Assembly (NCBI RefSeq): GCF_000350525.1 | Contig: NZ_AOCN01000026.1 | Location: 62,001 to 126,000 of the forward strand | Length of the DNA: 64,000 nucleotides | Origin: Leucobacter salsicius M1-8 | GTDB lineage: Bacteria; Actinomycetota; Actinomycetes; Actinomycetales; Microbacteriaceae | Reading direction: 5' to 3' | In this document: positions 1 to 64,000 of the stretch, piece by piece | Numbering within the stretch: position 1 is the stretch's first letter | How the letters are laid out: each line of letters starts with the position of its first letter | Notes under the pieces: model-generated | Databases searched by the model: none | Seen by the model: the letters and a program-made list of their open reading frames with translations, nothing else | Told to the model about the DNA's origin: nothing | Translations under genes and position numbers: made by a program

Positions 1-312
1 GAGCGCTACCAGTGGCGCCACGGCGTCGCGATCTCCATCGGCATGATGTACGCGGCTGAGTTGGGTCGCCTAGCCGGTGCGCTCTCAGACGAGGCTGTGG
101 ACCGTCACCGCCGCGTGCTGACACTGCTGACGCTGCCGCTCAACTACCCCGGAGGTCGCTGGCAGAGCCTGCTCGCAGCGATGCAGCGAGACAAGAAAGC
201 TCGGGCAGGCATGCTGCGCTTCATCGTGCTCGACGAGATCGGCAAGCCCCGCGTGCTTGCGGGCGTCGACGAGTCGATGCTGCAGTTCGCCTACCAGGAG
301 ATCGCGAACTAG
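1..312 (+). CDS. aroB: 3-dehydroquinate synthase, C-terminal part
   Basis: This is the last 103 codons of 3-dehydroquinate synthase, the second shikimate pathway enzyme, which converts DAHP to 3-dehydroquinate with NAD and a divalent metal in the cytoplasm. The visible part starts with WRHGVAISIGMMYAAELG, the family's C-terminal helix with a metal-binding His in the HG motif, and continues with DKKARAGMLRFIVLDEIGKP, the conserved substrate-binding Lys/Arg segment. The 5' end lies outside the window. In many actinobacteria aroB is close to efp and nusB. Here about 8 kb of other genes separate them, which suggests insertion or rearrangement (inference). Confidence 0.93.
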   Translation, partial: ERYQWRHGVAISIGMMYAAELGRLAGALSDEAVDRHRRVLTLLTLPLNYPGGRWQSLLAAMQRDKKARAGMLRFIVLDEIGKPRVLAGVDESMLQFAYQEIAN

Positions 313-321
313 CATCAGCTC

Positions 322-813
322 ATGACTGACGCAACACACGGCAGCCCAGCGGCGACAGAACTGACTCTCGTGAGTTCCTGCCTCGCGGGGCTGCCGTGTC
401 GCTACGACGGCCGGGCTAAGCCCGATGCCGAGATCGTGCGTGCGGTGCGTGAGGGGCGGGCGGGGCCCGCCTGCGCCGAACAGCTCGGCGGGTTACCGAC
501 GCCCCGCCCCGCTGCCGAAATCGTGGGCGGTGACGGGCACGATGTGCTCGCTGGCCGGGCCCGCGTGCTTGGCTTGGACGGTGAGGATTTCACGTCGGAG
601 TTTGTGGCGGGCGCCCGCAAGGTGGCCGAGATCGTCGCCGAGCGCGGGATCACGAGCGCGACGTTGCAGGCGCGGAGCCCTTCCTGCGGGGCCGCGCAGG
701 TCTACGACGGCACGCACACGGGGCAGCTCATCCAGGGTGATGGCGTACTCGCCGCGCTGCTCCGGGCTCAGGGCCTCGAGATCGAGACGATCCGGGGCGC
801 ATCAGGGGTCTAG
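322..813 (+). CDS. DUF523 family protein
   Basis: A 163-residue protein with the DUF523 pattern: an N-terminal SSCLAGLPCRYDGRAKP segment with two cysteines, then a C-x-E-Q-LGGLPTPRPAAEI segment, and near residue 116 LQARSPSCGAAQVYDG. The cysteine placement suggests metal or thiol chemistry, but the family has no settled biochemical role that I can assign. The usual CPE before the GGL motif reads CAE here. The gene begins 9 nt after the aroB stop and may be read from the same transcript. It ends against the convergent ABC exporter operon. Confidence 0.8.
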   Translation: MTDATHGSPAATELTLVSSCLAGLPCRYDGRAKPDAEIVRAVREGRAGPACAEQLGGLPTPRPAAEIVGGDGHDVLAGRARVLGLDGEDFTSEFVAGARKVAEIVAERGITSATLQARSPSCGAAQVYDGTHTGQLIQGDGVLAALLRAQGLEIETIRGASGV

Positions 814-822
814 CCGCCGACC

Positions 823-1591
823 CTACCGCCCGCGGCGCCGGTACAGCAGCGTCGCGACCGCAAACGCCGCTACGAGGATGCCCGCGCACCAGGCGAGCGC
901 GACCCAGATTTCATCGTCCACCGTGCCGGAGGTCAGGAGCCCCCGCACGCTGTTGACGATGGGCGTGACCGGCTGGTTTTCGGCGAACCAGCGCACGGGC
1001 CCCGGCATCGTATCCGTGGGCACGAACGCCGAGCTGATGAACGGGAGAAAAATCAGCGGGTAGGCGAATGCGCTGGCGCCGTCGATGGTCTTCGCGGTGA
1101 GGCCGGGGATCACCGCGAGCCACGTGAGCGCGATGGTGAAGAGCCCGAGGATGCCCGCGACGGCAAGCCACTCAAGCAGGGAAAGCGCTCGACCGGAATC
1201 CCATGATCAACGCGACTCCCACGACCACCGTGAGCGCGATCGCGTTGGCGACGAGCGATGTGAGCACGTGCGCCCACAGCACAGCGGAGCGGGCCACGGG
1301 CATTGACTGGAATCGCTCGAGAATACCCGACTGCAGGTCGGTGAAGAGTCGAAACGCCGTGTACGAGATGCCCGAGGCGATGGTGATGAGCAGGATGCCG
1401 GGTAGCAGGTAGCTGACGTAGGAGCCCTGGTAGCTGCCGGTGTTAATCGCACCTCCCAGCACGTAGACGAACAGCAGTAGCATCGCGACCGGCGTAATCG
1501 CGGTCGTGATGATGGTGTCGGGGCTACGGAACACGTGTTTGAGTGAGCGGCCCGTGAGCGTCGCGGTGTCACCCAGAATGTGGTTCGTCAT
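823..1591 (-). pseudogene. ABC-2 type exporter permease, frameshifted
   Basis: The gene starts with an ATG overlapping the stop codon of the ATPase gene (ATGA), giving MTNHILGDTATLTGRSLKHVFRSPDTI and membrane segments typical of DrrB-like ABC-2 permeases. After IMGFRSSAFPA the frame hits a TGA at 1172-1174. A different frame continues the family pattern without a break, LSLLEWLAVAGILGLFTIAL and then IPGLTAKTIDGASAFAYPLIFLP, down to the stop at 823. One base gained or two lost between about 1175 and 1200 explains this. Both halves look well conserved, so this may be a recent inactivation or a sequencing error. If it is real, the exporter lacks a working membrane subunit. Confidence 0.8.
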
Positions 1592-2388
1592 GATGCGTCC
1601 TCCTCGTGAGACGTGTCGGTGTGAGGGCTCTTCGTGACCGCCAGGTAGATGTCCTCGAGGGAGGGCTGCTGCTCGACGTACCGCTTCTGGGCCGGGGGCA
1701 GCAACCGCTTCAGCTCGGGCAAGGTGCCAGAGGTGATGATGCGGCCGGTGTGCAGGATCGCAATGCGATCGGCCAGGTGTTCCGCCTCGTCGAGGTACTG
1801 CGTCGTGAGGAGGACGGTCGTGCCGCGGGCCGACAGCGCCTTGATCGTAGCCCACACGGAGCGCCGGGCCTCGGGGTCGAGGCCCGTAGTGGGCTCGTCA
1901 AGGAAGATCACTGGTGGGTCACCAACGAGGCCGAGGGCGATGTCGAGACGGCGCCGCATGCCTCCCGAATAGGTAGCGACCTTGCGGTGGGCGGCCTCGG
2001 TAAGGGTGAAGTCTTCGAGCAGCCGGTCGGCCACGTCTCGCGGTTGCGCGAGGTGGCGCAGCCGTGCCATGAGCACGAGGTTCTCGCGCGCCGTCAGGGC
2101 GTCGTCGACGGCCGCGAACTGGCCGGTCAAGCTGATCAGGGCGCGCACGCGGGCGGGGGAGTCGGTCACATCGTGCCCCAGCACCTCCGCGGTGCCCGCG
2201 TCGGGGGAGGTGAGGGTCGACAGAATACGCACGATCGTGGTCTTCCCCGCGCCGTTTGCACCGAGCAGCGCGAAAATCTCCCCGCGCTGCACGTCGAAGT
2301 CCACACCGCGAAGCACTGCGACCTTGCCGAATGATTTTTGTAGACCGACGAGCCTGAGTGCGGGGCCCGCCGTCACCTGCGCGTTCAT
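1588..2388 (-). CDS. DrrA-like ABC transporter ATP-binding protein
   Basis: A 266-residue ATPase of the daunorubicin-resistance (DrrA) family, expected to energise export through an ABC-2 permease at the membrane. Visible motifs are Walker A GANGAGKTT near residue 43, the Q-loop region around SLTGQFAAVDD, the signature YSGGMRRRLDIALGL, Walker B VIFLDEPTTGLDPEARR and the switch histidine region TTVLLTTQYLDEAEHLAD. It overlaps the permease by ATGA and overlaps the DUF1048 gene by 4 nt, so PadR, DUF1048, ATPase and permease form a tightly coupled operon. The substrate is unknown. Its partner permease is frameshifted. Confidence 0.92.
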   Translation of the reverse strand: MNAQVTAGPALRLVGLQKSFGKVAVLRGVDFDVQRGEIFALLGANGAGKTTIVRILSTLTSPDAGTAEVLGHDVTDSPARVRALISLTGQFAAVDDALTARENLVLMARLRHLAQPRDVADRLLEDFTLTEAAHRKVATYSGGMRRRLDIALGLVGDPPVIFLDEPTTGLDPEARRSVWATIKALSARGTTVLLTTQYLDEAEHLADRIAILHTGRIITSGTLPELKRLLPPAQKRYVEQQPSLEDIYLAVTKSPHTDTSHEEDAS

Positions 2389-2648
2389 TGGGGTGGCTCA
2401 CTTTCATGCCGTTCATTCGCTTCGGCTCGCTCAATGGCGGCCGTGAGGCGGGCACGTTCTTTGCTGATCCAGCGGGCCTCCGCGTAGTTCTCGAGGAAGG
2501 TCTCGACGAAATAGTTGAGGTATCGCTCGATCGCGGTAATGGCTTCGACTGAGGGGCCCGGCAGGGCCGCCTTGCGCGCCTGGTAGTGCCGGTACTGCTT
2601 CTTCTGTTCGAGAGAGCCCGTGACCTTCTCGATCCAATTGGTAGCCAT
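2385..2648 (-). CDS. DUF1048 family protein
   Basis: An 87-residue soluble, charged protein beginning MATNWIEKVTGSLEQKKQYRHYQARKAALP, which matches the DUF1048 family start. A predicted helix-rich middle (AIERYLNYFVETFLENY) follows. DUF1048 genes commonly sit between a PadR regulator and DrrAB-type transporters, as here. Their molecular function is not established. The gene starts 4 nt after the PadR stop and overlaps the ATPase start, so it is translationally coupled. It is somewhat shorter than I expect for the family, and the C-terminus (HESEPPQ) is polar and probably disordered. Confidence 0.78.
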   Translation of the reverse strand: MATNWIEKVTGSLEQKKQYRHYQARKAALPGPSVEAITAIERYLNYFVETFLENYAEARWISKERARLTAAIERAEANERHESEPPQ

Positions 2649-2652
2649 GGTG

Positions 2653-2991
2653 TTATTTCCCTTCGTGTACTTCGTCGTAGAGTGCTTCGATGCGGCCCGA
2701 GAGGGCGTGCCAGGTGTCCCAGAATTCCGCGAGCTGAGCGCGGCCGAGGTGGTTGAGGCTGTACACCTTGCGGGGAGGGCCCAGCTCTGACGGCACCTTC
2801 TTGACGTCGACGAGCCTTCTCTTTTCGATCCGGATCAAGAGCGCGTAGACCGTGCCCTCGGCGATGTCGGTGAAGCCCTGCTCGCGCAACCGTGCGGTGA
2901 TGTCGTAGCCGTGGGCGGGGCCCGAGCGTAGAATTGCCAGCACGATTCCTTCAAGGGTGCCCTTGAGCATCTCGGTCATTTGCTTACTCAT
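2653..2991 (-). CDS. PadR family transcriptional regulator
   Basis: A 112-residue winged-helix regulator with the PadR core: EMLKGTLEGIVLAILRSGPAHGYDITARLREQGF, then the wing GTVYALLIRIEKRRLVDVKK and PRKVYSLNHLGRAQLAEF. The C-terminal helix for dimerisation is short (PadR-s1 type). It is the first gene of the exporter operon and probably represses its own promoter until an exported compound binds. A GGGAGG ribosome site stands before the ATG. An imperfect inverted repeat at 3008-3049 is the likely operator. Confidence 0.9.
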   Translation of the reverse strand: MSKQMTEMLKGTLEGIVLAILRSGPAHGYDITARLREQGFTDIAEGTVYALLIRIEKRRLVDVKKVPSELGPPRKVYSLNHLGRAQLAEFWDTWHALSGRIEALYDEVHEGK

Positions 2992-3007
2992 GCCAGGCCT
3001 CCCGTGC

Positions 3008-3049
3008 TACTTAGCGTTGTTGAATACCACTACATAGTAACGCTTAGTA
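3008..3049 (-). promoter_or_regulatory. Putative PadR operator (inverted repeat)
   Basis: TACTTAGCGTT at 3008-3018 faces AACGCTTAGTA at 3039-3049, 11-bp arms with one mismatch and a 20-nt spacer. It lies just upstream of the PadR gene, in a locally AT-rich stretch that also holds a possible -10 (TATTCA on the minus strand). Position and symmetry fit an autorepressor site. The assignment to PadR is inferred from adjacency. Confidence 0.6.
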
Positions 3050-3095
3050 CCAACCCGCGCAAGAGTGCTTTGCTCCCTAAAATTGCGCACCAAAT

Positions 3096-3123
3096 CCGGG
3101 CGCCCCACAAGCGGGGCGCCCGG
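3096..3123 (-). terminator. GC-rich hairpin after the MoxR gene
   Basis: Perfect 11-bp arms CCGGGCGCCCC and GGGGCGCCCGG around a 6-nt loop, 19 nt past the stop of the minus-strand MoxR gene. It is followed on that strand by only a short T tract (ATTTGG). It probably terminates the MoxR transcript. Confidence 0.65.
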
Positions 3124-3141
3124 CCAGCACGGCAGCGGGGC

Positions 3142-4614
3142 CTAGCTGATCCGGAACCCCTGGCCCGAAATGATGAGCGCGAGCACCCGGCGGTCCTCGG
3201 CGTGCATTACACCCTCGACGAAGCGCGACAGCGCGTGGTCGAGGGTGATGGAGCCGGCGCTCGCGGCGACCTTGTGCAGAATCGCGACGAGGGTGCGGGG
3301 CGCGAGTACGGTCTCTTCGAGCCCCGGCCGGCCGTCGATGTCGCGCTCGGTTGAAACGTAGTCACCAAAGCCCTCGCCGTGCGCGCCCGCGAAGACCTGT
3401 TGGCTCACGAACGCAGCGCGTGCGGCGCGCGTCAGCTCGTCCGCCGTAATGGTGGGGGGCAGTTCACCCCGCGCGTCGACGACGGAGGCGGCGGCGAGCA
3501 GGGCATTCTCGCGCGGAAACTCGTCGTAGCGGCGACCCGCGTCGGGGTAGTGCACCCGGTAGCTGCCCGCGCCAAAGCGGTTGACGAGCTCGGCACTCAG
3601 GCGGTCGAGCCCGCGGTAGCGGTGCGGGGTCTGTTCGTTGGCGGTCGCGAGAATCGCGAACCCGTGCGCGATCGTGACCGGCAGCCCCGAGTTCTCCTGG
3701 ACGTGCAACGTGTCGCCGGGGCGCAGCTGCAGGATCCGGTTGAGGCGCTTCAAGAACTCGGCGGGCATTGCGTTCACCTCATCAAGGATCACGGGCCGGC
3801 CGTCGATCATCGCCCGCAACAGGGGGCCGGGGGCGAACTGGGTGACGGTCGCGCCGCCCTCGGCACGCAGCTCGTGGGAGCCGATGAGCTGGGCGCTCGT
3901 GATGTCGCCGTATCCCGAGACGAGCTCGGGCTCCTCGCCCGTGGCGGAGTGCGCGAGATACTCGGCCAGCGCGGTCTTCGCGCCACCCGTCTCGCCCAAC
4001 AGCAGCACGGGTTCACCACGCAACACTGCGGGGGTCGCCTCCGCAATGATGCCGCGCATCTGAGCCGTGCGGAGCAGTCCCTCGCGCAACTGAATGCGCG
4101 CCTCGCGCAGCCGCAGGGAACCCACCGCCGCGAGCACAGCGTCTCGCTTGGTCGACGAGCCGATCGGGTGGTCAGCACTCGCGGGCGATCCGACCTGGAG
4201 GACCAGTGCCTGGCTCGCTCGCTCCGCGGCCTCGCGCAGCTCCGAGGCGCGTGCGCGTTCGCGCGCGGTGAGCTGTCGACTCCCGCGCACCGCGCGTGCG
4301 GTGATCCCATCCGCTTGTTCACCCAACTCGCGCGCGCGGAGCTCAGCCCGTCGCAACGTGACGGCCAGCCGCAGCGCGGCGGCGCGCTCGGTCAGGGCGC
4401 GGGTCACGATGTCAACGGTGGACTCGTCGCTCAGTAGCTCGTCTCGGCGAGTTTCAAGTGCGGAGAGGTCCGCCTGGTGCTCCACCACGGTGTCGGCGCC
4501 CGCCGCTGCCGACTCCATTGCGAGGGCTTGAGCCAGCGCAATTCGCACCGTGCGGGCCTCGTCAGTGACGTGACGCAACTCAGCGAGAACCGGGTGTGAA
4601 TCAAAGCTCAGCAT
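3142..4614 (-). CDS. MoxR-type AAA ATPase with N-terminal coiled coil
   Basis: A 490-residue protein. The first ~180 residues are charged, Ala/Glu/Arg-rich helix, probably coiled coil. The AAA module follows, with an unusual Walker A LLLGETGGAKTALAEYLA and Walker B DGRPVILDEVNAMP, plus GFAILATANEQTP and sensor/arginine features (LSAELVNRFGA). Such ATPases work with VWA-domain proteins to remodel or insert metals into client proteins, and the VWA partner is divergently encoded next door. I chose the ATG at 4614 because a TAGCGT -10 hexamer lies 7 nt upstream, which would overlap the alternative GTG at 4623. The client is unknown. Confidence 0.85.
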   Translation of the reverse strand: MLSFDSHPVLAELRHVTDEARTVRIALAQALAMESAAAGADTVVEHQADLSALETRRDELLSDESTVDIVTRALTERAAALRLAVTLRRAELRARELGEQADGITARAVRGSRQLTARERARASELREAAERASQALVLQVGSPASADHPIGSSTKRDAVLAAVGSLRLREARIQLREGLLRTAQMRGIIAEATPAVLRGEPVLLLGETGGAKTALAEYLAHSATGEEPELVSGYGDITSAQLIGSHELRAEGGATVTQFAPGPLLRAMIDGRPVILDEVNAMPAEFLKRLNRILQLRPGDTLHVQENSGLPVTIAHGFAILATANEQTPHRYRGLDRLSAELVNRFGAGSYRVHYPDAGRRYDEFPRENALLAAASVVDARGELPPTITADELTRAARAAFVSQQVFAGAHGEGFGDYVSTERDIDGRPGLEETVLAPRTLVAILHKVAASAGSITLDHALSRFVEGVMHAEDRRVLALIISGQGFRIS

Positions 4615-4621
4615 GCTCGCC

Positions 4622-4669
4622 ACGCTATCACCGGTGCAGGCCCCACCCGCTCAAACTGGCCGATAGTGT
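4622..4669. promoter_or_regulatory. Divergent leaderless promoters of the MoxR/VWA pair
   Basis: Two mirrored -10 hexamers occur in the 62-nt gap: TAGCGT on the minus strand (4627-4622) and TAGTGT on the plus strand (4664-4669). Each ends 7 nt before an ATG (4614 and 4677), the spacing at which the transcript would begin at the start codon. No ribosome binding site is visible for either gene. Leaderless initiation is common in actinobacteria; its use here is inferred. Confidence 0.6.
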
Positions 4670-4676
4670 GGGATGC

Positions 4677-6545
4677 ATGAGTGGCGAAGCGATGCCCAGC
4701 GCCGGCGTAGCAGTGGGGCCGGGAGAGTCCGCCGCGCGCGAGGCGCTGCGCGCGGTCGCGGCGCTCGTGGGCATCCCCGTAACGGTCACGAACGATGACG
4801 ATTGGCTGCTCGATGAACGGGGCCTGCGCGCGGGGCTCGGTTGGTACGCGCGCCGCGGGCACAGCCCGTCCGAATCCGCCGCCCTCGCACTGCTGCAGCT
4901 GTGGGAGGGCGTGCGCGGACCGCGCCTCGCCCCCGAGCGCGCCGCCCGCGCCCGGCTGCTCGCCGTGGCTCGACCCGAACTCTCACCACTGGTGGCTGCG
5001 ATCGCCCGCGCGCAGGCGGCTGCCGAGGTCATCGCAGCGTTTCCCGGCATGCGGGCGGCGCTCGCGGCGGCCCTGCACCGCGGCCTCCCACGCGACCTCA
5101 GCCCGCAGCCACACGGCGACCAGTGGCTCGCTCTCGTGCTCGCCACGGGGTTCGGCGCCCTTACCGAACAGGGATTCACTGGCGTTGACGAGGACGTGCA
5201 GTACGAGTGGCTCGGGGCCACCGACTTTGGCGGTGCCGCGGGCCAAGGGGTGCGATGGGTGCTGCGGCCGGATCCGGATCGATCCGCGCTCGAGCGCTTC
5301 GAGCGAGCGATTGCCCTGCTCGCGCCCGGATACGAGCGACTGATCGCGGCCGCGGCCCGCGGATTGGGTGCCGATGCGGCCGCTGCCCCGCCCCACGAGG
5401 GCGGGGCAGTGAGCGACGATTCAGGCGCTGCCGCGGACGACGCGGAGGCGGGTGGCGAGGGGTCACCCGACGCAGAGGACGCGGGGGAGCAAGGGGCCGC
5501 TGCTGCTGAACCCCCGGCCCATGCGAGGCCCGGCGGAGGCGCCGAGGCGGCCGAGGGCGCCGACCTGTTCCAGGCGGAGCAGGCGGGCGAGGTGACGTCA
5601 TTTCTTGACACCCCGCTGCCCGCAGAGGGCGCGCTCAACGCGGCATTCGCCCCGAGCGACGCCGAGGCGAGCTCGGGGGACTCCAGTGACGTGCGCGCGG
5701 GGGCAGGCGGCAGTTTGGCCACTCGGGCCAGCGACTACATGGCGCGCGTGGCATCGCTCGCCTCGAGCATTGAGCACATGCGCGACGTGTGGCACGAGGT
5801 GACGGCCGAGCGCGTGGCCCGCGTGGCCTCGTTCGGGAGGCGCCCGGAGGTCGAAGGGGAATCGCTCGACACACGGGCCCTCGCTGACGGGCTTGCCCAA
5901 GTGCGTGCCGGGGTCAGCCGCCCCCGCGTCTTTCTGCAGCGAGAACATCGCACGCGTCGCACGCAGCGCAGCGGAAACACCGACTACGTGCTGTTGATCG
6001 ACCGCTCGGCCTCGATGCAGGGGCGCCCCGCGCGCGCGGCGGCGGACGCCGCGATCGTGATGCTTGAGGGATTGGCCGCCGCCGCACGCGATATTGCCGC
6101 GGCCGAGGCAGCGAGCGGCCTCGACCTCGAACTCCAGCTACGCACCGCGCTGATCGTGTTTGATGCGCGGGCACAGGTGGTGAAGCCGCTGTCATCGGGC
6201 ATGAGCGATGACGTGCGCGCCGACCTGCTCGCTGCGATTCTGACGCCACAGGGCTCGACCAACGACTCGGCCGCCCTCACGGCGGCCACGGAGCAGCTGA
6301 GGGGTGGTTCCGAGGCGCTGCAGCGGCGCCGGATCGCGTTTGTGTTGAGTGACGGCGGAACGAACGATGCGGTCGCTGCTGAACACGCCTTGCGCAGGCT
6401 CCGGGCCACGGGTGTCACCGTCTTTGGCATCGGCCTGGGGAGCGACGATTTGAGTGAACGCTACGCCCCCCACGGCTCCCGAGTGGACGACCCGGAACTG
6501 CTCGCTGAGGTCATCAGCACGCTGATAGCGCGCCATCTGCCCTAG
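4677..6545 (+). CDS. VWA domain protein, partner of MoxR ATPase
   Basis: A 622-residue protein with an N-terminal alpha-helical region, an acidic low-complexity linker at roughly residues 240-340 (runs of Asp, Glu, Ala, Gly), and a C-terminal von Willebrand A domain. The MIDAS motif is DYVLLIDRSASMQGRP (DxSxS), followed by GSTNDSAALTAA and FVLSDGGTND. This is the layout of VWA partners of MoxR ATPases and resembles the large chelatase-type subunits. The ATG at 4677 is preferred over the in-frame ATG at 4596 because of the promoter hexamer 7 nt upstream and because the extension would overlap the divergent gene. Clients are not evident. Confidence 0.85.
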   Translation: MSGEAMPSAGVAVGPGESAAREALRAVAALVGIPVTVTNDDDWLLDERGLRAGLGWYARRGHSPSESAALALLQLWEGVRGPRLAPERAARARLLAVARPELSPLVAAIARAQAAAEVIAAFPGMRAALAAALHRGLPRDLSPQPHGDQWLALVLATGFGALTEQGFTGVDEDVQYEWLGATDFGGAAGQGVRWVLRPDPDRSALERFERAIALLAPGYERLIAAAARGLGADAAAAPPHEGGAVSDDSGAAADDAEAGGEGSPDAEDAGEQGAAAAEPPAHARPGGGAEAAEGADLFQAEQAGEVTSFLDTPLPAEGALNAAFAPSDAEASSGDSSDVRAGAGGSLATRASDYMARVASLASSIEHMRDVWHEVTAERVARVASFGRRPEVEGESLDTRALADGLAQVRAGVSRPRVFLQREHRTRRTQRSGNTDYVLLIDRSASMQGRPARAAADAAIVMLEGLAAAARDIAAAEAASGLDLELQLRTALIVFDARAQVVKPLSSGMSDDVRADLLAAILTPQGSTNDSAALTAATEQLRGGSEALQRRRIAFVLSDGGTNDAVAAEHALRRLRATGVTVFGIGLGSDDLSERYAPHGSRVDDPELLAEVISTLIARHLP

Positions 6546-6642
6546 GCGGTTCACGATCGCGAGCGGCCTCCTTCGTGAGATACGGTGAATGCGTGCGACG
6601 AATTTGCGGCGCAGCGGTGACGCAGCATGGAAGGCGCGCGAC

Positions 6643-7470
6643 ATGAGTGATCAGCAGCACACGACGGAACTTCTACGCAACCTGTTTCCCGATCTCGCAC
6701 AACAGCTCGATCGCGCCCTTGAACACTCGGGCGCGGTGGATGGCACCGCGGGGTTCGAGGCCAGTCTGGGCGATGCTGTCGGCGTGTTCCAGCAGCGGCA
6801 CGCGGCGCTGGCCTGGCACGACGTCGCTGACGAAGCGGCACGCGGTGCCGTGCTGGCGTCGTTTGAGGCCGTGCGCGGGGTGCTGCGAGACAGCGGCTTT
6901 GCGCTTCCCGCCCCCGAGAGTTTTGCTTCCATCGTGGACCTGGACCTATTTGCCGAGCGTTACAATCCCGGCCTGGCCGTGGTGCCGGCGCCCCATGGAC
7001 TCGGGCTTGCGGGGTGGCAGCGGCTGTTTGAGCTCGCCGCGGCCAGGCAACCGCATCGCCTCGATGCCCGGGAGCCACTCATCGTTGCGTCCGAGGCCGT
7101 GCGCGAGTTCGGTGTGCTCGAAAGCCAGCGCGCTGAACCAGCGGTCACCGGATCCGCTGCGGGAGTGCGGTGGAGCCTGCGACTGGTGCCTGCCGGTCCG
7201 GCCCCGGCGCTGTTGGGTTTGAACTATGAGCACGGTCCGCACGTCACGATGCCCGAGATGCTAATGCTCCAGCTCATGCGCATCACAAGCGGAGAGGAAC
7301 CGCTCGACCAGGCCAGCTTTACCTGGATCGCGGGAGGCCTATCGGGGGGCAAGCTGGCCGCTCGTCACGTCTATGACGCTGCCGACCTTGCGGTGCGGGT
7401 GAGCTGCCGTGAGATTGGCAATCAGGGCCCGCACCTTGGTGCACGCGCCCCGATTGAGCTTGTGGGCTAG
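6643..7470 (+). CDS. Unrecognised protein downstream of the VWA gene
   Basis: A 275-residue soluble protein that I do not recognise. There is no signal peptide, membrane segment or obvious catalytic motif. It is leucine/alanine-rich and ends with a Gly-rich stretch, FTWIAGGLSGGKLAARHVYDAADLAVRVSCREIG. The start at 6643 is chosen because GGAAGG lies 8 nt upstream; an in-frame ATG at 6589 lies only 2 nt after a TACGGT hexamer and is less likely. It follows the VWA gene on the same strand after about 100 nt, so it may act with the MoxR/VWA system. That is context only. Confidence 0.7.
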   Translation: MSDQQHTTELLRNLFPDLAQQLDRALEHSGAVDGTAGFEASLGDAVGVFQQRHAALAWHDVADEAARGAVLASFEAVRGVLRDSGFALPAPESFASIVDLDLFAERYNPGLAVVPAPHGLGLAGWQRLFELAAARQPHRLDAREPLIVASEAVREFGVLESQRAEPAVTGSAAGVRWSLRLVPAGPAPALLGLNYEHGPHVTMPEMLMLQLMRITSGEEPLDQASFTWIAGGLSGGKLAARHVYDAADLAVRVSCREIGNQGPHLGARAPIELVG

Positions 7471-7492
7471 TCACCGAGCCAAAGTCGGAACC

Positions 7493-7509
7493 CATTACAG
7501 TATGTAATG
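7493..7509. repeat. Short perfect palindrome between convergent genes
   Basis: CATTACA and TGTAATG flank GTA, giving a perfect 7-bp inverted repeat. A degenerate second copy (ATTCAGTCTGTAAT) follows immediately. It lies in the 71-nt gap between two convergent genes, is AT-rich, and has no T tract, so it looks more like a protein-binding site than a terminator. Confidence 0.55.
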
Positions 7510-7541
7510 ATTCAGTCTGTAATCGGGCTATCGTCGTGAAT

Positions 7542-8123
7542 TTATTTCCATACGCTGGTGGCGTCATCGCGGGTCGAAGGCAGCCGGCTCGCCTGGCCCC
7601 ACGCCTGAATGTCTTCGGGGAGCTGCAGCTCCTCCGGAACGGCTCCCGTCTTTTCGATCAGTTCGTCAATCTTCACGACGCCACCCTCGCGGCGGAGGAT
7701 GCGGGCCCGCACGATGGCGCGGGCGTAGATCTCGGGGCTTCCGGGGTGCGCTGACCGGGCGCCAGCGGGGCGAGTGAAGCGCTGTTCGAGATAGACGGCT
7801 TGGTCGTCAAATCCGAGAATGCGAGACTCGATCGCAAACTTCTTCCACGGGTTGAGCGACCGGCGATAGGTGATGGTTTGGGCGACGACGACCGGGTACC
7901 ACCGCTCGCGCGTAAACAGGTCCCAGGTGCCGTTGCGCTTGATGAGATCGAAGCGCGCCACATCCATGATCGACAGGTACTTCCCGTTGTTCATGTGCCC
8001 CAACATGTCAGTGTCCGTGGGCCAGACCCGAAACTGTGACACGCCAACGTCGGCGAACCCCAGCGGGGCCCCCTTCGACGCCACGAACCGGAGATGCCAG
8101 AGCGTGCGAAAGATCATGTGCAT
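7542..8123 (-). CDS. Thioesterase-like hotdog-fold protein
   Basis: A 193-residue protein resembling the acyl-CoA thioesterase (4HBT-like) hotdog group. Key pieces are VSQFRVWPTDTDMLGHMNNGKYLSIMDVARFDLI, where the D-x-D-x-x-x-H-x-N-N-x-x-Y pattern marks the substrate helix, and later RSLNPWKKFAIESRILGFDDQAVYLEQRF. It likely hydrolyses a CoA or similar thioester, or acts as a related lipid-handling protein. The start at 8123 has a TAGGCT -10 hexamer exactly 7 nt upstream, implying a leaderless mRNA. A second ATG follows at 8117. It is transcribed away from efp. Confidence 0.75.
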   Translation of the reverse strand: MHMIFRTLWHLRFVASKGAPLGFADVGVSQFRVWPTDTDMLGHMNNGKYLSIMDVARFDLIKRNGTWDLFTRERWYPVVVAQTITYRRSLNPWKKFAIESRILGFDDQAVYLEQRFTRPAGARSAHPGSPEIYARAIVRARILRREGGVVKIDELIEKTGAVPEELQLPEDIQAWGQASRLPSTRDDATSVWK

Positions 8124-8208
8124 GGCGTGGAGCCTACTCCGCCCCGCCGATTCGAAGTCGCGTTCACTCGGCGCGTGCGCTTTCCAGGGAATTCTCCCGC
8201 GTGGGGCG

Positions 8209-8214
8209 TATACT
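8209..8214 (+). promoter_or_regulatory. Probable -10 element of efp-nusB
   Basis: TATACT lies 52 nt before the efp start in the intergenic stretch separating efp from the divergent thioesterase gene. No good -35 is seen at standard spacing. Confidence 0.5.
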
Positions 8215-8266
8215 TGATCGGCGCTCATTTCGCGCATGTACCTTATAGAATCCGGAGAATTACCGC

Positions 8267-8830
8267 ATGGCATCGTCGAACGACATTAAGAACGGCACCG
8301 TTATCAAGGAGGCCGGCCAGCTCTGGAGCGTGGTTGAGTTTCAGCACGTAAAGCCCGGCAAGGGCGGCGCTTTCGTGCGCACCAAGCAGAAGAACGTCGT
8401 CTCGGGCAAGATCATCGACAAGACGTACAACGCCGGTGCAAAGATCGAGACGGCCAATGTTGACCGCCGCGATTTCCAGTACCTCTACCAGGACGGCGCT
8501 GACTTCGTCTTCATGGATCAGACGGACTACGACCAGATCTCCGTGTCGCCCACCGTGGTCGGCGACGCCTCGAAGTTCATGCTCGAGAACCAGAAGGTGC
8601 AGATCGCGCTGCACGACGGCGAGCCCCTTTACGTCGAAATGCCCGCTTCAGTTGTGCTCGAGGTGACCTACACCGAGCCCGGCCTTCAGGGTGACCGCTC
8701 CACCGGCGGCACCAAGCCCGCGACGGTTGAGACCGGCGCAGAGATTCAGGTGCCCCTCTTCCTGAACACCGGCACCAAGGTCAAGGTCGACACCCGCACG
8801 GGTGAGTACCTCGGCCGCGTGAACGACTAA
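8267..8830 (+). CDS. efp: Elongation factor P
   Basis: A 187-residue EF-P, which binds stalled ribosomes and promotes peptide bond formation at polyproline motifs. The N-terminal KOW-like domain carries [13 protein letters not shown], in which the loop lysine (the modified residue in some bacteria) is present. The OB-fold C-terminus ends with [28 protein letters not shown], the family signature. Length is standard. A GGAGAA ribosome site lies 8 nt before the ATG. nusB follows after 5 nt, so the two are co-transcribed. No modification gene is visible nearby, consistent with the unmodified EF-P reported in some actinobacteria. Confidence 0.97.
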
Positions 8831-8835
8831 CCCCG

Positions 8836-9249
8836 GTGTCGGCACGTACCAAGGCGCGCAAGCGCGCCCTTGACATGCTGTTTCAGGCGGATGTGCGCGA
8901 TGAGCCCGTCGCAATCATCGTTGCCTCGGAGGCCCAGCGGGCCTCTAGTGAGCCCGACCGTGCAGCTTCGTGGCTGTATGCACGGGAGATCGTGGATGGT
9001 GTCACCGATCATCTTGACGAGATCGACGAGCTGATTGTGAGCTACTCGCAGGGCTGGACGATCGATCGAATGCCGCACATCGACCGCGCGCTGCTGCGCA
9101 TCGCGTCGTGGGAGCTTCTCTTTAACGACGAGGTTCCCGCGGCGGTCGCGATCGACGAGGCGATCGAGCTGGCGAAGGAGTATTCCACGGAGGACTCCAG
9201 CCGCTTTGTCAACGGTGTACTCGGCAAGATCGCCGACCACGCCAAGTAG
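8836..9249 (+). CDS. nusB: Transcription antitermination factor NusB
   Basis: A 137-residue NusB, which with NusE binds boxA RNA in rRNA operons to permit antitermination. It begins at a GTG giving MSARTKARKRALDMLFQADVR, continues with SYSQGWTIDRMPHIDRALLRIASWELLF, and ends EYSTEDSSRFVNGVLGKIADH, all typical of the all-helical family. It is 5 nt downstream of efp and is followed by a strong terminator, so efp-nusB is a closed two-gene unit. Confidence 0.95.
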   Translation: MSARTKARKRALDMLFQADVRDEPVAIIVASEAQRASSEPDRAASWLYAREIVDGVTDHLDEIDELIVSYSQGWTIDRMPHIDRALLRIASWELLFNDEVPAAVAIDEAIELAKEYSTEDSSRFVNGVLGKIADHAK

Positions 9250-9287
9250 GTAGCGCCGGGATCTGCGAGGATCACGACGGCATGCAT

Positions 9288-9321
9288 AAAGGGTCCGCAC
9301 TCATTGAGTGCGGACCCTTTT
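9288..9321 (+). terminator. Strong terminator after efp-nusB
   Basis: A perfect 15-bp stem, AAAGGGTCCGCACTC and GAGTGCGGACCCTTT, closes a 3-nt loop and ends in TTTT. It separates efp-nusB from the pyrimidine operon. Confidence 0.9.
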
Positions 9322-9407
9322 GTGTCTCACGCCTTGCAGTGCGTGCCTGAGAAACGGATTCGGGGGAGCAGAGGGGTGTCTCGGCGCATATTGCCCGTGT
9401 CATGCGC

Positions 9408-9473
9408 TATACTTATCTGGTTACAGCTTTTCTTTAAGGACCGTCCCGTGAGGCGGAGAAGGGGGGCTCGAAT
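9408..9473 (+). promoter_or_regulatory. pyr operon promoter and PyrR-binding leader
   Basis: A TATACT -10 hexamer at 9408-9413 starts a leader of about 55 nt. The leader contains CCG at 9441-9443 and CGG at 9454-9456 closing a loop of TCCCGTGAGG, which matches the CCnGnGAGG core recognised by PyrR. The lower stem would pair the upstream TTTTCT with AGAAGG, which is the ribosome binding site of pyrR. PyrR with UMP bound here would hide the Shine-Dalgarno. PyrR-dependent translational repression of this kind is known in Mycobacterium smegmatis. There is no terminator hairpin, so translational control is more likely than attenuation. Confidence 0.7.
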
Positions 9474-10037
9474 ATGGGTACGCGAACTGTGCTGGAAAGC
9501 GCTGACATCTCGCGGGCGCTGACTCGAATCTCGCACGAAATCATTGAGGCCAACAAGGGTGTTGACGGCCTCGTGTTGGTGGGGATTCCCACGCGAGGTA
9601 GTCTCCTGGCTCAGCGCATTGCGGCCATCATCTCTCGCATCTCGGGCACCGATATTCCCGCGTGCAGCCTCGACGTCACGATGTACCGTGATGATCTCGC
9701 GAGCAAGCCCACGCTGACGCCGCAGCCCACCGATATGCCGGTGGCCGGCATCGACGACGCTACCGTTGTGCTGGTTGACGACGTGCTGTACTCAGGACGC
9801 ACCGTGCGCGCCGCCCTCGACGCCCTGCGCGATCACGGCCGCCCACGCGCTGTGCGCCTCGCGGCGCTGATCGACCGCGGCCATCGCGAGCTTCCCATCC
9901 GCGCCGACTACATCGGCAAGAACCTGCCGAGCGCAAAGCACGAGCGAATCTCGGTACGCCTGACCGAGCACGACGGCGTCGATGAAGTCACCATCTCTTC
10001 CGAGGACGAAGCGCACACCCTGGGGGCCACCGCGTGA
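9474..10037 (+). CDS. pyrR: Bifunctional pyr operon regulator / uracil phosphoribosyltransferase
   Basis: A 187-residue PyrR. It binds UMP and the pyr mRNA to shut down pyrimidine genes, and has uracil phosphoribosyltransferase activity. The PRPP-binding loop [21 protein letters not shown] near residue 100 is intact, as are the substrate-loop segments [13 protein letters not shown] and DVTMYRDDL. It is the first gene of the pyr operon, overlaps pyrB by 4 nt (GTGA), and probably represses its own translation through the leader at 9441-9473. Confidence 0.95.
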
Positions 10038-10990
10038 GGCACTTGCTCGACACCCGCACGCTCAGCCGTGACGATGCGATTCTGATTCTCGACACCGCCG
10101 AGGACATGTCCGCGACCCAACAGCGTGAGGTCAAGAAGCTCCCCACGCTGCGCGGCAAGTCAGTCGTCAACCTCTTCTTCGAGGACTCGACCCGCACCCG
10201 CATCTCGTTCGAGGCCGCAGCGAAACGCCTCAGCGCCGACGTCATTAACTTCAGCGCCAAGGGCTCCTCGGTATCGAAGGGCGAAAGCCTGAAGGACACC
10301 GCACAGACCCTCCAAGCGATCGGCGCTGATGGCGTTGTGATCCGGCACCCCGCCTCGGGAGCGCCCGCGCGCCTCGCGAGCAGCGAGTGGATCGATGCCG
10401 GCGTGCTGAACGCCGGTGACGGTACTCACGAGCATCCCACGCAGGCGCTGCTCGACGCGTTCACCATGCGCCGCCGGATTCACGGCGAGGCGAGCCGCGG
10501 GCGCGGTCTCGACGGGGTTTCCGTCGTGATCGTGGGCGACATCGCCCATTCGCGCGTGGCCCGCTCGAACCTGTGGTTGCTTGGCACGCTGGGCGCCCGC
10601 GTCAGCTTCGTGGCACCCGAAACGCTACTGCCGTTCGGCGCGCGCGGTTGGCCCGTCGAGATCTACCACTCGCTTGACGAAGCCCTGCGCATCGAGCAGC
10701 CCGATGTCGTCATGATGCTGCGCATCCAGACGGAGCGGATGCATGCCGCCTTCTTCCCGAACGAACGCGAGTACGCCCGCAATTGGGGCCTCGACAACGC
10801 CCGCCTCGCGCGCCTGACGGACACCGCGATCGTGATGCACCCCGGGCCGATGAACCGCGGCCTCGAAATTTCTTCCGCCGCCGCCGATTCCCCGCGCTCG
10901 ACCGTGCTTGAGCAGGTCGCGAACGGTGTCTCGGTGCGCATGGCTGCCCTATACCTACTTCTATCTGGAGAGCGAGGATCCGCCGCATGA
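10034..10990 (+). CDS. pyrB: Aspartate carbamoyltransferase catalytic chain
   Basis: A 318-residue catalytic chain that condenses carbamoyl phosphate with aspartate, the committed step of pyrimidine synthesis. The carbamoyl phosphate motif [19 protein letters not shown] is near residue 50 and [17 protein letters not shown] near 135. [13 protein letters not shown] and [13 protein letters not shown] form the aspartate site. The GTG start overlaps pyrR, and the stop overlaps pyrC by 4 nt. No pyrI regulatory chain is present, as is usual in actinobacteria. Confidence 0.96.
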
Positions 10991-12387
10991 ACGCTGCAGC
11001 ACCCACCAACCCCGACCTGCTGATTCGCGGCGTACGCGTCGCCGCAGAGCTCACCGAGCGCACCGCGGGCGCCGATGTGGCCCTGACCGGGGCCCCGGTT
11101 GACCTGCGCATCGTCGACGGCATCATCGCCGAGCGCGGCACGGGCCTCGAGGCACGCGGCGAACGCGAGATCGATGGCGCGGGCCTCGTCGCGATGACCG
11201 GTCTCGTCGACCTGCACACCCACCTGCGCGAGCCCGGGTTCGAGCAGTCCGAGACCGTGCTCACCGGATCGCGTGCCGCCGCCGCTGGCGGCTTCACGAC
11301 CGTCTTCGCGATGGCCAACACGCTCCCCGTGCAGGACACAGCGGGTGTCGTTGAGCAGGTCCAGGCACTGGGCGACGCGGCCGGCTACGCCACCGTGCGC
11401 CCCATCGGCGCCGTGACCGAGGACCTCGCAGGCTCCAAGCTTTCCGAGATCGGCGCCATGGCGCAGTCGCGCGCCGCGGTGCGCGTCTTCTCCGACGACG
11501 GTAAGTGCGTGCACGACGCGCTGCTGATGCGCCGCGCACTCGAGTACGTCAAGACGTTTGACGGCGTCGTCGCACAGCACGCGCAGGATCCGCGCCTCAC
11601 CGAGGACGCACAGATGAATGAGGGCGCACTGTCGAGCGAGCTCGGCCTCAAGGGCTGGCCCGCCGTCGCCGAGGAGTCCATCATCGCGCGCGACGTGCTG
11701 CTCGCTGAGCACACCGGCTCGCGGCTGCACATCTGCCACCTCTCGACCGCCGGTTCGGTCGAGGTCGTGCGCTGGGCGAAGGCTCGCGGCATCAACGTCA
11801 CGGCAGAGGTGACACCGCACCACCTGATCCTCACCGAGGATCTCGCACGCAGCTACGACCCCCGCTACAAGGTCAACCCCCCGCTGCGTCGTGAGGAGGA
11901 CGTGCACGCGCTGCGTCGCGCCGTCGCCGAGGGGGTCATCGACATCGTCGCGACCGACCACGCGCCGCACCCCACCGAGGCCAAGGAATGCGAGTGGGCC
12001 GCCGCCGCGTTCGGCATGGTCGGCCTGGAATCGGCGCTGCCGATCGCGCTGCTCACCCTGGTGCGCGAGGGGCACTCAAGCTTCGCCGAGGTTGAGCAGC
12101 TGCTGTCGCAGCGCCCCGCCGAGATCGGTCGACTCGAGGGTCATCCCGAGACGCTCGAGGTGGGTCAGCCCGCAGACATCGTGCTGTTCGATCCCGCGGG
12201 CTCGAGCGAGTTCGACGTGGCTCGCCTTGAGGGTCTCAGCGTGAACTCGCCCTTCCTCGGCATGGAGCTGCCCGGACGCGTGGCCTACACGGTGCGCCGC
12301 GGCTACCTCACCTGCGACGGCGGAGTGCTCGTCGCTCCCGAGACCGTGGCCGAGGCCGCTCGGGCCGCGGGGGCGGTGCAGGCGTGA
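10987..12387 (+). CDS. pyrC: Dihydroorotase
   Basis: A 466-residue type I dihydroorotase that cyclises carbamoyl aspartate to dihydroorotate. Metal ligands are visible in [14 protein letters not shown] (HxH), the histidines in VVAQHAQD and [14 protein letters not shown], and the catalytic [16 protein letters not shown]. The segment [19 protein letters not shown] is the typical C-terminal end. It overlaps pyrB and the next gene by 4 nt each, so translation is coupled through the operon. Confidence 0.96.
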
Positions 12388-12869
12388 GCCGCACCGGTTT
12401 TGCCATCCTGATGGTGGGGATTGCGGTCGCGATCCTCGCCCTCATGTGGCTGGGTTGGCGCGGCCGCGCGAGGCGCGACTCGGGCATCGTGCTCGCGGCG
12501 CAGGTCCTCGCGGGTGCAGCACTCGCCGAGTTCACGGGCGTGCAGTACGTTTCGACCACGCCGCTGGGCCGCCCGCTCGAGCGCGTTGCGATCCCGGGGC
12601 TGCGCTACAAGGGACTCGCCGCACTGTCGGTGCGTACCGATGGCGTGGAGATCGCAGTGACGGGCGAGACGCCCGTGACGATCCCCGCTGCAGCCCTGCT
12701 GGGCACGTCGCGCGCGAGCGGTCGGGTCGGCAAGGCAGTCGAGTCGGGCGGACTCGCGGTGCTCGAATGGCAGAGCACCGAGGGCCAAGCGTTTGAATCG
12801 GGCTTCCGCTTCGCGGCGCCCAGCCAGCAGGCTGAGTTCGAGGCCGCAGTGGCCCAGCTCACCACTTAA
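12384..12869 (+). CDS. Membrane-anchored PH-like domain protein of the pyr operon
   Basis: A 161-residue protein with one N-terminal membrane helix (GFAILMVGIAVAILALMWLGW) followed by basic residues, which predicts a cytoplasmic C-terminal domain. That domain is beta-rich (YVSTTPLGRPLERVAIPGLRYKGLAALSVRTDGVEIAV) and resembles the bacterial PH-like proteins found at this place in actinobacterial pyr operons. It starts within the pyrC stop (4-nt overlap). Its function is unknown, but the constant position suggests a link to pyrimidine synthesis or to the membrane-bound dihydroorotate step. Confidence 0.75.
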   Translation: MSRTGFAILMVGIAVAILALMWLGWRGRARRDSGIVLAAQVLAGAALAEFTGVQYVSTTPLGRPLERVAIPGLRYKGLAALSVRTDGVEIAVTGETPVTIPAAALLGTSRASGRVGKAVESGGLAVLEWQSTEGQAFESGFRFAAPSQQAEFEAAVAQLTT

Positions 12870-12940
12870 TCCACCGCACCGGCCGATCAGGCCGCTGCGA
12901 ATGACTCATCACATTTCACAGATACAACTCAGGAGGACGC

Positions 12941-14151
12941 GTGACTACGCAGACGACCGATGTAACGGTGCCCCCAGCTGCTGCTGTGGCTCAGGGCCCC
13001 GCAGTGCTGGTGCTCGAGGACGGCACGCGATACGCTGGCCGCGCTTACGGTGCTACGGGCCAGACGCTGGGCGAGATTGTCTTCTCGACCGGCATGACGG
13101 GCTACCAGGAAACCCTCACTGACCCCTCGTACGCGGGGCAGATCGTCATGATGACGGCGCCGCACATCGGCAACACCGGCGTCAACGATGCCGACAAGGA
13201 ATCACGCAAGATGTGGGCCTCGGGCTTCATCGTGCGCGATCCTGCGCGCCGCATCTCGAACTTCCGCGCCGAGCGTTCGCTCGACGAGGATCTCGTCGCG
13301 GACGGCGTCGTCGGCATCTCGGGTATCGATACCCGCGCTGTGACGCGCCGGATCCGCTCCGCAGGCGCCATGCGCGCCGGCGTGTTCTCGGGCGCGGCCC
13401 TCGAACTCAGCGATGACACGCAGCTCGCGCTCGTCATCGAGCAGGCCGGCATGGAGGGCAAGAACCTCTCTGAGCTCGTCACGACGCCCGAGCGCTACGA
13501 CGTTCCCGTCGCCGAGGGCGTGGACCGGATCGGTACGATCGCCGTGCTCGATCTCGGTATCAAGCGCCAGACGGTGAGCTACCTCGCCGAGCACGGCTTC
13601 GACGTCGCAGTGCTGCCCGCCTCAACGACCATCGCGCAGCTGCGCGAGATTGCCCCCGACGCGGTGTTCTTCTCAAACGGCCCCGGCGACCCCGCCGCAA
13701 GCGGCGCTCAGGTCGAGCTGCTCGCAGAGGTGCTGCGCGACGGCGTGCCCTACTTCGGCATCTGCTTCGGCAACCAGCTGCTCGGCCGTGCCCTCGGCCT
13801 GAACACCTACAAGCTGCCCTTCGGACACCGCGGCATCAACCAGCCCGTGCTCGATAAGCGCACCGGCCAGGTACAGATCACGGCGCAGAACCACGGCTTC
13901 GCCGTCGAGGCTCCCATCGAGGGCGAGTTCGCCTCACCGGCCGGGTTTGGTCGCGTGCAGGTCAGCCACTACAGCCTGAACGACCAGGTGGTGGAGGGGC
14001 TCGAGTGCCTCGACATCCCCGCGTTCTCTGTGCAGTTCCACCCCGAGGCAGCGGCAGGCCCGCACGACGCCTTCTACCTTTTTGAACGCTTTGCAGATTC
14101 GGTTCGCGCGCACCAGCAGCGCGCCAACGCCGGCACCAAGGAGACCATCTA

Positions 14152-14152
<1 letters not shown>
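12941..14152 (+). CDS. carA: Carbamoyl phosphate synthase small (glutaminase) subunit
   Basis: A 403-residue glutaminase subunit that hydrolyses glutamine and passes ammonia to CarB for carbamoyl phosphate used in pyrimidine and arginine synthesis. The N-terminal domain has the typical [26 protein letters not shown]. The class I amidotransferase nucleophile is the Cys in [17 protein letters not shown], and the His/Glu pair lies in [14 protein letters not shown]. The GTG start has a perfect AGGAGG 6 nt upstream. It sits 71 nt after the PH-like gene and overlaps carB by one base (TAATG). Confidence 0.96.
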
Positions 14153-17447
<3,295 letters not shown>

Positions 17448-17448
<1 letters not shown>

Positions 17449-18338
17449 TGACCAACGCATCACCCACGTTCGGGGGGAGGCTCGCCGCGGAATTCGCGGC
17501 GGGCCACCACCTGTGCGCCGGCATTGATCCCCACGAGGCGCTGCTCGCTGACTGGGGCGTGGCCGACGATGCTGCTGGCGCTGAGCGGATGGGCCGTGAC
17601 GTCGTCGCGGCCGCCGCCGGCGTCGCCGCGTGTGTAAAGCCGCAGATCGCCCTGTTCGAACGGTTCGGCTCGGCCGGGTTCGCCGCCCTCGAGCGCGTCT
17701 TTGCCGACGCGCGCGAGGCTGGCCTGCTGGTCGTCGCCGATGTAAAGCGGGGCGACATCGGATCCACGTTTGCGGCTTACGCGAACGCCTGGCTGATGCC
17801 CGGGGCACCGCTCGAGGCCGACGCGATGACGGTGGTCGCCTACCAGGGCTTTGAGAGCCTGGCCGGGGCGTTCACGCACGTCGAGCACCACGGCAAGGGC
17901 CTGTTCGTGCTCGCCGCGACCTCGAACCCCGAGGCGCGCGAGGTGCAGCGAGCAGTGCGCGCCGACGGCCGCACGGTCGCAGCGGCCATGGTCGCTGACG
18001 CCGAGGCATGGAACGGTGCGCACGAGGCCGCACGCACCGCGGCAGGGTCCACTCCCGACGCGGTCGGCTCGATCGGGGTGGTGCTCGGCGCCACCCTCGA
18101 ACTCGCCGACTTCGGCATCGAGACGGGGGAGCGGCCTGCGGGACCCGCACTGCCCGTGCTCGCGCCCGGCTTCGGCCACCAAGGCGCCCGCATCGAGGAT
18201 GCGCACCGCATCTTCGGCGGCATCGGACAGGCGCTGCTGGCGAACGAGTCGCGCAGCATTCTGCGCGGTGGGCCCACGGGCCTCGCGATCCGGATCGAAG
18301 AGCGAGCCGCCGCAATTCGCACCGCGCTCGAACAGTAA
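17448..18338 (+). CDS. pyrF: Orotidine 5'-phosphate decarboxylase (type 2)
   Basis: About 296 residues, the longer type 2 OMP decarboxylase found in actinobacteria, which makes UMP from OMP. The catalytic Asp-Lys-Asp cluster is in LVVADVKRGDIGSTFAAYANAWL; other pieces are CVKPQIALFERFG and VLAPGFGHQGA near the phosphate site. The ATG at 17448 overlaps the carB stop; an in-frame GTG three bases earlier is an alternative. It is the last gene of the operon and is followed by a terminator. pyrD and pyrE are not in this window. Confidence 0.95.
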
Positions 18339-18370
18339 CGCCTCGCGCGTCCAGTAACTCCGCAGCACCA

Positions 18371-18410
18371 AACGCTCGGTGGGCAGCCTTGGCTGCCCAC
18401 CGAGCGTTTT
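18371..18410 (+). terminator. Terminator of the pyr operon
   Basis: A perfect 18-bp inverted repeat, AACGCTCGGTGGGCAGCC and its complement, has a 2-nt centre and ends in TTTT. It closes the pyr operon before the gmk fusion gene. Confidence 0.9.
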
Positions 18411-18486
18411 GCATTTGCTGAAAGCGACGTGCCCGTCTCGCGGGTAATGTGGCCTGACCGGGCAGAATGAGGGTATCGTGGGGATA

Positions 18487-19413
18487 ATGAGCGAGAAGAT
18501 GCACTCGGGTGCTCACCCGATGCCTACAGTTGATCGGGCGGCCGCAAGCCGTGCCGCAGTCGCGGCCCGTCAGGCCCGCGCCGAACTCAAGCGCAAGCTG
18601 CGCAGCGGTGAGATTACCCCGCTGCGCGTGCTCGAGCAGTCTCTCGTGCCGAGCAGCGCTGCGGCGACGCTTCGCATTACCGACTTCCTGCTATCGTTCC
18701 CCGCGATTGGTGAGGTGAAAGCCGACCGCGTGCGACGCGAGCTTGAGATCTCTGAGAAGAAGCGCCTGGGCGGCCTCGGCAAGCTGCAGCGTGACCGGCT
18801 GACCGATTTCGTGCGGGACCGCATGGGCGTGGCAGATCAGGGCGCTCGTCCGCCCCTCACCGTGCTCGCCGGGCCCACGGCCGTAGGCAAGGGCACGGTC
18901 GTCAGCTACATTCGCGAGCACTTCCCTGAGGTGCGACTGTCAGTGTCGGCGACGACCCGGGACCCCCGCCCCGGCGAGGTCGACGGCTCGCACTACTACT
19001 TTGTCGATGAGGAGCGCTTCGACCGCATGCTCGCGAGCGGCGACCTACTCGAGTGGGCCACCGTGCACAACAAGTACCGCTACGGTACGCCGCGCGGCCC
19101 CGTGGTCGAATCTGCTGAGCGCGGTGAACTGATGCTGCTCGAGATCGACCTCCAGGGCGCCCGCCAGGTACGCGCGAGCATGCCCGAGGCCAAGCTCGTG
19201 TTCCTCGCCCCGCCCAGCTGGGACGAGCTGGTGAATCGGCTGGTTGGCCGCGGCACCGAAGACGAAGAGGAGCGCGCGCGCCGGCTCGAAACCGCAAAGG
19301 TGGAGCTGGCGGCAGCAGAAGAGTTTGACGAGATCATCGTGAATGATGAGGTTCCCCGCGCGGCCGAGCAACTGCTCGCCGTGATGCGTGGCGAGCGGAA
19401 CGCGAGCGCATGA
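18487..19413 (+). CDS. gmk: Actinobacterial IHF (mIHF)-guanylate kinase fusion
   Basis: A 308-residue protein with two domains. Residues ~10-110 match actinobacterial integration host factor: [20 protein letters not shown], then [27 protein letters not shown] (helix-two-turn-helix) and [15 protein letters not shown]. From ~120 a complete guanylate kinase follows, with P-loop [38 protein letters not shown] and [15 protein letters not shown]. In mycobacteria mihF and gmk are separate neighbours; here they share one frame. The ATG at 18487 has a TATCGT hexamer 7 nt upstream, so I prefer it to the GTG at 18478. It would couple DNA binding with GMP-to-GDP phosphorylation. Confidence 0.92.
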
Positions 19414-20420
19414 CCCTCCTACCCCAGATGCACGCCGCGCTCGCTCTGATCGGCGCAACGGCGGGTTCGGCCGATCAGGTGGAGCTTGATCCGCAGCAGT
19501 TCTGGGGCATCCCCGTCGCCCTCGTTGGTGCGGTGTTCCTCGCATTCGGTGCCCAGTATCAATCACGCGGCCTGAACAAGGTCGAGCGGCTCACGGGCCA
19601 AAGCGCTGGCTCGGGGCTTTCGCTGCGGCACATATTGAAGCTTGTGGCGCGCCCATCATGGTTGATTGGCACGATCCTCCTCGGCCTCGCCGTCGTCTTT
19701 CAAATCGGCTCGCTGTCGCTGTCGCCACTCATCGTGGTGCAGCCCATTGGCGTCGTGGGGCTCGTCATCACCTCGGTGCTGAACTCCCGTCTCAGCGGAG
19801 TAAAGCTGGGCAAGCGCGCCCGCGCCTCGATCGCCATGTGCGTGGCCGGCATCGTCGCGTTCGTGACCATTGCTGCATTCAGCGCCGCCGATCGGCCCGT
19901 CACCGACCAGAAGCTCATCACGATTCTCGTGTTGTTTGGCATCGTGTTTCTCGCGACGGTGGTCACGCTGATTGCCCTGCGCCACCGCGCAATCGCGCTG
20001 CTCTACATCGTGGGGGCGGGCGTGCTCTACGGCTTCGTAGCAACCTTCGCGAAGGCTGTCATTGGGCGCATGCAGCAGGGCGAGTTCGACTGGCTCACCT
20101 GGGTGTGTGTGCTCGCACTCGTGTCGGGCGCCCTGGTGGGCATGGTCTACGTGCAGAACGCCTACTCTTCGGGGCCGCCCGATCTGGTGGTCGCGGGGCT
20201 CACCGTCATCGACCCGCTCGTCGCGGTGCTCATCGGCATCGTGGTGCTGAACGAGGCCGCCGGAGCCTCGGGCTGGGCCATCCTCGGATTCGTGCTCTCG
20301 GGCATTGTCGCGGTCATCGGTGTGGTGGGGCTCGCAAAATTTCACCCGCAGACCGGCCAGTCGGTGCTGGTGGACGAGCACGCAGAGAACTCACGCAGCT
20401 CGGACACGGCTGGCAGCTGA
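19410..20420 (+). CDS. DMT superfamily transporter
   Basis: A 336-residue integral membrane protein with about nine to ten hydrophobic helices, from [20 protein letters not shown] through [20 protein letters not shown]. It resembles the DMT/EamA-like and NIPA-like carriers common beside gmk in Microbacteriaceae. The repeated segments [21 protein letters not shown] and [25 protein letters not shown] are the duplicated EamA-type halves. The substrate is not evident. It overlaps the gmk stop by 4 nt, so it is coupled to it, and it ends 8 nt from the convergent glycosylase gene. Confidence 0.8.
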
Positions 20421-20428
20421 GCCTGCAG

Positions 20429-21097
20429 TTAGGCTCGTGGCGCCCCGCGGCCGGGCCGAAAGGCCGACACCGTGGGTTCGTGCGCGATCCAGAATCGCCA
20501 CGGAAATGCCGGGCCGCCAGCTTCGCCCGCGACTCCGACGCGGGGCCCGGATTGAATACTCGTGAGATCGAAACTCGCAGTTCGCGGATCCACGCGAAAT
20601 GGGGGCGCGAACAGGTCGAGCCCGTCGTGGGTCTCGCGCGCGAGACCCAGGGCCGCGGCAACGTTGCCCGGGCCGCGAGCCAGCATGCGCGCGCTGATGG
20701 CGGGCGCATCGGGATCCGGATCGTGCGTGCCGCGCCGCTTGCGGTGGCGTCGCGCCTCAGCAAGCACTGCCCCGTCGATGATCTCGCCCGAGCGAATCAG
20801 GACGCCCGAGGCGACATCTTCGGGGGAGCAGACCATGTTGATCGCATGGTGCATGCCGTAGCTGAAGTAAACGTAGGCGTGGCCGGGTGGGCCGAACATA
20901 GACCCGTTGCGGTCGGTGCGCGCCCGGCGCGCGTGGGAGCCGGGGTCGTAGGGGCCGGGGGCCCCGAGGCCGTGGTACGCCTCCACCTCGGTGATGCGGA
21001 GCGTCACCGAACCAGCCTCGGACTCGACGGTCAGCTGCGCGCCGAGCAGCCGGGGCGCCACTTCGAGAGCCGGGGGAAGAAAGAACGCGCGATCCAC
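20429..21097 (-). CDS. DNA-3-methyladenine glycosylase (AAG/MPG type)
   Basis: A 222-residue base-excision repair enzyme that removes alkylated purines. The catalytic Glu and context RITEVEAYHG are present, followed by SHARRARTDRNGSMFGPPGHAYVYFSYGMHHAINMVC (intercalating Tyr and substrate pocket) and ARGPGNVAAALGL. It begins at a GTG. It shares a short intergenic region with the divergent membrane protein gene and is convergent with the DMT transporter. Confidence 0.93.
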   Translation of the reverse strand: MDRAFFLPPALEVAPRLLGAQLTVESEAGSVTLRITEVEAYHGLGAPGPYDPGSHARRARTDRNGSMFGPPGHAYVYFSYGMHHAINMVCSPEDVASGVLIRSGEIIDGAVLAEARRHRKRRGTHDPDPDAPAISARMLARGPGNVAAALGLARETHDGLDLFAPPFRVDPRTASFDLTSIQSGPRVGVAGEAGGPAFPWRFWIAHEPTVSAFRPGRGAPRA

Positions 21098-21137
21098 CTC
21101 TCCAGTGTGTCACTGTTGCGCGGAGTACAGTGAGAAC

Positions 21138-21749
21138 GTGAGTATTCAGTTTCAACCACCGATCAGTCCCGACGAGCCGCAGAGCGCCGGTGCGGGCATA
21201 CCTCGCCGCCCCAGCGGAGTCTGGGGTTTCGTCGCGGGTGGCGTCATGATCGCCGCGGGCCTCGGCCTGATCGTGTGGCCGATTTTCGCGGCCACCTGGC
21301 TGCTGGGCGTGCTCGTGGGCGCGGCCCTACTGGTCAACGGGATCGGGCTCATGACCCGCGGTGGCGTGGGTCTGATCGGCGGCGCACTGCTCGGGCTCCT
21401 GGGCGTGCTCGCATTTCTCATGCCCGATGCGATCGCGACCGCGATTGTGACGTTCGCGGGGGTCGGCTTCATCGCCCTCGGAGCGATCTGGATCGCGTTC
21501 GCCTCGCGATTCATTGCCGCGGCGGCCGCGCGCGCCGGTGGGCGTGGCCTCGGGAAAGTTACCGCGCTATTGCCCGGAGCGCTGCTCGCCGCGGGCGGGG
21601 TGGTCGCCCTCATCTGGCCCGACCTCGCCCTCGCGGTCGTCGCCGTGATCGGCGGCCTCTGCCTGATCGCTCTCGGCGTCTTCGTCGTGTGGCTGACGCG
21701 CAAGCTGCGCCGCGGTGGCCCGGCGTCGCAGACGACGATTATTCTGTAG
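21138..21749 (+). CDS. HdeD/DUF308-like membrane protein
   Basis: A 203-residue membrane protein of about six helices with a short cytoplasmic proline-rich N-terminus. Repeated glycine-rich hydrophobic pairs such as VAGGVMIAAGLGLIVWPIFAATWLLGVLVGAALLVNGIGL and a second, similar half (LLAAGGVVALIWPDLALAVVAVIGGLCLIALG) match the DUF308/HdeD pattern. Function is unknown. The GTG at 21138 is preferred because TACAGT lies 6 nt upstream (leaderless); longer in-frame starts would overlap the divergent glycosylase. A hairpin terminator follows. Confidence 0.72.
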   Translation: MSIQFQPPISPDEPQSAGAGIPRRPSGVWGFVAGGVMIAAGLGLIVWPIFAATWLLGVLVGAALLVNGIGLMTRGGVGLIGGALLGLLGVLAFLMPDAIATAIVTFAGVGFIALGAIWIAFASRFIAAAAARAGGRGLGKVTALLPGALLAAGGVVALIWPDLALAVVAVIGGLCLIALGVFVVWLTRKLRRGGPASQTTIIL

Positions 21750-21770
21750 CCAGCGTCGCAGAGACAGCAA

Positions 21771-21796
21771 GAGCCCGGTGAGACTTCACCGGGCTC
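21771..21796. terminator. Hairpin between membrane gene and tRNA-Met
   Basis: A perfect 11-bp stem, GAGCCCGGTGA and TCACCGGGCTC, with a GACT loop. It lies 21 nt past the plus-strand stop and 9 nt from the 3' end of the minus-strand tRNA. It may serve both directions. No long T tract on either side. Confidence 0.7.
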
Positions 21797-21804
21797 TGTG
21801 TCGG

Positions 21805-21878
21805 TAGGGCGGACGGGACTTGAACCCGTGACCGAACGATTATGAGTCGTGTGCTCTAACCAACTGAGCTACCGCCCC
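21805..21878 (-). tRNA. tRNA-Met (anticodon CAT)
   Basis: A full cloverleaf on the minus strand: acceptor GGGGCGG/CCGCCCT with a terminal G-U pair, D arm AGCTCAGTTGGTTAGAGC, anticodon arm ACGACTCATAATCGT with CAT, T arm ACGGGTTCAAGTCCCGT, discriminator A. CCA is not encoded. The anticodon stem (ACGACTCATAATCGT) fits elongator methionine better than initiator; a CAT anticodon could also be a lysidine-modified Ile tRNA. Confidence 0.93.
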
Positions 21879-21971
21879 AAGACAACCCTCTCATCTTAGT
21901 GGGTTTCGCAGGCGCGCCAGCATTTGCGGCTGGCGTGCCGCCGCGTCACCTGGCAGTCGCCCGAGGGGTAC

Positions 21972-21990
21972 CAAGCGTAGCCTCACCTTG
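21972..21990 (+). promoter_or_regulatory. IdeR/DtxR-like iron box upstream of dps
   Basis: A 19-bp site with CAAG...CTTG ends and core GTAGCCTCACCTT agrees with about two thirds of the IdeR/DtxR consensus (TTAGG-TAGCCTAACCTAA type). It is partly palindromic and lies 72 nt before the dps start, beside the likely promoter. Iron control of dps is plausible but inferred. Confidence 0.5.
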
Positions 21991-22062
21991 CTTGATTGCG
22001 CGCCAAAAACGCGTAGCGTTAGGGGTGTTCGCACGACAGCGACCACTGAAAGGAACACACCG

Positions 22063-22551
22063 ATGGCCACCAAGCAGATCACAGTTCCCGCGGCGCAGGG
22101 TGACCTGCACCGCCCCACCGGCGTTGCACAGTACCTGACCCCGGTCGTGCACGACCTCATCGCCCTTGCCGTCAACGGCAAGCAGGCGCACTGGCACGTG
22201 CGCGGCGAGAACTTTATCGGGGTACACGAGTTTCTCGACGATGTCGTCGCGCACGCGCAGGACGCATCAGACACGGTTGCCGAACGCATCGTCGCACTCG
22301 GCCTGCCGATCGACGCCCGCCTCGGCACGGTTGCCGCGCGCACGTCCACGCCGGCGCTGAGCGACGGGTTTCAGAAGTCGAGCGTCACAGTACGCGAGAT
22401 CGTAGCCCAGATCGATGCCACGCTTGAGACGGTCTACGCGGCAGTGAAGGGACTCGACGATATCGATCTCGTGAGCCAAGACCTCGTGATCGCGATTGCG
22501 CAGCAGCTCGACAAGGATCGCTGGTTCCTCGTCTCGCACTTCGCCGAGTAA
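22063..22551 (+). CDS. dps: Dps family DNA-binding ferritin-like protein
   Basis: A 162-residue Dps. Twelve subunits form a shell that oxidises and stores iron with peroxide and can coat DNA. The ferroxidase ligands at the subunit interface are seen in GKQAHWHVRGENFIGVHEFLDDVVAHAQDASDTVAERIVALG (His, His, Asp, Glu in the family spacing). The ATG at 22063 has AAAGG upstream and excludes a longer open frame. The N-terminus has only one lysine, so DNA binding through the tail may be weak. An IdeR-like box lies upstream and a terminator downstream. Confidence 0.94.
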   Translation: MATKQITVPAAQGDLHRPTGVAQYLTPVVHDLIALAVNGKQAHWHVRGENFIGVHEFLDDVVAHAQDASDTVAERIVALGLPIDARLGTVAARTSTPALSDGFQKSSVTVREIVAQIDATLETVYAAVKGLDDIDLVSQDLVIAIAQQLDKDRWFLVSHFAE

Positions 22552-22588
22552 CGTCACACGCGCGTGACCGGTTCGGAAGCGCGTAACA

Positions 22589-22622
22589 GGGTGGGTGTGA
22601 TCCTTATTGATCGCACCCACCC
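22589..22622. terminator. Terminator between dps and the MDR gene
   Basis: Arms GGGTGGGTGTGATC and GATCGCACCCACCC (14 bp, one G-T pair) around CTTATT, between two convergent genes. It is followed by TT only. Confidence 0.8.
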
Positions 22623-22658
22623 TTGAGTTGCCCTGGGGCAGCCGCAGGCCCTCAGACG

Positions 22659-23675
22659 CTACGGCTTGAGCAGCACCTTGCCGACTCGGCCGGGGGCCGT
22701 GCTTGTGGCGACAGCGGCGCTAAAGTCCTCGAGCGCGAATGTGCCCGAGACCGGCAGTGTGAGCGTTCCGTCGAGCACGCGCCCGACGAGCTCACCGAAC
22801 AGGCGGCCCTTGACGTCTGCGGGCATGTCTCGCATGACGATGCTGCCCCAGAAGCCCTGAACCGTGGCCTGTTTGAAGATGACGTCGCTCGATGCGATCT
22901 GCATTGTAGGCGATGCCATCGCGCCAAAGACCACAAGGGTGCCATTTGTCGCGAGGGTCGACAGGACGTCGCCCACTGCCGTGCCGCCAACCGAGTCGAT
23001 GCCGACGCGGATCTCGGCACCGCCGGTCACTTCTTGGAGCTGAGCGCGCCAATCGTCGTGATCCGTCGCAATGATCCGCTCGATGCCGCTGGCGCGAAGC
23101 TCCTCGACACCGGCGCTGCGGCGCACGAGACCCACGACGTTGATACCGCGGGCTGCGCCGAGCTGAGCCACCATGCGTCCTACCGCGCCATTGGCGGCAT
23201 TCTGGATGAGCCAGTCGCCCGCGCTGAGCCCGAGCGAGTCAAGCAGGCTGAGTGCGCTAAACGGCATAGAGACGAGCTGAGCAGCCATCTCGTCGGTCAG
23301 GGGTTCGGGCACTGGAATGAGCCCGGCCGCGTTCGCAACGAAGTACTCGGCCCAGATGCCAAAGGTTCCGCCCGTCGCAACCCGCTGGCCGATCTGCAGG
23401 TGATCGACCCCCTCACCCAGCGCGTCAATCACCCCGACGGCCTCGGTGCCAGCAAGCGCTGGCAGTTCTGGCTTGAACCCATACGTGCCTCGAGCGGTCA
23501 GGAGGTCATGGTTGTGGACGGCCGCGAGGAGCGTGCGCACACGGGCCTGCCCGGGCCCAGGCTGGGGGATCGGGCGCTCAACGACGGCGAGCACGTCGGC
23601 CGGAGCGCCGAACTCCTGCTGCACGAGTGCGCGCATCGTGTTGGTGCCGGTAGTGGAGTCGGAAGTATTGGTCAC
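22659..23675 (-). CDS. Zinc-independent medium-chain dehydrogenase (quinone oxidoreductase-like)
   Basis: A 338-residue MDR protein of the quinone oxidoreductase/MECR-like branch. It has GroES-like start MRALVQQEFGAPADVLAVVERPIPQPGPGQARVRT, an NADPH-binding Rossmann segment DWLIQNAANGAVGRMVAQLGAARGINVVGLVRR, and no catalytic zinc cysteines. It should reduce an enone or quinone with NADPH. A methionine at residue 14 is an alternative start. It lies 30 nt downstream of an OhrR-like regulator on the same strand, so it is probably induced by oxidants or electrophiles. Confidence 0.85.
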   Translation of the reverse strand: MTNTSDSTTGTNTMRALVQQEFGAPADVLAVVERPIPQPGPGQARVRTLLAAVHNHDLLTARGTYGFKPELPALAGTEAVGVIDALGEGVDHLQIGQRVATGGTFGIWAEYFVANAAGLIPVPEPLTDEMAAQLVSMPFSALSLLDSLGLSAGDWLIQNAANGAVGRMVAQLGAARGINVVGLVRRSAGVEELRASGIERIIATDHDDWRAQLQEVTGGAEIRVGIDSVGGTAVGDVLSTLATNGTLVVFGAMASPTMQIASSDVIFKQATVQGFWGSIVMRDMPADVKGRLFGELVGRVLDGTLTLPVSGTFALEDFSAAVATSTAPGRVGKVLLKP

Positions 23676-23705
23676 GGTGAAGTCCTTAGCGTTGTGTGAA
23701 TTCGG

Positions 23706-24161
23706 TTATGACGTGGAGTCGGTGCGGGCTTGCGCGCTGACCGCCTGCATCGTCTCAGTGAGATGCCGCAGCGTCTCGATCAGCGCGGTGGCAGCCTCCA
23801 TGTCGGGGAGTCCGGTGCCAGCCGCGATCTGACGGGGAATATCGGAAAGCTCTGCGCGGAGCGACAGCCCCCGTTCGCCCAGCACGACGGTCACCACGCG
23901 CTCATCGTCGGCACGGCGCTCGCGGCGCACCAGTTCTCCCTGTTCCATGCGGCGAAGCAGGGGAGACAGCGTGCCTGAGTCGAGCTGCAGATGGTTGCCG
24001 AGTGAGGTGACTGACTGCTCGCCATCAATCCACAGTGTCGCGAGCACGAGGTATTGCGGATAGGTGAGCCCCCAGGGTTCTAGGAGCTGGCGATAGGCCT
24101 GCGTGGTGGCCCGGGTCGCTGCGTAGAGCGAGAAGCACACCATCTCTCGTGTGATCGACAT
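23706..24161 (-). CDS. MarR family regulator, OhrR-like
   Basis: A 151-residue winged-helix regulator. MSITREMVCFSLYAATRATTQAYRQLLEPWGLTYPQYLVLATLW is nearly the OhrR signature, with one conserved cysteine at residue 9 in the position of the peroxide-sensing Cys. SVTSLGNHLQLDSGTLSPLLRRMEQGELVRRERRADDERVV is the DNA-binding wing. It likely represses itself and the downstream oxidoreductase until the cysteine is oxidised. The ATG at 24161 is chosen because the upstream GTG (24194) lies inside the operator at 24172-24196. Confidence 0.88.
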   Translation of the reverse strand: MSITREMVCFSLYAATRATTQAYRQLLEPWGLTYPQYLVLATLWIDGEQSVTSLGNHLQLDSGTLSPLLRRMEQGELVRRERRADDERVVTVVLGERGLSLRAELSDIPRQIAAGTGLPDMEAATALIETLRHLTETMQAVSAQARTDSTS

Positions 24162-24171
24162 GTCACTATTC

Positions 24172-24196
24172 TTGTACACAACTAGATTGTGCACAA
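24172..24196. promoter_or_regulatory. Operator of the OhrR-like regulator
   Basis: A 25-bp inverted repeat, TGTnCACAA-N5-TTGTGnACA, sits 11 nt upstream of the regulator start in an AT-rich patch. Each half is itself nearly palindromic. Symmetry and place fit a MarR/OhrR dimer site. Confidence 0.7.
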
Positions 24197-24237
24197 CTTA
24201 TATTCGCCACGGGCGAACCTTGACAGGTTCCGGGCGC

Positions 24238-24990
24238 CTACGAAACGGCTGAGAGGCCCGAGGAGATGTACTGCTCGACGAAGCGTCCGAGCACCATGTG
24301 GGAGGCGCGCACGTCAGCGCGCTCGACGCCCTCGATGATGGAGTCGACCTCGCTCGGCTCGAAGTAGCCGTGGTTTGCGTAGGTGCGCACGCGCGACGTA
24401 AACGATGCGGTGTCGAGCTCGGGGTGAAACTGCGTCGCGTAGACGTTATCGCCGATGCGAAAGGCCTGCACGGGACAGGTGGGGGAGCTCGCCAGCACCG
24501 TGATGGTGTCGGGTACTTCGGCGATCGCTTCCTTGTGCCCCACAAACGCATCGAACGTGGCGGGCAGCTGGTGCAGCAGGGGGTCAATGAGGCCAGCATC
24601 GGTGAGACTGATGCGCGCGGCCTGTGAGCTCTCACCGTAGGTGCGGTCGACGCGCGCCCCCTGATGCGCCCCAATCGTGCCGATACCGTAGCAGACACCC
24701 AAGAATGGGAAGTCGATGCGTACAACCTCGGTGAGCAGCTCAGACAGCTCGCGTTCGACCCGCAACTCGACAGGGGACTTCTGTTCGTCTGGCTCGCTCA
24801 CCGTAAACGGGCTCCCCGCGAGGATGATCCCGGAGTACGCCGCGAAGTCAATGGCCCCGAGCGGGCCCGACTCGATCCGGCGCCACTCGAGGTCCTCAGG
24901 CAGCAGGCCCGTGAGGCGACAGTAGGCCGCGTGCTCATCGGCGGCCTCGGCGTCTTCACCGCGCGTGGTGATGAGCAGAAAAGGCTTCAT
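24238..24990 (-). CDS. Class I glutamine amidotransferase-like protein
   Basis: A 250-residue stand-alone amidotransferase domain, similar to GMP synthase glutaminase domains but without a synthetase partner. The nucleophile is the Cys in FPFLGVCYGIGTIGAHQG, and the catalytic His and Glu are in NVYATQFHPELDTASF. Such proteins are often annotated as glutamine amidotransferase of unknown acceptor. The ATG at 24990 follows a TACGGT hexamer by 6 nt, suggesting a leaderless mRNA. It is upstream of, but 76 nt from, the OhrR-like gene. Confidence 0.82.
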   Translation of the reverse strand: MKPFLLITTRGEDAEAADEHAAYCRLTGLLPEDLEWRRIESGPLGAIDFAAYSGIILAGSPFTVSEPDEQKSPVELRVERELSELLTEVVRIDFPFLGVCYGIGTIGAHQGARVDRTYGESSQAARISLTDAGLIDPLLHQLPATFDAFVGHKEAIAEVPDTITVLASSPTCPVQAFRIGDNVYATQFHPELDTASFTSRVRTYANHGYFEPSEVDSIIEGVERADVRASHMVLGRFVEQYISSGLSAVS

Positions 24991-25101
24991 ATCAGTACCG
25001 TATCGTGCGGCCGCTTGCCGCGCATGCGTGAGACACCGCGGCCGCAACACACCGTAACCCGAGGGAACGAAGCGCTGCGGCCGCGGCAGGGAAAATGCGA
25101 A

Positions 25102-26340
25102 CTAGTTGTACGAGCGAACCGCGAGAACCGCGTTGTGTCCGCCGAACCCAAACGAGTTTGAGATGGCCAGCTGGGGGCCAGCATCGAGCGCCTGAGCCTC
25201 AACCGACACCTTGAGCGGGATCGCGGGATCCTGCTCAACGAGGTTGATCGTCGGAGGCGCCGTGCGGTTATGCAGCGCGAGCACCGTGAACATGGCCTCG
25301 AGCGCACCAGTGCCGCCGAGCAGGTGGCCGGTGGCCGCCTTCGTGGCCGACACGGGGATCTCGTGCACGCGGTCACCGAACACGCGCTTGAGAGCCGTGT
25401 ACTCGGCGATGTCGCCCACGGGGGTCGACGTGGCGTGCGCGTTGATGTGCGTCACATCGGCCGCGGTTGCGCCCGCCTGCTCGAGCGCAAGCTCGACGGC
25501 GCGGCTCGCGCCCTTGCCCTCGGGCTCGGGGGCCGTGATGTGGTACGAATCAGCGGTCACGCCGCCGCCAGCAATCTCGGCGTAAATGCGAGCGCCGCGA
25601 GCGAGCGCGTGCTCCTCGGTCTCCAACACCAGTGCGGCTGCGCCCTCGCCCATGACGAAGCCGTCACGGTTCAGATCGTAGGGACGCGACGCAGTCGCGG
25701 GATCGTCGTTGCGCTTCGACAGCGCCTGCATCGAGCTGAACGATGCGAGCGTGATCGGGTGGATCGCCGCCTCTGAACCGCCAGCGATCACGACATCGGC
25801 GTACCCGGCCTGAAGATGCTCGTAGGCGTTGACGATGGCTTCGGTGCTCGAAGCGCAGGCCGATGCGACGGTGCGTGCGTAGGCGCGCGCCTCAAAATGC
25901 ATCGACACGGCCGCGGCCGGAGCGTTAGGCATGAGCATGGGCACCGTCAGCGGCAGAACGCGGCGAGGGCCCTTCTCACGCAGGGTGTCCCACGCGTCGA
26001 GCAGCGACCACAGGCCGCCGATCCCGGTAGCCCAGTCGACGCCGAGACGCTCGGTGTCGAGCTCGGGGCTGCCCGCGTCTGCAAACGCCTCCATGGCCGC
26101 GACGAGCGCGAACTGGCTGGAAGGGTCCAAGCGCTTCCAGACGGGGCGGGCGAGGACTTCTTCGGGCGAAACCTTTGCCTTGGCGGCAAAGGTGACGGGC
26201 AGGTCGTACTGCTCGACCCAGTCAAACCCGAGGGATCTGGCTCCGGAGGCTCCGGCGAGGAGTGCGTCCCAGGTCTCGGATGCTGTGCCACCGATGGGGC
26301 TCGATGCGCCGATACCGGTAACGACAATCTTCTTCGTCAT
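25102..26340 (-). CDS. fabF: 3-oxoacyl-ACP synthase II
   Basis: A 412-residue condensing enzyme for chain elongation in type II fatty acid synthesis. The Cys-His-His triad is visible: VASACASSTEAIVNAYEHL (nucleophile), INAHATSTPVGD and ATGHLLGGTGALEAMF. The start MTKKIVVTGIGASSPIGG is standard. It is the last gene of fabD-fabH-acpP-fabF. The ATG at 26340 has GGAG 9-10 nt upstream and is preferred to an in-frame start at 26385. Confidence 0.96.
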   Translation of the reverse strand: MTKKIVVTGIGASSPIGGTASETWDALLAGASGARSLGFDWVEQYDLPVTFAAKAKVSPEEVLARPVWKRLDPSSQFALVAAMEAFADAGSPELDTERLGVDWATGIGGLWSLLDAWDTLREKGPRRVLPLTVPMLMPNAPAAAVSMHFEARAYARTVASACASSTEAIVNAYEHLQAGYADVVIAGGSEAAIHPITLASFSSMQALSKRNDDPATASRPYDLNRDGFVMGEGAAALVLETEEHALARGARIYAEIAGGGVTADSYHITAPEPEGKGASRAVELALEQAGATAADVTHINAHATSTPVGDIAEYTALKRVFGDRVHEIPVSATKAATGHLLGGTGALEAMFTVLALHNRTAPPTINLVEQDPAIPLKVSVEAQALDAGPQLAISNSFGFGGHNAVLAVRSYN

Positions 26341-26407
26341 ATGTGAGTGCTCCACGTGGTGAAAAATTTTGGAGGCGGGGCGCAATGGCGCCCCGCCAGG
26401 AAATCGC

Positions 26408-26656
26408 TTAGGCCTGAGCCTTCACGATGAAGTCGACGGCGTCGCCGACGGTCTTCAGGTTCTTGACCTCTTCGTCGGGGATCTTGACGTCGAACTTCTC
26501 TTCTGCGTTGACGACGATGGTCATCATCGAGATCGAGTCGATGTCGAGATCATCGGTGAAGGACTTGTCGAGTGCGACAACGTCTGCGGCGATGCCGGTC
26601 TCGTCGTTGATGAGCTCGGCCAGGCCTGCGAGGACCTCTTCGTTGCTGAATGCCAT
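26408..26656 (-). CDS. acpP: Acyl carrier protein
   Basis: An 82-residue acidic carrier protein. The serine that receives 4'-phosphopantetheine is in DDLDIDSISMMTIVV, where DSI replaces the more usual DSL. The flanking helices AFSNEEVLAGLAELINDETG and KIPDEEVKNLKTVGDAVDFIV are typical. It lies between fabH (39 nt) and fabF (67 nt) and carries the growing acyl chains for both. AAGGAG precedes the ATG. Confidence 0.96.
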   Translation of the reverse strand: MAFSNEEVLAGLAELINDETGIAADVVALDKSFTDDLDIDSISMMTIVVNAEEKFDVKIPDEEVKNLKTVGDAVDFIVKAQA

Positions 26657-26695
26657 AGTAGTTTCTCCTTGGATATTGATAGGGGCTGTAGAAGT

Positions 26696-27700
26696 TTAGG
26701 GGATCTCGACGACCTGAGCGCCGAACACGAGGCCCGCGCCGAAGCCGATCGTCAGTGCTAGGCCACCCGAGAGCTCGGGGTGCTCCTCGAGCAGCGCGTG
26801 CATCGCGAGCGGAATCGAGGCGGCAGACGTGTTGCCCTGCATCTCAATATCGCGGGCGACGACGACAGACTCGGGCAGTTTCAGCTGCTTCGCAAACTCG
26901 TCGATGATGCGCAGGTTGGCCTGGTGTGGAATAAATGCGGCGAGATCCTCGGGCTTGATACCCGACTCTTCGAGGGTGCGGCGGGCGACCTTCGCCATCT
27001 CCCACACCGCCCAGCGAAACACCGTCTGGCCGTCCTGGCGCAGCGTGGGCCAGGCGACCTCGGTCGGGTTCTCGCGGTACTCCTGGAACGTCGAGGTGAC
27101 ACGGATCGTGTCCCACTTCTCGCCGTCGGAGCCCCACACGGTCGGGCCGATGCCGGTGTGATCACTTGCGCCCACGACGACGGCTCCCGCGCCATCGGCG
27201 AGAAGGAAAGAGATGCTGCGATCGGTCGGGTCGATGATGTCAGAGAGCTTCTCTGCGCCAATCACGAGCACGTTCTTGCAGTTGCCCGCGCGCACGAGCG
27301 CGTCTGCCTGACCGACGGCGTACACGTAGCCGGCGCACGCGGCCGAGATATCAAATGCGGCGGCGGGGGTCAGGCCGAGGCGGTGGGCCGCAAGCGAGGC
27401 CATCGACGGGGTGACCGCGACGTTGGAAATCGTCGAGATGATGACGCCGTCGATCTCGCTGCGGTCGAGACCCGACTTTACGATGGCCTCTTCGCCCGCG
27501 GCGACGGCGAGATCTACCGCGGCAATCTCGGCGCTTGCGCGTCGACGCTGGATAATGCCCGTGCGCTGACGAATCCACTCATCCGAGGAATCGATCGGGC
27601 CCACGATGTCGTCGTTGGGAACGTCAAGATCGCCGCGGGCCGCACCGATCGAGAGGATACGGGTGTGGGCGGGGCCTGTCGGCTGAACGAGGGTTGCCAT
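26696..27700 (-). CDS. fabH: 3-oxoacyl-ACP synthase III
   Basis: A 334-residue initiating condensing enzyme joining acyl-CoA primers to malonyl-ACP. The active-site Cys is in AAFDISAACAGYVYAVGQAD; the His and Asn are in FIPHQANLRIIDEFAKQL and GNTSAASIPLAMH. The primer pocket of actinobacterial FabH usually accepts branched acyl-CoAs, which fits the family's branched lipids (inference). It lies 20 nt after fabD in the fab operon. Confidence 0.96.
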   Translation of the reverse strand: MATLVQPTGPAHTRILSIGAARGDLDVPNDDIVGPIDSSDEWIRQRTGIIQRRRASAEIAAVDLAVAAGEEAIVKSGLDRSEIDGVIISTISNVAVTPSMASLAAHRLGLTPAAAFDISAACAGYVYAVGQADALVRAGNCKNVLVIGAEKLSDIIDPTDRSISFLLADGAGAVVVGASDHTGIGPTVWGSDGEKWDTIRVTSTFQEYRENPTEVAWPTLRQDGQTVFRWAVWEMAKVARRTLEESGIKPEDLAAFIPHQANLRIIDEFAKQLKLPESVVVARDIEMQGNTSAASIPLAMHALLEEHPELSGGLALTIGFGAGLVFGAQVVEIP

Positions 27701-27720
27701 GAAAATCCTTTCGGTCGGCC

Positions 27721-28641
27721 TTAGTTGGCCGAGTCAGCGATCAGCTGGATCGCAGCGTCGAGGTCAGCTGGAGTCTTCACCGCGACGGTGGGTACGCCCT
27801 TGAGGGCGCGCTTTGCGATGCCGGTGAGGGCGCCCGCGGGTGCTAGTTCGATGAGACCTGTAATGCCGGCCTGCTGGAAGCTCTCCATGCACGCGTCCCA
27901 GCGCACGGGCTGGGCGATCTGCGACACGAGCAGCTCGACAAACCGGGCACCCGAGGTCACAAGCGAACCGTCCGCATTGGTCCACAGGGGGCGATCCGGA
28001 TCGGACACGCTCACGCCCGCAGCTGCCTGCTGCAGCGTGGGGACCGCCGAGGCCATGTAGTCGGTGTGGAAGGCGCCTGCGACCTGGAGCGGGATCACGC
28101 GGGCACCGCGAGGGGCGTCCTCGGCGAGCGCTGCGAGGGCCTCGGGGGAGCCCGCGGCGACGGTCTGGCCGCCCCCATTGCGGTTGGCCGGGGTGAGGCC
28201 GTGGGCCTCAATCTTGGCGATCACGTCGGCTTCGACGCCGCCCACCACCGCGGCCATGCCGGTGCGCTCGCGCCCGGCAGCCTCGGCCATGGCTGCGCCA
28301 CGGGTACCGACGAGCGCGAGCGCGTCACCGGCGGTCAACACGCCAGCGGCCGCGGCCGCGGCGTACTCGCCAACCGAGTGACCGGCAACGCCCACCCCGT
28401 CAAGCGACGTGCGTGCCGAAAGCTCGCGCCAGGCGAGCAAGCTCGCGGCGACGATCAGCGGCTGAGCAATCGCGGTGTCGCGAATCGTGTCGGCGTCACT
28501 CGTAGTGCCGTGCATCAGCAGGTCGACACCGGAGCGCGTCGAGGCGTCGGCGAGAAACTCCCGGGCCCCGTCGAGCTCGAGCCACTCGTTCAAGAAACCG
28601 GGGGTCTGAGAGCCCTGACCCGGGCAGGCGATTACAATCAC
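27721..28641 (-). CDS. fabD: Malonyl-CoA:ACP transacylase
   Basis: A 306-residue transacylase that loads malonyl units onto AcpP. IVIACPGQGSQTPGFL at the start and the nucleophile elbow GVAGHSVGEYAAAAAAGVLTAGDALALVGTRG are diagnostic. The catalytic His lies in VAGAFHTDYMASA. It begins at a GTG. It is the first fab gene, 79 nt downstream of fasR, and the gap is AT-rich and may contain its own promoter and FasR target. Confidence 0.95.
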   Translation of the reverse strand: MIVIACPGQGSQTPGFLNEWLELDGAREFLADASTRSGVDLLMHGTTSDADTIRDTAIAQPLIVAASLLAWRELSARTSLDGVGVAGHSVGEYAAAAAAGVLTAGDALALVGTRGAAMAEAAGRERTGMAAVVGGVEADVIAKIEAHGLTPANRNGGGQTVAAGSPEALAALAEDAPRGARVIPLQVAGAFHTDYMASAVPTLQQAAAGVSVSDPDRPLWTNADGSLVTSGARFVELLVSQIAQPVRWDACMESFQQAGITGLIELAPAGALTGIAKRALKGVPTVAVKTPADLDAAIQLIADSAN

Positions 28642-28720
28642 GCTTTACAGTTTCTCAGATGACGGGTCGATTAACTGCATATAACCCACCATAAATGTAG
28701 AAAATCATTGTGGAATAGCT
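28642..28720 (-). promoter_or_regulatory. AT-rich fasR-fabD gap, probable fab promoter
   Basis: This 79-nt stretch is clearly AT-richer than its surroundings and holds TATGGT (28693-28688) and TTATAT (28684-28679) on the minus strand as -10 candidates. In Streptomyces FasR activates fabDHPF from the equivalent gap. I see no clear inverted repeat to name as its site. Confidence 0.4.
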
Positions 28721-29926
28721 TCATTTCTTGGGGTTTGCGGCGCGCCTCGGGCCGTGTTGCGCGATTGAACCGGCGATGAGGGCCGACTGCAGGATGAGGG
28801 CCTCGCGGGCCCCCGTTGCATTCCAGCCGATGACCTCAGAGACCTTTTTGAGGCGATACCGCACGGTGTTGGGATGCACGAAGAGTTCGCGCGCCGTGGC
28901 CTCGAGCGAGCGGCCGTTGTCGAGGTAGCACCAGAGCGTCTCGAGTAGCTCGGTCGAGTGCGCGAGCAGCGGTTCGTAGATTTGCTCGATCAGAGTGCGC
29001 CGAGCAAGCCCATCACCCGCGAGCGCGCGCTCGGGGAGTAGATCGTCTGCGCCGACGGGGCGCGGTGCGTGTCGCCAGGAGCGCGCCACAGCAACGCCCG
29101 CGAGCGCCGCACGTGCACTGCGCGACGCGTCAAGGAGGTTCTCGACGGTGGGGCCCAATACGAGTGGCCCATCGGAGAAGCCCGAAGAGAGCCGCTTGGC
29201 GATTTCCAAGAACGAGAGCGGATCGGGCGTCTGCCCAGAAAGTGTCTGGGGCAACCGGGACTGGTCGACCCGACCCAACACGAGCACGAGCCGGGTGCCC
29301 TGCAAGCCGATGAGTGCATCGGCGCCAGCATGGCGGGCGTTGCGACGCAGCTGATCGACGTCGACGACGCGCTCAGCGGTGCCCACGAGCACCGCCACTT
29401 CGCCGTCACCGTGCCAGCCCAGGGCCGCAATCCGGCTGGGCAGCTCGTCGTCACTCTCACCCGTGAGGATCGAGTCGACGACGAGCGCCTCGAGGCGCGC
29501 GTCCCACAGGCCACGCGCCTCGGCAGCGCGAGCGTACACATCTGCCGCGGCAAATGCGACGTCGCGCGAGTAGTGCAGGATCGCCTCCCGCAGTGACTCG
29601 CTGCGGGGGGCCACACGATCCTCGACCACCGAGACCACCACGCGAATCAGCTGCAAGGTTTCTTGCAGACTGATCGAACGCAGCAGCTCGCGCGGGGCCG
29701 CGCTGAACACATCAGACGCGATCCACGGGGTCGAAGACGGATCCTCGTACCACTGAATGAACGAAGAGATGCCCGTTTGAGCAACGAGCCCGACCGCCGA
29801 GCGGCGACTGGGTGGCATGTTTCCGTACCATGGCAGCGTGTCGTCGAGCCGAGTAATCGTGCGGGTTGAGAGCTCGCCTGTGATGGTGCGCAGCCAGGCG
29901 AGCTCCTGCTCCTTCGTCCCCTCCAT
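28721..29926 (-). CDS. fasR: PucR-type regulator of fatty acid synthesis, FasR-like
   Basis: A 401-residue protein with a central GGDEF-like region of the CdaR/PucR type (VAVLVGTAERVVDVDQLRRNARHAGADALIGLQG) and a C-terminal PucR helix-turn-helix, LLETLWCYLDNGRSLEATARELFVHPNTVRYRLKKVSEVIGW. A regulator of this type immediately upstream of fabDHPF is FasR in Streptomyces coelicolor, an activator of the fab operon. Position, strand and architecture agree. It starts 8 nt after the aceE stop. Confidence 0.85.
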   Translation of the reverse strand: MEGTKEQELAWLRTITGELSTRTITRLDDTLPWYGNMPPSRRSAVGLVAQTGISSFIQWYEDPSSTPWIASDVFSAAPRELLRSISLQETLQLIRVVVSVVEDRVAPRSESLREAILHYSRDVAFAAADVYARAAEARGLWDARLEALVVDSILTGESDDELPSRIAALGWHGDGEVAVLVGTAERVVDVDQLRRNARHAGADALIGLQGTRLVLVLGRVDQSRLPQTLSGQTPDPLSFLEIAKRLSSGFSDGPLVLGPTVENLLDASRSARAALAGVAVARSWRHAPRPVGADDLLPERALAGDGLARRTLIEQIYEPLLAHSTELLETLWCYLDNGRSLEATARELFVHPNTVRYRLKKVSEVIGWNATGAREALILQSALIAGSIAQHGPRRAANPKK

Positions 29927-29934
29927 ATGAGTGG

Positions 29935-32661
29935 TTATGCCTCCCCGCCGGCGCCGCCGGTGGTACCAGCGTTCACGTCAAGCAGGCGGTATTGGGCAGC
30001 AGCACGACGCGGTACGTCGGCCGAGATCTTGCCCTGGGCGGCGAGGCGCTGCAGCACCTTCACAACGATCGACTCGCGATCGATGTGGAAGAAGCGGCGG
30101 GCCGCGGCACGCGTGTCAGAGAAGCCGAAGCCGTCTGCGCCGAGCACCGAGTAGTCACCGGGCACAAACTGGCGAATTTGGTCGGGGACCTCGGTTGACC
30201 AATCGCTCACGGCCACCACGGGGCCTTCGAAGCCCTCGAGTCGCTGCGTCACGTACGGCACGCGGGGGGCCTCGTCCATGTTGAGGAAGTTGTGCTTCTC
30301 TGCCTCGACACCGTCGCGGCGCAGCTCTGACCAGCTGGTCACGCTCCACACCTCGGCGCTGACGTCCCAGTCACGAGCCAGGATCTCCTGAGCCTCGCGA
30401 GCCCAGGGGACAGCCACGCCCGAAGCGAGAATCTGCGCCTTGACACCCGCTGCCGGGCCAGCACTGACGCGGTGGATGCCGCGGATGATGCCGTCGACAT
30501 CGGCACCCTCGGGCTCCGCCGGGTGCACGATGGGCTCGTTGTACACGGTCATGTAGTACATGACGTTCGGGTCCGAGTGCGTTCCGCCATACATGCGTTC
30601 GATGCCGGATCGCACGATGTGGCCGATCTCATAGCCGTAGGCCGGGTCATACGAGATCACAGCAGGGTTCGTGTTTGCGAGCACCAACGAGTGACCATCG
30701 GCATGCTGCAGGCCCTCACCCGTGAGGGTGGTGCGGCCAGCGGTGGCACCGATAATGAAGCCACGGGTCATCTGGTCTGCGGCAGCCCAGAATGCGTCGC
30801 CGGTGCGCTGGAAACCGAACATCGAGTAGAAGATGTAAATCGGAATCAGCGGCTCGCCCTGCGTCGAGTACGAGGTGCCAACCGCGGTGAACGCCGCGGT
30901 GGCGCCGGCCTCGTTGATGCCCACGTGCAGTAGCACGCCCTGCGGGCTCTCCTTGTAGGCGAGCAGCAGTTCGCGGTCTACCGACGCGTAGTTCTGGCCG
31001 TGCGGGTTGTAGATCTTCGAGGTGGGGAAGTACGCGTCCATACCGAAGGTGCGTGCCTCGTCAGGGATGATCGGCACAAAGCGCTTGCCGAAGCCCTTGT
31101 CGCGCATGAGATCCTTAAGCATGCGCACAAAGACCTGGGTCGTTGCGGCTTCCTGCGTGCCACTGCCCTTGGCCGCGATGGCATAGGACTTGGCTTCGGG
31201 AAGAGTCAGCTCGGCATGCGTGGTGCGACGCGAGGGCACGTAGCCTCCGAGCGCACGGCGGCGCTCGAACATGTATTGGATCGCCGGATCATCATTGCCC
31301 GGGTGGTAGTACGGCGGCTTGTAGGGATCGGCTTCAAGCTGCTCGTCCGAGATCGGGATGTGCATGGTGTCGCGGAAGAGCTTGAGATCCTCAAGCGTCA
31401 TCTTCTTCATCTGGTGGGTCGCGTTGCGGCCTTCGAAGTGCGGGCCGAGGCCGTAGCCCTTGACCGTCTTCGCGAGGATTACGGTGGGGCGGCCCTTGTG
31501 GGCGAGTGCCTCAGCGTACGCGGCGTATACCTTGCGGTAGTCGTGACCGCCGCGGCGCAGCGCCCAGATCTCGTCGTCGCTCATGTCTTCGACGAGGCGA
31601 GCGGCACGCTCATCTTTGCCAAAGAAATTGTCGCGGATGTATCCGCCACTTTCGGCCTTGTAGGTCTGGTAGTCACCGTCGGGCGTCGTGTTCATGATGT
31701 TCAGCAGCGCACCATCGGTGTCGCGCTCGAGCAGGTCGTCCCACTCGCGACCCCAGACGACCTTGATGACGTTCCAGCCGGCACCGCGGAAGTAGCTCTC
31801 GAGCTCCTGGATGATCTTGCCATTGCCACGCACCGGGCCGTCGAGACGCTGCAGGTTGCAGTTGATCACGAACGTGAGGTTGTCGAGGCCCTCGTTGGCT
31901 GCGACCTGCAGCTGTCCGCGGCTCTCAACCTCGTCCATTTCGCCGTCGCCGAGGAACGCCCAGACGTGCTGGTCTGATGCGTCCTTGATGCCACGGTTCG
32001 TCAGGTAGCGGTTGGTCTGCGCCTGGTAGATCGCGTTGATCGGGCCCAGACCCATCGACACGGTGGGGAACTGCCAGAAATCGGGCAGGCTGCGCGGGTG
32101 TGGGTAGCTGGGGAGGGCGTGGCCCTCCTGCGACTTCTCCTGACGGAATCCATCAAGGTCCTGCTCAGTCAGGCGACCCTCGAGGAATGCGCGAGCGTAG
32201 ATACCGGGGGAGGCGTGCCCCTGGATGAAGATCTGGTCGCCGCCGCCGGGGTGATCCTGGCCGCGGAAGAAATGGTTGAAGCCCACTTCGTACAGCGATG
32301 CGGCTGAAGCGTAGGTCGAAATGTGTCCACCGACGCCGATTCCCGGGCGCTGTGCGCGGTGTACGGTGACCGCGGCGTTCCAGCGAATCCACGAACGGTA
32401 GCGGCGCTCGAGCTCCTCGTTCCCGGGGAACGGCGCTTCGTCGCCAGCGGCGATCGTGTTGACGTAGTCGGTAGTCGGTACCATCGGCACGCCAAGATGC
32501 AGCTCACGCGAGCGAGCAAGCATGCTCGTCATGATCTCGCGGCCTCGGGCGGGGCCTCGCTCATCGACTACAGCGTCGAGAGACTCGCGCCATTCTGCCG
32601 TCTCCTGCGGGTCCACATCGTCTTGATCCGGCGCGTAGGGATCCTGTGTGTTCACAGCCAA
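29935..32661 (-). CDS. aceE: Pyruvate dehydrogenase E1 component (homodimeric)
   Basis: A 908-residue thiamine-diphosphate enzyme that decarboxylates pyruvate and acetylates the lipoyl groups of E2. The TPP motif is in [37 protein letters not shown] (GDG...N). Further family blocks are [25 protein letters not shown] and YAPGQDDV-like acidic start ([22 protein letters not shown]). No E2 or E3 gene adjoins it; candidates lie at 59.2-62.4 kb. It is upstream of fasR and the fab genes on the same strand, so acetyl-CoA supply and its main use are neighbours. Confidence 0.96.
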
Positions 32662-32910
32662 GATTGTGCTCCATTCACCATGATGCGTGCCGGAGTAGCG
32701 CGGGTTCTTGCGCTAGAGCGGCACGGGGGATCCCGCTGATTCGCGGGCCGCCTACCAGACTAGCGAATATCGACGATAAAATCGTGATTTCTATGGCAGA
32801 TAGTGTCAGTTCTCGCACAAAATTCGAGGCGCGCGGGGTGCCACCCGATGGCTATGGTGGGAGTGACCGAAGAAATGAATGGCGCCGCGTGCGCCAAGAA
32901 CGGAGAGCAC

Positions 32911-33372
32911 ATGTCACTCGCAGTAGGAACCCAGGCCCCCGACTTCACCCTGTCGGACCAGCACGGCGAGGAGCTCACGCTCTCGGAGCTCGTGGCTGAG
33001 GGCCCCGTAGCGCTCGTCTTCTTCCCCCTGGCATTCTCGGGCATCTGCACGAACGAGCTGTGCGAACTGCGCGACAACCTCGCAATGTTTGCCGACAGCA
33101 AGGTGCGCCTCGTGGGCGTTTCGGTTGACTCGGTGTACACGCTGAAGGCGTGGGCTGAGACCGAGGGCTACGAGTTCTCGATCCTGTCCGACTTCTGGCC
33201 TCACGGAGAGGTTTCGAAGCAATTCGGCGTTTTCGTCGAGGAAGCCGGCATTGCAACGCGCGCCACCTTCGTGATCGGCGAGGACCGCAAGGTGTTGGCC
33301 TCGTTCGAGACGGAGCCCGGCCAGGCCCGCGATTTTGCCTCGTACAAGGAAGCTCTCGCGGCCATCGCGTAA
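32911..33372 (+). CDS. Peroxiredoxin, AhpE/BCP-like
   Basis: A 153-residue peroxiredoxin. The active site reads FFPLAFSGICTNELCELRDN, with the peroxidatic Cys at 46 and a second Cys at 51. AhpE of mycobacteria works with one Cys, whereas a C-x4-C pair is the atypical two-Cys layout of BCP, so an intramolecular disulfide is possible here. The ATG at 32911 has GGAGA 6-7 nt upstream; longer frames lack support. A TATGGT hexamer about 55 nt upstream may be the promoter. It is divergent from aceE. Confidence 0.92.
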   Translation: MSLAVGTQAPDFTLSDQHGEELTLSELVAEGPVALVFFPLAFSGICTNELCELRDNLAMFADSKVRLVGVSVDSVYTLKAWAETEGYEFSILSDFWPHGEVSKQFGVFVEEAGIATRATFVIGEDRKVLASFETEPGQARDFASYKEALAAIA

Positions 33373-33393
33373 CCCGCGACGCGCGCGGGTTTT
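33372..33393 (+). terminator. Terminator after the peroxiredoxin gene
   Basis: ACCCGCG and CGCGGGT (7 bp, 5-nt loop) immediately follow the stop codon and are followed by a TTTT tract. Confidence 0.75.
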
Positions 33394-33448
33394 CTCGATT
33401 CGCGCAGCTGGGGCGAACCACCATATGATTATGGAGTTCGCTTCACGC

Positions 33449-33524
33449 GGGCCTGTAGCTCAGCTGGTAGAGCGCCACGTTTACACCGTGGATGTCGTCG
33501 GTTCGATCCCGGCCGGGCCCACCA
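33449..33524 (+). tRNA. tRNA-Val (anticodon TAC)
   Basis: A complete cloverleaf: acceptor GGGCCTG/CGGGCCC, D arm AGCTCAGCTGGTAGAGC, anticodon arm CACGTTTACACCGTG with TAC, T arm with GGTTCGATCCC, discriminator A, and an encoded CCA. A TATGAT hexamer at 33424-33429 suits its promoter. The minus-strand FUSC frame ends inside this gene. Confidence 0.97.
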
Positions 33525-35778
33525 TATGACCCCCACTCGGTACTCCCGAGTGGGGGTTTTTCTTTGATTCCCTCTCCCGCCTCCCAATGAGCTGCCGCAA
33601 GGCCCAGTGAATGCGCCCGAGCGCGAGGAGCGCGTCTCGTGTTGCGGTATTGCCTTGTGGAACGCCCCGAAGTTGGTCGACCACGAGCGCAACGGGGGCA
33701 TTCTGGCCGACACTTCCGTCCCCGAGCTTTGCGTCCTCGCCATGGAGGGTCCGGCGCGCGACTGCAGAGGCCTCAAGTACGTGGTCAACTGCGTCCTCGA
33801 GCACCGAAACACGCGGCCCGTCAGTCGACGGAGTGCCCTGAGACGCAAGTACGGCTTGGACTAGACGGGCGCTCGCTCTGCTCGCATCGAACATGAGGTG
33901 GACCGCTTCGCTTTCTCGATGCGGGCTGCCGACCGCGAAGGCTGCCGACATGGCAGTGACGTCCTGGTCAAGGTTGGCCTGGGCGGACTCCACCGCGCGA
34001 AGCAGCCGCATCGGCTCTGTCTGGTCGGTAAATCGTTGGTCTCTCACCGCGCGGAGGAGTCGGTCGAGGGCATTGAAGTAAGCGTCCACGCTGCCGAGCA
34101 GTGCCGGCCGAGACGTAGCCGAGACGATGAGATAGGCACAGAGCACGCCAATAACGGCACCTGAAAGCGTTTCCACGAGTCTCAGCTCGAGCACCGACGA
34201 GTCCAGCACGCCGAGCAGGCGAAACAGTGCCACGAGCAGAACCGAAACGAACATCGCGGCGTAGAAATAGCTGAGCGGCCCAAAATAGAGCATGCCGAAG
34301 ACTGCGATGACACAGACCCCGACGACGGCAGGTTCGTGTGAGCCCGAGAGTGCAACAGCCGCAATACCGATCGCTAGCCCCACTCCGGTTCCCGCCACGC
34401 GACGATACGCGCGCGTGAAGACCCCGCTCCGCGAATTTCCACCGACAAAGATCAGAAACGCCGTCAGGACCGCCCAGTACCAGCGAGACGCCGAAATGAG
34501 TTCCCCCACCCCCGTCGCAATCAGGGCCGCGATCATCGCCTGAACGGCCATTCGGCTCGTCGGGGCCCAGTCGCGCCTGGGCAACGACCGTCGCCGCGTG
34601 CGCACGGCACGCGCAGGAGGCGGGGCGTGCGAGGAGTCGCCGTGAACCGAGTCTGCCGTGGCAGGCGATGCAGCACTGCCTCGCGCGTGGCCATGTGAGA
34701 ACTTGACGGCGCGCAGGCGCGCGTGAGAGACGGCGCTTCGCGCCAGGAGGTAGCTCGCGAGACTCAGGTCGCGCGTCTCGCCCTGCCTGACCAGTTGCTC
34801 GGACACGTCACGGGCGTCGCGCATCTGCGCAGGCGCGGAGCGGGCGTCGAGGACCGTGTACAGCGCTCTCTCGGCCTCGTCCGATTTGTCCGCGACAGCG
34901 GTGGCCGATGCCGGTGTGCCCTTTGCAGCCCAGGTCTGGGCACGCTCAAGGCAAGCCTCTTCGGTGTCCACACGCGCGTCGAGCACGAGCTCGGCCAATC
35001 GAGCTTCATTGATCGCGACATATCGACCAGTGTCGAAGCTGCGCTGCCAGGACGTAATGGCCCGGCCCACGTTATCGAGGCGCGCGAGAGCATCACGCAA
35101 TTCTCGGTCCTTTCCCGCTCCGAGGGGGTGGCCCGATACCTGCACCGCAGCCCGGGATCCGGCACGCAGCTCGTTCAGAAGCACCTCGAGTTCGCGCGCG
35201 GGACGCTTCAGCATCAGCATCAGCACCGCGCGCGCTGCCACCTGGGCGGCGATGGCGCCCGCAGTAACGAGGCACAACGTAACGAGTTCATTGTGCGTTG
35301 GCTTCATGAGCAGCGTAAAAAAGTAGGCCATGAAGCCGATTGCACCGAGTGCGGTGGCCCGAGGCCCGAATCGCCGCATCCAGATCGCCAGCCCTGTCGC
35401 GAGAACGAACCCGGCAGTCACGAGCCACCGGTGATCGCTCAACATCGTGACGAACACAGTGACGAGAACCGTGACGGGGAGCATGAGCGCCACCGTGAGG
35501 CCCCGGGCCTGGGCGGTGGGGCCTTTCACCATGCTGGCCGCCAGGACCGAGAGGAAGAGCGAAACCGTTAGCAGCGAAGCATTTCCGTGGAACTCGTGGA
35601 TCACGAACTGACCAAAGGCTGCGCTCGCGAGCGTGCCCACCGTGGCGGCTATCGCGACCGCAAGTCGGGCGTGACCTGGATCCTGGGCTGCGAGCATGCT
35701 GGTGAGTCGCCCTCGGGTATTCACGGCGTTATCCTGCGTCTCGAGACATGGCGACCTGAGCCCTTCACTTCGAAGCAT
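33481..35778 (-). CDS. FUSC family membrane protein
   Basis: A 765-residue protein with two blocks of about six membrane helices (residues ~35-180 and ~410-560), each followed by a helical cytoplasmic domain. This is the fusaric acid resistance/YccS-like layout; members export aromatic acids or similar compounds, but the substrate here is unknown. The second block contains RWYWAVLTAFLIFVGGNSRSGVFTRAYRRVAGTGVG, the FUSC signature. The last ~18 codons (GHMVGPAGIEPTTSTV) are the antisense of the terminator and tRNA-Val, so the natural end is doubtful. A GTG at 35724 or an ATG at 35697 could also be the start. Confidence 0.8.
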   Translation of the reverse strand: MLRSEGLRSPCLETQDNAVNTRGRLTSMLAAQDPGHARLAVAIAATVGTLASAAFGQFVIHEFHGNASLLTVSLFLSVLAASMVKGPTAQARGLTVALMLPVTVLVTVFVTMLSDHRWLVTAGFVLATGLAIWMRRFGPRATALGAIGFMAYFFTLLMKPTHNELVTLCLVTAGAIAAQVAARAVLMLMLKRPARELEVLLNELRAGSRAAVQVSGHPLGAGKDRELRDALARLDNVGRAITSWQRSFDTGRYVAINEARLAELVLDARVDTEEACLERAQTWAAKGTPASATAVADKSDEAERALYTVLDARSAPAQMRDARDVSEQLVRQGETRDLSLASYLLARSAVSHARLRAVKFSHGHARGSAASPATADSVHGDSSHAPPPARAVRTRRRSLPRRDWAPTSRMAVQAMIAALIATGVGELISASRWYWAVLTAFLIFVGGNSRSGVFTRAYRRVAGTGVGLAIGIAAVALSGSHEPAVVGVCVIAVFGMLYFGPLSYFYAAMFVSVLLVALFRLLGVLDSSVLELRLVETLSGAVIGVLCAYLIVSATSRPALLGSVDAYFNALDRLLRAVRDQRFTDQTEPMRLLRAVESAQANLDQDVTAMSAAFAVGSPHRESEAVHLMFDASRASARLVQAVLASQGTPSTDGPRVSVLEDAVDHVLEASAVARRTLHGEDAKLGDGSVGQNAPVALVVDQLRGVPQGNTATRDALLALGRIHWALRQLIGRRERESKKNPHSGVPSGGHMVGPAGIEPTTSTV
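33530..33561 (+). terminator. Terminator of tRNA-Val
   Basis: A perfect 11-bp stem, CCCCCACTCGG and CCGAGTGGGGG, with a 5-nt loop and a T5 tail, begins 5 nt after the encoded CCA. The FUSC reading frame passes through it on the other strand. Confidence 0.92.
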
Positions 35779-35878
35779 GCAAACACTTCGACCGTATCGC
35801 CCTCGTCGCCCGGGCTCGGAGGCGCGGGCAACGCTTCACCCCCAACCTCATCCTCGGGTTCACCCGCAGCTGTGCCCC

Positions 35879-35944
35879 AAAAAATAGAGGGCCGGTGCTG
35901 TTCGGCACCGGCCCTAGAGAACCCGGAAGGGGGGTTGAGTTCTT
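35879..35944 (-). ncRNA. Candidate small RNA with a C6 loop
   Basis: From a predicted start at about 35944 the minus strand folds into two hairpins. The first is a 7-bp stem AGAACTC/GGGTTCT (35943-35937 with 35924-35918) exposing a 12-nt loop with six consecutive C (35934-35929). The second is an 11-bp GC stem (35915-35905 with 35898-35888) followed by CTATTTTTT, a canonical terminator. A good promoter stands at the right distance upstream. The C6 loop recalls the actinobacterial 6C RNA class, whose C-rich loops can pair with Shine-Dalgarno sequences, but only one loop is C-rich here. It could instead be an attenuated leader of the FUSC gene 100 nt downstream. Confidence 0.7.
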
Positions 35945-35950
35945 GGTTGA

Positions 35951-35980
35951 ACCATACGTGGCAATCAATCCTCGTGTCAA
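35951..35980 (-). promoter_or_regulatory. Promoter of the candidate small RNA
   Basis: Minus-strand TTGACA (35980-35975), an 18-nt spacer and TATGGT (35956-35951) form one of the best sigma-70-type promoters in the window. The expected start is A at 35944 or 35943. No minus-strand reading frame begins between it and the terminator at 35879. Confidence 0.75.
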
Positions 35981-36128
35981 CCACTCTGACAAGTTAACTT
36001 CAGAAAGCCCACAGGTGTGTGCAAGCGGCACTTCTTCCAGGAATAACCTCACGGCCCGCGCGTTACGATCAAATGAGGGCCGCACTGCGCGGCTCGGTTG
36101 TCCAGGCACGTAGAAAGTGGGAACCAGG

Positions 36129-36644
36129 ATGGTACGAGTCATCTCCGAGGAATCAGGTGCAGCAGATACCGCCACGGGAGCCGAGGCGCTCAAGCGCTCG
36201 TTCCGGGAACACCCCGCTGGCGTCTCGCTGATCACTGCACACACTCCGGCGGGGCCTGTTGGTCTCACCGCGTCGAGCGTTGCCTCCGTGGGGATTGACC
36301 CGCCCGCGATCTCGTTCTCGGTCACCCGAGCCACCGGCAGCGCCGGCGGTATTCTCAACGCCGAGACCTATCTCGTGCACCTGCTCGATGCACGTCACGC
36401 AGACCTCGCGCAGTCCTTCGCCATTTCTGGCTCCGAGCGGTTTACCGCCGAGCAGGGTTGGGAGGCTCTCCCCACGGGCGAGCCGCATCTACCGGGCGCC
36501 CGCGCCGCCCTGCGCTGCCGCACGATGCACTCGCTCGCGGTCGGCTCCTCCGTCATCGTGGTCGCCGAGGTGCTTGACGCGGTGTTTGGCGAGAGCGCAG
36601 CCCCGCTCGTCTACGTCGATCGCAAATTTCATACCCTGACATAA
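36129..36644 (+). CDS. Flavin reductase family protein
   Basis: A 171-residue split-barrel flavoprotein of the flavin reductase (DIM6/NTAB) type, usually supplying reduced FMN or FAD to a monooxygenase. Typical segments are LKRSFREHPAGVSLITAHTPAGPVGLTASSVASVGIDPPAISFSVTR (FMN site) and a closing PLVYVDRKFHTL. No monooxygenase partner adjoins it. It precedes the xi-class transferase gene by 35 nt on the same strand, which suggests a joint role in quinone or aromatic metabolism. An in-frame GTG at 36117 is an alternative start; neither has a clear ribosome site. Confidence 0.85.
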   Translation: MVRVISEESGAADTATGAEALKRSFREHPAGVSLITAHTPAGPVGLTASSVASVGIDPPAISFSVTRATGSAGGILNAETYLVHLLDARHADLAQSFAISGSERFTAEQGWEALPTGEPHLPGARAALRCRTMHSLAVGSSVIVVAEVLDAVFGESAAPLVYVDRKFHTLT

Positions 36645-36679
36645 GTACAGCGCCGCAAGAACGATCCAGAGGAGACTTC

Positions 36680-37771
36680 ATGACCGAGCACACCGCCGCC
36701 TACATTGTGGGCGAATCATTCGAACGAGACACAAACTACATCGAGGACCGCATCGTCGCCGATCCGGCAGCGGTCCGCGCACTGCCCGCACCGCCAGCAT
36801 CCAAGGTCGGAACCCTCGGGTTCGGTCTCAGCGAGGGTGCGCAGGCCTGGCCCGTGGAGCCAGGGAAGTACCGCCTCGTGGCCGCCGCCGCGTGCCCCTG
36901 GGCCAACCGCACCGTCATCGTTCGACGACTCCTCGGCCTCGAAGAGGTGATCTCGCTCGGACGCCCCGGTCCAATCCACGACGCGCGCTCATGGACGTTT
37001 GACCTCGATGAGGGTCAGCGCGACCCGGTGCTCGGCACCGAGCGGCTGCAGGAGAACTACTTCAAGCGATTCCCCGATTACCCCCGCGGCATCACGGTGC
37101 CAGCGATAGTCGACGTCGCCTCGGGCGCGGTCGTAACCAACGATTACCCGCAGATCACGCTCGATTTCTCGACCGAGTGGCGCGAGTTTCATCGTGACGG
37201 CGCACCCAATCTGCTGCCTGCGGAGCTGATGGACGAGATGTGGCCCGTCATCAATCGCGTGTTCACCGAGATCAACAACGGCGTCTACCGCTGTGGCTTT
37301 GCTGGCAGCCAGGCCGCTTACGATCAGGCGTACGACCGCCTCTGGGCGGCAATGGACTGGCTCGAAGAGCGGCTCTCGACCCGCCGGTTCCTCATGGGTC
37401 CCACGATCACCGAAGCCGATGTGCGGCTATTCACGACGCTCGCCCGCTTCGATGCCGTCTACCACGGGCACTTCAAGGCCAACCGCCACAAGCTCGTCGA
37501 GATGCCCAATCTGTGGGCGTACGCGCGCGAGCTGTTTCAGACGCCCGGTTTCGGTGACACGATCGATTTCGTACAGATCAAGCAGCACTACTATGGCACG
37601 CACCTGGACGTGAACCCCACCGGCATTGTGCCCGCGGGCCCGGATCTCGCCGGTTGGCTCGAGCCGCACGGTCGCGAACGCCTCGGCGGTTCGCCCTTCG
37701 GCGACGGAAGCGCGCCCGGCCCGGTGCCCGCGATTGATCGCGTGATGGCGGGCCATTCACCGCTGGGGTAA
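36680..37771 (+). CDS. Xi-class glutathione transferase-like hydroquinone reductase
   Basis: A 363-residue protein of the glutathionyl-hydroquinone reductase (YqjG/ECM4, xi-class GST) family. The catalytic CPWA box is in LVAAAACPWANRTVIVRRLLG, and RFLMGPTITEADVRLFTTLARFDAVYHGHFKANRHK carries the conserved C-terminal tyrosine region. It should remove thiol groups from thiol-hydroquinone adducts. Actinobacteria use mycothiol rather than glutathione, so the natural co-substrate is probably mycothiol (inference). GAGGAG lies 6-7 nt before the ATG. Confidence 0.88.
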   Translation: MTEHTAAYIVGESFERDTNYIEDRIVADPAAVRALPAPPASKVGTLGFGLSEGAQAWPVEPGKYRLVAAAACPWANRTVIVRRLLGLEEVISLGRPGPIHDARSWTFDLDEGQRDPVLGTERLQENYFKRFPDYPRGITVPAIVDVASGAVVTNDYPQITLDFSTEWREFHRDGAPNLLPAELMDEMWPVINRVFTEINNGVYRCGFAGSQAAYDQAYDRLWAAMDWLEERLSTRRFLMGPTITEADVRLFTTLARFDAVYHGHFKANRHKLVEMPNLWAYARELFQTPGFGDTIDFVQIKQHYYGTHLDVNPTGIVPAGPDLAGWLEPHGRERLGGSPFGDGSAPGPVPAIDRVMAGHSPLG

Positions 37772-37778
37772 CTCATCT

Positions 37779-37846
37779 CGATCCGGATCAGGAGGCGTGT
37801 GCACACTGCACATCATCGCACGCACTTGCGGTCTTGATCCGGATCG
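37779..37846. repeat. Spaced 12-bp inverted repeat
   Basis: CGATCCGGATCA at 37779-37790 and TGATCCGGATCG at 37835-37846 are exact inverted copies, 44 nt apart, in the gap between two convergent genes. Each contains the palindrome GATCCGGATC. No T tract follows. The same core occurs inside coding regions elsewhere in the window, so it may be partly chance. Confidence 0.5.
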
Positions 37847-37852
37847 CCAAGC

Positions 37853-39094
37853 CTAGAGCTCGCCCACCACCGGTAGTCCGACCGTGTTGAGACTGCGCGT
37901 CTTGTCGCGCCGCTCAACCGCGAGGCTAAGGCCAGCCAGCAGCAGGCCAGCCACCGCGAGCGCGACGCCCACCCAGCCGGGTGCGCGGTAGCCGAGGCCG
38001 GCCGCGATCACGAGGCCGCCGAGCCACGCGCCGAGGCTGTTGCCGACGTTAAACGCGGCATGGTTGATCGCGGCGCCGAGGAGCGCGGACTCGTGCGAGA
38101 TCCGAATCAGGCGGGTCTGGATCGTGGGGATCAGCGACGACGAGGTCAAGCCGATGAAGAAGACTGAGACGAACAGCCCTACGGCCGTCTGCGCGAGGAA
38201 CGAGTAGGCGATCAGCGAGACGATGAACGAGGCGAAGCCCCAGCTGATGGTACGGGACATGCTCTTGTCACTGGCCCAACCGCCCAGCAGGTTGCCGATG
38301 GTCATGCCGACGCCGAGGCAAGCAAGCACCCAGGGCACGATATGCGCACCCAGGCCGGTTTCACGCGTCGTAACCTCCGCGATGTAGGAGTACACCGCGA
38401 AGAATCCGCCGAAGCCGATCGCACCGACGGCGACCATGATCCACACGCGCACGTTGGCGAGGGCCGACAGCTCCTTCATGGGGCTTCGCGTGCGGTCGCC
38501 CGGGTAGCGCGGCAGGAAGATGAGCGCGAGTACGAGCGTCACTACGAAGATCGCCGCGACGAGCACGTAGGCCGAGCGCCAGCCCGAGGTCTGGCCGAGC
38601 CAGGTCGCAATCGGCACGCCGAAGACGTTGGCGATCGTGAGCCCCGAGAGCGCGAGCGCGACGCCGCGGCCCTGCATGCCCGGGCCCATGATGCGTGCCG
38701 CGATCAGCGATGCCACGCCAAAGTAGGCGCCGTGGGGCAGCGCCGCGATGAATCGGAAGATCGCGAGCGAGCCGAAGGTGGGCACCACCGCAGATGCCAC
38801 GGAACCGAGGATGAAGAGCCCCAGCAGCAGGTAGGTCAGGCGGGCCTGCTGCATGCGGGCTGCCAGCACCGCGAAGACGGGCGCACCCACCACCACGCCG
38901 AGGGCGTACGCGGTGATGAGCACGCCCGCCCGGGCTATGACGGTCTCGGGAGACTCGTCATAGCCTGGAAGCAGCTCGCGAGCAATGTCGGGCAGCAGGC
39001 CCATGCTGGCGAACTCCGTCACCCCGATCCCGAACCCGCCCAGGGCGAGTGTAAACAGCGCGATTGCGCGTCGTGTGGGGGTGAGCGGAGCCAT
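37853..39094 (-). CDS. MFS transporter (DHA1/AraJ-like)
   Basis: A 413-residue 12-helix major facilitator. The start LFTLALGGFGIGVTEFASMGLLPDIA is characteristic of the AraJ/PbuE/NepI-like exporters, and motif A-like sequence GAPVFAVLAARMQQARLTYLLLGLF follows helix 2. RLIRISHESALLGAAINHAAFNVGNSLGAWLGG is the typical helix 10-11 segment. It probably exports a small hydrophilic compound or drug; the substrate cannot be read from the sequence. It is followed on the same strand by the metallo-hydrolase gene's promoter side, with 22 nt between them. Confidence 0.88.
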   Translation of the reverse strand: MAPLTPTRRAIALFTLALGGFGIGVTEFASMGLLPDIARELLPGYDESPETVIARAGVLITAYALGVVVGAPVFAVLAARMQQARLTYLLLGLFILGSVASAVVPTFGSLAIFRFIAALPHGAYFGVASLIAARIMGPGMQGRGVALALSGLTIANVFGVPIATWLGQTSGWRSAYVLVAAIFVVTLVLALIFLPRYPGDRTRSPMKELSALANVRVWIMVAVGAIGFGGFFAVYSYIAEVTTRETGLGAHIVPWVLACLGVGMTIGNLLGGWASDKSMSRTISWGFASFIVSLIAYSFLAQTAVGLFVSVFFIGLTSSSLIPTIQTRLIRISHESALLGAAINHAAFNVGNSLGAWLGGLVIAAGLGYRAPGWVGVALAVAGLLLAGLSLAVERRDKTRSLNTVGLPVVGEL

Positions 39095-39116
39095 GCCAGC
39101 CTTTCAAGCGGGGGAG

Positions 39117-39764
39117 CTACTGGCCTCGTGCGCGCCAGGCCTCCATTGCGGGTATTTCGAGCTCGATTGACGTCGATGCTCCGTGCCCAGGCAGCACCTG
39201 GGTGGCGCCGGGCAGCGTGAACAGCTGTCGATCGATCGAAGACAAGATTTCGGGGAAGCTGGAGTAATCCCAACGCGTGGCTCCTGGGCCCCCCTGAAAC
39301 AACGTATCGCCCGAGAGTACCGTGTCGAGGCCCGGCAACACGAAACACACCGAGCCCGGAGTGTGGCCCGGGGTGTGCCGCGTCAGCACCTCGGTGCCTG
39401 CCACGCGAAACGCTGCCCCGTCTTCGAGCTCGAAGTCGGGCAGCAGTTCGCCGTACACGTTTTGCCACAGAAACAGGTCGGCGGGGTGCAGGTAGATGTG
39501 CGTGTCGAGCGCTTTCGCGACGTCGGCGGCAGCGTCGACGTGATCCTGATGCCCGTGCGTGAGCAGAATGCCCAGCACGTCCCTGCCATCCACCGCCGTC
39601 TCGATGGCCGCAGCGTCATGTCCAGCGTCGACGATCATGACCTGCTCGTCGTTGCCCACCAGCCACACGTTGTTATCGATGGGAACGCCCTCGGACGGAA
39701 ACCCGGGGGCACCCACACCGATAAACCCGCTAGTGATCAGCTGTTCAATACGTGCATCGCTCAT
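39117..39764 (-). CDS. MBL-fold metallo-hydrolase
   Basis: A 215-residue metallo-beta-lactamase fold hydrolase, glyoxalase II-like in size. Metal ligands are in LLTHGHQDHVDAAADVAKAL (HxHxDH), RHTPGHTPGSVCFVL (His), LSGDTLFQGGPGATRW (Asp) and VLPGHGASTSIELE (His). It likely cleaves a thioester or related bond of an unknown substrate. It starts 1 nt after the universal stress protein stop and may be co-translated with it. Confidence 0.9.
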   Translation of the reverse strand: MSDARIEQLITSGFIGVGAPGFPSEGVPIDNNVWLVGNDEQVMIVDAGHDAAAIETAVDGRDVLGILLTHGHQDHVDAAADVAKALDTHIYLHPADLFLWQNVYGELLPDFELEDGAAFRVAGTEVLTRHTPGHTPGSVCFVLPGLDTVLSGDTLFQGGPGATRWDYSSFPEILSSIDRQLFTLPGATQVLPGHGASTSIELEIPAMEAWRARGQ

Positions 39765-39765
39765 A

Positions 39766-40611
39766 CTAGGCGCGCGTCACGATCACGGGGCAGGGGAGCG
39801 CCTGCAGCACACCGTGGCTCACGGAACCAAGCAGCAGTCGGGAGATGCCACCGCGGCCGCGGCTGCCCACGACGAGCGCCTCGGCCGATTCGCCCGCCTG
39901 GATCAGGGCGGCGACGGGGGCCGACTGCACGATGCGGCGCTCGATGACGAGATCGGGGTACCGCTCTGCGAGGCCGGCGACGCCGATCGCGATCGCCTCT
40001 TCAGCGGCGGCGCGCTGCGACTCGACGAGCTCCTCGCTCCAGAGGTACTCGAGGCCCGGGGTCAGCGGTGGCATCCACGCGTATACGGCGGTGAGGGGCA
40101 CGCCACGCATGGAGGCTTCCTCAGCCGCGTAGGCGATCGCGACCTGCGATGCTGCAGATCCATCGATACCCACGGCGATGCCTGATCCGGGTGCTGCCTC
40201 GTGCTTGGGGATGACTGCGACGGGGCAGTGCGCGGTTGCCGCCGCCTTCACCGCGCGAGTGCCGAAGAAGGAACCCGCGAACCGGCTACCCGAGTGCGCT
40301 CCGAGTACGAGCAGGTCAGCGCGCTTTGACGCCTCTTCAACCTCGGCGATGGGGTGACCCACGACGGCGGTGCCAATAATCTTGCCGGTGAATCCCAGCG
40401 TCCTTGCGTACGCGGTTTCTGCCTCGAGCATCTGTTCGGAGGCCTGCTGGGCCTCAGACAGAAACGCAACGCTCTCAGACAAGAATGAATCATCAGCGAC
40501 GTGCAGCAGTTCAACTTCGGCTCCGCGCTCGGCCGCTCGCGCAAGGCCCCAGGCCAACGCGACTCGGCTGTGCTCTGAACCGTCGACTCCGATGAGATAC
40601 TTCTCAGCCAT
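39766..40611 (-). CDS. Tandem universal stress protein
   Basis: A 281-residue protein made of two UspA domains. The ATP-binding pattern G-2x-G-9x-G(S/T) is present in both: LVLGAHSGSRFAGSFFGTRAVKAAATAHCPVAVIP and LVVGSRGRGGISRLLLGSVSHGVLQALPCPVIV. Each domain begins with a V/I-G-[VI]-DGS stretch. Such tandem proteins respond to starvation and redox stress in actinobacteria. The ATG at 40611 has AGGGA 7-8 nt upstream. Confidence 0.92.
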   Translation of the reverse strand: MAEKYLIGVDGSEHSRVALAWGLARAAERGAEVELLHVADDSFLSESVAFLSEAQQASEQMLEAETAYARTLGFTGKIIGTAVVGHPIAEVEEASKRADLLVLGAHSGSRFAGSFFGTRAVKAAATAHCPVAVIPKHEAAPGSGIAVGIDGSAASQVAIAYAAEEASMRGVPLTAVYAWMPPLTPGLEYLWSEELVESQRAAAEEAIAIGVAGLAERYPDLVIERRIVQSAPVAALIQAGESAEALVVGSRGRGGISRLLLGSVSHGVLQALPCPVIVTRA

Positions 40612-40661
40612 GGTAGGTCCCTTCACTCAAGACGCCTGCAGTGGCGCCCTAGTAAAAGACT

Positions 40662-40692
40662 ATCGCGCCCACCCAGAAAGGGTGGGCGCGAT
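40662..40692 (-). terminator. Terminator of the glyceraldehyde-3-phosphate dehydrogenase gene
   Basis: A perfect 13-bp stem, ATCGCGCCCACCC and GGGTGGGCGCGAT, with an AGAAA loop, lies 44 nt past the minus-strand stop and is followed there by AGTCTTTT. Confidence 0.85.
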
Positions 40693-40736
40693 CGCCGTGA
40701 GATTACTCGGTTCCCGAAACGATCGGGAGGTTGCTG

Positions 40737-42173
40737 CTACGCGTCGAGTGCGGGCAGGTGGGCCGGGTGGCTGCCTGCGAGCTGCTCGATGATGCGAACG
40801 ACCTGGCAGCTGTAGCCATACTCGTTGTCGTACCAGACGTAGACCACGGCGCTGTCGCCGGTCACGATGGTGGCAAGGCCGTCAACGATGCCCGCGCGGT
40901 TCGAGCCGACGAAGTCGGTCGACACGATCTCGGGTGACTCAACGAAGTCGATCTGCGTGCGGAGTGCACCCGTGAGGGACACCTGGCGCAGGAAGTCGTT
41001 GATGTCGTCGCGGTCGGTCTCGCGCTCGAGCTGCAGGTTGAGCACAGCCATCGACACATCGGGGGTGGGAACGCGGATCGCGTTGCCCGTGAGCTTGCCC
41101 TCGAACTCGGGCAGTGCCTTCGAGACAGCCTTCGCAGCTCCGGTCTCGGTGAGCACCATGTTGAGTGCCGCCGAGCGGCCGCGACGGTCGCCCTTGTGGA
41201 AATTGTCGATCAGGTTCTGATCGTTCGTGTACGAGTGCACGGTCTCGACGTGGCCGCGCTTGACGCCGTAGCGGTCGTTGAGCACCTTGAGCACGGGGGT
41301 AATCGCGTTCGTGGTGCACGATGCGGCGCTGACGATCTGCTGATCGGTGATCTTGTCGCTGTTGACGCCGTACACGACATTCAGCATGTCGCCCTTGCCG
41401 GGCGCCGTGAGGAGCACGCGGGCGATGCCCTGGTTCTGGAGGTGCTTGCTCAGGCCCTCAGCGTCGCGCCAGATACCCGTGTTGTCGACCAGGATCGCGT
41501 CCTTGATGCCGTACTGGGTGTAATCGACCGATGCGGGATCGTTCGAGTAAATCACCTGGATGCGTACGCCGTTGGCGAGAATCGCGTTCTCGTCATCGAG
41601 CACCGTGATGGTGCCGTTGAAGGGGCCGTGTACCGAATCGCGCTTCAGCAGGTTGGCGCGCTTCATGAGGTCGTCATCGCTGCCCTTGCGCACGACGATG
41701 GCGCGCAGGTTCAAGCCATTCGCACTGCCGGCGTGATCGATGATGATTCGGGCCAGCAGGCGCCCGATCCGGCCAAAGCCGTAGAGTACGACGTCGGTGC
41801 CGGTGCTGGGAGCAGCGCCGATAGCGGGGGCGAGAACCTCGCGCAGGTACGCCGACAGGTCGGTTGAGCCCGCAGCGTTGAAGCCGGCGGCGAGAAGCGC
41901 CAGGTCGATCGAGACGGGGCCCGGCTGGATCTCGGAGATGGCCTCGACGATGGCCGAGGTCTCGGCGAGTGACAGTTCGGCGTCATCGATCTTGCGGGCG
42001 AAGTTGTGCGCCCGAATAATGTCAATCGGTGACCGGCCAATAAGTGAACGACCGTGTACCGACATCACGATGTCGTGTTCGCGGTAGAGCTGGCCGATCA
42101 GCGGAATCATCCGCTCTGCGAGTTCCTGCTTCGCCTTCCAAGCCTCGAGGTGAGCATCAGCACGCTGGATCAT
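40737..42173 (-). CDS. gapB: Glyceraldehyde-3-phosphate dehydrogenase, long GapB type
   Basis: A 478-residue dehydrogenase with a ~125-residue N-terminal extension before the nucleotide-binding start VVLYGFGRIGRLLARIII. The catalytic Cys is in VSAASCTTNAITPVLKVL, and NEYGYSCQVVRIIEQL closes the catalytic domain. Length and extension match the second GAPDH of corynebacteria (GapB), which works mainly in gluconeogenesis with NADP. The glycine after GFGRIG and lack of the usual Asp at the end of beta-2 (VVRKGSDD) are compatible with NADP, but this is inference. A short inverted repeat (CGCGAC/GTCGCG, 42220-42238) lies in its 5' region. Confidence 0.87.
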   Translation of the reverse strand: MIQRADAHLEAWKAKQELAERMIPLIGQLYREHDIVMSVHGRSLIGRSPIDIIRAHNFARKIDDAELSLAETSAIVEAISEIQPGPVSIDLALLAAGFNAAGSTDLSAYLREVLAPAIGAAPSTGTDVVLYGFGRIGRLLARIIIDHAGSANGLNLRAIVVRKGSDDDLMKRANLLKRDSVHGPFNGTITVLDDENAILANGVRIQVIYSNDPASVDYTQYGIKDAILVDNTGIWRDAEGLSKHLQNQGIARVLLTAPGKGDMLNVVYGVNSDKITDQQIVSAASCTTNAITPVLKVLNDRYGVKRGHVETVHSYTNDQNLIDNFHKGDRRGRSAALNMVLTETGAAKAVSKALPEFEGKLTGNAIRVPTPDVSMAVLNLQLERETDRDDINDFLRQVSLTGALRTQIDFVESPEIVSTDFVGSNRAGIVDGLATIVTGDSAVVYVWYDNEYGYSCQVVRIIEQLAGSHPAHLPALDA

Positions 42174-42401
42174 GAAAACGGAAGATTCCTTTCGATGTTG
42201 ACAAGTTCGGCCTGCCCGCCGCGACGAAGAGTGTCGCGACTAGTATCCCATGCCTGTGACGCTGTATGACACGGCGATTTCGCAGGTGTGTGCACTGTGC
42301 CTCAGGCTGGTCTTGTTCGCCCCTCATCGGGGTGGTGTGCTCGGCAGAAGTGAGCGCGCAGTTTCACCACAAATTTACGAGATGCCTGGGAGGGCTCCGA
42401 C
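42174..42401. other. Divergent gap between gapB and metQ
   Basis: This 228-nt region should hold both promoters. I see a GATACT-like -10 for gapB on the minus strand (about 42246-42241), a small hairpin CCCC-TCAT-CGGGG near 42322-42335, and the CGCGAC/GTCGCG repeat. I do not see the SAM-II or SAM-IV riboswitch core, nor a T-box, upstream of metQ. Nothing else stands out. Confidence 0.45.
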
Positions 42402-43286
42402 ATGTTCAGCAAGAAGCGTGGCTTCATCACCGCCTCAATCACTGCACTCGCACTCGCTGGAGCAGCGACGCTTGCGGGCTGCGCACCGGCTGCAAGCGAC
42501 GAGGTCGTTACCATTGGTGTCGTGCCCGGCGGTCAGCCCTACTGGGAAACCTTCGTCGAGGTAGCCGCTGAAGAGGGCATTACGGTCGAGATCAAGGACT
42601 TCGCCGAGTACCCGCAGCCCAACCCGCTGGTGTCGGAGGGTGAGCTCGATCTCAACCAGTTCCAGCACATCGCCTACCTGGCGGCGCACAACGTTGACGC
42701 AGGCGACGATCTGGTCGCGCTCGGCTCGACAGTGATCTATCCGATGAACCTGTTCTCGAGTAAGTACAAGAGCCTGGACGAGATCCCCGTGGGTGGCACG
42801 GTTGCCGTCCCGAACGACGAGTCAAACCGTGCACGCGCACTCCTCGTACTGCAGAAGCTCGGCCTAATCGAGCTCAAGGATGGCGGCAACTCAGGTTCGA
42901 CCCTCGAGGACATCATCGCCGACAAGTCCAAGGTCAAGGTGACCGAGCTCGACGCAGCCGGCATTCCCGGTGCACTTCCCGACGTGGACGCAGGCGTGGT
43001 CAACAACGACTTCGTTGAGCCCTCAGGCCTGAAGTTCTCGGACTCACTCGGTGCCGACAGCGCAGAAGACGCAGCCGCTGCCCCCTACACCAACATCTTC
43101 GCGGCTCGCGCTGAGGACAAGGACAACGAGACCTACCTCAAGCTCGTCGACATTTACCAGAACAACGCCGACGTGCAGAAGGCCGTCAAGGACTACGTGG
43201 GTGACGGTGCGGTGCTCGTGAAGACGCCCGAGGCTGAGCTGGCCAAGATTCTCGCTCAGGCCGAGAAGGACTACAGCGCTCAGTAA
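42402..43286 (+). CDS. metQ: Methionine-binding lipoprotein MetQ
   Basis: A 294-residue NlpA/MetQ substrate-binding lipoprotein. The signal peptide MFSKKRGFITASITALALAGAATLAGC has a clear lipobox (LAGC), so it is anchored to the outer face of the membrane. The mature part starts VVTIGVVPGGQPYWETFVEVAAEEGITVEIKDF, continues with the typical DLNQFQHIAYL, and has the ligand-binding VNNDFVEPSGL. It delivers methionine (or D-methionine) to MetNI downstream. Terminator and promoter between metQ and metN allow more MetQ than MetNI. Confidence 0.95.
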   Translation: MFSKKRGFITASITALALAGAATLAGCAPAASDEVVTIGVVPGGQPYWETFVEVAAEEGITVEIKDFAEYPQPNPLVSEGELDLNQFQHIAYLAAHNVDAGDDLVALGSTVIYPMNLFSSKYKSLDEIPVGGTVAVPNDESNRARALLVLQKLGLIELKDGGNSGSTLEDIIADKSKVKVTELDAAGIPGALPDVDAGVVNNDFVEPSGLKFSDSLGADSAEDAAAAPYTNIFAARAEDKDNETYLKLVDIYQNNADVQKAVKDYVGDGAVLVKTPEAELAKILAQAEKDYSAQ

Positions 43287-43332
43287 GCACTGCAGGCAGC
43301 GCCCTCATCGGTGGGCGATCCGGAGCATACAC

Positions 43333-43364
43333 ATCGGGGTGACGAGATTTCTCGTCACCCCGAT
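43333..43364 (+). terminator. Intra-operon terminator after metQ
   Basis: A perfect 14-bp stem, ATCGGGGTGACGAG and CTCGTCACCCCGAT, with an ATTT loop, stands 46 nt after the metQ stop. The T-rich tail is weak (TCGTATTGT), so partial read-through is likely. Confidence 0.8.
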
Positions 43365-43368
43365 TCGT

Positions 43369-43398
43369 ATTGTCGGCACACTCCGGTAAAAATAGACT
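43369..43398 (+). promoter_or_regulatory. Probable metN promoter
   Basis: TTGTCG (43369-43374), an 18-nt spacer and TAGACT (43393-43398), 25 nt before the metN ATG. It begins directly after the metQ terminator, so metNI can be transcribed on its own. Confidence 0.6.
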
Positions 43399-43423
43399 GA
43401 ACACTCGGCGGCGAGAGGACCCC

Positions 43424-44452
43424 ATGACACGCGTGCAACTGAGCGGCGTCGGTAAACGCTACCCGGCCCCACAGAAGGGCGGCAGCGACATCGTCGCCGT
43501 CGAAGACGTCTCGATCGACGTCGCTTCGGGCGAAATTCATGCCATCATCGGCTACTCGGGAGCGGGCAAGAGCACCCTCCTGCGGCTCATCAATGGCCTC
43601 GAGCGGGCCACGAGCGGCTTGATCCGGGTAGGGGAGGACGAACTCACCGCGCTGCGCGAGCGAGAGCTTCGCCCCGTGCGCCAGAAGATCGGCATGATCT
43701 TTCAGCAGTTCAACCTTTTTCATTCAAAGACCGCCGCGAAGAACGTTGAGTACCCGCTCATTGTCGCCGGCATGCCCGCCGAGGAGCGCAAAGCCCGGGT
43801 CGCCGAGCTGCTCGACTTCGTGGGCCTGGGGGACCGGGGCTCGGCGTTCGTCGACCAGCTTTCGGGCGGCCAGAAGCAGCGCGTCGGCATCGCGCGCGCC
43901 CTCGCCACGAACCCCGGCGTGCTGCTTGCCGACGAGGCCACCAGCGCCCTCGACCCCGAGACCTCGCAGGAAGTGCTTGCGCTCCTCAAGCGCGTCAACG
44001 CCGAGCTGGGCATCACCATCATTCTCATCACTCACGAGATGGAGGTTGTGCGTGAGATCGCGCACCGCGTCACCGTGATGGACTCGGGACGGGCGGTGGA
44101 ACAGGGCGACGTGTTCGAGGTGTTCTCAGCCCCCCAGACCGATACCACCCGCAAGTTTGTGGCCACGGCCCTGCCGAGCGAGCCGACGCAGGAGCACCTC
44201 GCCACGCTCATGGAACGCCACCGCGGCCGCCTCGTCAGCCTCACGTTCCGTGACGGCGACGTTGATCAGCCCGTCGTGTTCACCACGCTCGCCGAGCGCG
44301 GTGTCACCGTGAGTATCGTGCACGGCGGCGTCGCAGAGGTGGGTGGCCGCTCATTCGGCAAGCTCACCCTCGAGCTCATCGGCGACGAGCTCCGTGTTGA
44401 ACACGCCATTGCGGCCCTCGCCCAGCAGACCGAACTGGAGGTGCTGGCGTAA
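43424..44452 (+). CDS. metN: Methionine ABC transporter ATPase MetN
   Basis: A 342-residue ATPase. Walker A is GYSGAGKSTLLRLI, Q-loop IFQQFNLFHSKTAAKN (MetN-typical), signature LSGGQKQRVGIARAL, Walker B VLLADEATSALDPETSQEVL, and the His switch is in IILITHEMEVV. The C-terminal ~90 residues form the NIL domain that binds methionine and feeds back on transport. The ATG at 43424 has GAGAGGAC upstream and overlaps nothing. metI begins at its stop codon. Confidence 0.96.
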   Translation: MTRVQLSGVGKRYPAPQKGGSDIVAVEDVSIDVASGEIHAIIGYSGAGKSTLLRLINGLERATSGLIRVGEDELTALRERELRPVRQKIGMIFQQFNLFHSKTAAKNVEYPLIVAGMPAEERKARVAELLDFVGLGDRGSAFVDQLSGGQKQRVGIARALATNPGVLLADEATSALDPETSQEVLALLKRVNAELGITIILITHEMEVVREIAHRVTVMDSGRAVEQGDVFEVFSAPQTDTTRKFVATALPSEPTQEHLATLMERHRGRLVSLTFRDGDVDQPVVFTTLAERGVTVSIVHGGVAEVGGRSFGKLTLELIGDELRVEHAIAALAQQTELEVLA

Positions 44453-45117
44453 TGGACCGGCTACTTGAACTCCTCGCGAACGGCAAGTTCCTCGAGGCAA
44501 CCATCCAAACGCTCGTGTACGTGGTCTTCGCCATGGGCATCGGCGGCGTGCTTGGTCTCGTTATTGGCGTGCTGCTCACCGTGACACGCCAGGGCGGCCT
44601 GCTCGCCCAACGCAGCGTGTTCTGGGTACTGAACCTGCTTGTCAACTTCTTCCGCCCGATCCCCTTCGTGATCCTGATCGCGGCGCTGCAGCCCGTCGCT
44701 CGTGCGGTCGTGGGCACCGGCATCGGCGACCGCGCGCTCATCTTTGTGCTCTCGTTCGCGGCGACGTTTGGCATCGCCCGGCTGGTCGAGCAGAACCTGC
44801 TCACGGTGCCCCCTGGGGTTATCGAGGCGGCGCGCGCCATGGGCGCGAGCCCGTTCCGGATCATCCGCACCGTGCTGATCCCCGAGGGTCTCGGCCCGCT
44901 CGTGCTCGGCTACACCTTCGCGTTCATCGCGGTCGTTGATATGACTGCCATGGCCGGCGTCATCGGTGGCGGTGGCCTCGGTAACCTTGCCCTGCAGTAC
45001 GGCTACCGACAGTTCAACCCTTGGGTCACGTGGGCCGCCGTGCTCGTCATCGTGATCCTCGTGCAGCTCGTCCAACTGCTCGGCAACATCTTCGCCCGCC
45101 GCCAGCTTCGGAGGTAA
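44452..45117 (+). CDS. metI: Methionine ABC transporter permease MetI
   Basis: A 221-residue permease with five membrane helices. The EAA loop reads PPGVIEAARAMGASPFRIIRTVLIPEGLGPLVLGYT, and AGVIGGGGLGNLALQYGYRQF is the MetI signature near the C-terminus. It shares one base with the metN stop (TAATG) and is translated together with it. NIF3 follows after 5 nt. Confidence 0.96.
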   Translation: MDRLLELLANGKFLEATIQTLVYVVFAMGIGGVLGLVIGVLLTVTRQGGLLAQRSVFWVLNLLVNFFRPIPFVILIAALQPVARAVVGTGIGDRALIFVLSFAATFGIARLVEQNLLTVPPGVIEAARAMGASPFRIIRTVLIPEGLGPLVLGYTFAFIAVVDMTAMAGVIGGGGLGNLALQYGYRQFNPWVTWAAVLVIVILVQLVQLLGNIFARRQLRR

Positions 45118-45122
45118 CACCC

Positions 45123-45962
45123 ATGACCGCTTCACACACCATCGCAGACCTGCGCCGGGTCGCCGAGCAGCTGTGGCCAGCCGCGACCGTAGAGTCGTGG
45201 GATCGGGTCGGGCTCGTTAGTGGCCGCGACGACGCCCCGCTGGAGCGGGTGCTGCTTGCGGTCGACGCGGTCGACGCGACGGTGACGGAGGCGCTCGAGT
45301 GGGGCGCGAGCGCCCTACTCACGCACCACCCGCTGCTGCTGCGCGGTATTCACACGCTCGCCGAGGACACCTCGAAGGGTGTCCTGCTCGCGAGCCTCAT
45401 TCGAGGCGAGTGCGCCCTGTTCGCTGCCCACACCAACGCCGACCAGCCCGAAGGCGGCGTGTCAGATGTGATCGCGGCGCGACTGGGGCTCACGGACGCA
45501 ACGCCGATCGTGCCGCTGGCCCAGGATCCGGCGATCGGCATCGGCCGCGTCGGTACCCTCGCGGCGCCCGAAAGCCTCGCAGCATTCGCGGCACGCGTGG
45601 CCGCGATCTTGCCGGCCACGGTGAGCGGGGTACGTGTCGCGGGCGATCCGGATCGTGCCGTGCAGCGCATCGCTCTGCTCGGGGGCGCCGGTGACAGCCT
45701 GCTCGATCACCCCGCTGTGCGCGGGGCTGACGTCTATCTCACGAGCGACCTGCGCCATCACCCGGCACAGGAATCGCTCGAACTGTCGCTCGCGGCCGGC
45801 GGGCCTGCGCTCGTCGACGTGGCGCACTGGGCGAGCGAGTCACTGTGGCTCGACGGGGCGGCCGAAACGCTCGAGCGTTTGCTGCCCGGCGTGGAGGTGC
45901 GTGTGAGTCAGTTGCGCACCGATCCATGGACCTTTGCGGTGGGGGCCGACTCGGGCCGGTAG
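45123..45962 (+). CDS. NIF3-like dinuclear metal-centre protein
   Basis: A 279-residue NIF3/YbgI family protein. Metal-binding histidines are in ALLTHHPLLLRGIHTL and, near the C-terminus, LVDVAHWASESLWL with a Glu close by; AAHTNADQPEGGVSDVIAARLGL is another family block. The hexameric toroid has a dimetal site; the reaction is not settled (GTP cyclohydrolase-like and DNA-binding roles have been proposed). It follows metI by 5 nt, so it is probably in the same transcript. It lacks the inserted domain seen in longer homologues. Confidence 0.9.
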   Translation: MTASHTIADLRRVAEQLWPAATVESWDRVGLVSGRDDAPLERVLLAVDAVDATVTEALEWGASALLTHHPLLLRGIHTLAEDTSKGVLLASLIRGECALFAAHTNADQPEGGVSDVIAARLGLTDATPIVPLAQDPAIGIGRVGTLAAPESLAAFAARVAAILPATVSGVRVAGDPDRAVQRIALLGGAGDSLLDHPAVRGADVYLTSDLRHHPAQESLELSLAAGGPALVDVAHWASESLWLDGAAETLERLLPGVEVRVSQLRTDPWTFAVGADSGR

Positions 45963-45972
45963 GCTTAGGGGC

Positions 45973-46704
45973 ATGAAGGCTAGCCCCCGCCAGCAGCGAC
46001 TGCTGCTTGACCTGCAGGATCTCGACACACTGATCGCACAGCAGCTGCGCAAACGAAAGATGCTGCCCCAGCGCGCTGCGCTCGCAGGCTTGGCGGGCGA
46101 GTTGACCGCCGCGAAGCAGGACTTCATGGCTGCGCAGCGCGAGCTCGACGCCCACACCGCCGAGTTCGATCGCATCGCTTCAGATGTTGACCTCGTGGCG
46201 CAGCGCGTCAAGCGCGACGAGGAGAAGCTCGCGGTGTCGACCGCTCCCAAGGAAGCGCAGGCGCTCACAGCGGAACTCGAGCAGCTCGCCGCCCGCAACG
46301 GGGTCCTTGAGGAGAAGCAGCTCGAGATCATGGAGCTGCAGGAGGCGGCGCAGACGGCGTTTGCCGCAGCGACTGCCGTGCTCGAGGGTGTCGACGGGCG
46401 TCGGGCGGAGTTCCAGTGTGAGCTCGACGAGGCTGAGGCCGCGATCAACCGCGAGCTCGCGATCAACAAGAAGGAGCGCGAGGGCCTCTCGGCCGAGCTG
46501 CAGCGCGACCTCTACACCCTGTACGAATCGCTGCGCGGCCGACTCGGCTTCGGTGCGGCCCGCCTGCGCGGCAACATCTCGGAGGCGAGCAACATGGCTC
46601 TCGCGCCCGCAGAGCTCGCTGACATTCGCGCCGCCGGGCCCGACGAGGTCATCTTCTGCCCCGGCACCGGAGCGATCCTGGTGCAGGTCGAAGAAGCCGC
46701 GTAA
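45973..46704 (+). CDS. Coiled-coil protein of the C4 zinc-ribbon family, ribbon degenerate
   Basis: A 243-residue protein, mostly long alpha-helical coiled coil (LLDLQDLDTLIAQQLRKRKMLPQRAALAG onward), ending in the C4-type zinc-ribbon module usually found after the NIF3 gene in actinobacteria. The ribbon normally has two CxxC pairs; here the first pair reads SEAS (ISEASNMALAPAELADI) and the second CPGTG (EVIFCPGTGAILV), leaving one cysteine. Zinc binding is therefore unlikely. TAGGCT lies 7 nt before the ATG, and AGGGG also precedes it. Function is unknown; nucleic acid association is proposed for relatives. Confidence 0.82.
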   Translation: MKASPRQQRLLLDLQDLDTLIAQQLRKRKMLPQRAALAGLAGELTAAKQDFMAAQRELDAHTAEFDRIASDVDLVAQRVKRDEEKLAVSTAPKEAQALTAELEQLAARNGVLEEKQLEIMELQEAAQTAFAAATAVLEGVDGRRAEFQCELDEAEAAINRELAINKKEREGLSAELQRDLYTLYESLRGRLGFGAARLRGNISEASNMALAPAELADIRAAGPDEVIFCPGTGAILVQVEEAA

Positions 46705-46734
46705 GCGGGATTCGGGCACTGTTTGTCCCCTATG

Positions 46735-46768
46735 CCGGTCGTCGCTCTCCAGCGGCGACCGGTATAGT
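46735..46768 (+). promoter_or_regulatory. Hairpin plus -10 of rnpB
   Basis: CCGGTCGTCGCT and AGCGGCGACCGG (12 bp, one G-T pair, CTCC loop) at 46735-46762 is immediately followed by TATAGT (46763-46768), the likely -10 of rnpB with a start near 46775. The hairpin may end the upstream transcript without a T tract. Confidence 0.6.
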
Positions 46769-46775
46769 TGTTTTC

Positions 46776-47160
46776 GGAATGGGTCGGTGAGACGGCCGCG
46801 TCGCGGCACGCAAGTGTACGCGCCGAGGAACGTCCGGGCTCCGCAGGGGAGAACGGTGGGTAACACCCACCCGGGGCAACCCGCGAGAAAGTGCAACAGA
46901 GAGTAGACCGCCTTCCATGGCTTGCCATGGTTGGTAAGGCTGAAAGGGTGGTGTAAGAGACCACCGGCGCTCGTGGCAACACGGGCGGCCAGGTAAACCT
47001 CGTTCGGAGCAAGGCCAGACAGAGGATGTTGAAGCGCCCCGCTGAGTCCTCGGGTAGGCCGCTAGAGGGTGTCGGTAACGGCATTCGTAGAGAGATGGTC
47101 GTCACTCTGGAGTTTGCGCTCCAGAGCCACAGAACCCGGCGTATGATCTGGCCCATTCCG
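46776..47160 (+). ncRNA. rnpB: RNase P RNA, bacterial class A
   Basis: About 385 nt with the universal RNase P RNA blocks in order: GAGGAACGTCCGGGCTCC (P4 5' part), AGTGCAACAGAGAGTAGACC, GGTAAGGCTGAAAGGGTGG, AGAGACCACCGG, CAAGGCCAGACAGAGG and the 3' ACAGAACCCGGCGTATG (P4 3' part). The P1 ends pair, GGAATGGG at 46776-46783 with CCCATTCC at 47152-47159. It processes the 5' ends of tRNAs. Its last 27 nt are duplicated at 48697-48723. Confidence 0.97.
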
Positions 47161-47161
47161 C
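47135..47161 (+). repeat. att-like repeat, proximal copy (rnpB 3' end)
   Basis: The 27 bases from CCCGGCGTATGATCTGGCC to the P1 end of rnpB recur at 48697-48723 with one mismatch (C to A at position 20). Duplication of an RNA gene's 3' end is the mark left by site-specific integration that restores the gene. Confidence 0.75.
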
Positions 47162-47162
47162 T

Positions 47163-47207
47163 AAGCCCCAGACTTCGTCATATTCATGCCAGAGTCTGGG
47201 GCTTTTT
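47163..47207 (+). terminator. Terminator of rnpB
   Basis: AAGCCCCAGACT and AGTCTGGGGCTT (12 bp) around an 18-nt loop, ending in TTTTT. It lies inside the region bounded by the rnpB 3'-end repeats, so it may have come with the inserted DNA. Confidence 0.85.
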
Positions 47208-47318
47208 CGTTTCAGCCTGCTGGAAAAGTAGTTCGGGACATAATTGGGACACGATGGGGATTCACGCAGTTGATTTGGCCTGGTTAAAGTTCCGATCTTT
47301 TACAAGGATAGGAACACC

Positions 47319-47633
47319 ATGGCCAAGAAATACGAACCCGAGTTCCGTGAGCGCGCCCTCCGCATGCTCACCGAAGCTCTACCCGAACACGCAAGTCTTC
47401 ATGCGGCGAGTAAACACATCGGCGGGCTCCTTGGAGTCTCGCCCGACACGCTTCGCGTCTGGCATCGCCAAACCCAGGTCGACGCTGGCGCGAAGCCCGG
47501 TGTCACCACCGATATGAATGAAGAGAACCGTCGGTTGCGCCGCGAGAATGCGGAGCTTCGGAAAGCGAATGAAGTTCTCAAAGCTGCGAGCATATTTTTC
47601 GCGCAGGAACTCGACCGGCCACGATCGAAATGA
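47319..47633 (+). CDS. IS3 transposase OrfA
   Basis: A 104-residue OrfA. EFRERALRMLTEALPEHASLHAASKHIGGLLGVSPDTLRVWHRQ is the helix-turn-helix that binds the terminal repeats, and NEENRRLRRENAELRKANEVLKAASIFFAQEL is the leucine-zipper helix. The ATG is preceded by AAGGATAGG. Its stop overlaps the orfB start by ATGA, so OrfB is likely made by coupled reinitiation, by frameshifting to an OrfAB fusion, or both. Confidence 0.93.
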   Translation: MAKKYEPEFRERALRMLTEALPEHASLHAASKHIGGLLGVSPDTLRVWHRQTQVDAGAKPGVTTDMNEENRRLRRENAELRKANEVLKAASIFFAQELDRPRSK

Positions 47634-48541
47634 TCCGATTCATCGATAAGTATCGTGATCGTTTCGGGGTCGAGTTCCTCTGCCGCACGCTACGTGCGGC
47701 AGTCCGTGGTTTCCTCACCTCACGCGGGTATCGGGCAGCGAGGAACCGGCTGCCTTCAGCTAGGCACCTCCGTGATGAGATCCTCATCCCGGAGATCACG
47801 CGCCTCCACCACAAGCATTACGGCGTGTATGGTCGCCGCAAAATGCATGCCCTATTGCGGCGTGAGGGCTGGGAAATTGGCCGTGACGCCTGCGAGCGGC
47901 TCATGAAGATCGCTGGAGTACGCGGCGTGCAACGCTCGAAACGGGCATTCACCACGAAGAGCGACCCGGCGGACCGGCTGCCAGGTGATCTCGTGAATCG
48001 GAACTTCACTGCGGCAGCACCGAAGCGGTTGTGGGTCGTCGACATCACCTATGTTGCGACGTGGTCTGGGTTCGCGTACGTATCGTTCGTGACCGACGTG
48101 TACTCGCGCAGAATCGTCGGCTGGAATGTCGCTTCAACACTCAAGGCCGAGGTATTGCCGTTGCAAGCGCTTGAGATGGCGGCCTGGCAGGCCGGTGGTG
48201 ATCTCGAGGGGTTGGTGCATCACAGCGACCACGGCTCGAATTATATGTCGATGGTCTACACCAACCGGGTCGCAGAGCTCGGCGCGATCCCGTCAACCGG
48301 GACAGTCGGCGATAGCTACGACAATTCGATGGCTGAAGCAGTGAACGCGCTCTACAAAGCCGAATTGATCAGGCAGCAGGGGCCTTGGAAAACGGTCGAG
48401 CAGGTCGAGCTTGCGACGTTGGAATATGTGTGGTGGTGGAACAACGAACGCCTTCACGGGGAGCTTGATATGCGTACCCCTGCAGAGGTTGAAGCGGCGT
48501 ACTACGCTGTCACTGAACCGTTGCCCGCACTGACGATGTAA
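47630..48541 (+). CDS. IS3 transposase OrfB
   Basis: A 303-residue integrase-core transposase. The DDE residues are in LWVVDITYVATWSGFAYVSFVTD (first D), EGLVHHSDHGSNYMS (second D) and TGTVGDSYDNSMAEAVNALYKAELI (E), with the K/R after it. HHKHYGVYGRRKMHALLRREG is the HTH_21-like region. The frame is full length and has no stops. Confidence 0.95.
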   Translation: MIRFIDKYRDRFGVEFLCRTLRAAVRGFLTSRGYRAARNRLPSARHLRDEILIPEITRLHHKHYGVYGRRKMHALLRREGWEIGRDACERLMKIAGVRGVQRSKRAFTTKSDPADRLPGDLVNRNFTAAAPKRLWVVDITYVATWSGFAYVSFVTDVYSRRIVGWNVASTLKAEVLPLQALEMAAWQAGGDLEGLVHHSDHGSNYMSMVYTNRVAELGAIPSTGTVGDSYDNSMAEAVNALYKAELIRQQGPWKTVEQVELATLEYVWWWNNERLHGELDMRTPAEVEAAYYAVTEPLPALTM

Positions 48542-48578
48542 CGGACAACCATGTCGGAACTTTAGTCAGGCCAAATCA

Positions 48579-48696
48579 TAGTGATTTCGGGCGAACTCTA
48601 GTGATCGTATTAACCCATTAATAACCCCAGGTCAGAAGCACTTACCGAGCCTATTCGAGTGGCGGCGAGCGTTGGTGGTAGATTGCGCACCTAGAT
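48579..48696. other. AT-richer remnant between IS and distal repeat
   Basis: These 118 nt contain no reading frame and are visibly AT-richer (TATTAACCCATTAATAACC) than the host DNA. With the 63 nt between the rnpB terminator and the IS, which include GGGACATAATTGGGACA (two GGGACA 11 nt apart), they look like end fragments of a lost integrated element. Confidence 0.5.
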
Positions 48697-48723
48697 CCCG
48701 GCGTATGATCTGGCCAATTCCGC
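48697..48723 (+). repeat. att-like repeat, distal copy
   Basis: Second copy of the rnpB 3' 27 bases. Downstream (48724 on) a short CCCAC/GTGGG hairpin occurs at about 48737-48755, possibly the original rnpB terminator displaced by the insertion. Confidence 0.72.
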
Positions 48724-48742
48724 CTCATCTCAAGTCCCACGA

Positions 48743-48919
48743 CTAATAGTGGGTCCCGTGCCGCCGGTATCTACTCACCACCCACCATGCGCCGATTCCC
48801 ACGGTGAGCACGATTCCAACCCACAGGAGAAAGCCGACGCCAGCGATGGTGGCTCCGAAGAGAATCATGGCCAACGCAACGAGCATGACTTCGAGAAACA
48901 TGACATCTGGTGGTTGCAT
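48743..48919 (-). CDS. Small two-helix membrane protein
   Basis: A 58-residue protein with two adjoining hydrophobic helices (FLEVMLVALAMILFGATIAGVGFLLWVGIVLTVGIGAWWVV) and a basic C-terminus RYRRHGTHY. No family is recognised. The ATG at 48919 has AGAGG 6 nt upstream and is preferred to the longer frame from 49003, whose extra residues are polar and unlike a signal. It is divergent from the lipoprotein gene. Confidence 0.6.
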   Translation of the reverse strand: MQPPDVMFLEVMLVALAMILFGATIAGVGFLLWVGIVLTVGIGAWWVVSRYRRHGTHY

Positions 48920-49072
48920 AATGCACCTCTTTTCCTCCCTTCCAGTATGCGCCTGCGCGGTGACAAAAGCACGGGCAGGCCGGGACCCATCGTAGATTCG
49001 CACTCGGCACCCGGCGCCGATATGATGACTCTCAACAAAATGCGTCAGCGTCGACCCCAGGAGTCAGTTAGA

Positions 49073-49714
49073 TTGCGTCATTCTTTTCGAAACAACCACC
49101 GATTGGCAGCTGTGCTTTGCGTGATCGCGCTCGGCAGCACGTTGACCGGGTGCGGCCAGTTCGATCTATCGCTTCTCGTTTCCAACACCGATAGAGCTGG
49201 TGCTTCCAGCGAGAACGAGGCCAACGCCACCCCCTCCGAGCCGGAGGTTACAGCTCCCTCGGTGGACGATCCAGCCGAATCAGCTGACACTCTTGCGTCT
49301 GGACCTTCGCTCTGCATCGACGGGACAGAAAAGCGCTCGGTCCTGCTCACCGGAGAAAAGGCGTCGGGAGTGTGGGTGGGCGACATCGTTGAACCACGGG
49401 GTGCCCAGTACCGGCTCCGCACCGTTCTCAGCGACGACGGCTGCCTGATCGAGGGCTCGTTCGAGTATCAGGGCCTCAATTGCAGCGGAACTTGGACGCC
49501 CGCCAAGGTCTCGTTTCTTGACGAGACCGCGACGCACCCACAGAACCTCCAGGTGAATTTCTTGGAGCGCGTGACCCGCAATCCCGATAACGCCTGCGCT
49601 GATGTGGCCGAGGTCTCACTTCTCAGCGGCCCCGACGGCATCTATTACTCATCAACCTGGAGTCGCAGTGACGGCACCAGCACGAGTTCTGCAACGAAGT
49701 TGCGTAGGGAGTAA
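49073..49714 (+). CDS. Secreted lipoprotein of unknown function
   Basis: About 213 residues. The TTG at 49073 gives a standard lipoprotein signal, RHSFRNNHRLAAVLCVIALGSTLTGC, with lipobox LTGC; AGGAG lies 9 nt upstream. Earlier in-frame ATGs (49022, 49040) lack a ribosome site. A Ser/Glu/Pro-rich linker of ~45 residues follows, then a ~140-residue beta-rich domain with four cysteines (LCIDG, GCLIEG, NCSGTW, NACAD), probably two disulfides outside the membrane. I do not recognise the domain. GC content is somewhat lower than the neighbours. Confidence 0.72.
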   Translation: MRHSFRNNHRLAAVLCVIALGSTLTGCGQFDLSLLVSNTDRAGASSENEANATPSEPEVTAPSVDDPAESADTLASGPSLCIDGTEKRSVLLTGEKASGVWVGDIVEPRGAQYRLRTVLSDDGCLIEGSFEYQGLNCSGTWTPAKVSFLDETATHPQNLQVNFLERVTRNPDNACADVAEVSLLSGPDGIYYSSTWSRSDGTSTSSATKLRRE

Positions 49715-49720
49715 TTCGCG

Positions 49721-50590
49721 CTAATCCGAGACCGTCAAGAGCTCGAAGCCGTCCTCTCGCACCACGATGGTGTGCTCGAACTGCGCCGTTACGCTCTTGT
49801 CGCGCGTCGTCACCGTCCATCCGTCATCCCACTGGCGCCATTCGTGCGTGCCGAGGGTCAGCATTGGCTCGACGGTAAACACCATGCCCGGCACAATGAT
49901 GTCGCCGTATGCGGGAGCGGAGTCGTAGTGGGGAATGATGAGCCCCGAGTGGAATGACGACCCAACGCCGTGTCCCGTAAAATCGCGCACCACGCCGTAG
50001 CCAAATCGCTTAGCGTAGGTTTCGATCACTCGGCCGATCACGTTGACGGCGCGCCCGGGCTTGGCTGCCCTAATGCCACGCATCATGGCCTCATGCGTGC
50101 GCTCAATCAGCAGGTTCACTTCCTCGGATACCTCGCCGACCCGAAACGTGCGGTTGAGATCACCGTGCATGCCATCGAGGTAGGCGGTGACATCCACATT
50201 CACAATGTCGCCCTCGCGCAGCACGGTGTCGTCTGGCACGCCATGGCAGATCACTTCGTTGACCGACGTGCACGACGAAGCGCGATACCCGCGGTATCCA
50301 AGCGTCGACGGGTAAGCACCCTGCGAGATGACGTATTCGTGCGCCACGCGATCGAGCTCGGCAGTCGTTACCCCGGGCCGCACAACCTCAGCGACGGCGT
50401 CGAGCGCCCGCGATGCAACGCGGCCTGCCGCGCGAATGCGATCAACTTCTTCAGTGGTGTAGGTATTGTCGCCCACATGCGGTGGCGGGGTCTTGAGCCC
50501 CACATAGGGGGGGCGCACAATTTCCTGCGGCACCTGGCGAATGTTCGGGAGCGAACCTGGCATCAAATGTCCGTGTGAATCGAATGGCAT
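49721..50590 (-). CDS. map: Methionine aminopeptidase, type I
   Basis: A 289-residue metallopeptidase removing N-terminal methionine. Metal ligands are visible in DIVNVDVTAYLDGMHGDLNRTF (two Asp), FTGHGVGSSFHSGLIIPHY (His), FTVEPMLTLG (Glu) and QFEHTIVV (Glu). It has a ~40-residue N-terminal extension with PPYVG and PPP motifs, as in mycobacterial MapB, thought to contact the ribosome. The stop is 6 nt from the convergent lipoprotein stop. Confidence 0.95.
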   Translation of the reverse strand: MPFDSHGHLMPGSLPNIRQVPQEIVRPPYVGLKTPPPHVGDNTYTTEEVDRIRAAGRVASRALDAVAEVVRPGVTTAELDRVAHEYVISQGAYPSTLGYRGYRASSCTSVNEVICHGVPDDTVLREGDIVNVDVTAYLDGMHGDLNRTFRVGEVSEEVNLLIERTHEAMMRGIRAAKPGRAVNVIGRVIETYAKRFGYGVVRDFTGHGVGSSFHSGLIIPHYDSAPAYGDIIVPGMVFTVEPMLTLGTHEWRQWDDGWTVTTRDKSVTAQFEHTIVVREDGFELLTVSD

Positions 50591-50639
50591 AGCTCTATCC
50601 TAGGAGTGCGCACGAAACGCGCTAAAGGAGGCGAATATC

Positions 50640-50843
50640 ATGAGCAGTCAAGACTGGGGTGTCGATGACCCCGAAGAGACCTACTGGTTCAACACGCTCA
50701 CGAAGCAGGTCGAGCGCGGGCCGCAGTCGCCCGGCGTAGACCGCATCGGTCCGTTCAAGACCCGCGAGCTCGCGGAACACGCACAGGCCATCGTCAATGA
50801 AAAGGCCCGTCTGTGGAACGAGGAAGACGCAGACGAGACGTAG
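50640..50843 (+). CDS. Small SPOR-like conserved protein
   Basis: A 67-residue acidic protein: DPEETYWFNTLTKQVERGPQSPGVDRIGPFKTRELAEHAQAIVNEKARLWNEED. The pattern YWFN-x-V-E-x-G and R-x-GPF-x-T-x-x-x-A matches the small actinobacterial proteins annotated as SPOR-domain containing and often found beside map and glnA. Function unknown. AAAGGAGG precedes the ATG by 7 nt. The gene is complete and not part of glnA2 transcription, which has its own promoter. Confidence 0.8.
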   Translation: MSSQDWGVDDPEETYWFNTLTKQVERGPQSPGVDRIGPFKTRELAEHAQAIVNEKARLWNEEDADET

Positions 50844-50863
50844 TCTCCACGCAGTTTTCCACT

Positions 50864-50908
50864 TACCGCGCGCCCGTGTAACACGTTCGTTACGGGCGCG
50901 CGGTATGG
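50864..50908 (+). promoter_or_regulatory. glnA2 promoter with GlnR-like box inside a palindrome
   Basis: GTAAC (50878-50882), 6 nt, GTTAC (50889-50893) fits the GlnR half-site spacing. It lies in the centre of a perfect 14-bp inverted repeat, TACCGCGCGCCCGT (50864-50877) and its complement (50892-50905). TATGGT (50903-50908) is the likely -10, so the box covers the -35 region. Confidence 0.65.
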
Positions 50909-50967
50909 TTTGCCAGTGATCGCTTGCACCGCGCAACCGGTCGACCTTGAAGTAGGACGGAGCAGGC

Positions 50968-52305
50968 GTGAGCAAGCAGCGAGATTTTGTTCTCCGCACC
51001 ATCGAAGAGCGCGGCGTGAAGTTTGTGCGCCTGTGGTTTACCGACGTGTCGGGCACACTCAAATCTGTGGCGCTCGCGCCCGCCGAGGTCGAGGGTGCCT
51101 TCAACGAGGGCATCGGCTTCGACGGCTCCGCAATCGAGGGTCTCACGCGGGCTTACGAGTCTGACTTGCTCGCGGTACCGGATCCGGCCACATTTCAGCT
51201 GCTGCCCTGGCGCAGCCAGCAGGCCCCGACCGCCCGCATGTTCTGCGACATTCGGACACCCAACGACGAGCCGGCGGTGGCCGACCCCCGCAACGTGCTC
51301 AAGCGCACGCTTGAGCACGCGGCCGATCGCGGCTTCACGTTCTACACGCACCCCGAGATCGAGTTCTACCTGCTGAAGTCGAAGGAGTTTGGCCCCGAGG
51401 GGCCGATTCCCGTCGATCGCGCCGGCTACTTCGACAACGTTCCCGGCGGTACCGCGCACGATTTCCGACGCGAGAGCGTCGAGATGCTGGAGGACCTCGG
51501 TATATCTGTCGAGTTCAGCCACCACGAGGCGGGCCCCGGTCAGAACGAGATCGATCTGCGCTACGCCGACGCGCTCACGACCGCGGACAACATCATGACC
51601 TTCCGCACGGTGGTGAAGGAGGTCGCGATCTCGCAGGGCGTGCACGCCACCTTCATGCCCAAGCCGCTCGCGGGCCAGCCCGGATCGGGCATGCACACGC
51701 ATCTGTCACTATTCGAGGGCGACACGAACGCCTTCTACGACGCTGGCGCCAAGCACCAGCTGTCGCAGACGGGGCGTCGCTTCGTCGCGGGTCTCCTGCG
51801 GCACGCCCCCGAGATCACCGCGGTCACGAACCAGTACATCAACTCGTACAAGCGACTGTGGGGCGGCGATGAGGCACCCTCGTTCGTGAGCTGGGGCCAC
51901 AACAACCGTTCGGCCCTCGTGCGCGTGCCGATGTACAAGCCGGGCAAGGGTGGCGCCGCGCGCGTCGAGTACCGTGGCATGGACAGCGCCGTGAACCCCT
52001 ACCTGGGCTTCTCCGTACTGCTCGCCGCGGGTCTGAAGGGCATCGAGGAAGAGTACGAGCTGCCACCCGAGGCCGAGAACAACGTCTGGGCGCTCAGCGA
52101 TGGCGAGCGGCGGGCGATGGGCTTCGACGCTCTGCCCACGAGCCTCGACCACGCGCTCGCGGTGATGGAGCGCTCGGAGCTCGTCGCCGAGACGCTGGGC
52201 GAGCAGGTCTTCGCCTACCTGATTCGCGACAAGCGCCGCGAGGTGGCCGAGTATCACAGCCAGGTGACGCCCTACGAGCTCGCCTCGATGCTTGACACGG
52301 TGTAA
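50968..52305 (+). CDS. glnA2: Glutamine synthetase, GlnA2 type
   Basis: A 445-residue glutamine synthetase. Beta-grasp start KFVRLWFTDVSGTLKSVAL, latch GIGFDGSAIEG, metal and ATP segments HPEIEFYLLKSK, EFSHHEAGPGQNEID, HATFMPKPLAGQPGSGMHTHLSLF and the glutamate site NRSALVRVPMYK. The shorter length and the absence of an NLYELPPEE-type adenylylation loop (it reads EEEYELPPEAEN) match GlnA2 of actinobacteria, which sits before glnE. It starts at a GTG. glnE begins 4 nt after its stop. Confidence 0.92.
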   Translation: MSKQRDFVLRTIEERGVKFVRLWFTDVSGTLKSVALAPAEVEGAFNEGIGFDGSAIEGLTRAYESDLLAVPDPATFQLLPWRSQQAPTARMFCDIRTPNDEPAVADPRNVLKRTLEHAADRGFTFYTHPEIEFYLLKSKEFGPEGPIPVDRAGYFDNVPGGTAHDFRRESVEMLEDLGISVEFSHHEAGPGQNEIDLRYADALTTADNIMTFRTVVKEVAISQGVHATFMPKPLAGQPGSGMHTHLSLFEGDTNAFYDAGAKHQLSQTGRRFVAGLLRHAPEITAVTNQYINSYKRLWGGDEAPSFVSWGHNNRSALVRVPMYKPGKGGAARVEYRGMDSAVNPYLGFSVLLAAGLKGIEEEYELPPEAENNVWALSDGERRAMGFDALPTSLDHALAVMERSELVAETLGEQVFAYLIRDKRREVAEYHSQVTPYELASMLDTV

Positions 52306-52309
52306 GCCG

Positions 52310-55300
52310 GTGAGGGACTCGGCAGCGCAGCTGCGGCTCACCGATGTTGCGCGCGCCGGTTTCCAGGACCTCGGGGCCTCGCGGGACGAGCTCGCCGTTA
52401 TCTCGGAGCTCATCGACGTTCCCATCACGGAGGTGCTCGCCGCATTTGCCGGGGCCGCTGACCCCGACACCGCGCTCGGGCCGCTGCGTCGGCTGGCCGA
52501 GCAGCATCCGGATCGCGCGCGCGCCCTGGGCCCCGTGACACTCGGGCGGCTGTGCATGCTCGTGGGAGCCTCGCCCGCACTCGGTGATTTCTTCGCCCGA
52601 CACCCGGACCGGCTCGAGGAGATCCTGGAGCGGGGCGGCCGGATCGTCGAGCTTGAGGACGCGCACGCCCAGTTGCAGGCCGCGGTCACGCCAGTCCCCG
52701 GCACGACGCTCGCCGCAGAGCTGGGCTGGCTCGCGCTGCGCACCCGGTACCGGGAACTGCTGGCCGAGGTCGCGCTGTACGATCTCGACGCCAGCCGTGC
52801 AGGCCAAGCGACCGAGGTGTTTGAAGAGGTCGCGGCGTGCCTGTCAGACCTCGCAGCCGCCGCGATTGACGCCGCGCTCGTCGTGGCCGCGGCAACCCTG
52901 AGCGCGGGGGAGTCCGGCCCGCCCGTCTCGCCGGAGCGACTCGCTGCCGTGCGCCTCGGCATTGTCGCGATGGGTAAGTGTGGCGCGCGCGAACTCAACG
53001 TCGTCTCCGACGTCGACGTCATCTTTGTGGTCGATAGCGCCGATGAGGCGGTTGTTGACGGGGAGGCGCTGATCCGGATCGGAACGCGGCTCGCTAGCGA
53101 GACGATGCGCGGAATCCAAGATCCCGCGATCGAACCGCCGCTGTGGCAGCTGGACCCGAATCTGCGGCCCGAGGGCCAGCACGGGCCGCTCGTGCGCACG
53201 CCCGGTTCCATGCGCGCCTATTACGACCGCTGGGCGAAGGCGTGGGAGTTTCAGGCCCTACTTAAGGCGCGGCCGCTCGCCGGCGATCTCGTCCTGGCCG
53301 CCGATTTCGTGAGAGATACACGCGCCGCGGTGTGGACCTCCGCGTCACGCCCCGACTTCGTGGGCTCGGTGCAGCGCATGCGGCAGCGAGTCACCGAGCA
53401 CATCGCCGACGACGATCTCGAGGTGCAGCTCAAGCTCGGGCCCGGCGGCCTGCGCGATATTGAATTCAGTGCGCAGTTGCTGCAGCTCGTGCATGGCCAG
53501 TACGACGACCGCTTGCATGTCGCGGGCACCCTCGACGCGCTGCGTGCACTGGTGGAGCGGGGCTACATCGCCCGGGCCGATGGTGAGCAGCTCGCAAACG
53601 ACTATCGCGTGCTGCGAGTGCTCGAACACCGGCTGCAGCTGGAGGGCCTACGCCGCACCGCCCTTATGCCGACGGGGGATGACGAGCTCCGTGTCCTCGC
53701 CCGCGCATCGGGGTTCGCGACCACTGGGAGCGACCTGCGCGCGCTCTGGGAACGTACCAAGCTCGAGGTGCGCCAGTTGCACCTCAAGATCTTCTACGCG
53801 CCGCTTCTGAGCGCGGTCGCGGCGCTGCCCGACGAGGAGCTCGTACTCGGAAGCGATGCTGCGCTCGCCAGGCTCACGAGCATCGGCTTCCGCGACCCGG
53901 CGGGCGCGATGCGGCACCTCGCGGCGCTCACGCGGGGCACAACGAGGCGGGCCCGGATCCGGCGCAATCTCATGCCGGTGCTGCTCGGCTGGCTGTCGAA
54001 TGGCACCGACCCCGACTTTGGGTTGCTCGCGTTTCGCCGCGTGAGCGAGGCGAATGTGGAGAGCCCGTGGTATCTGCGGTTGCTGCGCGATGGCACCGAG
54101 GCCGCCGAGCGGCTGATGCGGGTGCTCTCGTGCTCGCGCTATGCCGCGGAGCTGCTGGAGTCGATGCCAGATGCGGTCGCGTGGCTCGAGCGCGACGAGC
54201 AGCTGCGGCCGCGCTCGCTGGAGCTGCTCATGGAAGAGATGCGGTCGCTCGCGTCGCGCCGAGACACCGCTGAGGAGTCCGCAGTCGCGCTGCGCGCGGT
54301 GCACCGCCGCGAGATTCTGCGCATCGCCCTCGGCAGACTCACCGGCGTGCTCGACGATACCGAGGTCTCGCAGGGCCTCGACGCGGCGCACACCGCGCTA
54401 CTCGACGCCCTGCTCGCTTCTGTGCGGCGCGAGAGCGCCGACGTGTCGCCCCCGGGATTCGCGCTCGCGCTGATTGGCATGGGCCGGTTTGGTGGGGGCG
54501 AAATGGGGTTCGCGTCAGACATCGATCTGATGGCAGTGTTTCGCGCGGATCCCGGGGTCGCTGGCGACGTCGCGTCCCGGCACGCGGCCAGCGCAGTGGG
54601 GGAATTGCGCAGGCTCGTTTCGGACCCGCGTTTCCCTGTCGACCTCGACTTCGACCTGCGCCCGGAGGGCAAGAACGGGCCCATTGTGCGCAGCCTTGAG
54701 TCGTACCGTAGCTACTACGAGCGGTGGTCGGTGACGTGGGAGGCCCAGGCGTTGCTGCGCGCGCGCCCCGTGGCGGGCGACGTGGGGCTCGGGCAGGCAT
54801 TTGGGTCGCTCGCTGATGAGCTTCGTTACCCCGAATCATTCCCTGAAGACCGGGTGCGCGAGGTGCGCCGCATGAAGGCACGCGTCGAGGCCGAGCGGTT
54901 GCCGCGCGGGCAAGATCCGCGGCGCCAGCTTAAACTCGGGCCCGGAGGGGTCTCGGACGTTGAGTGGCTGGTGCAGCTGGTGCAGCTCGAACACGGGGGA
55001 GCCCACCCGGCGCTGCGCACCGTGTCGACGCTGGACGCGCTGGCGGCGGCGGTGTCGCTGGGGCTGGTCTCGGCGCAGGACGCCGAACATCTCGAGGAGT
55101 CCTGGGAGTTCGCAAGCTCGGTGCGCTCGGCGCTCAAGCTATGGAACGGTCGGGGCGGCGATTTTCTGCCGACCGACTGGCGCGATCTCGAGGGCATCAC
55201 GGGTGTCCTGGGCTGGGAATCGGGGCGTACCACCGAGCTCGAGGAGCGCTGGCTTGCGGTGTCACGCCGAGCCCGGAACGTGACCGAGCGGGTGTTCTTT

Positions 55301-55336
55301 GGATACGAAGAAGATGAGCACTTCCTGACAAGGTAA
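52310..55336 (+). CDS. glnE: Glutamine synthetase adenylyltransferase/deadenylase
   Basis: A 1008-residue bifunctional enzyme that adds and removes AMP on GlnA1. It has two nucleotidyltransferase domains: KCGARELNVVSDVDVIFVVDSADE near residue 225 and GMGRFGGGEMGFASDIDLMAVF near 730, each with the catalytic D-x-D, and each followed by a helical GlnD-PII-like bundle. The GTG at 52310 is 4 nt past the glnA2 stop; an in-frame TTG at 52292 inside glnA2 is less likely. Its target tyrosine is in glnA1, encoded nearby on the other strand. Confidence 0.95.
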   Translation: MRDSAAQLRLTDVARAGFQDLGASRDELAVISELIDVPITEVLAAFAGAADPDTALGPLRRLAEQHPDRARALGPVTLGRLCMLVGASPALGDFFARHPDRLEEILERGGRIVELEDAHAQLQAAVTPVPGTTLAAELGWLALRTRYRELLAEVALYDLDASRAGQATEVFEEVAACLSDLAAAAIDAALVVAAATLSAGESGPPVSPERLAAVRLGIVAMGKCGARELNVVSDVDVIFVVDSADEAVVDGEALIRIGTRLASETMRGIQDPAIEPPLWQLDPNLRPEGQHGPLVRTPGSMRAYYDRWAKAWEFQALLKARPLAGDLVLAADFVRDTRAAVWTSASRPDFVGSVQRMRQRVTEHIADDDLEVQLKLGPGGLRDIEFSAQLLQLVHGQYDDRLHVAGTLDALRALVERGYIARADGEQLANDYRVLRVLEHRLQLEGLRRTALMPTGDDELRVLARASGFATTGSDLRALWERTKLEVRQLHLKIFYAPLLSAVAALPDEELVLGSDAALARLTSIGFRDPAGAMRHLAALTRGTTRRARIRRNLMPVLLGWLSNGTDPDFGLLAFRRVSEANVESPWYLRLLRDGTEAAERLMRVLSCSRYAAELLESMPDAVAWLERDEQLRPRSLELLMEEMRSLASRRDTAEESAVALRAVHRREILRIALGRLTGVLDDTEVSQGLDAAHTALLDALLASVRRESADVSPPGFALALIGMGRFGGGEMGFASDIDLMAVFRADPGVAGDVASRHAASAVGELRRLVSDPRFPVDLDFDLRPEGKNGPIVRSLESYRSYYERWSVTWEAQALLRARPVAGDVGLGQAFGSLADELRYPESFPEDRVREVRRMKARVEAERLPRGQDPRRQLKLGPGGVSDVEWLVQLVQLEHGGAHPALRTVSTLDALAAAVSLGLVSAQDAEHLEESWEFASSVRSALKLWNGRGGDFLPTDWRDLEGITGVLGWESGRTTELEERWLAVSRRARNVTERVFFGYEEDEHFLTR

Positions 55337-55351
55337 GGAACCAAATGTTGG

Positions 55352-55427
55352 TTCACTCGCTGTTTACCAAATTATTACGCCAAGTTTGGACTGGGCTCTA
55401 GCAAAATTCGTTACCCAAGCGTAATCT
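55352..55427 (+). promoter_or_regulatory. GlnR-like boxes and -10 upstream of a small ORF
   Basis: TTCAC (55352), TTTAC (55363) and ATTAC (55374) occur at exact 11-bp steps, the a-n6-b-n6-a layout of GlnR sites. A second pair, GTTAC (55410-55414) and GTAAT (55421-55425), has the same 6-nt gap. The last overlaps TAATCT (55422-55427), a -10 hexamer ending 7 nt before an ATG. The stretch is AT-rich. Confidence 0.55.
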
Positions 55428-55434
55428 GATCGTT

Positions 55435-55512
55435 ATGCAGTACTTACAAAGCTTCCTCGAAGCCCTGCTTTCAGAAGACGGGGCTGAGTTCGAAGATGAA
55501 CTAGAATCCTAA
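55435..55512 (+). CDS. Candidate 25-residue acidic small protein
   Basis: An ATG reading frame of 25 codons starting MQYLQSFLEALLSEDGAEF and ending with TAA. The product has eight acidic and no basic residues; the first half is an amphipathic helix with Leu/Phe on one face. TAATCT lies 7 nt before the ATG, so a leaderless transcript is predicted, and a strong terminator follows 41 nt downstream, defining a ~160-nt transcription unit. It sits between glnE and glnA1 under GlnR-like boxes. I recognise no family. Small acidic or basic proteins that modulate glutamine synthetase exist in cyanobacteria, but the link is speculative. Confidence 0.5.
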   Translation: MQYLQSFLEALLSEDGAEFEDELES

Positions 55513-55553
55513 TCATCCACCCGCGCACCAGCGATGTTGCGCCCGAGACACTG

Positions 55554-55595
55554 CAACGCCCCGGTTCAATCAGCTTCGATTGAACCGGGGCGTTG
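55554..55595. terminator. Terminator of the small ORF unit
   Basis: A perfect 18-bp stem, CAACGCCCCGGTTCAATC and its complement, with a 6-nt loop. It is the strongest hairpin of this intergenic region. Tail GTGCTG on the plus strand is not T-rich. The following ~145 nt to 55742 show nothing further. Confidence 0.8.
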
Positions 55596-55742
55596 TGCTG
55601 TGGGTGTGGGTGCGGGTCCCCTCTCTCCTTCGGCATGCTGTGCGCGCGAAGCGAGTCGCAGTATCCCAGCATCGCTGAGCCCGAGAAGAACCGACGACCT
55701 CATCGCCCACACGGTCATACGTGATGCGTGGCCAGATACAAA

Positions 55743-55792
55743 GAACTCCGCCGGGCCACAACTGCAGAAGCAATCGCGGCCCGGCGGAGTTC
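55743..55792 (-). terminator. Terminator of glnA1
   Basis: A perfect 15-bp stem, GAACTCCGCCGGGCC and its complement, with a 20-nt loop, lies 14 nt past the glnA1 stop and is followed on that strand by TTTGTAT. Confidence 0.82.
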
Positions 55793-55806
55793 ATGAGCTC
55801 GGAGCG

Positions 55807-57231
55807 TTAGATCCCGTAGTACAGCTCGAACTCGTACGGGTGCGGGCGCAGGGCCATCGGCATGATCTCAGTCTCGCGCTTGAGCTTGATCCAGGTCTCG
55901 ATAAGCTCCTCGGTGAACACGCCACCCTCGAGCAGGAACTGGTGATCAGCCTCGAGCTCGCGGAGGGCCTCCTCGAGCGACGCCGGCACCTGAGGAATGT
56001 TCTTAGCCTCCTCGGGCGGCAGCTCGTAGAGATCCTTATCGATCGGCTCCATCGGCTCGATGCGGTTGCGGATCCCGTCGAGGCCAGCCATCAGCTGAGC
56101 CGCGAACGCCAGGTAGGGGTTGCTCGAAGCGTCGGGTGCACGGAACTCGATGCGCTTGGCCTTCGGGTTCGATCCGGTGAGCGGAATGCGCACTGCCGCC
56201 GAGCGGTTGCCCGCCGAGTAGGCCAGGTTGATCGGTGCCTCGTAGCCCTTGACCAGGCGGCGGTAGCTGTTGATCGTCGGGTTGGTGAACGCAAGCAGCG
56301 CGGGAGCGTGGTGCAGGATGCCGCCGATGTACCAGCGCGCGAGGTCCGAGAGGCCTGCGTAGCCGTTCTCGTCGTAGAACAGCGGCTCGCCGTCCTGCCA
56401 CAGCGACATGTGGGTGTGCATACCCGAACCGTTGTCGCCGAAGACGGGCTTCGGCATGAACGTTGCGGTCTTGCCCCACAGGTCGGCGGTGTTCTTCACG
56501 ATGTACTTGAACTTGAGCACGTCGTCAGCTGCGCACACCATGGTGTCGAAGCGGTAGTTGATCTCAGCCTGGCCGGGAGCGCCAACCTCGTGGTGCGCAC
56601 GCTCAAGGTGCAGTCCAGCCTCGATCAGGCGCAGCGAGATGTCATCGCGCAGATCGGCCTGCTTGTCGGTGGGGGAGACAGGGAAGTAGCCGCCCTTTTC
56701 GCGGGTCGTGTACCCGGGGTTGCCGCCCTCCATCTTGCGACCCGAGTTCCAGTGCGCCTCTTCAGAGTCGATCTCGTAAAACGAGCGACGCGGCGTCGTC
56801 TCGTAACGCACGGAATCGAGAATGTAGAACTCGGCCTCCGGTGCGAAGAACGCAGTGTCGGCGATGCCAGTAGACGAAAGGAAGCGCTCAGCCTTCTTGG
56901 CAACCTGGCGGGGATCCTTCGAGTAGATCTCGCCCGTGCGCGGGTTGAAGATGTCGCAGATCACAATAATGGTGCGCTCGGCACGGAACTGATCGAGGTA
57001 GATCGTCGTGGGATCCGGGATCAGCTGCATGTCCGAGTCAGCGAGGCCCGAGAAGCCAGCAATTGACGAACCGTCAAACATCTGGCCAATCTCGAAGAAG
57101 TCGAGGTCGGCTGCCGAGGCGGGGATGTTGAAGTGGTGCTGCACACCCGGGAGGTCGGTGAAACGAATATCGACGAACTTTACGTCCGTTTCCTTGATGA
57201 AGTCGATGACTTCCTGGGGGCTCTTGAACAT
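55807..57231 (-). CDS. glnA1: Glutamine synthetase type I
   Basis: A 474-residue dodecameric glutamine synthetase, the main ammonium assimilation enzyme. Blocks include [20 protein letters not shown], the latch [63 protein letters not shown] and [23 protein letters not shown]. The adenylylation tyrosine is in [18 protein letters not shown], so GlnE can control it. It is expressed from its own promoter, with a GlnR-like box about 76-102 nt upstream of the start. Confidence 0.97.
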
Positions 57232-57306
57232 GCTGCTCCTCGTAGCTGGTGCACCGAACGATATGGCGCGCTACGCCCCAGCTTACGCGTCCTCGGTTTC
57301 ACGACC

Positions 57307-57333
57307 GTGAGAAAAGTGTTACGCGCGTGTTAC
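57307..57333 (-). promoter_or_regulatory. GlnR-like box of glnA1
   Basis: On the minus strand GTAAC-n6-GTAAC-n6-CTCAC (57333 down to 57307) reproduces the three-part GlnR operator with 11-bp phasing. It ends about 76 nt before the glnA1 start. This is the clearest GlnR-type site in the window. Confidence 0.72.
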
Positions 57334-57336
57334 AAA

Positions 57337-57370
57337 AAGCCCGGCACAGGCTGAGGCCTGTACCGGGCTT
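57337..57370 (-). terminator. Terminator of the RDD gene
   Basis: AAGCCCGG-n-ACAGGC and its complement (15 positions, one mismatch) with a 4-nt loop. On the minus strand it ends in a T5 tract, isolating glnA1 from the upstream RDD gene. Confidence 0.85.
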
Positions 57371-57419
57371 GCCCAATTACTGAGGACGTCTCGATAAGCG
57401 GGTGCTAAATCTACAGCTG

Positions 57420-57857
57420 TTAGCTCCGGATCAACACGGTGCCAGCGATTTTATCGTGGAAGCCGCGCTGGTCCGAGTCCCACACTGCCACAGGGATCAC
57501 GATGCACAGGAGCAGCGTGCGCACGATCGGACGCCACGGGCCCACCCAGCCGCCCGCGATGGGCAGCACACGCATCCCCATGATTCGGTGCCCGAGGGAG
57601 CCGCCGATCGTGGGGATAAACACGATCTGCATGCCCGCGAAGATCGCGAGCTGCCACCAGGAGGCCTGCGGGCCGCCAATGAGCAGGTAGGCGGGAATCG
57701 CGGCCAGCGCCCAGTCGATGACGATGGCACCGATGCGGCGCCCCAGGCGCCCGACCGACCGGGGGCCGGTTTCAGGAAGCCCCAGGCGCTCTCCGGGCCA
57801 CTCGCTCGGTGCGAGATCGCCGAACTTCTGCGGCTGAGAGGAGGAGGGTTTCGACAT
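57420..57857 (-). CDS. RDD family membrane protein
   Basis: A 145-residue RDD protein with about three membrane helices. RRIGAIVIDWALAAIPAYLLIGG contains the family Arg and Asp, and TIGGSLGHRIMGMRVLPIAGGWVGPWRPIVRTLLLCIVIPVAVWDSDQRGFHDKIAGTVLI is the typical second half with the conserved Asp-x-x-x-R-G-x-H-D. The role of such proteins is uncertain; ion or solute transport is suggested for some. It follows the DUF4191 gene by 15 nt. Confidence 0.88.
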   Translation of the reverse strand: MSKPSSSQPQKFGDLAPSEWPGERLGLPETGPRSVGRLGRRIGAIVIDWALAAIPAYLLIGGPQASWWQLAIFAGMQIVFIPTIGGSLGHRIMGMRVLPIAGGWVGPWRPIVRTLLLCIVIPVAVWDSDQRGFHDKIAGTVLIRS

Positions 57858-57872
57858 TGTGTGCGGGGCCGC

Positions 57873-58565
57873 CTAGCGCGGGCGCTGCGAGCGGACCTTG
57901 TTGGGGTCCATGCCCTTGGGGATGCCGACGGGCGTGCCCTGCAGCGAGGAAAGGCGGTTGTAAACGGCCGCGATCTCGTTGCGGTTGAGGGCCGGCTTGA
58001 GCTTCACGAGCGCCTTCGAGAGCTTCGCGAGCGGAATGCCGTCCCCGTCGGGACCCACGTAGAGGTGCACGACCTTGACGCCCTGCAGTGCGCGCTTAAC
58101 CTTGCGCTCCTCATCGGCGGCCATGCGCTGGGTACGCTGCTGCGATCCCTCAGAGATGAGGACCACACCGCCGCGTCCGATGACGCGATACACCGCGTCC
58201 TGGTTGCGGTTGATCGCAATCGGGGTCTCCGAACCGCGCCACGAACGACGCAGCGAGCTCTGGATTACTGCGCCAACGGCGCCCGGGCGCCCCTCGATCT
58301 GGTTGTATGCCACCTTCTCGGCACGACGACCGAGCACGATCATCACCAGCAGGATGCCGATGAGGACGCCAGTGAGGGGCCACAGGATCCAGCTAAACCA
58401 GGTGCCGCCGGGCAGAAGCAGGGCGAGCAGCACGGCCACCGCAATGGGGCCGAGGAAGCACGCAAGCAGCGCTAGCGGCAGGTTTCGATCGTGAACCTTC
58501 GTGGTCCGGTAGATCTCGATCATCTGCTTGATGCGACCGGTACGCTTCGCCTTCTTTTCTGCCAT
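57873..58565 (-). CDS. DUF4191 membrane protein
   Basis: A 230-residue actinobacterial protein: basic N-terminus MAEKKAKRTGRIKQMIEIYRTTKVHDR, two membrane helices (LPLALLACFLGPIAVAVLLALLL and FSWILWPLTGVLIGILLVMIVLG), then a soluble domain with RGGVVLISEGSQQRTQRMAADEERKV. It matches DUF4191, a family regularly found beside glnA1 and the lipoyl/E2 genes; function unknown. The ATG at 58565 follows TATTCT by 6 nt and also has GGGGG; the longer frame from 58634 is not supported. Confidence 0.85.
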   Translation of the reverse strand: MAEKKAKRTGRIKQMIEIYRTTKVHDRNLPLALLACFLGPIAVAVLLALLLPGGTWFSWILWPLTGVLIGILLVMIVLGRRAEKVAYNQIEGRPGAVGAVIQSSLRRSWRGSETPIAINRNQDAVYRVIGRGGVVLISEGSQQRTQRMAADEERKVKRALQGVKVVHLYVGPDGDGIPLAKLSKALVKLKPALNRNEIAAVYNRLSSLQGTPVGIPKGMDPNKVRSQRPR

Positions 58566-58724
58566 GCCCCCAGAATATCGTCTCTGGGGCGACTCGGCGT
58601 ACACCGGGTGCCCAGGGGCCCACTGTTCGCTCACAGCGCCCGGGTTTGGGCCCGGATCGGCAAGTTATTCACATTCTTCTGAGGGCTCTTGTCTTGAAGG
58701 CCCCGCCGCCGGATCGTGGAGGGT

Positions 58725-59123
58725 ATGAAATCCTCGATGCTACCCTCCCGCAGTCCACCCTCTCCAGGCGCCGCGGCTCGCCTCGCCGCGCGACTCGAGC
58801 GGTTTTGCGGGGTCGGGATTGGCTATCGCGCGCTCGGTGAATGCGTCGAGCCGGGTGTCTCTGCGCGCACCCATCGGAGGCTCGGCCACGACGCGGGATG
58901 TGCCACACTCGGCGTGCCTCGCCGCTCGATTGAGTTGACGCTGCAGATGTGGGATGACGAGGGCGCAGCTCCGCTCCTGCTGGAGGCAGTAGATGAGGCC
59001 ATCAGCGCGCTCGCTGACACGGTACCCACGGCCGGATCTGCAGGCGGCATTGCCTGGAGCGCACAATTGGCGCGGGAGTGTGTGGCCTACGCGATCCGGA
59101 TCAGAATCACGCCAGCGACGTAG
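58725..59123 (+). CDS. Hypothetical protein
   Basis: About 132 residues; I do not recognise it. The codon pattern has high GC in third positions through ARLAARLERFCGVGIGYRALGECVEPGVSARTHRR and the acidic AAPLLLEAVDEAISALADTV, which supports real coding. GGAGGG lies directly before the ATG at 58725, too close for that start but suitable for an ATG at 58737. An overlapping minus-strand frame (58740-59165) is less convincing. The start and the gene itself are uncertain. Confidence 0.4.
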   Translation: MKSSMLPSRSPPSPGAAARLAARLERFCGVGIGYRALGECVEPGVSARTHRRLGHDAGCATLGVPRRSIELTLQMWDDEGAAPLLLEAVDEAISALADTVPTAGSAGGIAWSAQLARECVAYAIRIRITPAT

Positions 59124-59173
59124 CGTGTGCGGGTGAAGCCAGAGAGTCATGGCTCCACTCGGCACAGGAAACG

Positions 59174-59213
59174 CACTGCGGCCGCGGCTTCCGAAGAAGC
59201 CGCGGCCGCAGTG
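59174..59213. terminator. Terminator of the E2 gene
   Basis: A perfect 18-bp stem, CACTGCGGCCGCGGCTTC and its complement, with a CGAA loop. It is placed 28 nt past the minus-strand E2 stop. Confidence 0.85.
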
Positions 59214-59240
59214 TCAGCAGCTTGCGCTGCAGGGTATGAC

Positions 59241-60938
59241 CTACATGCCGAGGTCGCCCACGAAGTCGCCGGCCTCGAGGCGCGTGCGCACCTGGCTGAG
59301 GAAGCGAGCCGCATCAGCGCCGTCTACGATGCGGTGATCGTAAGAGAGCGCCAGGTAGACCGTGGAGCGGATCGCGATGGTGTCACCATCGGGAGTGGAG
59401 ACCACCACAGGCTTCTTCACAACCGCGCCGGTGCCGAGGATGGCAACCTGGGGCAAGAAGACGAGCGGCGTGTCGAACAGTGCGCCGCGCGATCCCGTGT
59501 TCGTGAGGGTGAAGGTGCCACCGCTCAGCTCATCGGGCGTCAGCTTGTTGTCGCGAGTACGTGCCGCCAGGTCTGCGATGTCACCCGAGATCTGTGCGAG
59601 GTTCTTCTCACCAGCGTCACGGAGCACGGGCGTCAGCAGGCCACGCTCGGTGTCAACCGCGATGCTGATGTTCTCGTGATCGGGGTAGACGATCTGGTCG
59701 CCATCCACCGTCGCGTTGACGATGGGGTAGGTGCGCAGCGCCTCAGCGGCAGCCAGCGCAAAGAAGGGCAGGAACGAAAGCTTCGAGCCCGTCTTCGCGA
59801 GGAACTCGTCCTTCTTGGCCTGGCGAAGCTTTGCGATGCGGGTGACATCCACCTCGACAACGGTCGTCAGCTGAGCGGTGCTCTGCAGCGACTGCACCGC
59901 ACGCTCGGAGATGACCTTGCGCAGGCGGCTCATCTTTACCGTGGTGCCGCGCAGCGGCGAGACCTCAACCTCGGCCTTGGCCTGAGCAGCGGGTGCTGCC
60001 GAAGCGGCGGGCGCCGGCACTGCAGCGGCGAGGACGTCTTCCTTGCGAATGCGGCCGCCCACACCGGTGCCGGTGATGGTGCCGAGGTCGACGCCGCGCT
60101 CGTTTGCGAGCTTGCGGACGATCGGGGTGATGTAGTTTGCGCTGGCCGCTTCAGCCGGAGCTGACGCGGGCGCCGGTGCGGCGGGAGCTGCTGCGGCGGG
60201 CGCAGGAGCAGCCGGAGCAGCAACCGAGGGTGCCGGTGCGGGAGCAGCAGGCGCTGCCGCGGGAGCCGGGGCTGCCACAGGGGCTGGTGCAGCTGCAGCA
60301 GGTGCTGCGGGTGCAGCGGGTGCAGCAGCGGGCGCGCTCGAGCCGATGCGCGCGAGCACACCGCCCACCTCGACGGTGTCGTCTTCCTGAACCATGATCG
60401 CCTGCACGATGCCTGCGATCGGCGAGGGCACCTCGGTGTCGACCTTGTCGGTGGAGACCTCGAGCAGCGGCTCGTCGACCTCGATTGAGTCGCCGACGCT
60501 CTTCAGCCAGCGCGTGACTGTACCTTCGGTGATGCTCTCACCGAGGGAAGGGAGCACGACATCCTGGCCGTCAGCCGCAGGGGCTGCGGCTGCTGCCGGA
60601 GCCGCGGGTGCCTCAACCGGAGCGGCGGGCGCTGCCGGGGCAGCAGGAGCAGCAGGAGCAGCCTCAGCGGGTGCTGCCGGGGCGGCGGGGGCTGCGCCCG
60701 AGCCGTCACCGATGCGAGCGAGCTCTGCGCCCACCTCAGCGGTCTCGTCTTCTTCCACGAGGATTGCCTCAAGCACGCCTGCGACCGGTGAGGGGATCTC
60801 GGTATCGACCTTGTCGGTGGAGACCTCGAGCAGCGGCTCGTCGACCTCTACCGTGTCGCCGATGTTCTTCAACCAGCGGGTGACCGTACCCTCAGTTACA
60901 CTCTCACCCAGTGCGGGGAGGACTACCGATTCACTCAT
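59241..60938 (-). CDS. sucB: Dihydrolipoamide acyltransferase (E2), two lipoyl domains
   Basis: A 565-residue E2. Two near-identical lipoyl domains with lipoylated Lys in [14 protein letters not shown] and [14 protein letters not shown] (residues ~43 and ~165) are joined by Ala/Pro linkers. The E3-binding domain is [37 protein letters not shown]. The catalytic domain ends with [27 protein letters not shown] (DHRxxDG). In corynebacteria one E2 serves both pyruvate and 2-oxoglutarate dehydrogenase. With AceE encoded at 29.9-32.7 kb and no second E2 seen, the same sharing is plausible. lpd is 39 nt upstream on the same strand. Confidence 0.92.
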
Positions 60939-60977
60939 CGTGAATTTCTCCGTTCGTTTCTTAAAAATCTGGGCGAG

Positions 60978-62351
60978 TTAGATCGCGTGGAGGGGCTTGC
61001 CAGCGAGCTTCAGCATGGCCTCGCCGATCGTTTCGTTCTGCGTGGGGTGACCGTGGATCAGGGGCGCGACGTCCTCTGGGTAAGCTTCCCAGTTCACGAT
61101 GAGCTGCGCCTCGCCGACGAGTTCTCCGACGCGGGCACCAATCATGTGCACACCCACGACCGGGCCGTCGTTGACGCGCACGGCCTTCACTGAGCCGGCA
61201 GTGCCCAGAATGGAGCTCTTGGCGTTGCCAGCCAGGTTGTACTCGTAGGCGGTGACGTTGTCAGCGCCAAACTTTTCCTTGGCCTTCGCCTCGGTGAGCC
61301 CAACCGATGCGATCTCGGGGTCGCAGTAGGTGACCTTGGGAATGTTCACGTCGTCGACGATCACGGGGGAGAGCCCCGCGATCTCTTCGGCCACGAAGAT
61401 ACCCTGCTGGTACCCGCGGTGTGCAAGCTGCAGGCCGGGAACGATGTCGCCTACTGCGTATACGCCGGGCACGTTAGTGGCGAGCCGATCGTTGGTCAGC
61501 ACGAAGCCGCGATCCATCGACACACCTACGTCTTCAAAACCTGCATCCTGCGTTGCCGGGCCACGGCCCACGGCCACGAGCAAGTAGTCCGCGGTCAGCT
61601 GCGTGCCGTCTTCGAGTGCGACCGTGACGCTTGAGGCGTCCTGGGTCACCGACTGGAACCGCACCCCCAGATTGAACGCGATGCCGCGCTTCTTGAATGC
61701 GCGCTCGAGCTGCTTTGAGACGGACTCTTCCTCGTTGGGAACGAGGTGGGGCAGGCCCTCGACGATGGTGACCTCTGCGCCGAACGAGCGCCAGACGCTC
61801 GCGAACTCGACGCCGATCACGCCGCCGCCGAGGATGATGACCTTGGCGGGTACTTCGGTCAGCTCGAGTGCGTGCTCGCTAGCGATAACGCGGCCGGTAA
61901 TCTCGAGACCGGGCAGCGAGCGCGAGTAGGAGCCCGTCGCAAGCACGACGTGCTTACCCACGATGCGGTCTGCGCCGACCTGCACGGTGGTGGGTGAGAC
62001 GAGCTTGCCCAGCCCGTCGATGACGGTGATCCCGTTTGCCTTGAGCAGACCCTGCAAACCCTTGTGCTTACCAGCCACCAGATTGGTGCGGTAGTTGTTC
62101 ACCTGGGCGATGTCGATGCCGGCGACGCTTGAGCGCACGCCGTACTTCTCACCGTCCCTCGCAACGTCCGCAACCTCTGCTGCGTGCAGCAGTGCCTTCG
62201 TGGGAACGCAGCCCCTGTGCAGGCAAGTGCCGCCGAGCTTGTCTTTTTCAATGACAGCGGCGGTCATGCCCAGCTGAGTTGCGCGGATCGCGGTGGCGTA
62301 GCCTGCGCTTCCTCCGCCAAGGACAACAATGTCAAACTGCTGATCGGCCAA
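60978..62351 (-). CDS. lpdA: Dihydrolipoyl dehydrogenase (E3)
   Basis: A 457-residue flavoenzyme that reoxidises the lipoyl groups of E2 using NAD. FAD-binding start FDIVVLGGGSAGYATAIRATQLGM, the redox disulfide in GGTCLHRGCVPTKALLHAAEV (CxxxxC), the NAD site VIILGGGVIGVEFASVWRSFGAEVTIVEG, and the C-terminal active-site His in PLIHGHPTQNETIGEAMLKLAG. The TTG at 62351 is chosen because GGGAG lies 7 nt upstream; in-frame ATGs further up (62486) give an unlikely extension. It precedes the E2 gene in one operon. Confidence 0.95.
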   Translation of the reverse strand: MADQQFDIVVLGGGSAGYATAIRATQLGMTAAVIEKDKLGGTCLHRGCVPTKALLHAAEVADVARDGEKYGVRSSVAGIDIAQVNNYRTNLVAGKHKGLQGLLKANGITVIDGLGKLVSPTTVQVGADRIVGKHVVLATGSYSRSLPGLEITGRVIASEHALELTEVPAKVIILGGGVIGVEFASVWRSFGAEVTIVEGLPHLVPNEEESVSKQLERAFKKRGIAFNLGVRFQSVTQDASSVTVALEDGTQLTADYLLVAVGRGPATQDAGFEDVGVSMDRGFVLTNDRLATNVPGVYAVGDIVPGLQLAHRGYQQGIFVAEEIAGLSPVIVDDVNIPKVTYCDPEIASVGLTEAKAKEKFGADNVTAYEYNLAGNAKSSILGTAGSVKAVRVNDGPVVGVHMIGARVGELVGEAQLIVNWEAYPEDVAPLIHGHPTQNETIGEAMLKLAGKPLHAI

Positions 62352-62571
62352 GTGGGATCTCCCTCGGTGTATTCGCAATGTATGTGAGGCCCGGTGAGGG
62401 CGTACTTGATCCACCCTACACCCGGCAGCCATTGAAATGACTGCCCACACACCACCCGGTTGAGCGCGCGTTTTCACGCGAATCATGTCTGACTTTTATT
62501 CCCCGAAATGTTTCGCTCGCAGCGTCACCGGAGGCTACGCGTATCGCCGCTCCACTTCGTAGGATGGACAC

Positions 62572-63603
62572 GTGAGCGATTCAATCTTTTCTGCCGAGTA
62601 CGCCGACCGCAGGTCAAGTGTGCCCCGTGGCATCCCCATGATTGTTGCGCTTCAGGGGCTCAACGATGCTGGCGGCGCAACTTCTCAACTCGAGGAGTAC
62701 CTCTGGGACCGATGCCACCCCGAGGTGATTGTGCGCTTTAACGCAGACCTGCTGCTTGACTATCGTGCGCGCAGGCCTGTGATCACCTTCGACAGTGACC
62801 ATTTCACGGACTACACCCCCGAAGAGCTCACGCTGAGCCTTGCTCGCGACGAGCTCGGCAACCCGTTCCTGCTCCTCAGCGGGTACGAGCCCGACTTCCG
62901 CTGGGACCAGTTCATCGACACCGTGCTCATGTTGGTGCATGAGTTTGAGGTGTCCATCACGGCGTGGAGCCACGCCGTCCCCATGCCGGTGCCCCACACG
63001 CGTCCCATATCAACAACGGTGAGCGGTTCACGCGAGGATTTGATCGAAGCCCGTTCGTCGTGGCGTCCTACTACCAAGCTCGCGGCGTCGGCCTCGCATG
63101 TACTCGAATATCGACTGCACTCGCTGGGCGAAGAGGTCGCAGGGTTTGCCCTGCTCATTCCTCATTACCTCGCCAACACCGAGTACCCGGAGGCCCTGTA
63201 CGCGGCACTCGACGGACTTATGGCGGCTACCGGCCTCATCTTTGCGACCGATGACGTGCGCAACCGGGCACGCACATTCATCGAGCAGGTAAACGCCCAG
63301 ATCGCAGACAACCACGAGTCGATCGAGATGGTGCACACCCTCGAGAAGCGCTACGACGCCTATATGGAGGACCAAGAGGTGCGGTCACCGTTCGTCAGCG
63401 AGGACGGCTCGCTGCCCACAGCCGATCAGATCGCCAGCGAGCTCGAGAAGTTTTTGGCGCAGGAGCTGGGCCAGCCCGACGGCGGCGTGCAGGGGACTCC
63501 CGGTGACCAAACTCCCGGCAACGAGCCGAAGAATGGCCTCGACGACAGCTTCGATGACCGCTTGAACGATGACTCCGGCGACGACCAGGGGCGCGGGGAG
63601 TAA
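62572..63603 (+). CDS. PAC2 family protein
   Basis: A 343-residue protein of the PAC2 (proteasome assembly chaperone 2-like) family. Core segments are GIPMIVALQGLNDAGGATSQLEEYLWD, PFLLLSGYEPDFRWDQFIDTVLMLVHEFEVSITAWSHAVPMPVPHTRPISTTVSGS and AGFALLIPHYLANTEYPEALYAAL. The C-terminal ~60 residues are acidic and disordered. Its function in actinobacteria is not established. The GTG at 62572 has TAGGAT 6 nt upstream, predicting a leaderless mRNA. A sigma factor gene follows. Confidence 0.9.
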   Translation: MSDSIFSAEYADRRSSVPRGIPMIVALQGLNDAGGATSQLEEYLWDRCHPEVIVRFNADLLLDYRARRPVITFDSDHFTDYTPEELTLSLARDELGNPFLLLSGYEPDFRWDQFIDTVLMLVHEFEVSITAWSHAVPMPVPHTRPISTTVSGSREDLIEARSSWRPTTKLAASASHVLEYRLHSLGEEVAGFALLIPHYLANTEYPEALYAALDGLMAATGLIFATDDVRNRARTFIEQVNAQIADNHESIEMVHTLEKRYDAYMEDQEVRSPFVSEDGSLPTADQIASELEKFLAQELGQPDGGVQGTPGDQTPGNEPKNGLDDSFDDRLNDDSGDDQGRGE

Positions 63604-63792
63604 TAAACCGCGCTCCTACATGTGCTGACGGTCAGAATGACTCGCCTGATCATGCAATAATAGAAGCGCTAGCCCATTCGAGAGCACTGGCTCGTTTCCG
63701 TCGCGGAAACAAGCGAGACTTGACATGGGTTTTCATGCTGTGAGCACTCGCCCTAGGCGACACAGCCCGATTTCCGACACAGAGAGGCGGCT
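63604..63792 (+). promoter_or_regulatory. Leader region of the sigma factor gene
   Basis: This 189-nt gap contains a perfect palindrome GTTTCCG-TCG-CGGAAAC (63694-63710) extended imperfectly to CTCG...CGAG, then TTGACA (63720-63725). No good -10 is found at 17 nt. GGAAA at 63705 with GTT about 19 nt on resembles a stress-sigma (SigH/SigR) layout, weakly. GAGAGG lies 7 nt before the GTG. Confidence 0.4.
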
Positions 63793-64000
63793 GCGTGGCA
63801 ACTGCATCCACCCCCAAGACTCGCACGACCTCGGCCAAGACCACGAAGTCGGTCGCTGAGGACGCCGCAGAGGTGAAGGACACTACCGAAGCGGCGCCGA
63901 AGGCTGCCGCAAAGAAGACCGCCACCAAAACTGCTGCTGCGAAGAAGACCGCAACAACAAAGGCTGCGACAACCAAGACTGCCGCGGCGAAGGCCACGAC
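63793..64000 (+). CDS. sigA: N-terminus of a primary sigma factor (partial)
   Basis: An open frame of 69 codons from a GTG (with GAGAGG 7 nt upstream) to the window end. The product MATASTPKTRTTSAKTTKSVAED followed by Ala/Lys/Thr repeats is the low-complexity basic N-terminal extension of actinobacterial RpoD/SigA; a histone-like or other Lys/Ala-rich protein is possible. The PAC2 gene in front is a common neighbour of sigA in Microbacteriaceae. The conserved sigma regions lie beyond the window. Confidence 0.6.

Follow-up and report, generated by a model that had tools for sequence, protein, structure and literature searches.

A conserved 25-codon microprotein gene beside glnE in Leucobacter with a predicted PhoP-type promoter

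Small proteins that act on glutamine synthetase (GS) are already known from cyanobacteria (IF7 and IF17; PMC6316151) and from Methanosarcina (sP26; PMC11957540). In the part of the source on which we draw, three conserved arginines mediate the action of IF7, and arginines are used by IF17 as well (PMC6316151). The protein sP26 of Methanosarcina mazei has 23 residues and is reported to interact with GlnA1, and the excerpts used here from that study describe small effects only, with stable binding of sP26 not observed in vitro (PMC11957540). For mycobacteria, a 5'-terminal ATG or GTG is described as both necessary and sufficient for translation without a leader (PMC4633059). The PHO box of Streptomyces coelicolor consists of two 11-nt direct repeats with GTTCACC as the most conserved motif (PMC4415409), and at nitrogen genes of the same species the sites of PhoP overlap those of GlnR (PMC10704036). 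Among the matches listed in our literature search, there was no PHO-box microprotein beside glnE; nor was there, among the matches listed and with subscription journals thinly covered, any small protein acting on GS in actinobacteria, at GlnE or in Leucobacter.

The locus described here belongs to Leucobacter salsicius M1-8 (genome of 3.19 Mb in 28 contigs) and lies in a window, i.e. the whole stretch of 64,000 nt that was analysed (G000:C26:62001-126000), in which glnA2, glnE, a gap and a convergent glnA1 together span 50968-57231. The flanking genes named by a first-pass annotation of this DNA are borne out by profile matches: glnE (glutamine synthetase adenylyltransferase, 52292-55336, forward strand) matches NF010707 with 1164 bits and glnA1 (type I glutamine synthetase, 55807-57231, reverse strand) matches TIGR00653 with 647 bits. 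The name glnA2 comes from that annotation, and the profile model matched by the gene is a type I glutamate-ammonia ligase. Judged by a reading of its protein, an ORF at 47630-48541, about 2.4 kb before glnA2, is IS3-type transposase-like. The ORF at 55435-55512 (forward strand), which lies in the gap between glnE and glnA1, runs from ATG to TAA and is translated as MQYLQSFLEALLSEDGAEFEDELES; it has eight acidic and no basic residues, in agreement with the 25 codons and the charge of about -8 that had been noted.

Compared with the described systems, the Leucobacter peptide shares with IF7 and IF17 the common idea of a small protein adjusting GS, whereas these proteins are of 7 and 17 kDa and arginine-dependent in the part of the literature used here (PMC6316151), and the Leucobacter peptide has 25 residues, is acidic (net charge -6 to -9 across 40 copies, with any K or R in 7/40) and lacks conserved basic residues. 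The parallel to IF7 and IF17 that had been drawn does not hold at this point, and because the arginines are missing the peptide is not an IF protein. It is closer in size to sP26 and, by its predicted target, alike in the tie to glutamine synthetase, a comparison made by description only; sP26 is archaeal, in contrast to a Leucobacter peptide whose control looks phosphate-type (PMC11957540, as far as excerpted). With the leaderless small proteins of mycobacteria it would share an ATG or GTG at the 5' end, predicted here, and the lack of a Shine-Dalgarno sequence, but the mycobacterial examples in the portion of that source considered here are ORFs upstream of operon genes and the Leucobacter gene is a free-standing unit (PMC4633059). 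The likeness to actinobacterial PHO-box genes lies in GTTCACC direct repeats at 11-bp steps, as far as the excerpted source describes them (PMC4415409), and the geometry of pstS is also found here.

Our data reveal that 55435-55512 is a real, conserved protein-coding gene. The DNA of the gap was matched in relatives of the same genus, with matches that start at about 55396-55410 and extend at least to the stop codon (80-86% identity for the ten best), and over all 40 copies the mean pairwise identity per 20-nt step rises from 0.35, 0.37 and 0.44 to 0.61 up to the start codon, reaches 0.67-0.75 inside the ORF and is 0.34-0.30 past the stop codon (unweighted). In 25 representatives the differences at codon positions 1, 2 and 3 number 1980, 981 and 3885, and the pooled pN of 0.231 against a pS of 0.623 indicates that silent sites vary most and that the peptide is under purifying selection. 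Many relatives differ from the window's copy by a pN of 0.04-0.06 at a pS of 0.6-0.8, among them G048 (pS 0.80, pN 0.04). Length is exactly 25 codons in all 40 copies read after glnE, and the start is ATG in 37 and GTG in three. Both the frame conservation and the synonymous bias for which the first-pass annotation had suggested a search in relatives were thus found, and its reading of the ORF as a microprotein is upheld. L8 and E9 are invariant among the 19 peptides used for the profile (A1, built from 19 of 25 different peptides), and there is little variation at the start, L4 and L12. The amphipathic helix that had been proposed receives modest support, as the helical moment of 0.40 is reached by 4% of shuffles for the window's peptide and by a median of 10% over the 40 peptides. 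The window's peptide matches no family in Pfam and NCBIfam at E up to 1, and a PDB search with the peptide profile gave no significant match (best E 0.043).

The profile search found the peptide in 41/54 Leucobacter genomes, or in 38/45 when good-quality genomes are considered, with one good copy in each of the 41 and a second, weak match in a single genome; the remaining 13/54 have no copy. Reading of the DNA 3' of glnE in 51 Leucobacter genomes, the window's own included, identified the ORF in 40, beginning 76-240 nt after the glnE stop, and revealed no counterpart in 10 of the 13 peptide-negative genomes (only 214 nt were read in G010; G038, G042 and G050 stand outside the count). glnE is directly upstream of the gene in 40 of the 41 Leucobacter genomes that carry it. 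In the extra genome, G022, some 1.9 kb that include other genes separate the peptide gene from glnE, and there the promoter, frame and tail are intact; intact promoter and ORF away from glnE imply that the peptide gene is a unit of its own. The position of glnA1 is more variable: no more than some 520 nt separate it from the glnE stop in 21/40 peptide-bearing genomes, it lies 0.9-1.6 kb away in seven, and it is not within the DNA examined 3' of glnE in the other 12 (one of these being a contig end). glnE is therefore the constant neighbour of the peptide gene, and glnA1 is not.

Outside Leucobacter the sole convincing match among 398 genomes of the family is G138, the only genome of its genus (E 1e-6). 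Its peptide, MNYLQSFLDAILAEDADELESDLES, directly follows glnE, and the gene has the TAACCTGATCGTTATG start (-10/ATG) block of many Leucobacter and a GTTCACC in register at -72. The 23 family genomes that match at E up to 0.1 comprise eight Leucobacter, G138 and 14 weak partial matches (best E 0.0037), which were discounted because they lie in frames of 246 residues or more; among 297 genomes of the order, only the window's own copy was found at E up to 0.01. A wide distribution was rejected, as the convincing matches in these two sets are limited to Leucobacter and G138, and so was a mobile origin, the peptide being without a match among plasmids or phages. In a GlnE tree of 59 rows, three changes suffice to explain where the peptide is present, compared to 14.9 with shuffled labels, and G138 falls outside Leucobacter under midpoint rooting (22/56 inner branches are well supported, and many rows are short). 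A single old origin followed by later losses would be a simple reading of this tree.

The -10 element TAATCT (55422-55427, forward strand) was found, as had been noted, to end 7 nt 5' of the ATG, and a TAnnnT is present at -13 to -8 in 33/40 genomes, whereas a Shine-Dalgarno-like sequence occurs in 1/40. The usual distance from a -10 box to the start of transcription is 6-7 nt. From the position of the -10 box and the lack of a ribosome-binding site we predict, with considerable confidence, an mRNA that is leaderless and has its 5' end at the ATG or next to it. A probable -35 element, TAGCAA at 55399-55404 (forward strand, 17-nt spacer), covers two conserved columns, T at -36 and G at -34, and is a weak match to TTGACA. 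A simple sigma-70 promoter scan lists no promoter at the gene because of this weak -35, which would fit an activator. Downstream, folding predicts a hairpin of 19 pairs on the forward strand (55553-55571 with 55578-55596), possibly a two-way transcription end common to the microprotein gene and glnA1. A strong hairpin (z below -2) follows the ORF in 26/36 genomes, four of the 40 having too little downstream DNA for this test. Of the 18-bp terminator described earlier, the hairpin thus stands, with 19 pairs, but it is no more than a putative terminator, as it has no T-run and is absent from the list of the terminator scan.

Upstream of the -35, in the position of an activator, lies a PHO-box-like row of half-sites (GTTCAC, GTTTAC and ATTAC, 55351-55378, forward strand), in which TTCAC (55352-55356), TTTAC (55363-55367) and ATTAC (55374-55378) follow each other at exact 11-bp steps. 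A further pair, GTTAC (55410-55414) and GTAAT (55421-55425), is separated by 6 nt and extends over the -10 box (55410-55425, forward strand). Both arrangements are as the first-pass annotation had reported them. Over 40 related and non-independent genomes, TTYAC occurs in the 11-bp register 32 times, compared to a mean of 0.26 and a maximum of 3 in 1000 shuffles; these are 32 of 38 TTYAC sites, spread over 23/40 genomes, and an exact in-register TTYAC is absent upstream in the other 17. With 25 representatives only, the count is still 21/24 sites in register, and these come from 16 of the representatives. Half-site pairs exactly 11 apart number 15, versus 0.29 in dinucleotide shuffles, and motif discovery without guidance, run on the 40 promoters of the microprotein gene, returned nGTTnACcnncnGtTcAC. 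The pattern GTNAY-n6-GTNAY is found over the -10 box in 21/40 genomes, out of register with the other half-sites, and the AAGC spacer of the GTTAC-n6-GTAAT pair is more conserved than the first half-site of that pair.

These half-sites had been read as GlnR boxes, and the peptide as a nitrogen-regulated regulator of GS. The idea is reasonable given that GlnR is present in the window's genome (95.9 bits), and it draws further on the 11-bp spacing, on the pair over the -10 box, which could be a site for GlnR as a repressor, and on a few relatives (promoters of G002, G029 and G020) that score closer to the GlnR model. The letters of the half-sites nevertheless point elsewhere. In Leucobacter, the 11-bp half-sites upstream of amtB are mostly GAAAC, GTGAC and GAGAC, and those upstream of glnA1 mostly GTAAC, then GAAAC or GTAAC, CTCAC/ATCAC and GAAAC/GAAAT, whereas pstS has GTTCACC GTTCACC. 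The window's own glnA1 promoter (57296-57333) carries GTAAC, GTAAC, CTCAC and GAAAC at 11-bp steps and is a clean candidate GlnR operator of the genus. NNNAC half-sites that start with TT amount to 56/79 at pstS and 26/65 at the microprotein gene, versus 0/38 at glnA1 and 4/92 at amtB, the last figure favouring the contrast since amtB promoters without a good GlnR-type chain (L234, L241 and L255, 3/30) were dropped from this count and from the half-site models. The pstS set omits L263, L265 and L267 (3/30), which have longer frames and are apparently a different gene; the glnA1 set is composed of the 12/28 loci with the gene start included, minus L171, plus the window's own. No 11-bp half-site chain was found upstream of glnA1 in L171 (Leucobacter sp. 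cx-42), and G014 has no amtB match. At amtB and pstS, a first motif search converged on other conserved sequence and was set aside for both genes, and the half-site models were then derived from narrower stretches. Measured by raw score, the pstS model exceeds the amtB model in just 14/40 microprotein promoters; its excess over shuffles is larger (14.7 versus 6.4), a comparison that is partly circular because the training sites of the pstS model were chosen for TTCAC. The spacing is also that of pstS: the second TTYAC lies 37 nt from the -10 box in 27/27 pstS promoters examined, and the corresponding distance is 37, 48, 59 or 70 nt (37 + 11n) for 32/39 sites in the microprotein promoters, the seven other sites having 29, 34, 38, 49 or 79 nt. 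GTTCACC-like 11-bp repeats placed as at pstS are thus present in the window, whereas GTnAC/GnAAC half-sites spaced like those of the glnA1 and amtB promoters are all but absent from the 40 sequences (GAAAC is in the 11-bp register in 0/5 and G[AT][AG]AC in 1/14). We consider PhoP-type control of the microprotein promoter likely, and a nitrogen-regulated regulator under GlnR improbable. The overlap of PhoP and GlnR sites in S. coelicolor makes a mixed site possible, as excerpted from PMC10704036. Other regulators of the OmpR family may take the place of PhoP. MtrA, for example, is such a regulator.

Two further readings deserve very little credence. One is a regulatory sRNA, about 160 nt long, in which the ORF would be incidental; it had been offered as an alternative and would suit a unit with its own promoter and a strong terminal hairpin. 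Silent sites, however, change most, conservation tracks codons and ends at the stop codon, and RNAalifold found no consensus structure in the ORF, all of which argue for a protein gene; an Rfam scan of 50000-60000 gave nothing above threshold, its two weaker matches being to a microRNA family and to a snRNA family. Attenuation, in which the ORF would encode a leader peptide that controls a gene further downstream, is just as remote: the shortness of the ORF, its probably leaderless mRNA and the hairpin after it would suit this reading, but selection acts on the whole peptide, and the reading was rejected because glnA1, which is the first recognised gene downstream, runs in the opposite direction. 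What a microprotein under PhoP-type control would act upon is a different matter. It could belong to the phosphate regulon and have a target unrelated to nitrogen (PhoR, a transporter, the membrane or RNA polymerase), its position after glnE being due to inheritance only. The PHO-box-like promoter is consistent with this, G022 keeps the gene away from glnE, and adjacency across one genus may well be inherited; on the other hand, the gene adjoins glnE in 40/41 Leucobacter genomes and also in the separate genus of G138, and we regard a target unrelated to nitrogen as rather unlikely.

A target in nitrogen assimilation is suggested by what else these genomes contain. PII is the usual signal to the control of glutamine synthetase adenylylation in enterobacteria. 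A P-II gene was found in only 2/54 Leucobacter genomes (G041 and G050, one with the peptide and one without), and the same model matches 13/14 control genomes; amtB is present in 50/54 and a glnE match in 53/54. GlnE in this genus would thus operate without its textbook signal. With glnE as the constant neighbour and PII nearly absent, GlnE or glutamine synthetase is our best guess for the target, a prediction we put forward tentatively. In the mechanism that we propose, a PhoP-type response regulator would turn on the peptide gene in phosphate starvation, a leaderless mRNA would be translated from its ATG into the acidic peptide of 25 residues, and the peptide, less certainly, would dock on GlnE (or, next best, on GlnA1) through the short helix LxxFLEALLA and the acidic tail. 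A helix carrying L4, F7, L8, L11 and L12 together with an acidic tail would fit a protein-docking peptide. Nitrogen assimilation would then be tuned to a shortage of phosphate in a genus nearly devoid of PII. As a whole, a microprotein gene under PhoP-type control with GlnE or GS as a guessed target is quite conceivable, if a little on the doubtful side. That the phosphate-starvation-induced peptide takes the place of PII in signalling to GlnE, with the adenylylation of GS being set directly by a lack of phosphate, is a bolder version that we think unlikely.

If the proposal is true, a microprotein would link phosphate to nitrogen, and what informs GlnE in actinobacteria without PII would become a testable question. 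The gene is a conserved one of 25 residues, without a Pfam or NCBIfam model, for which an inducer (low phosphate) is predicted and candidate partners (GlnE and GlnA1) can be named; to the leaderless microproteins mapped in mycobacteria it adds a probable one from outside that group, recognised solely through its conservation.

The pattern GTTCACNNNNNGTTYAC occurs three times in the whole genome, namely in the microprotein promoter, at pstS and beside an arsenite-exporter-like gene, and a backward control pattern gave one chance match in the same genome. The third occurrence, L293 (G000:C3:51748-51764), adjoins a gene that is ACR3-type arsenite-exporter-like on a reading of its protein, and its presence there may reflect either chance or a link between phosphate and arsenate.
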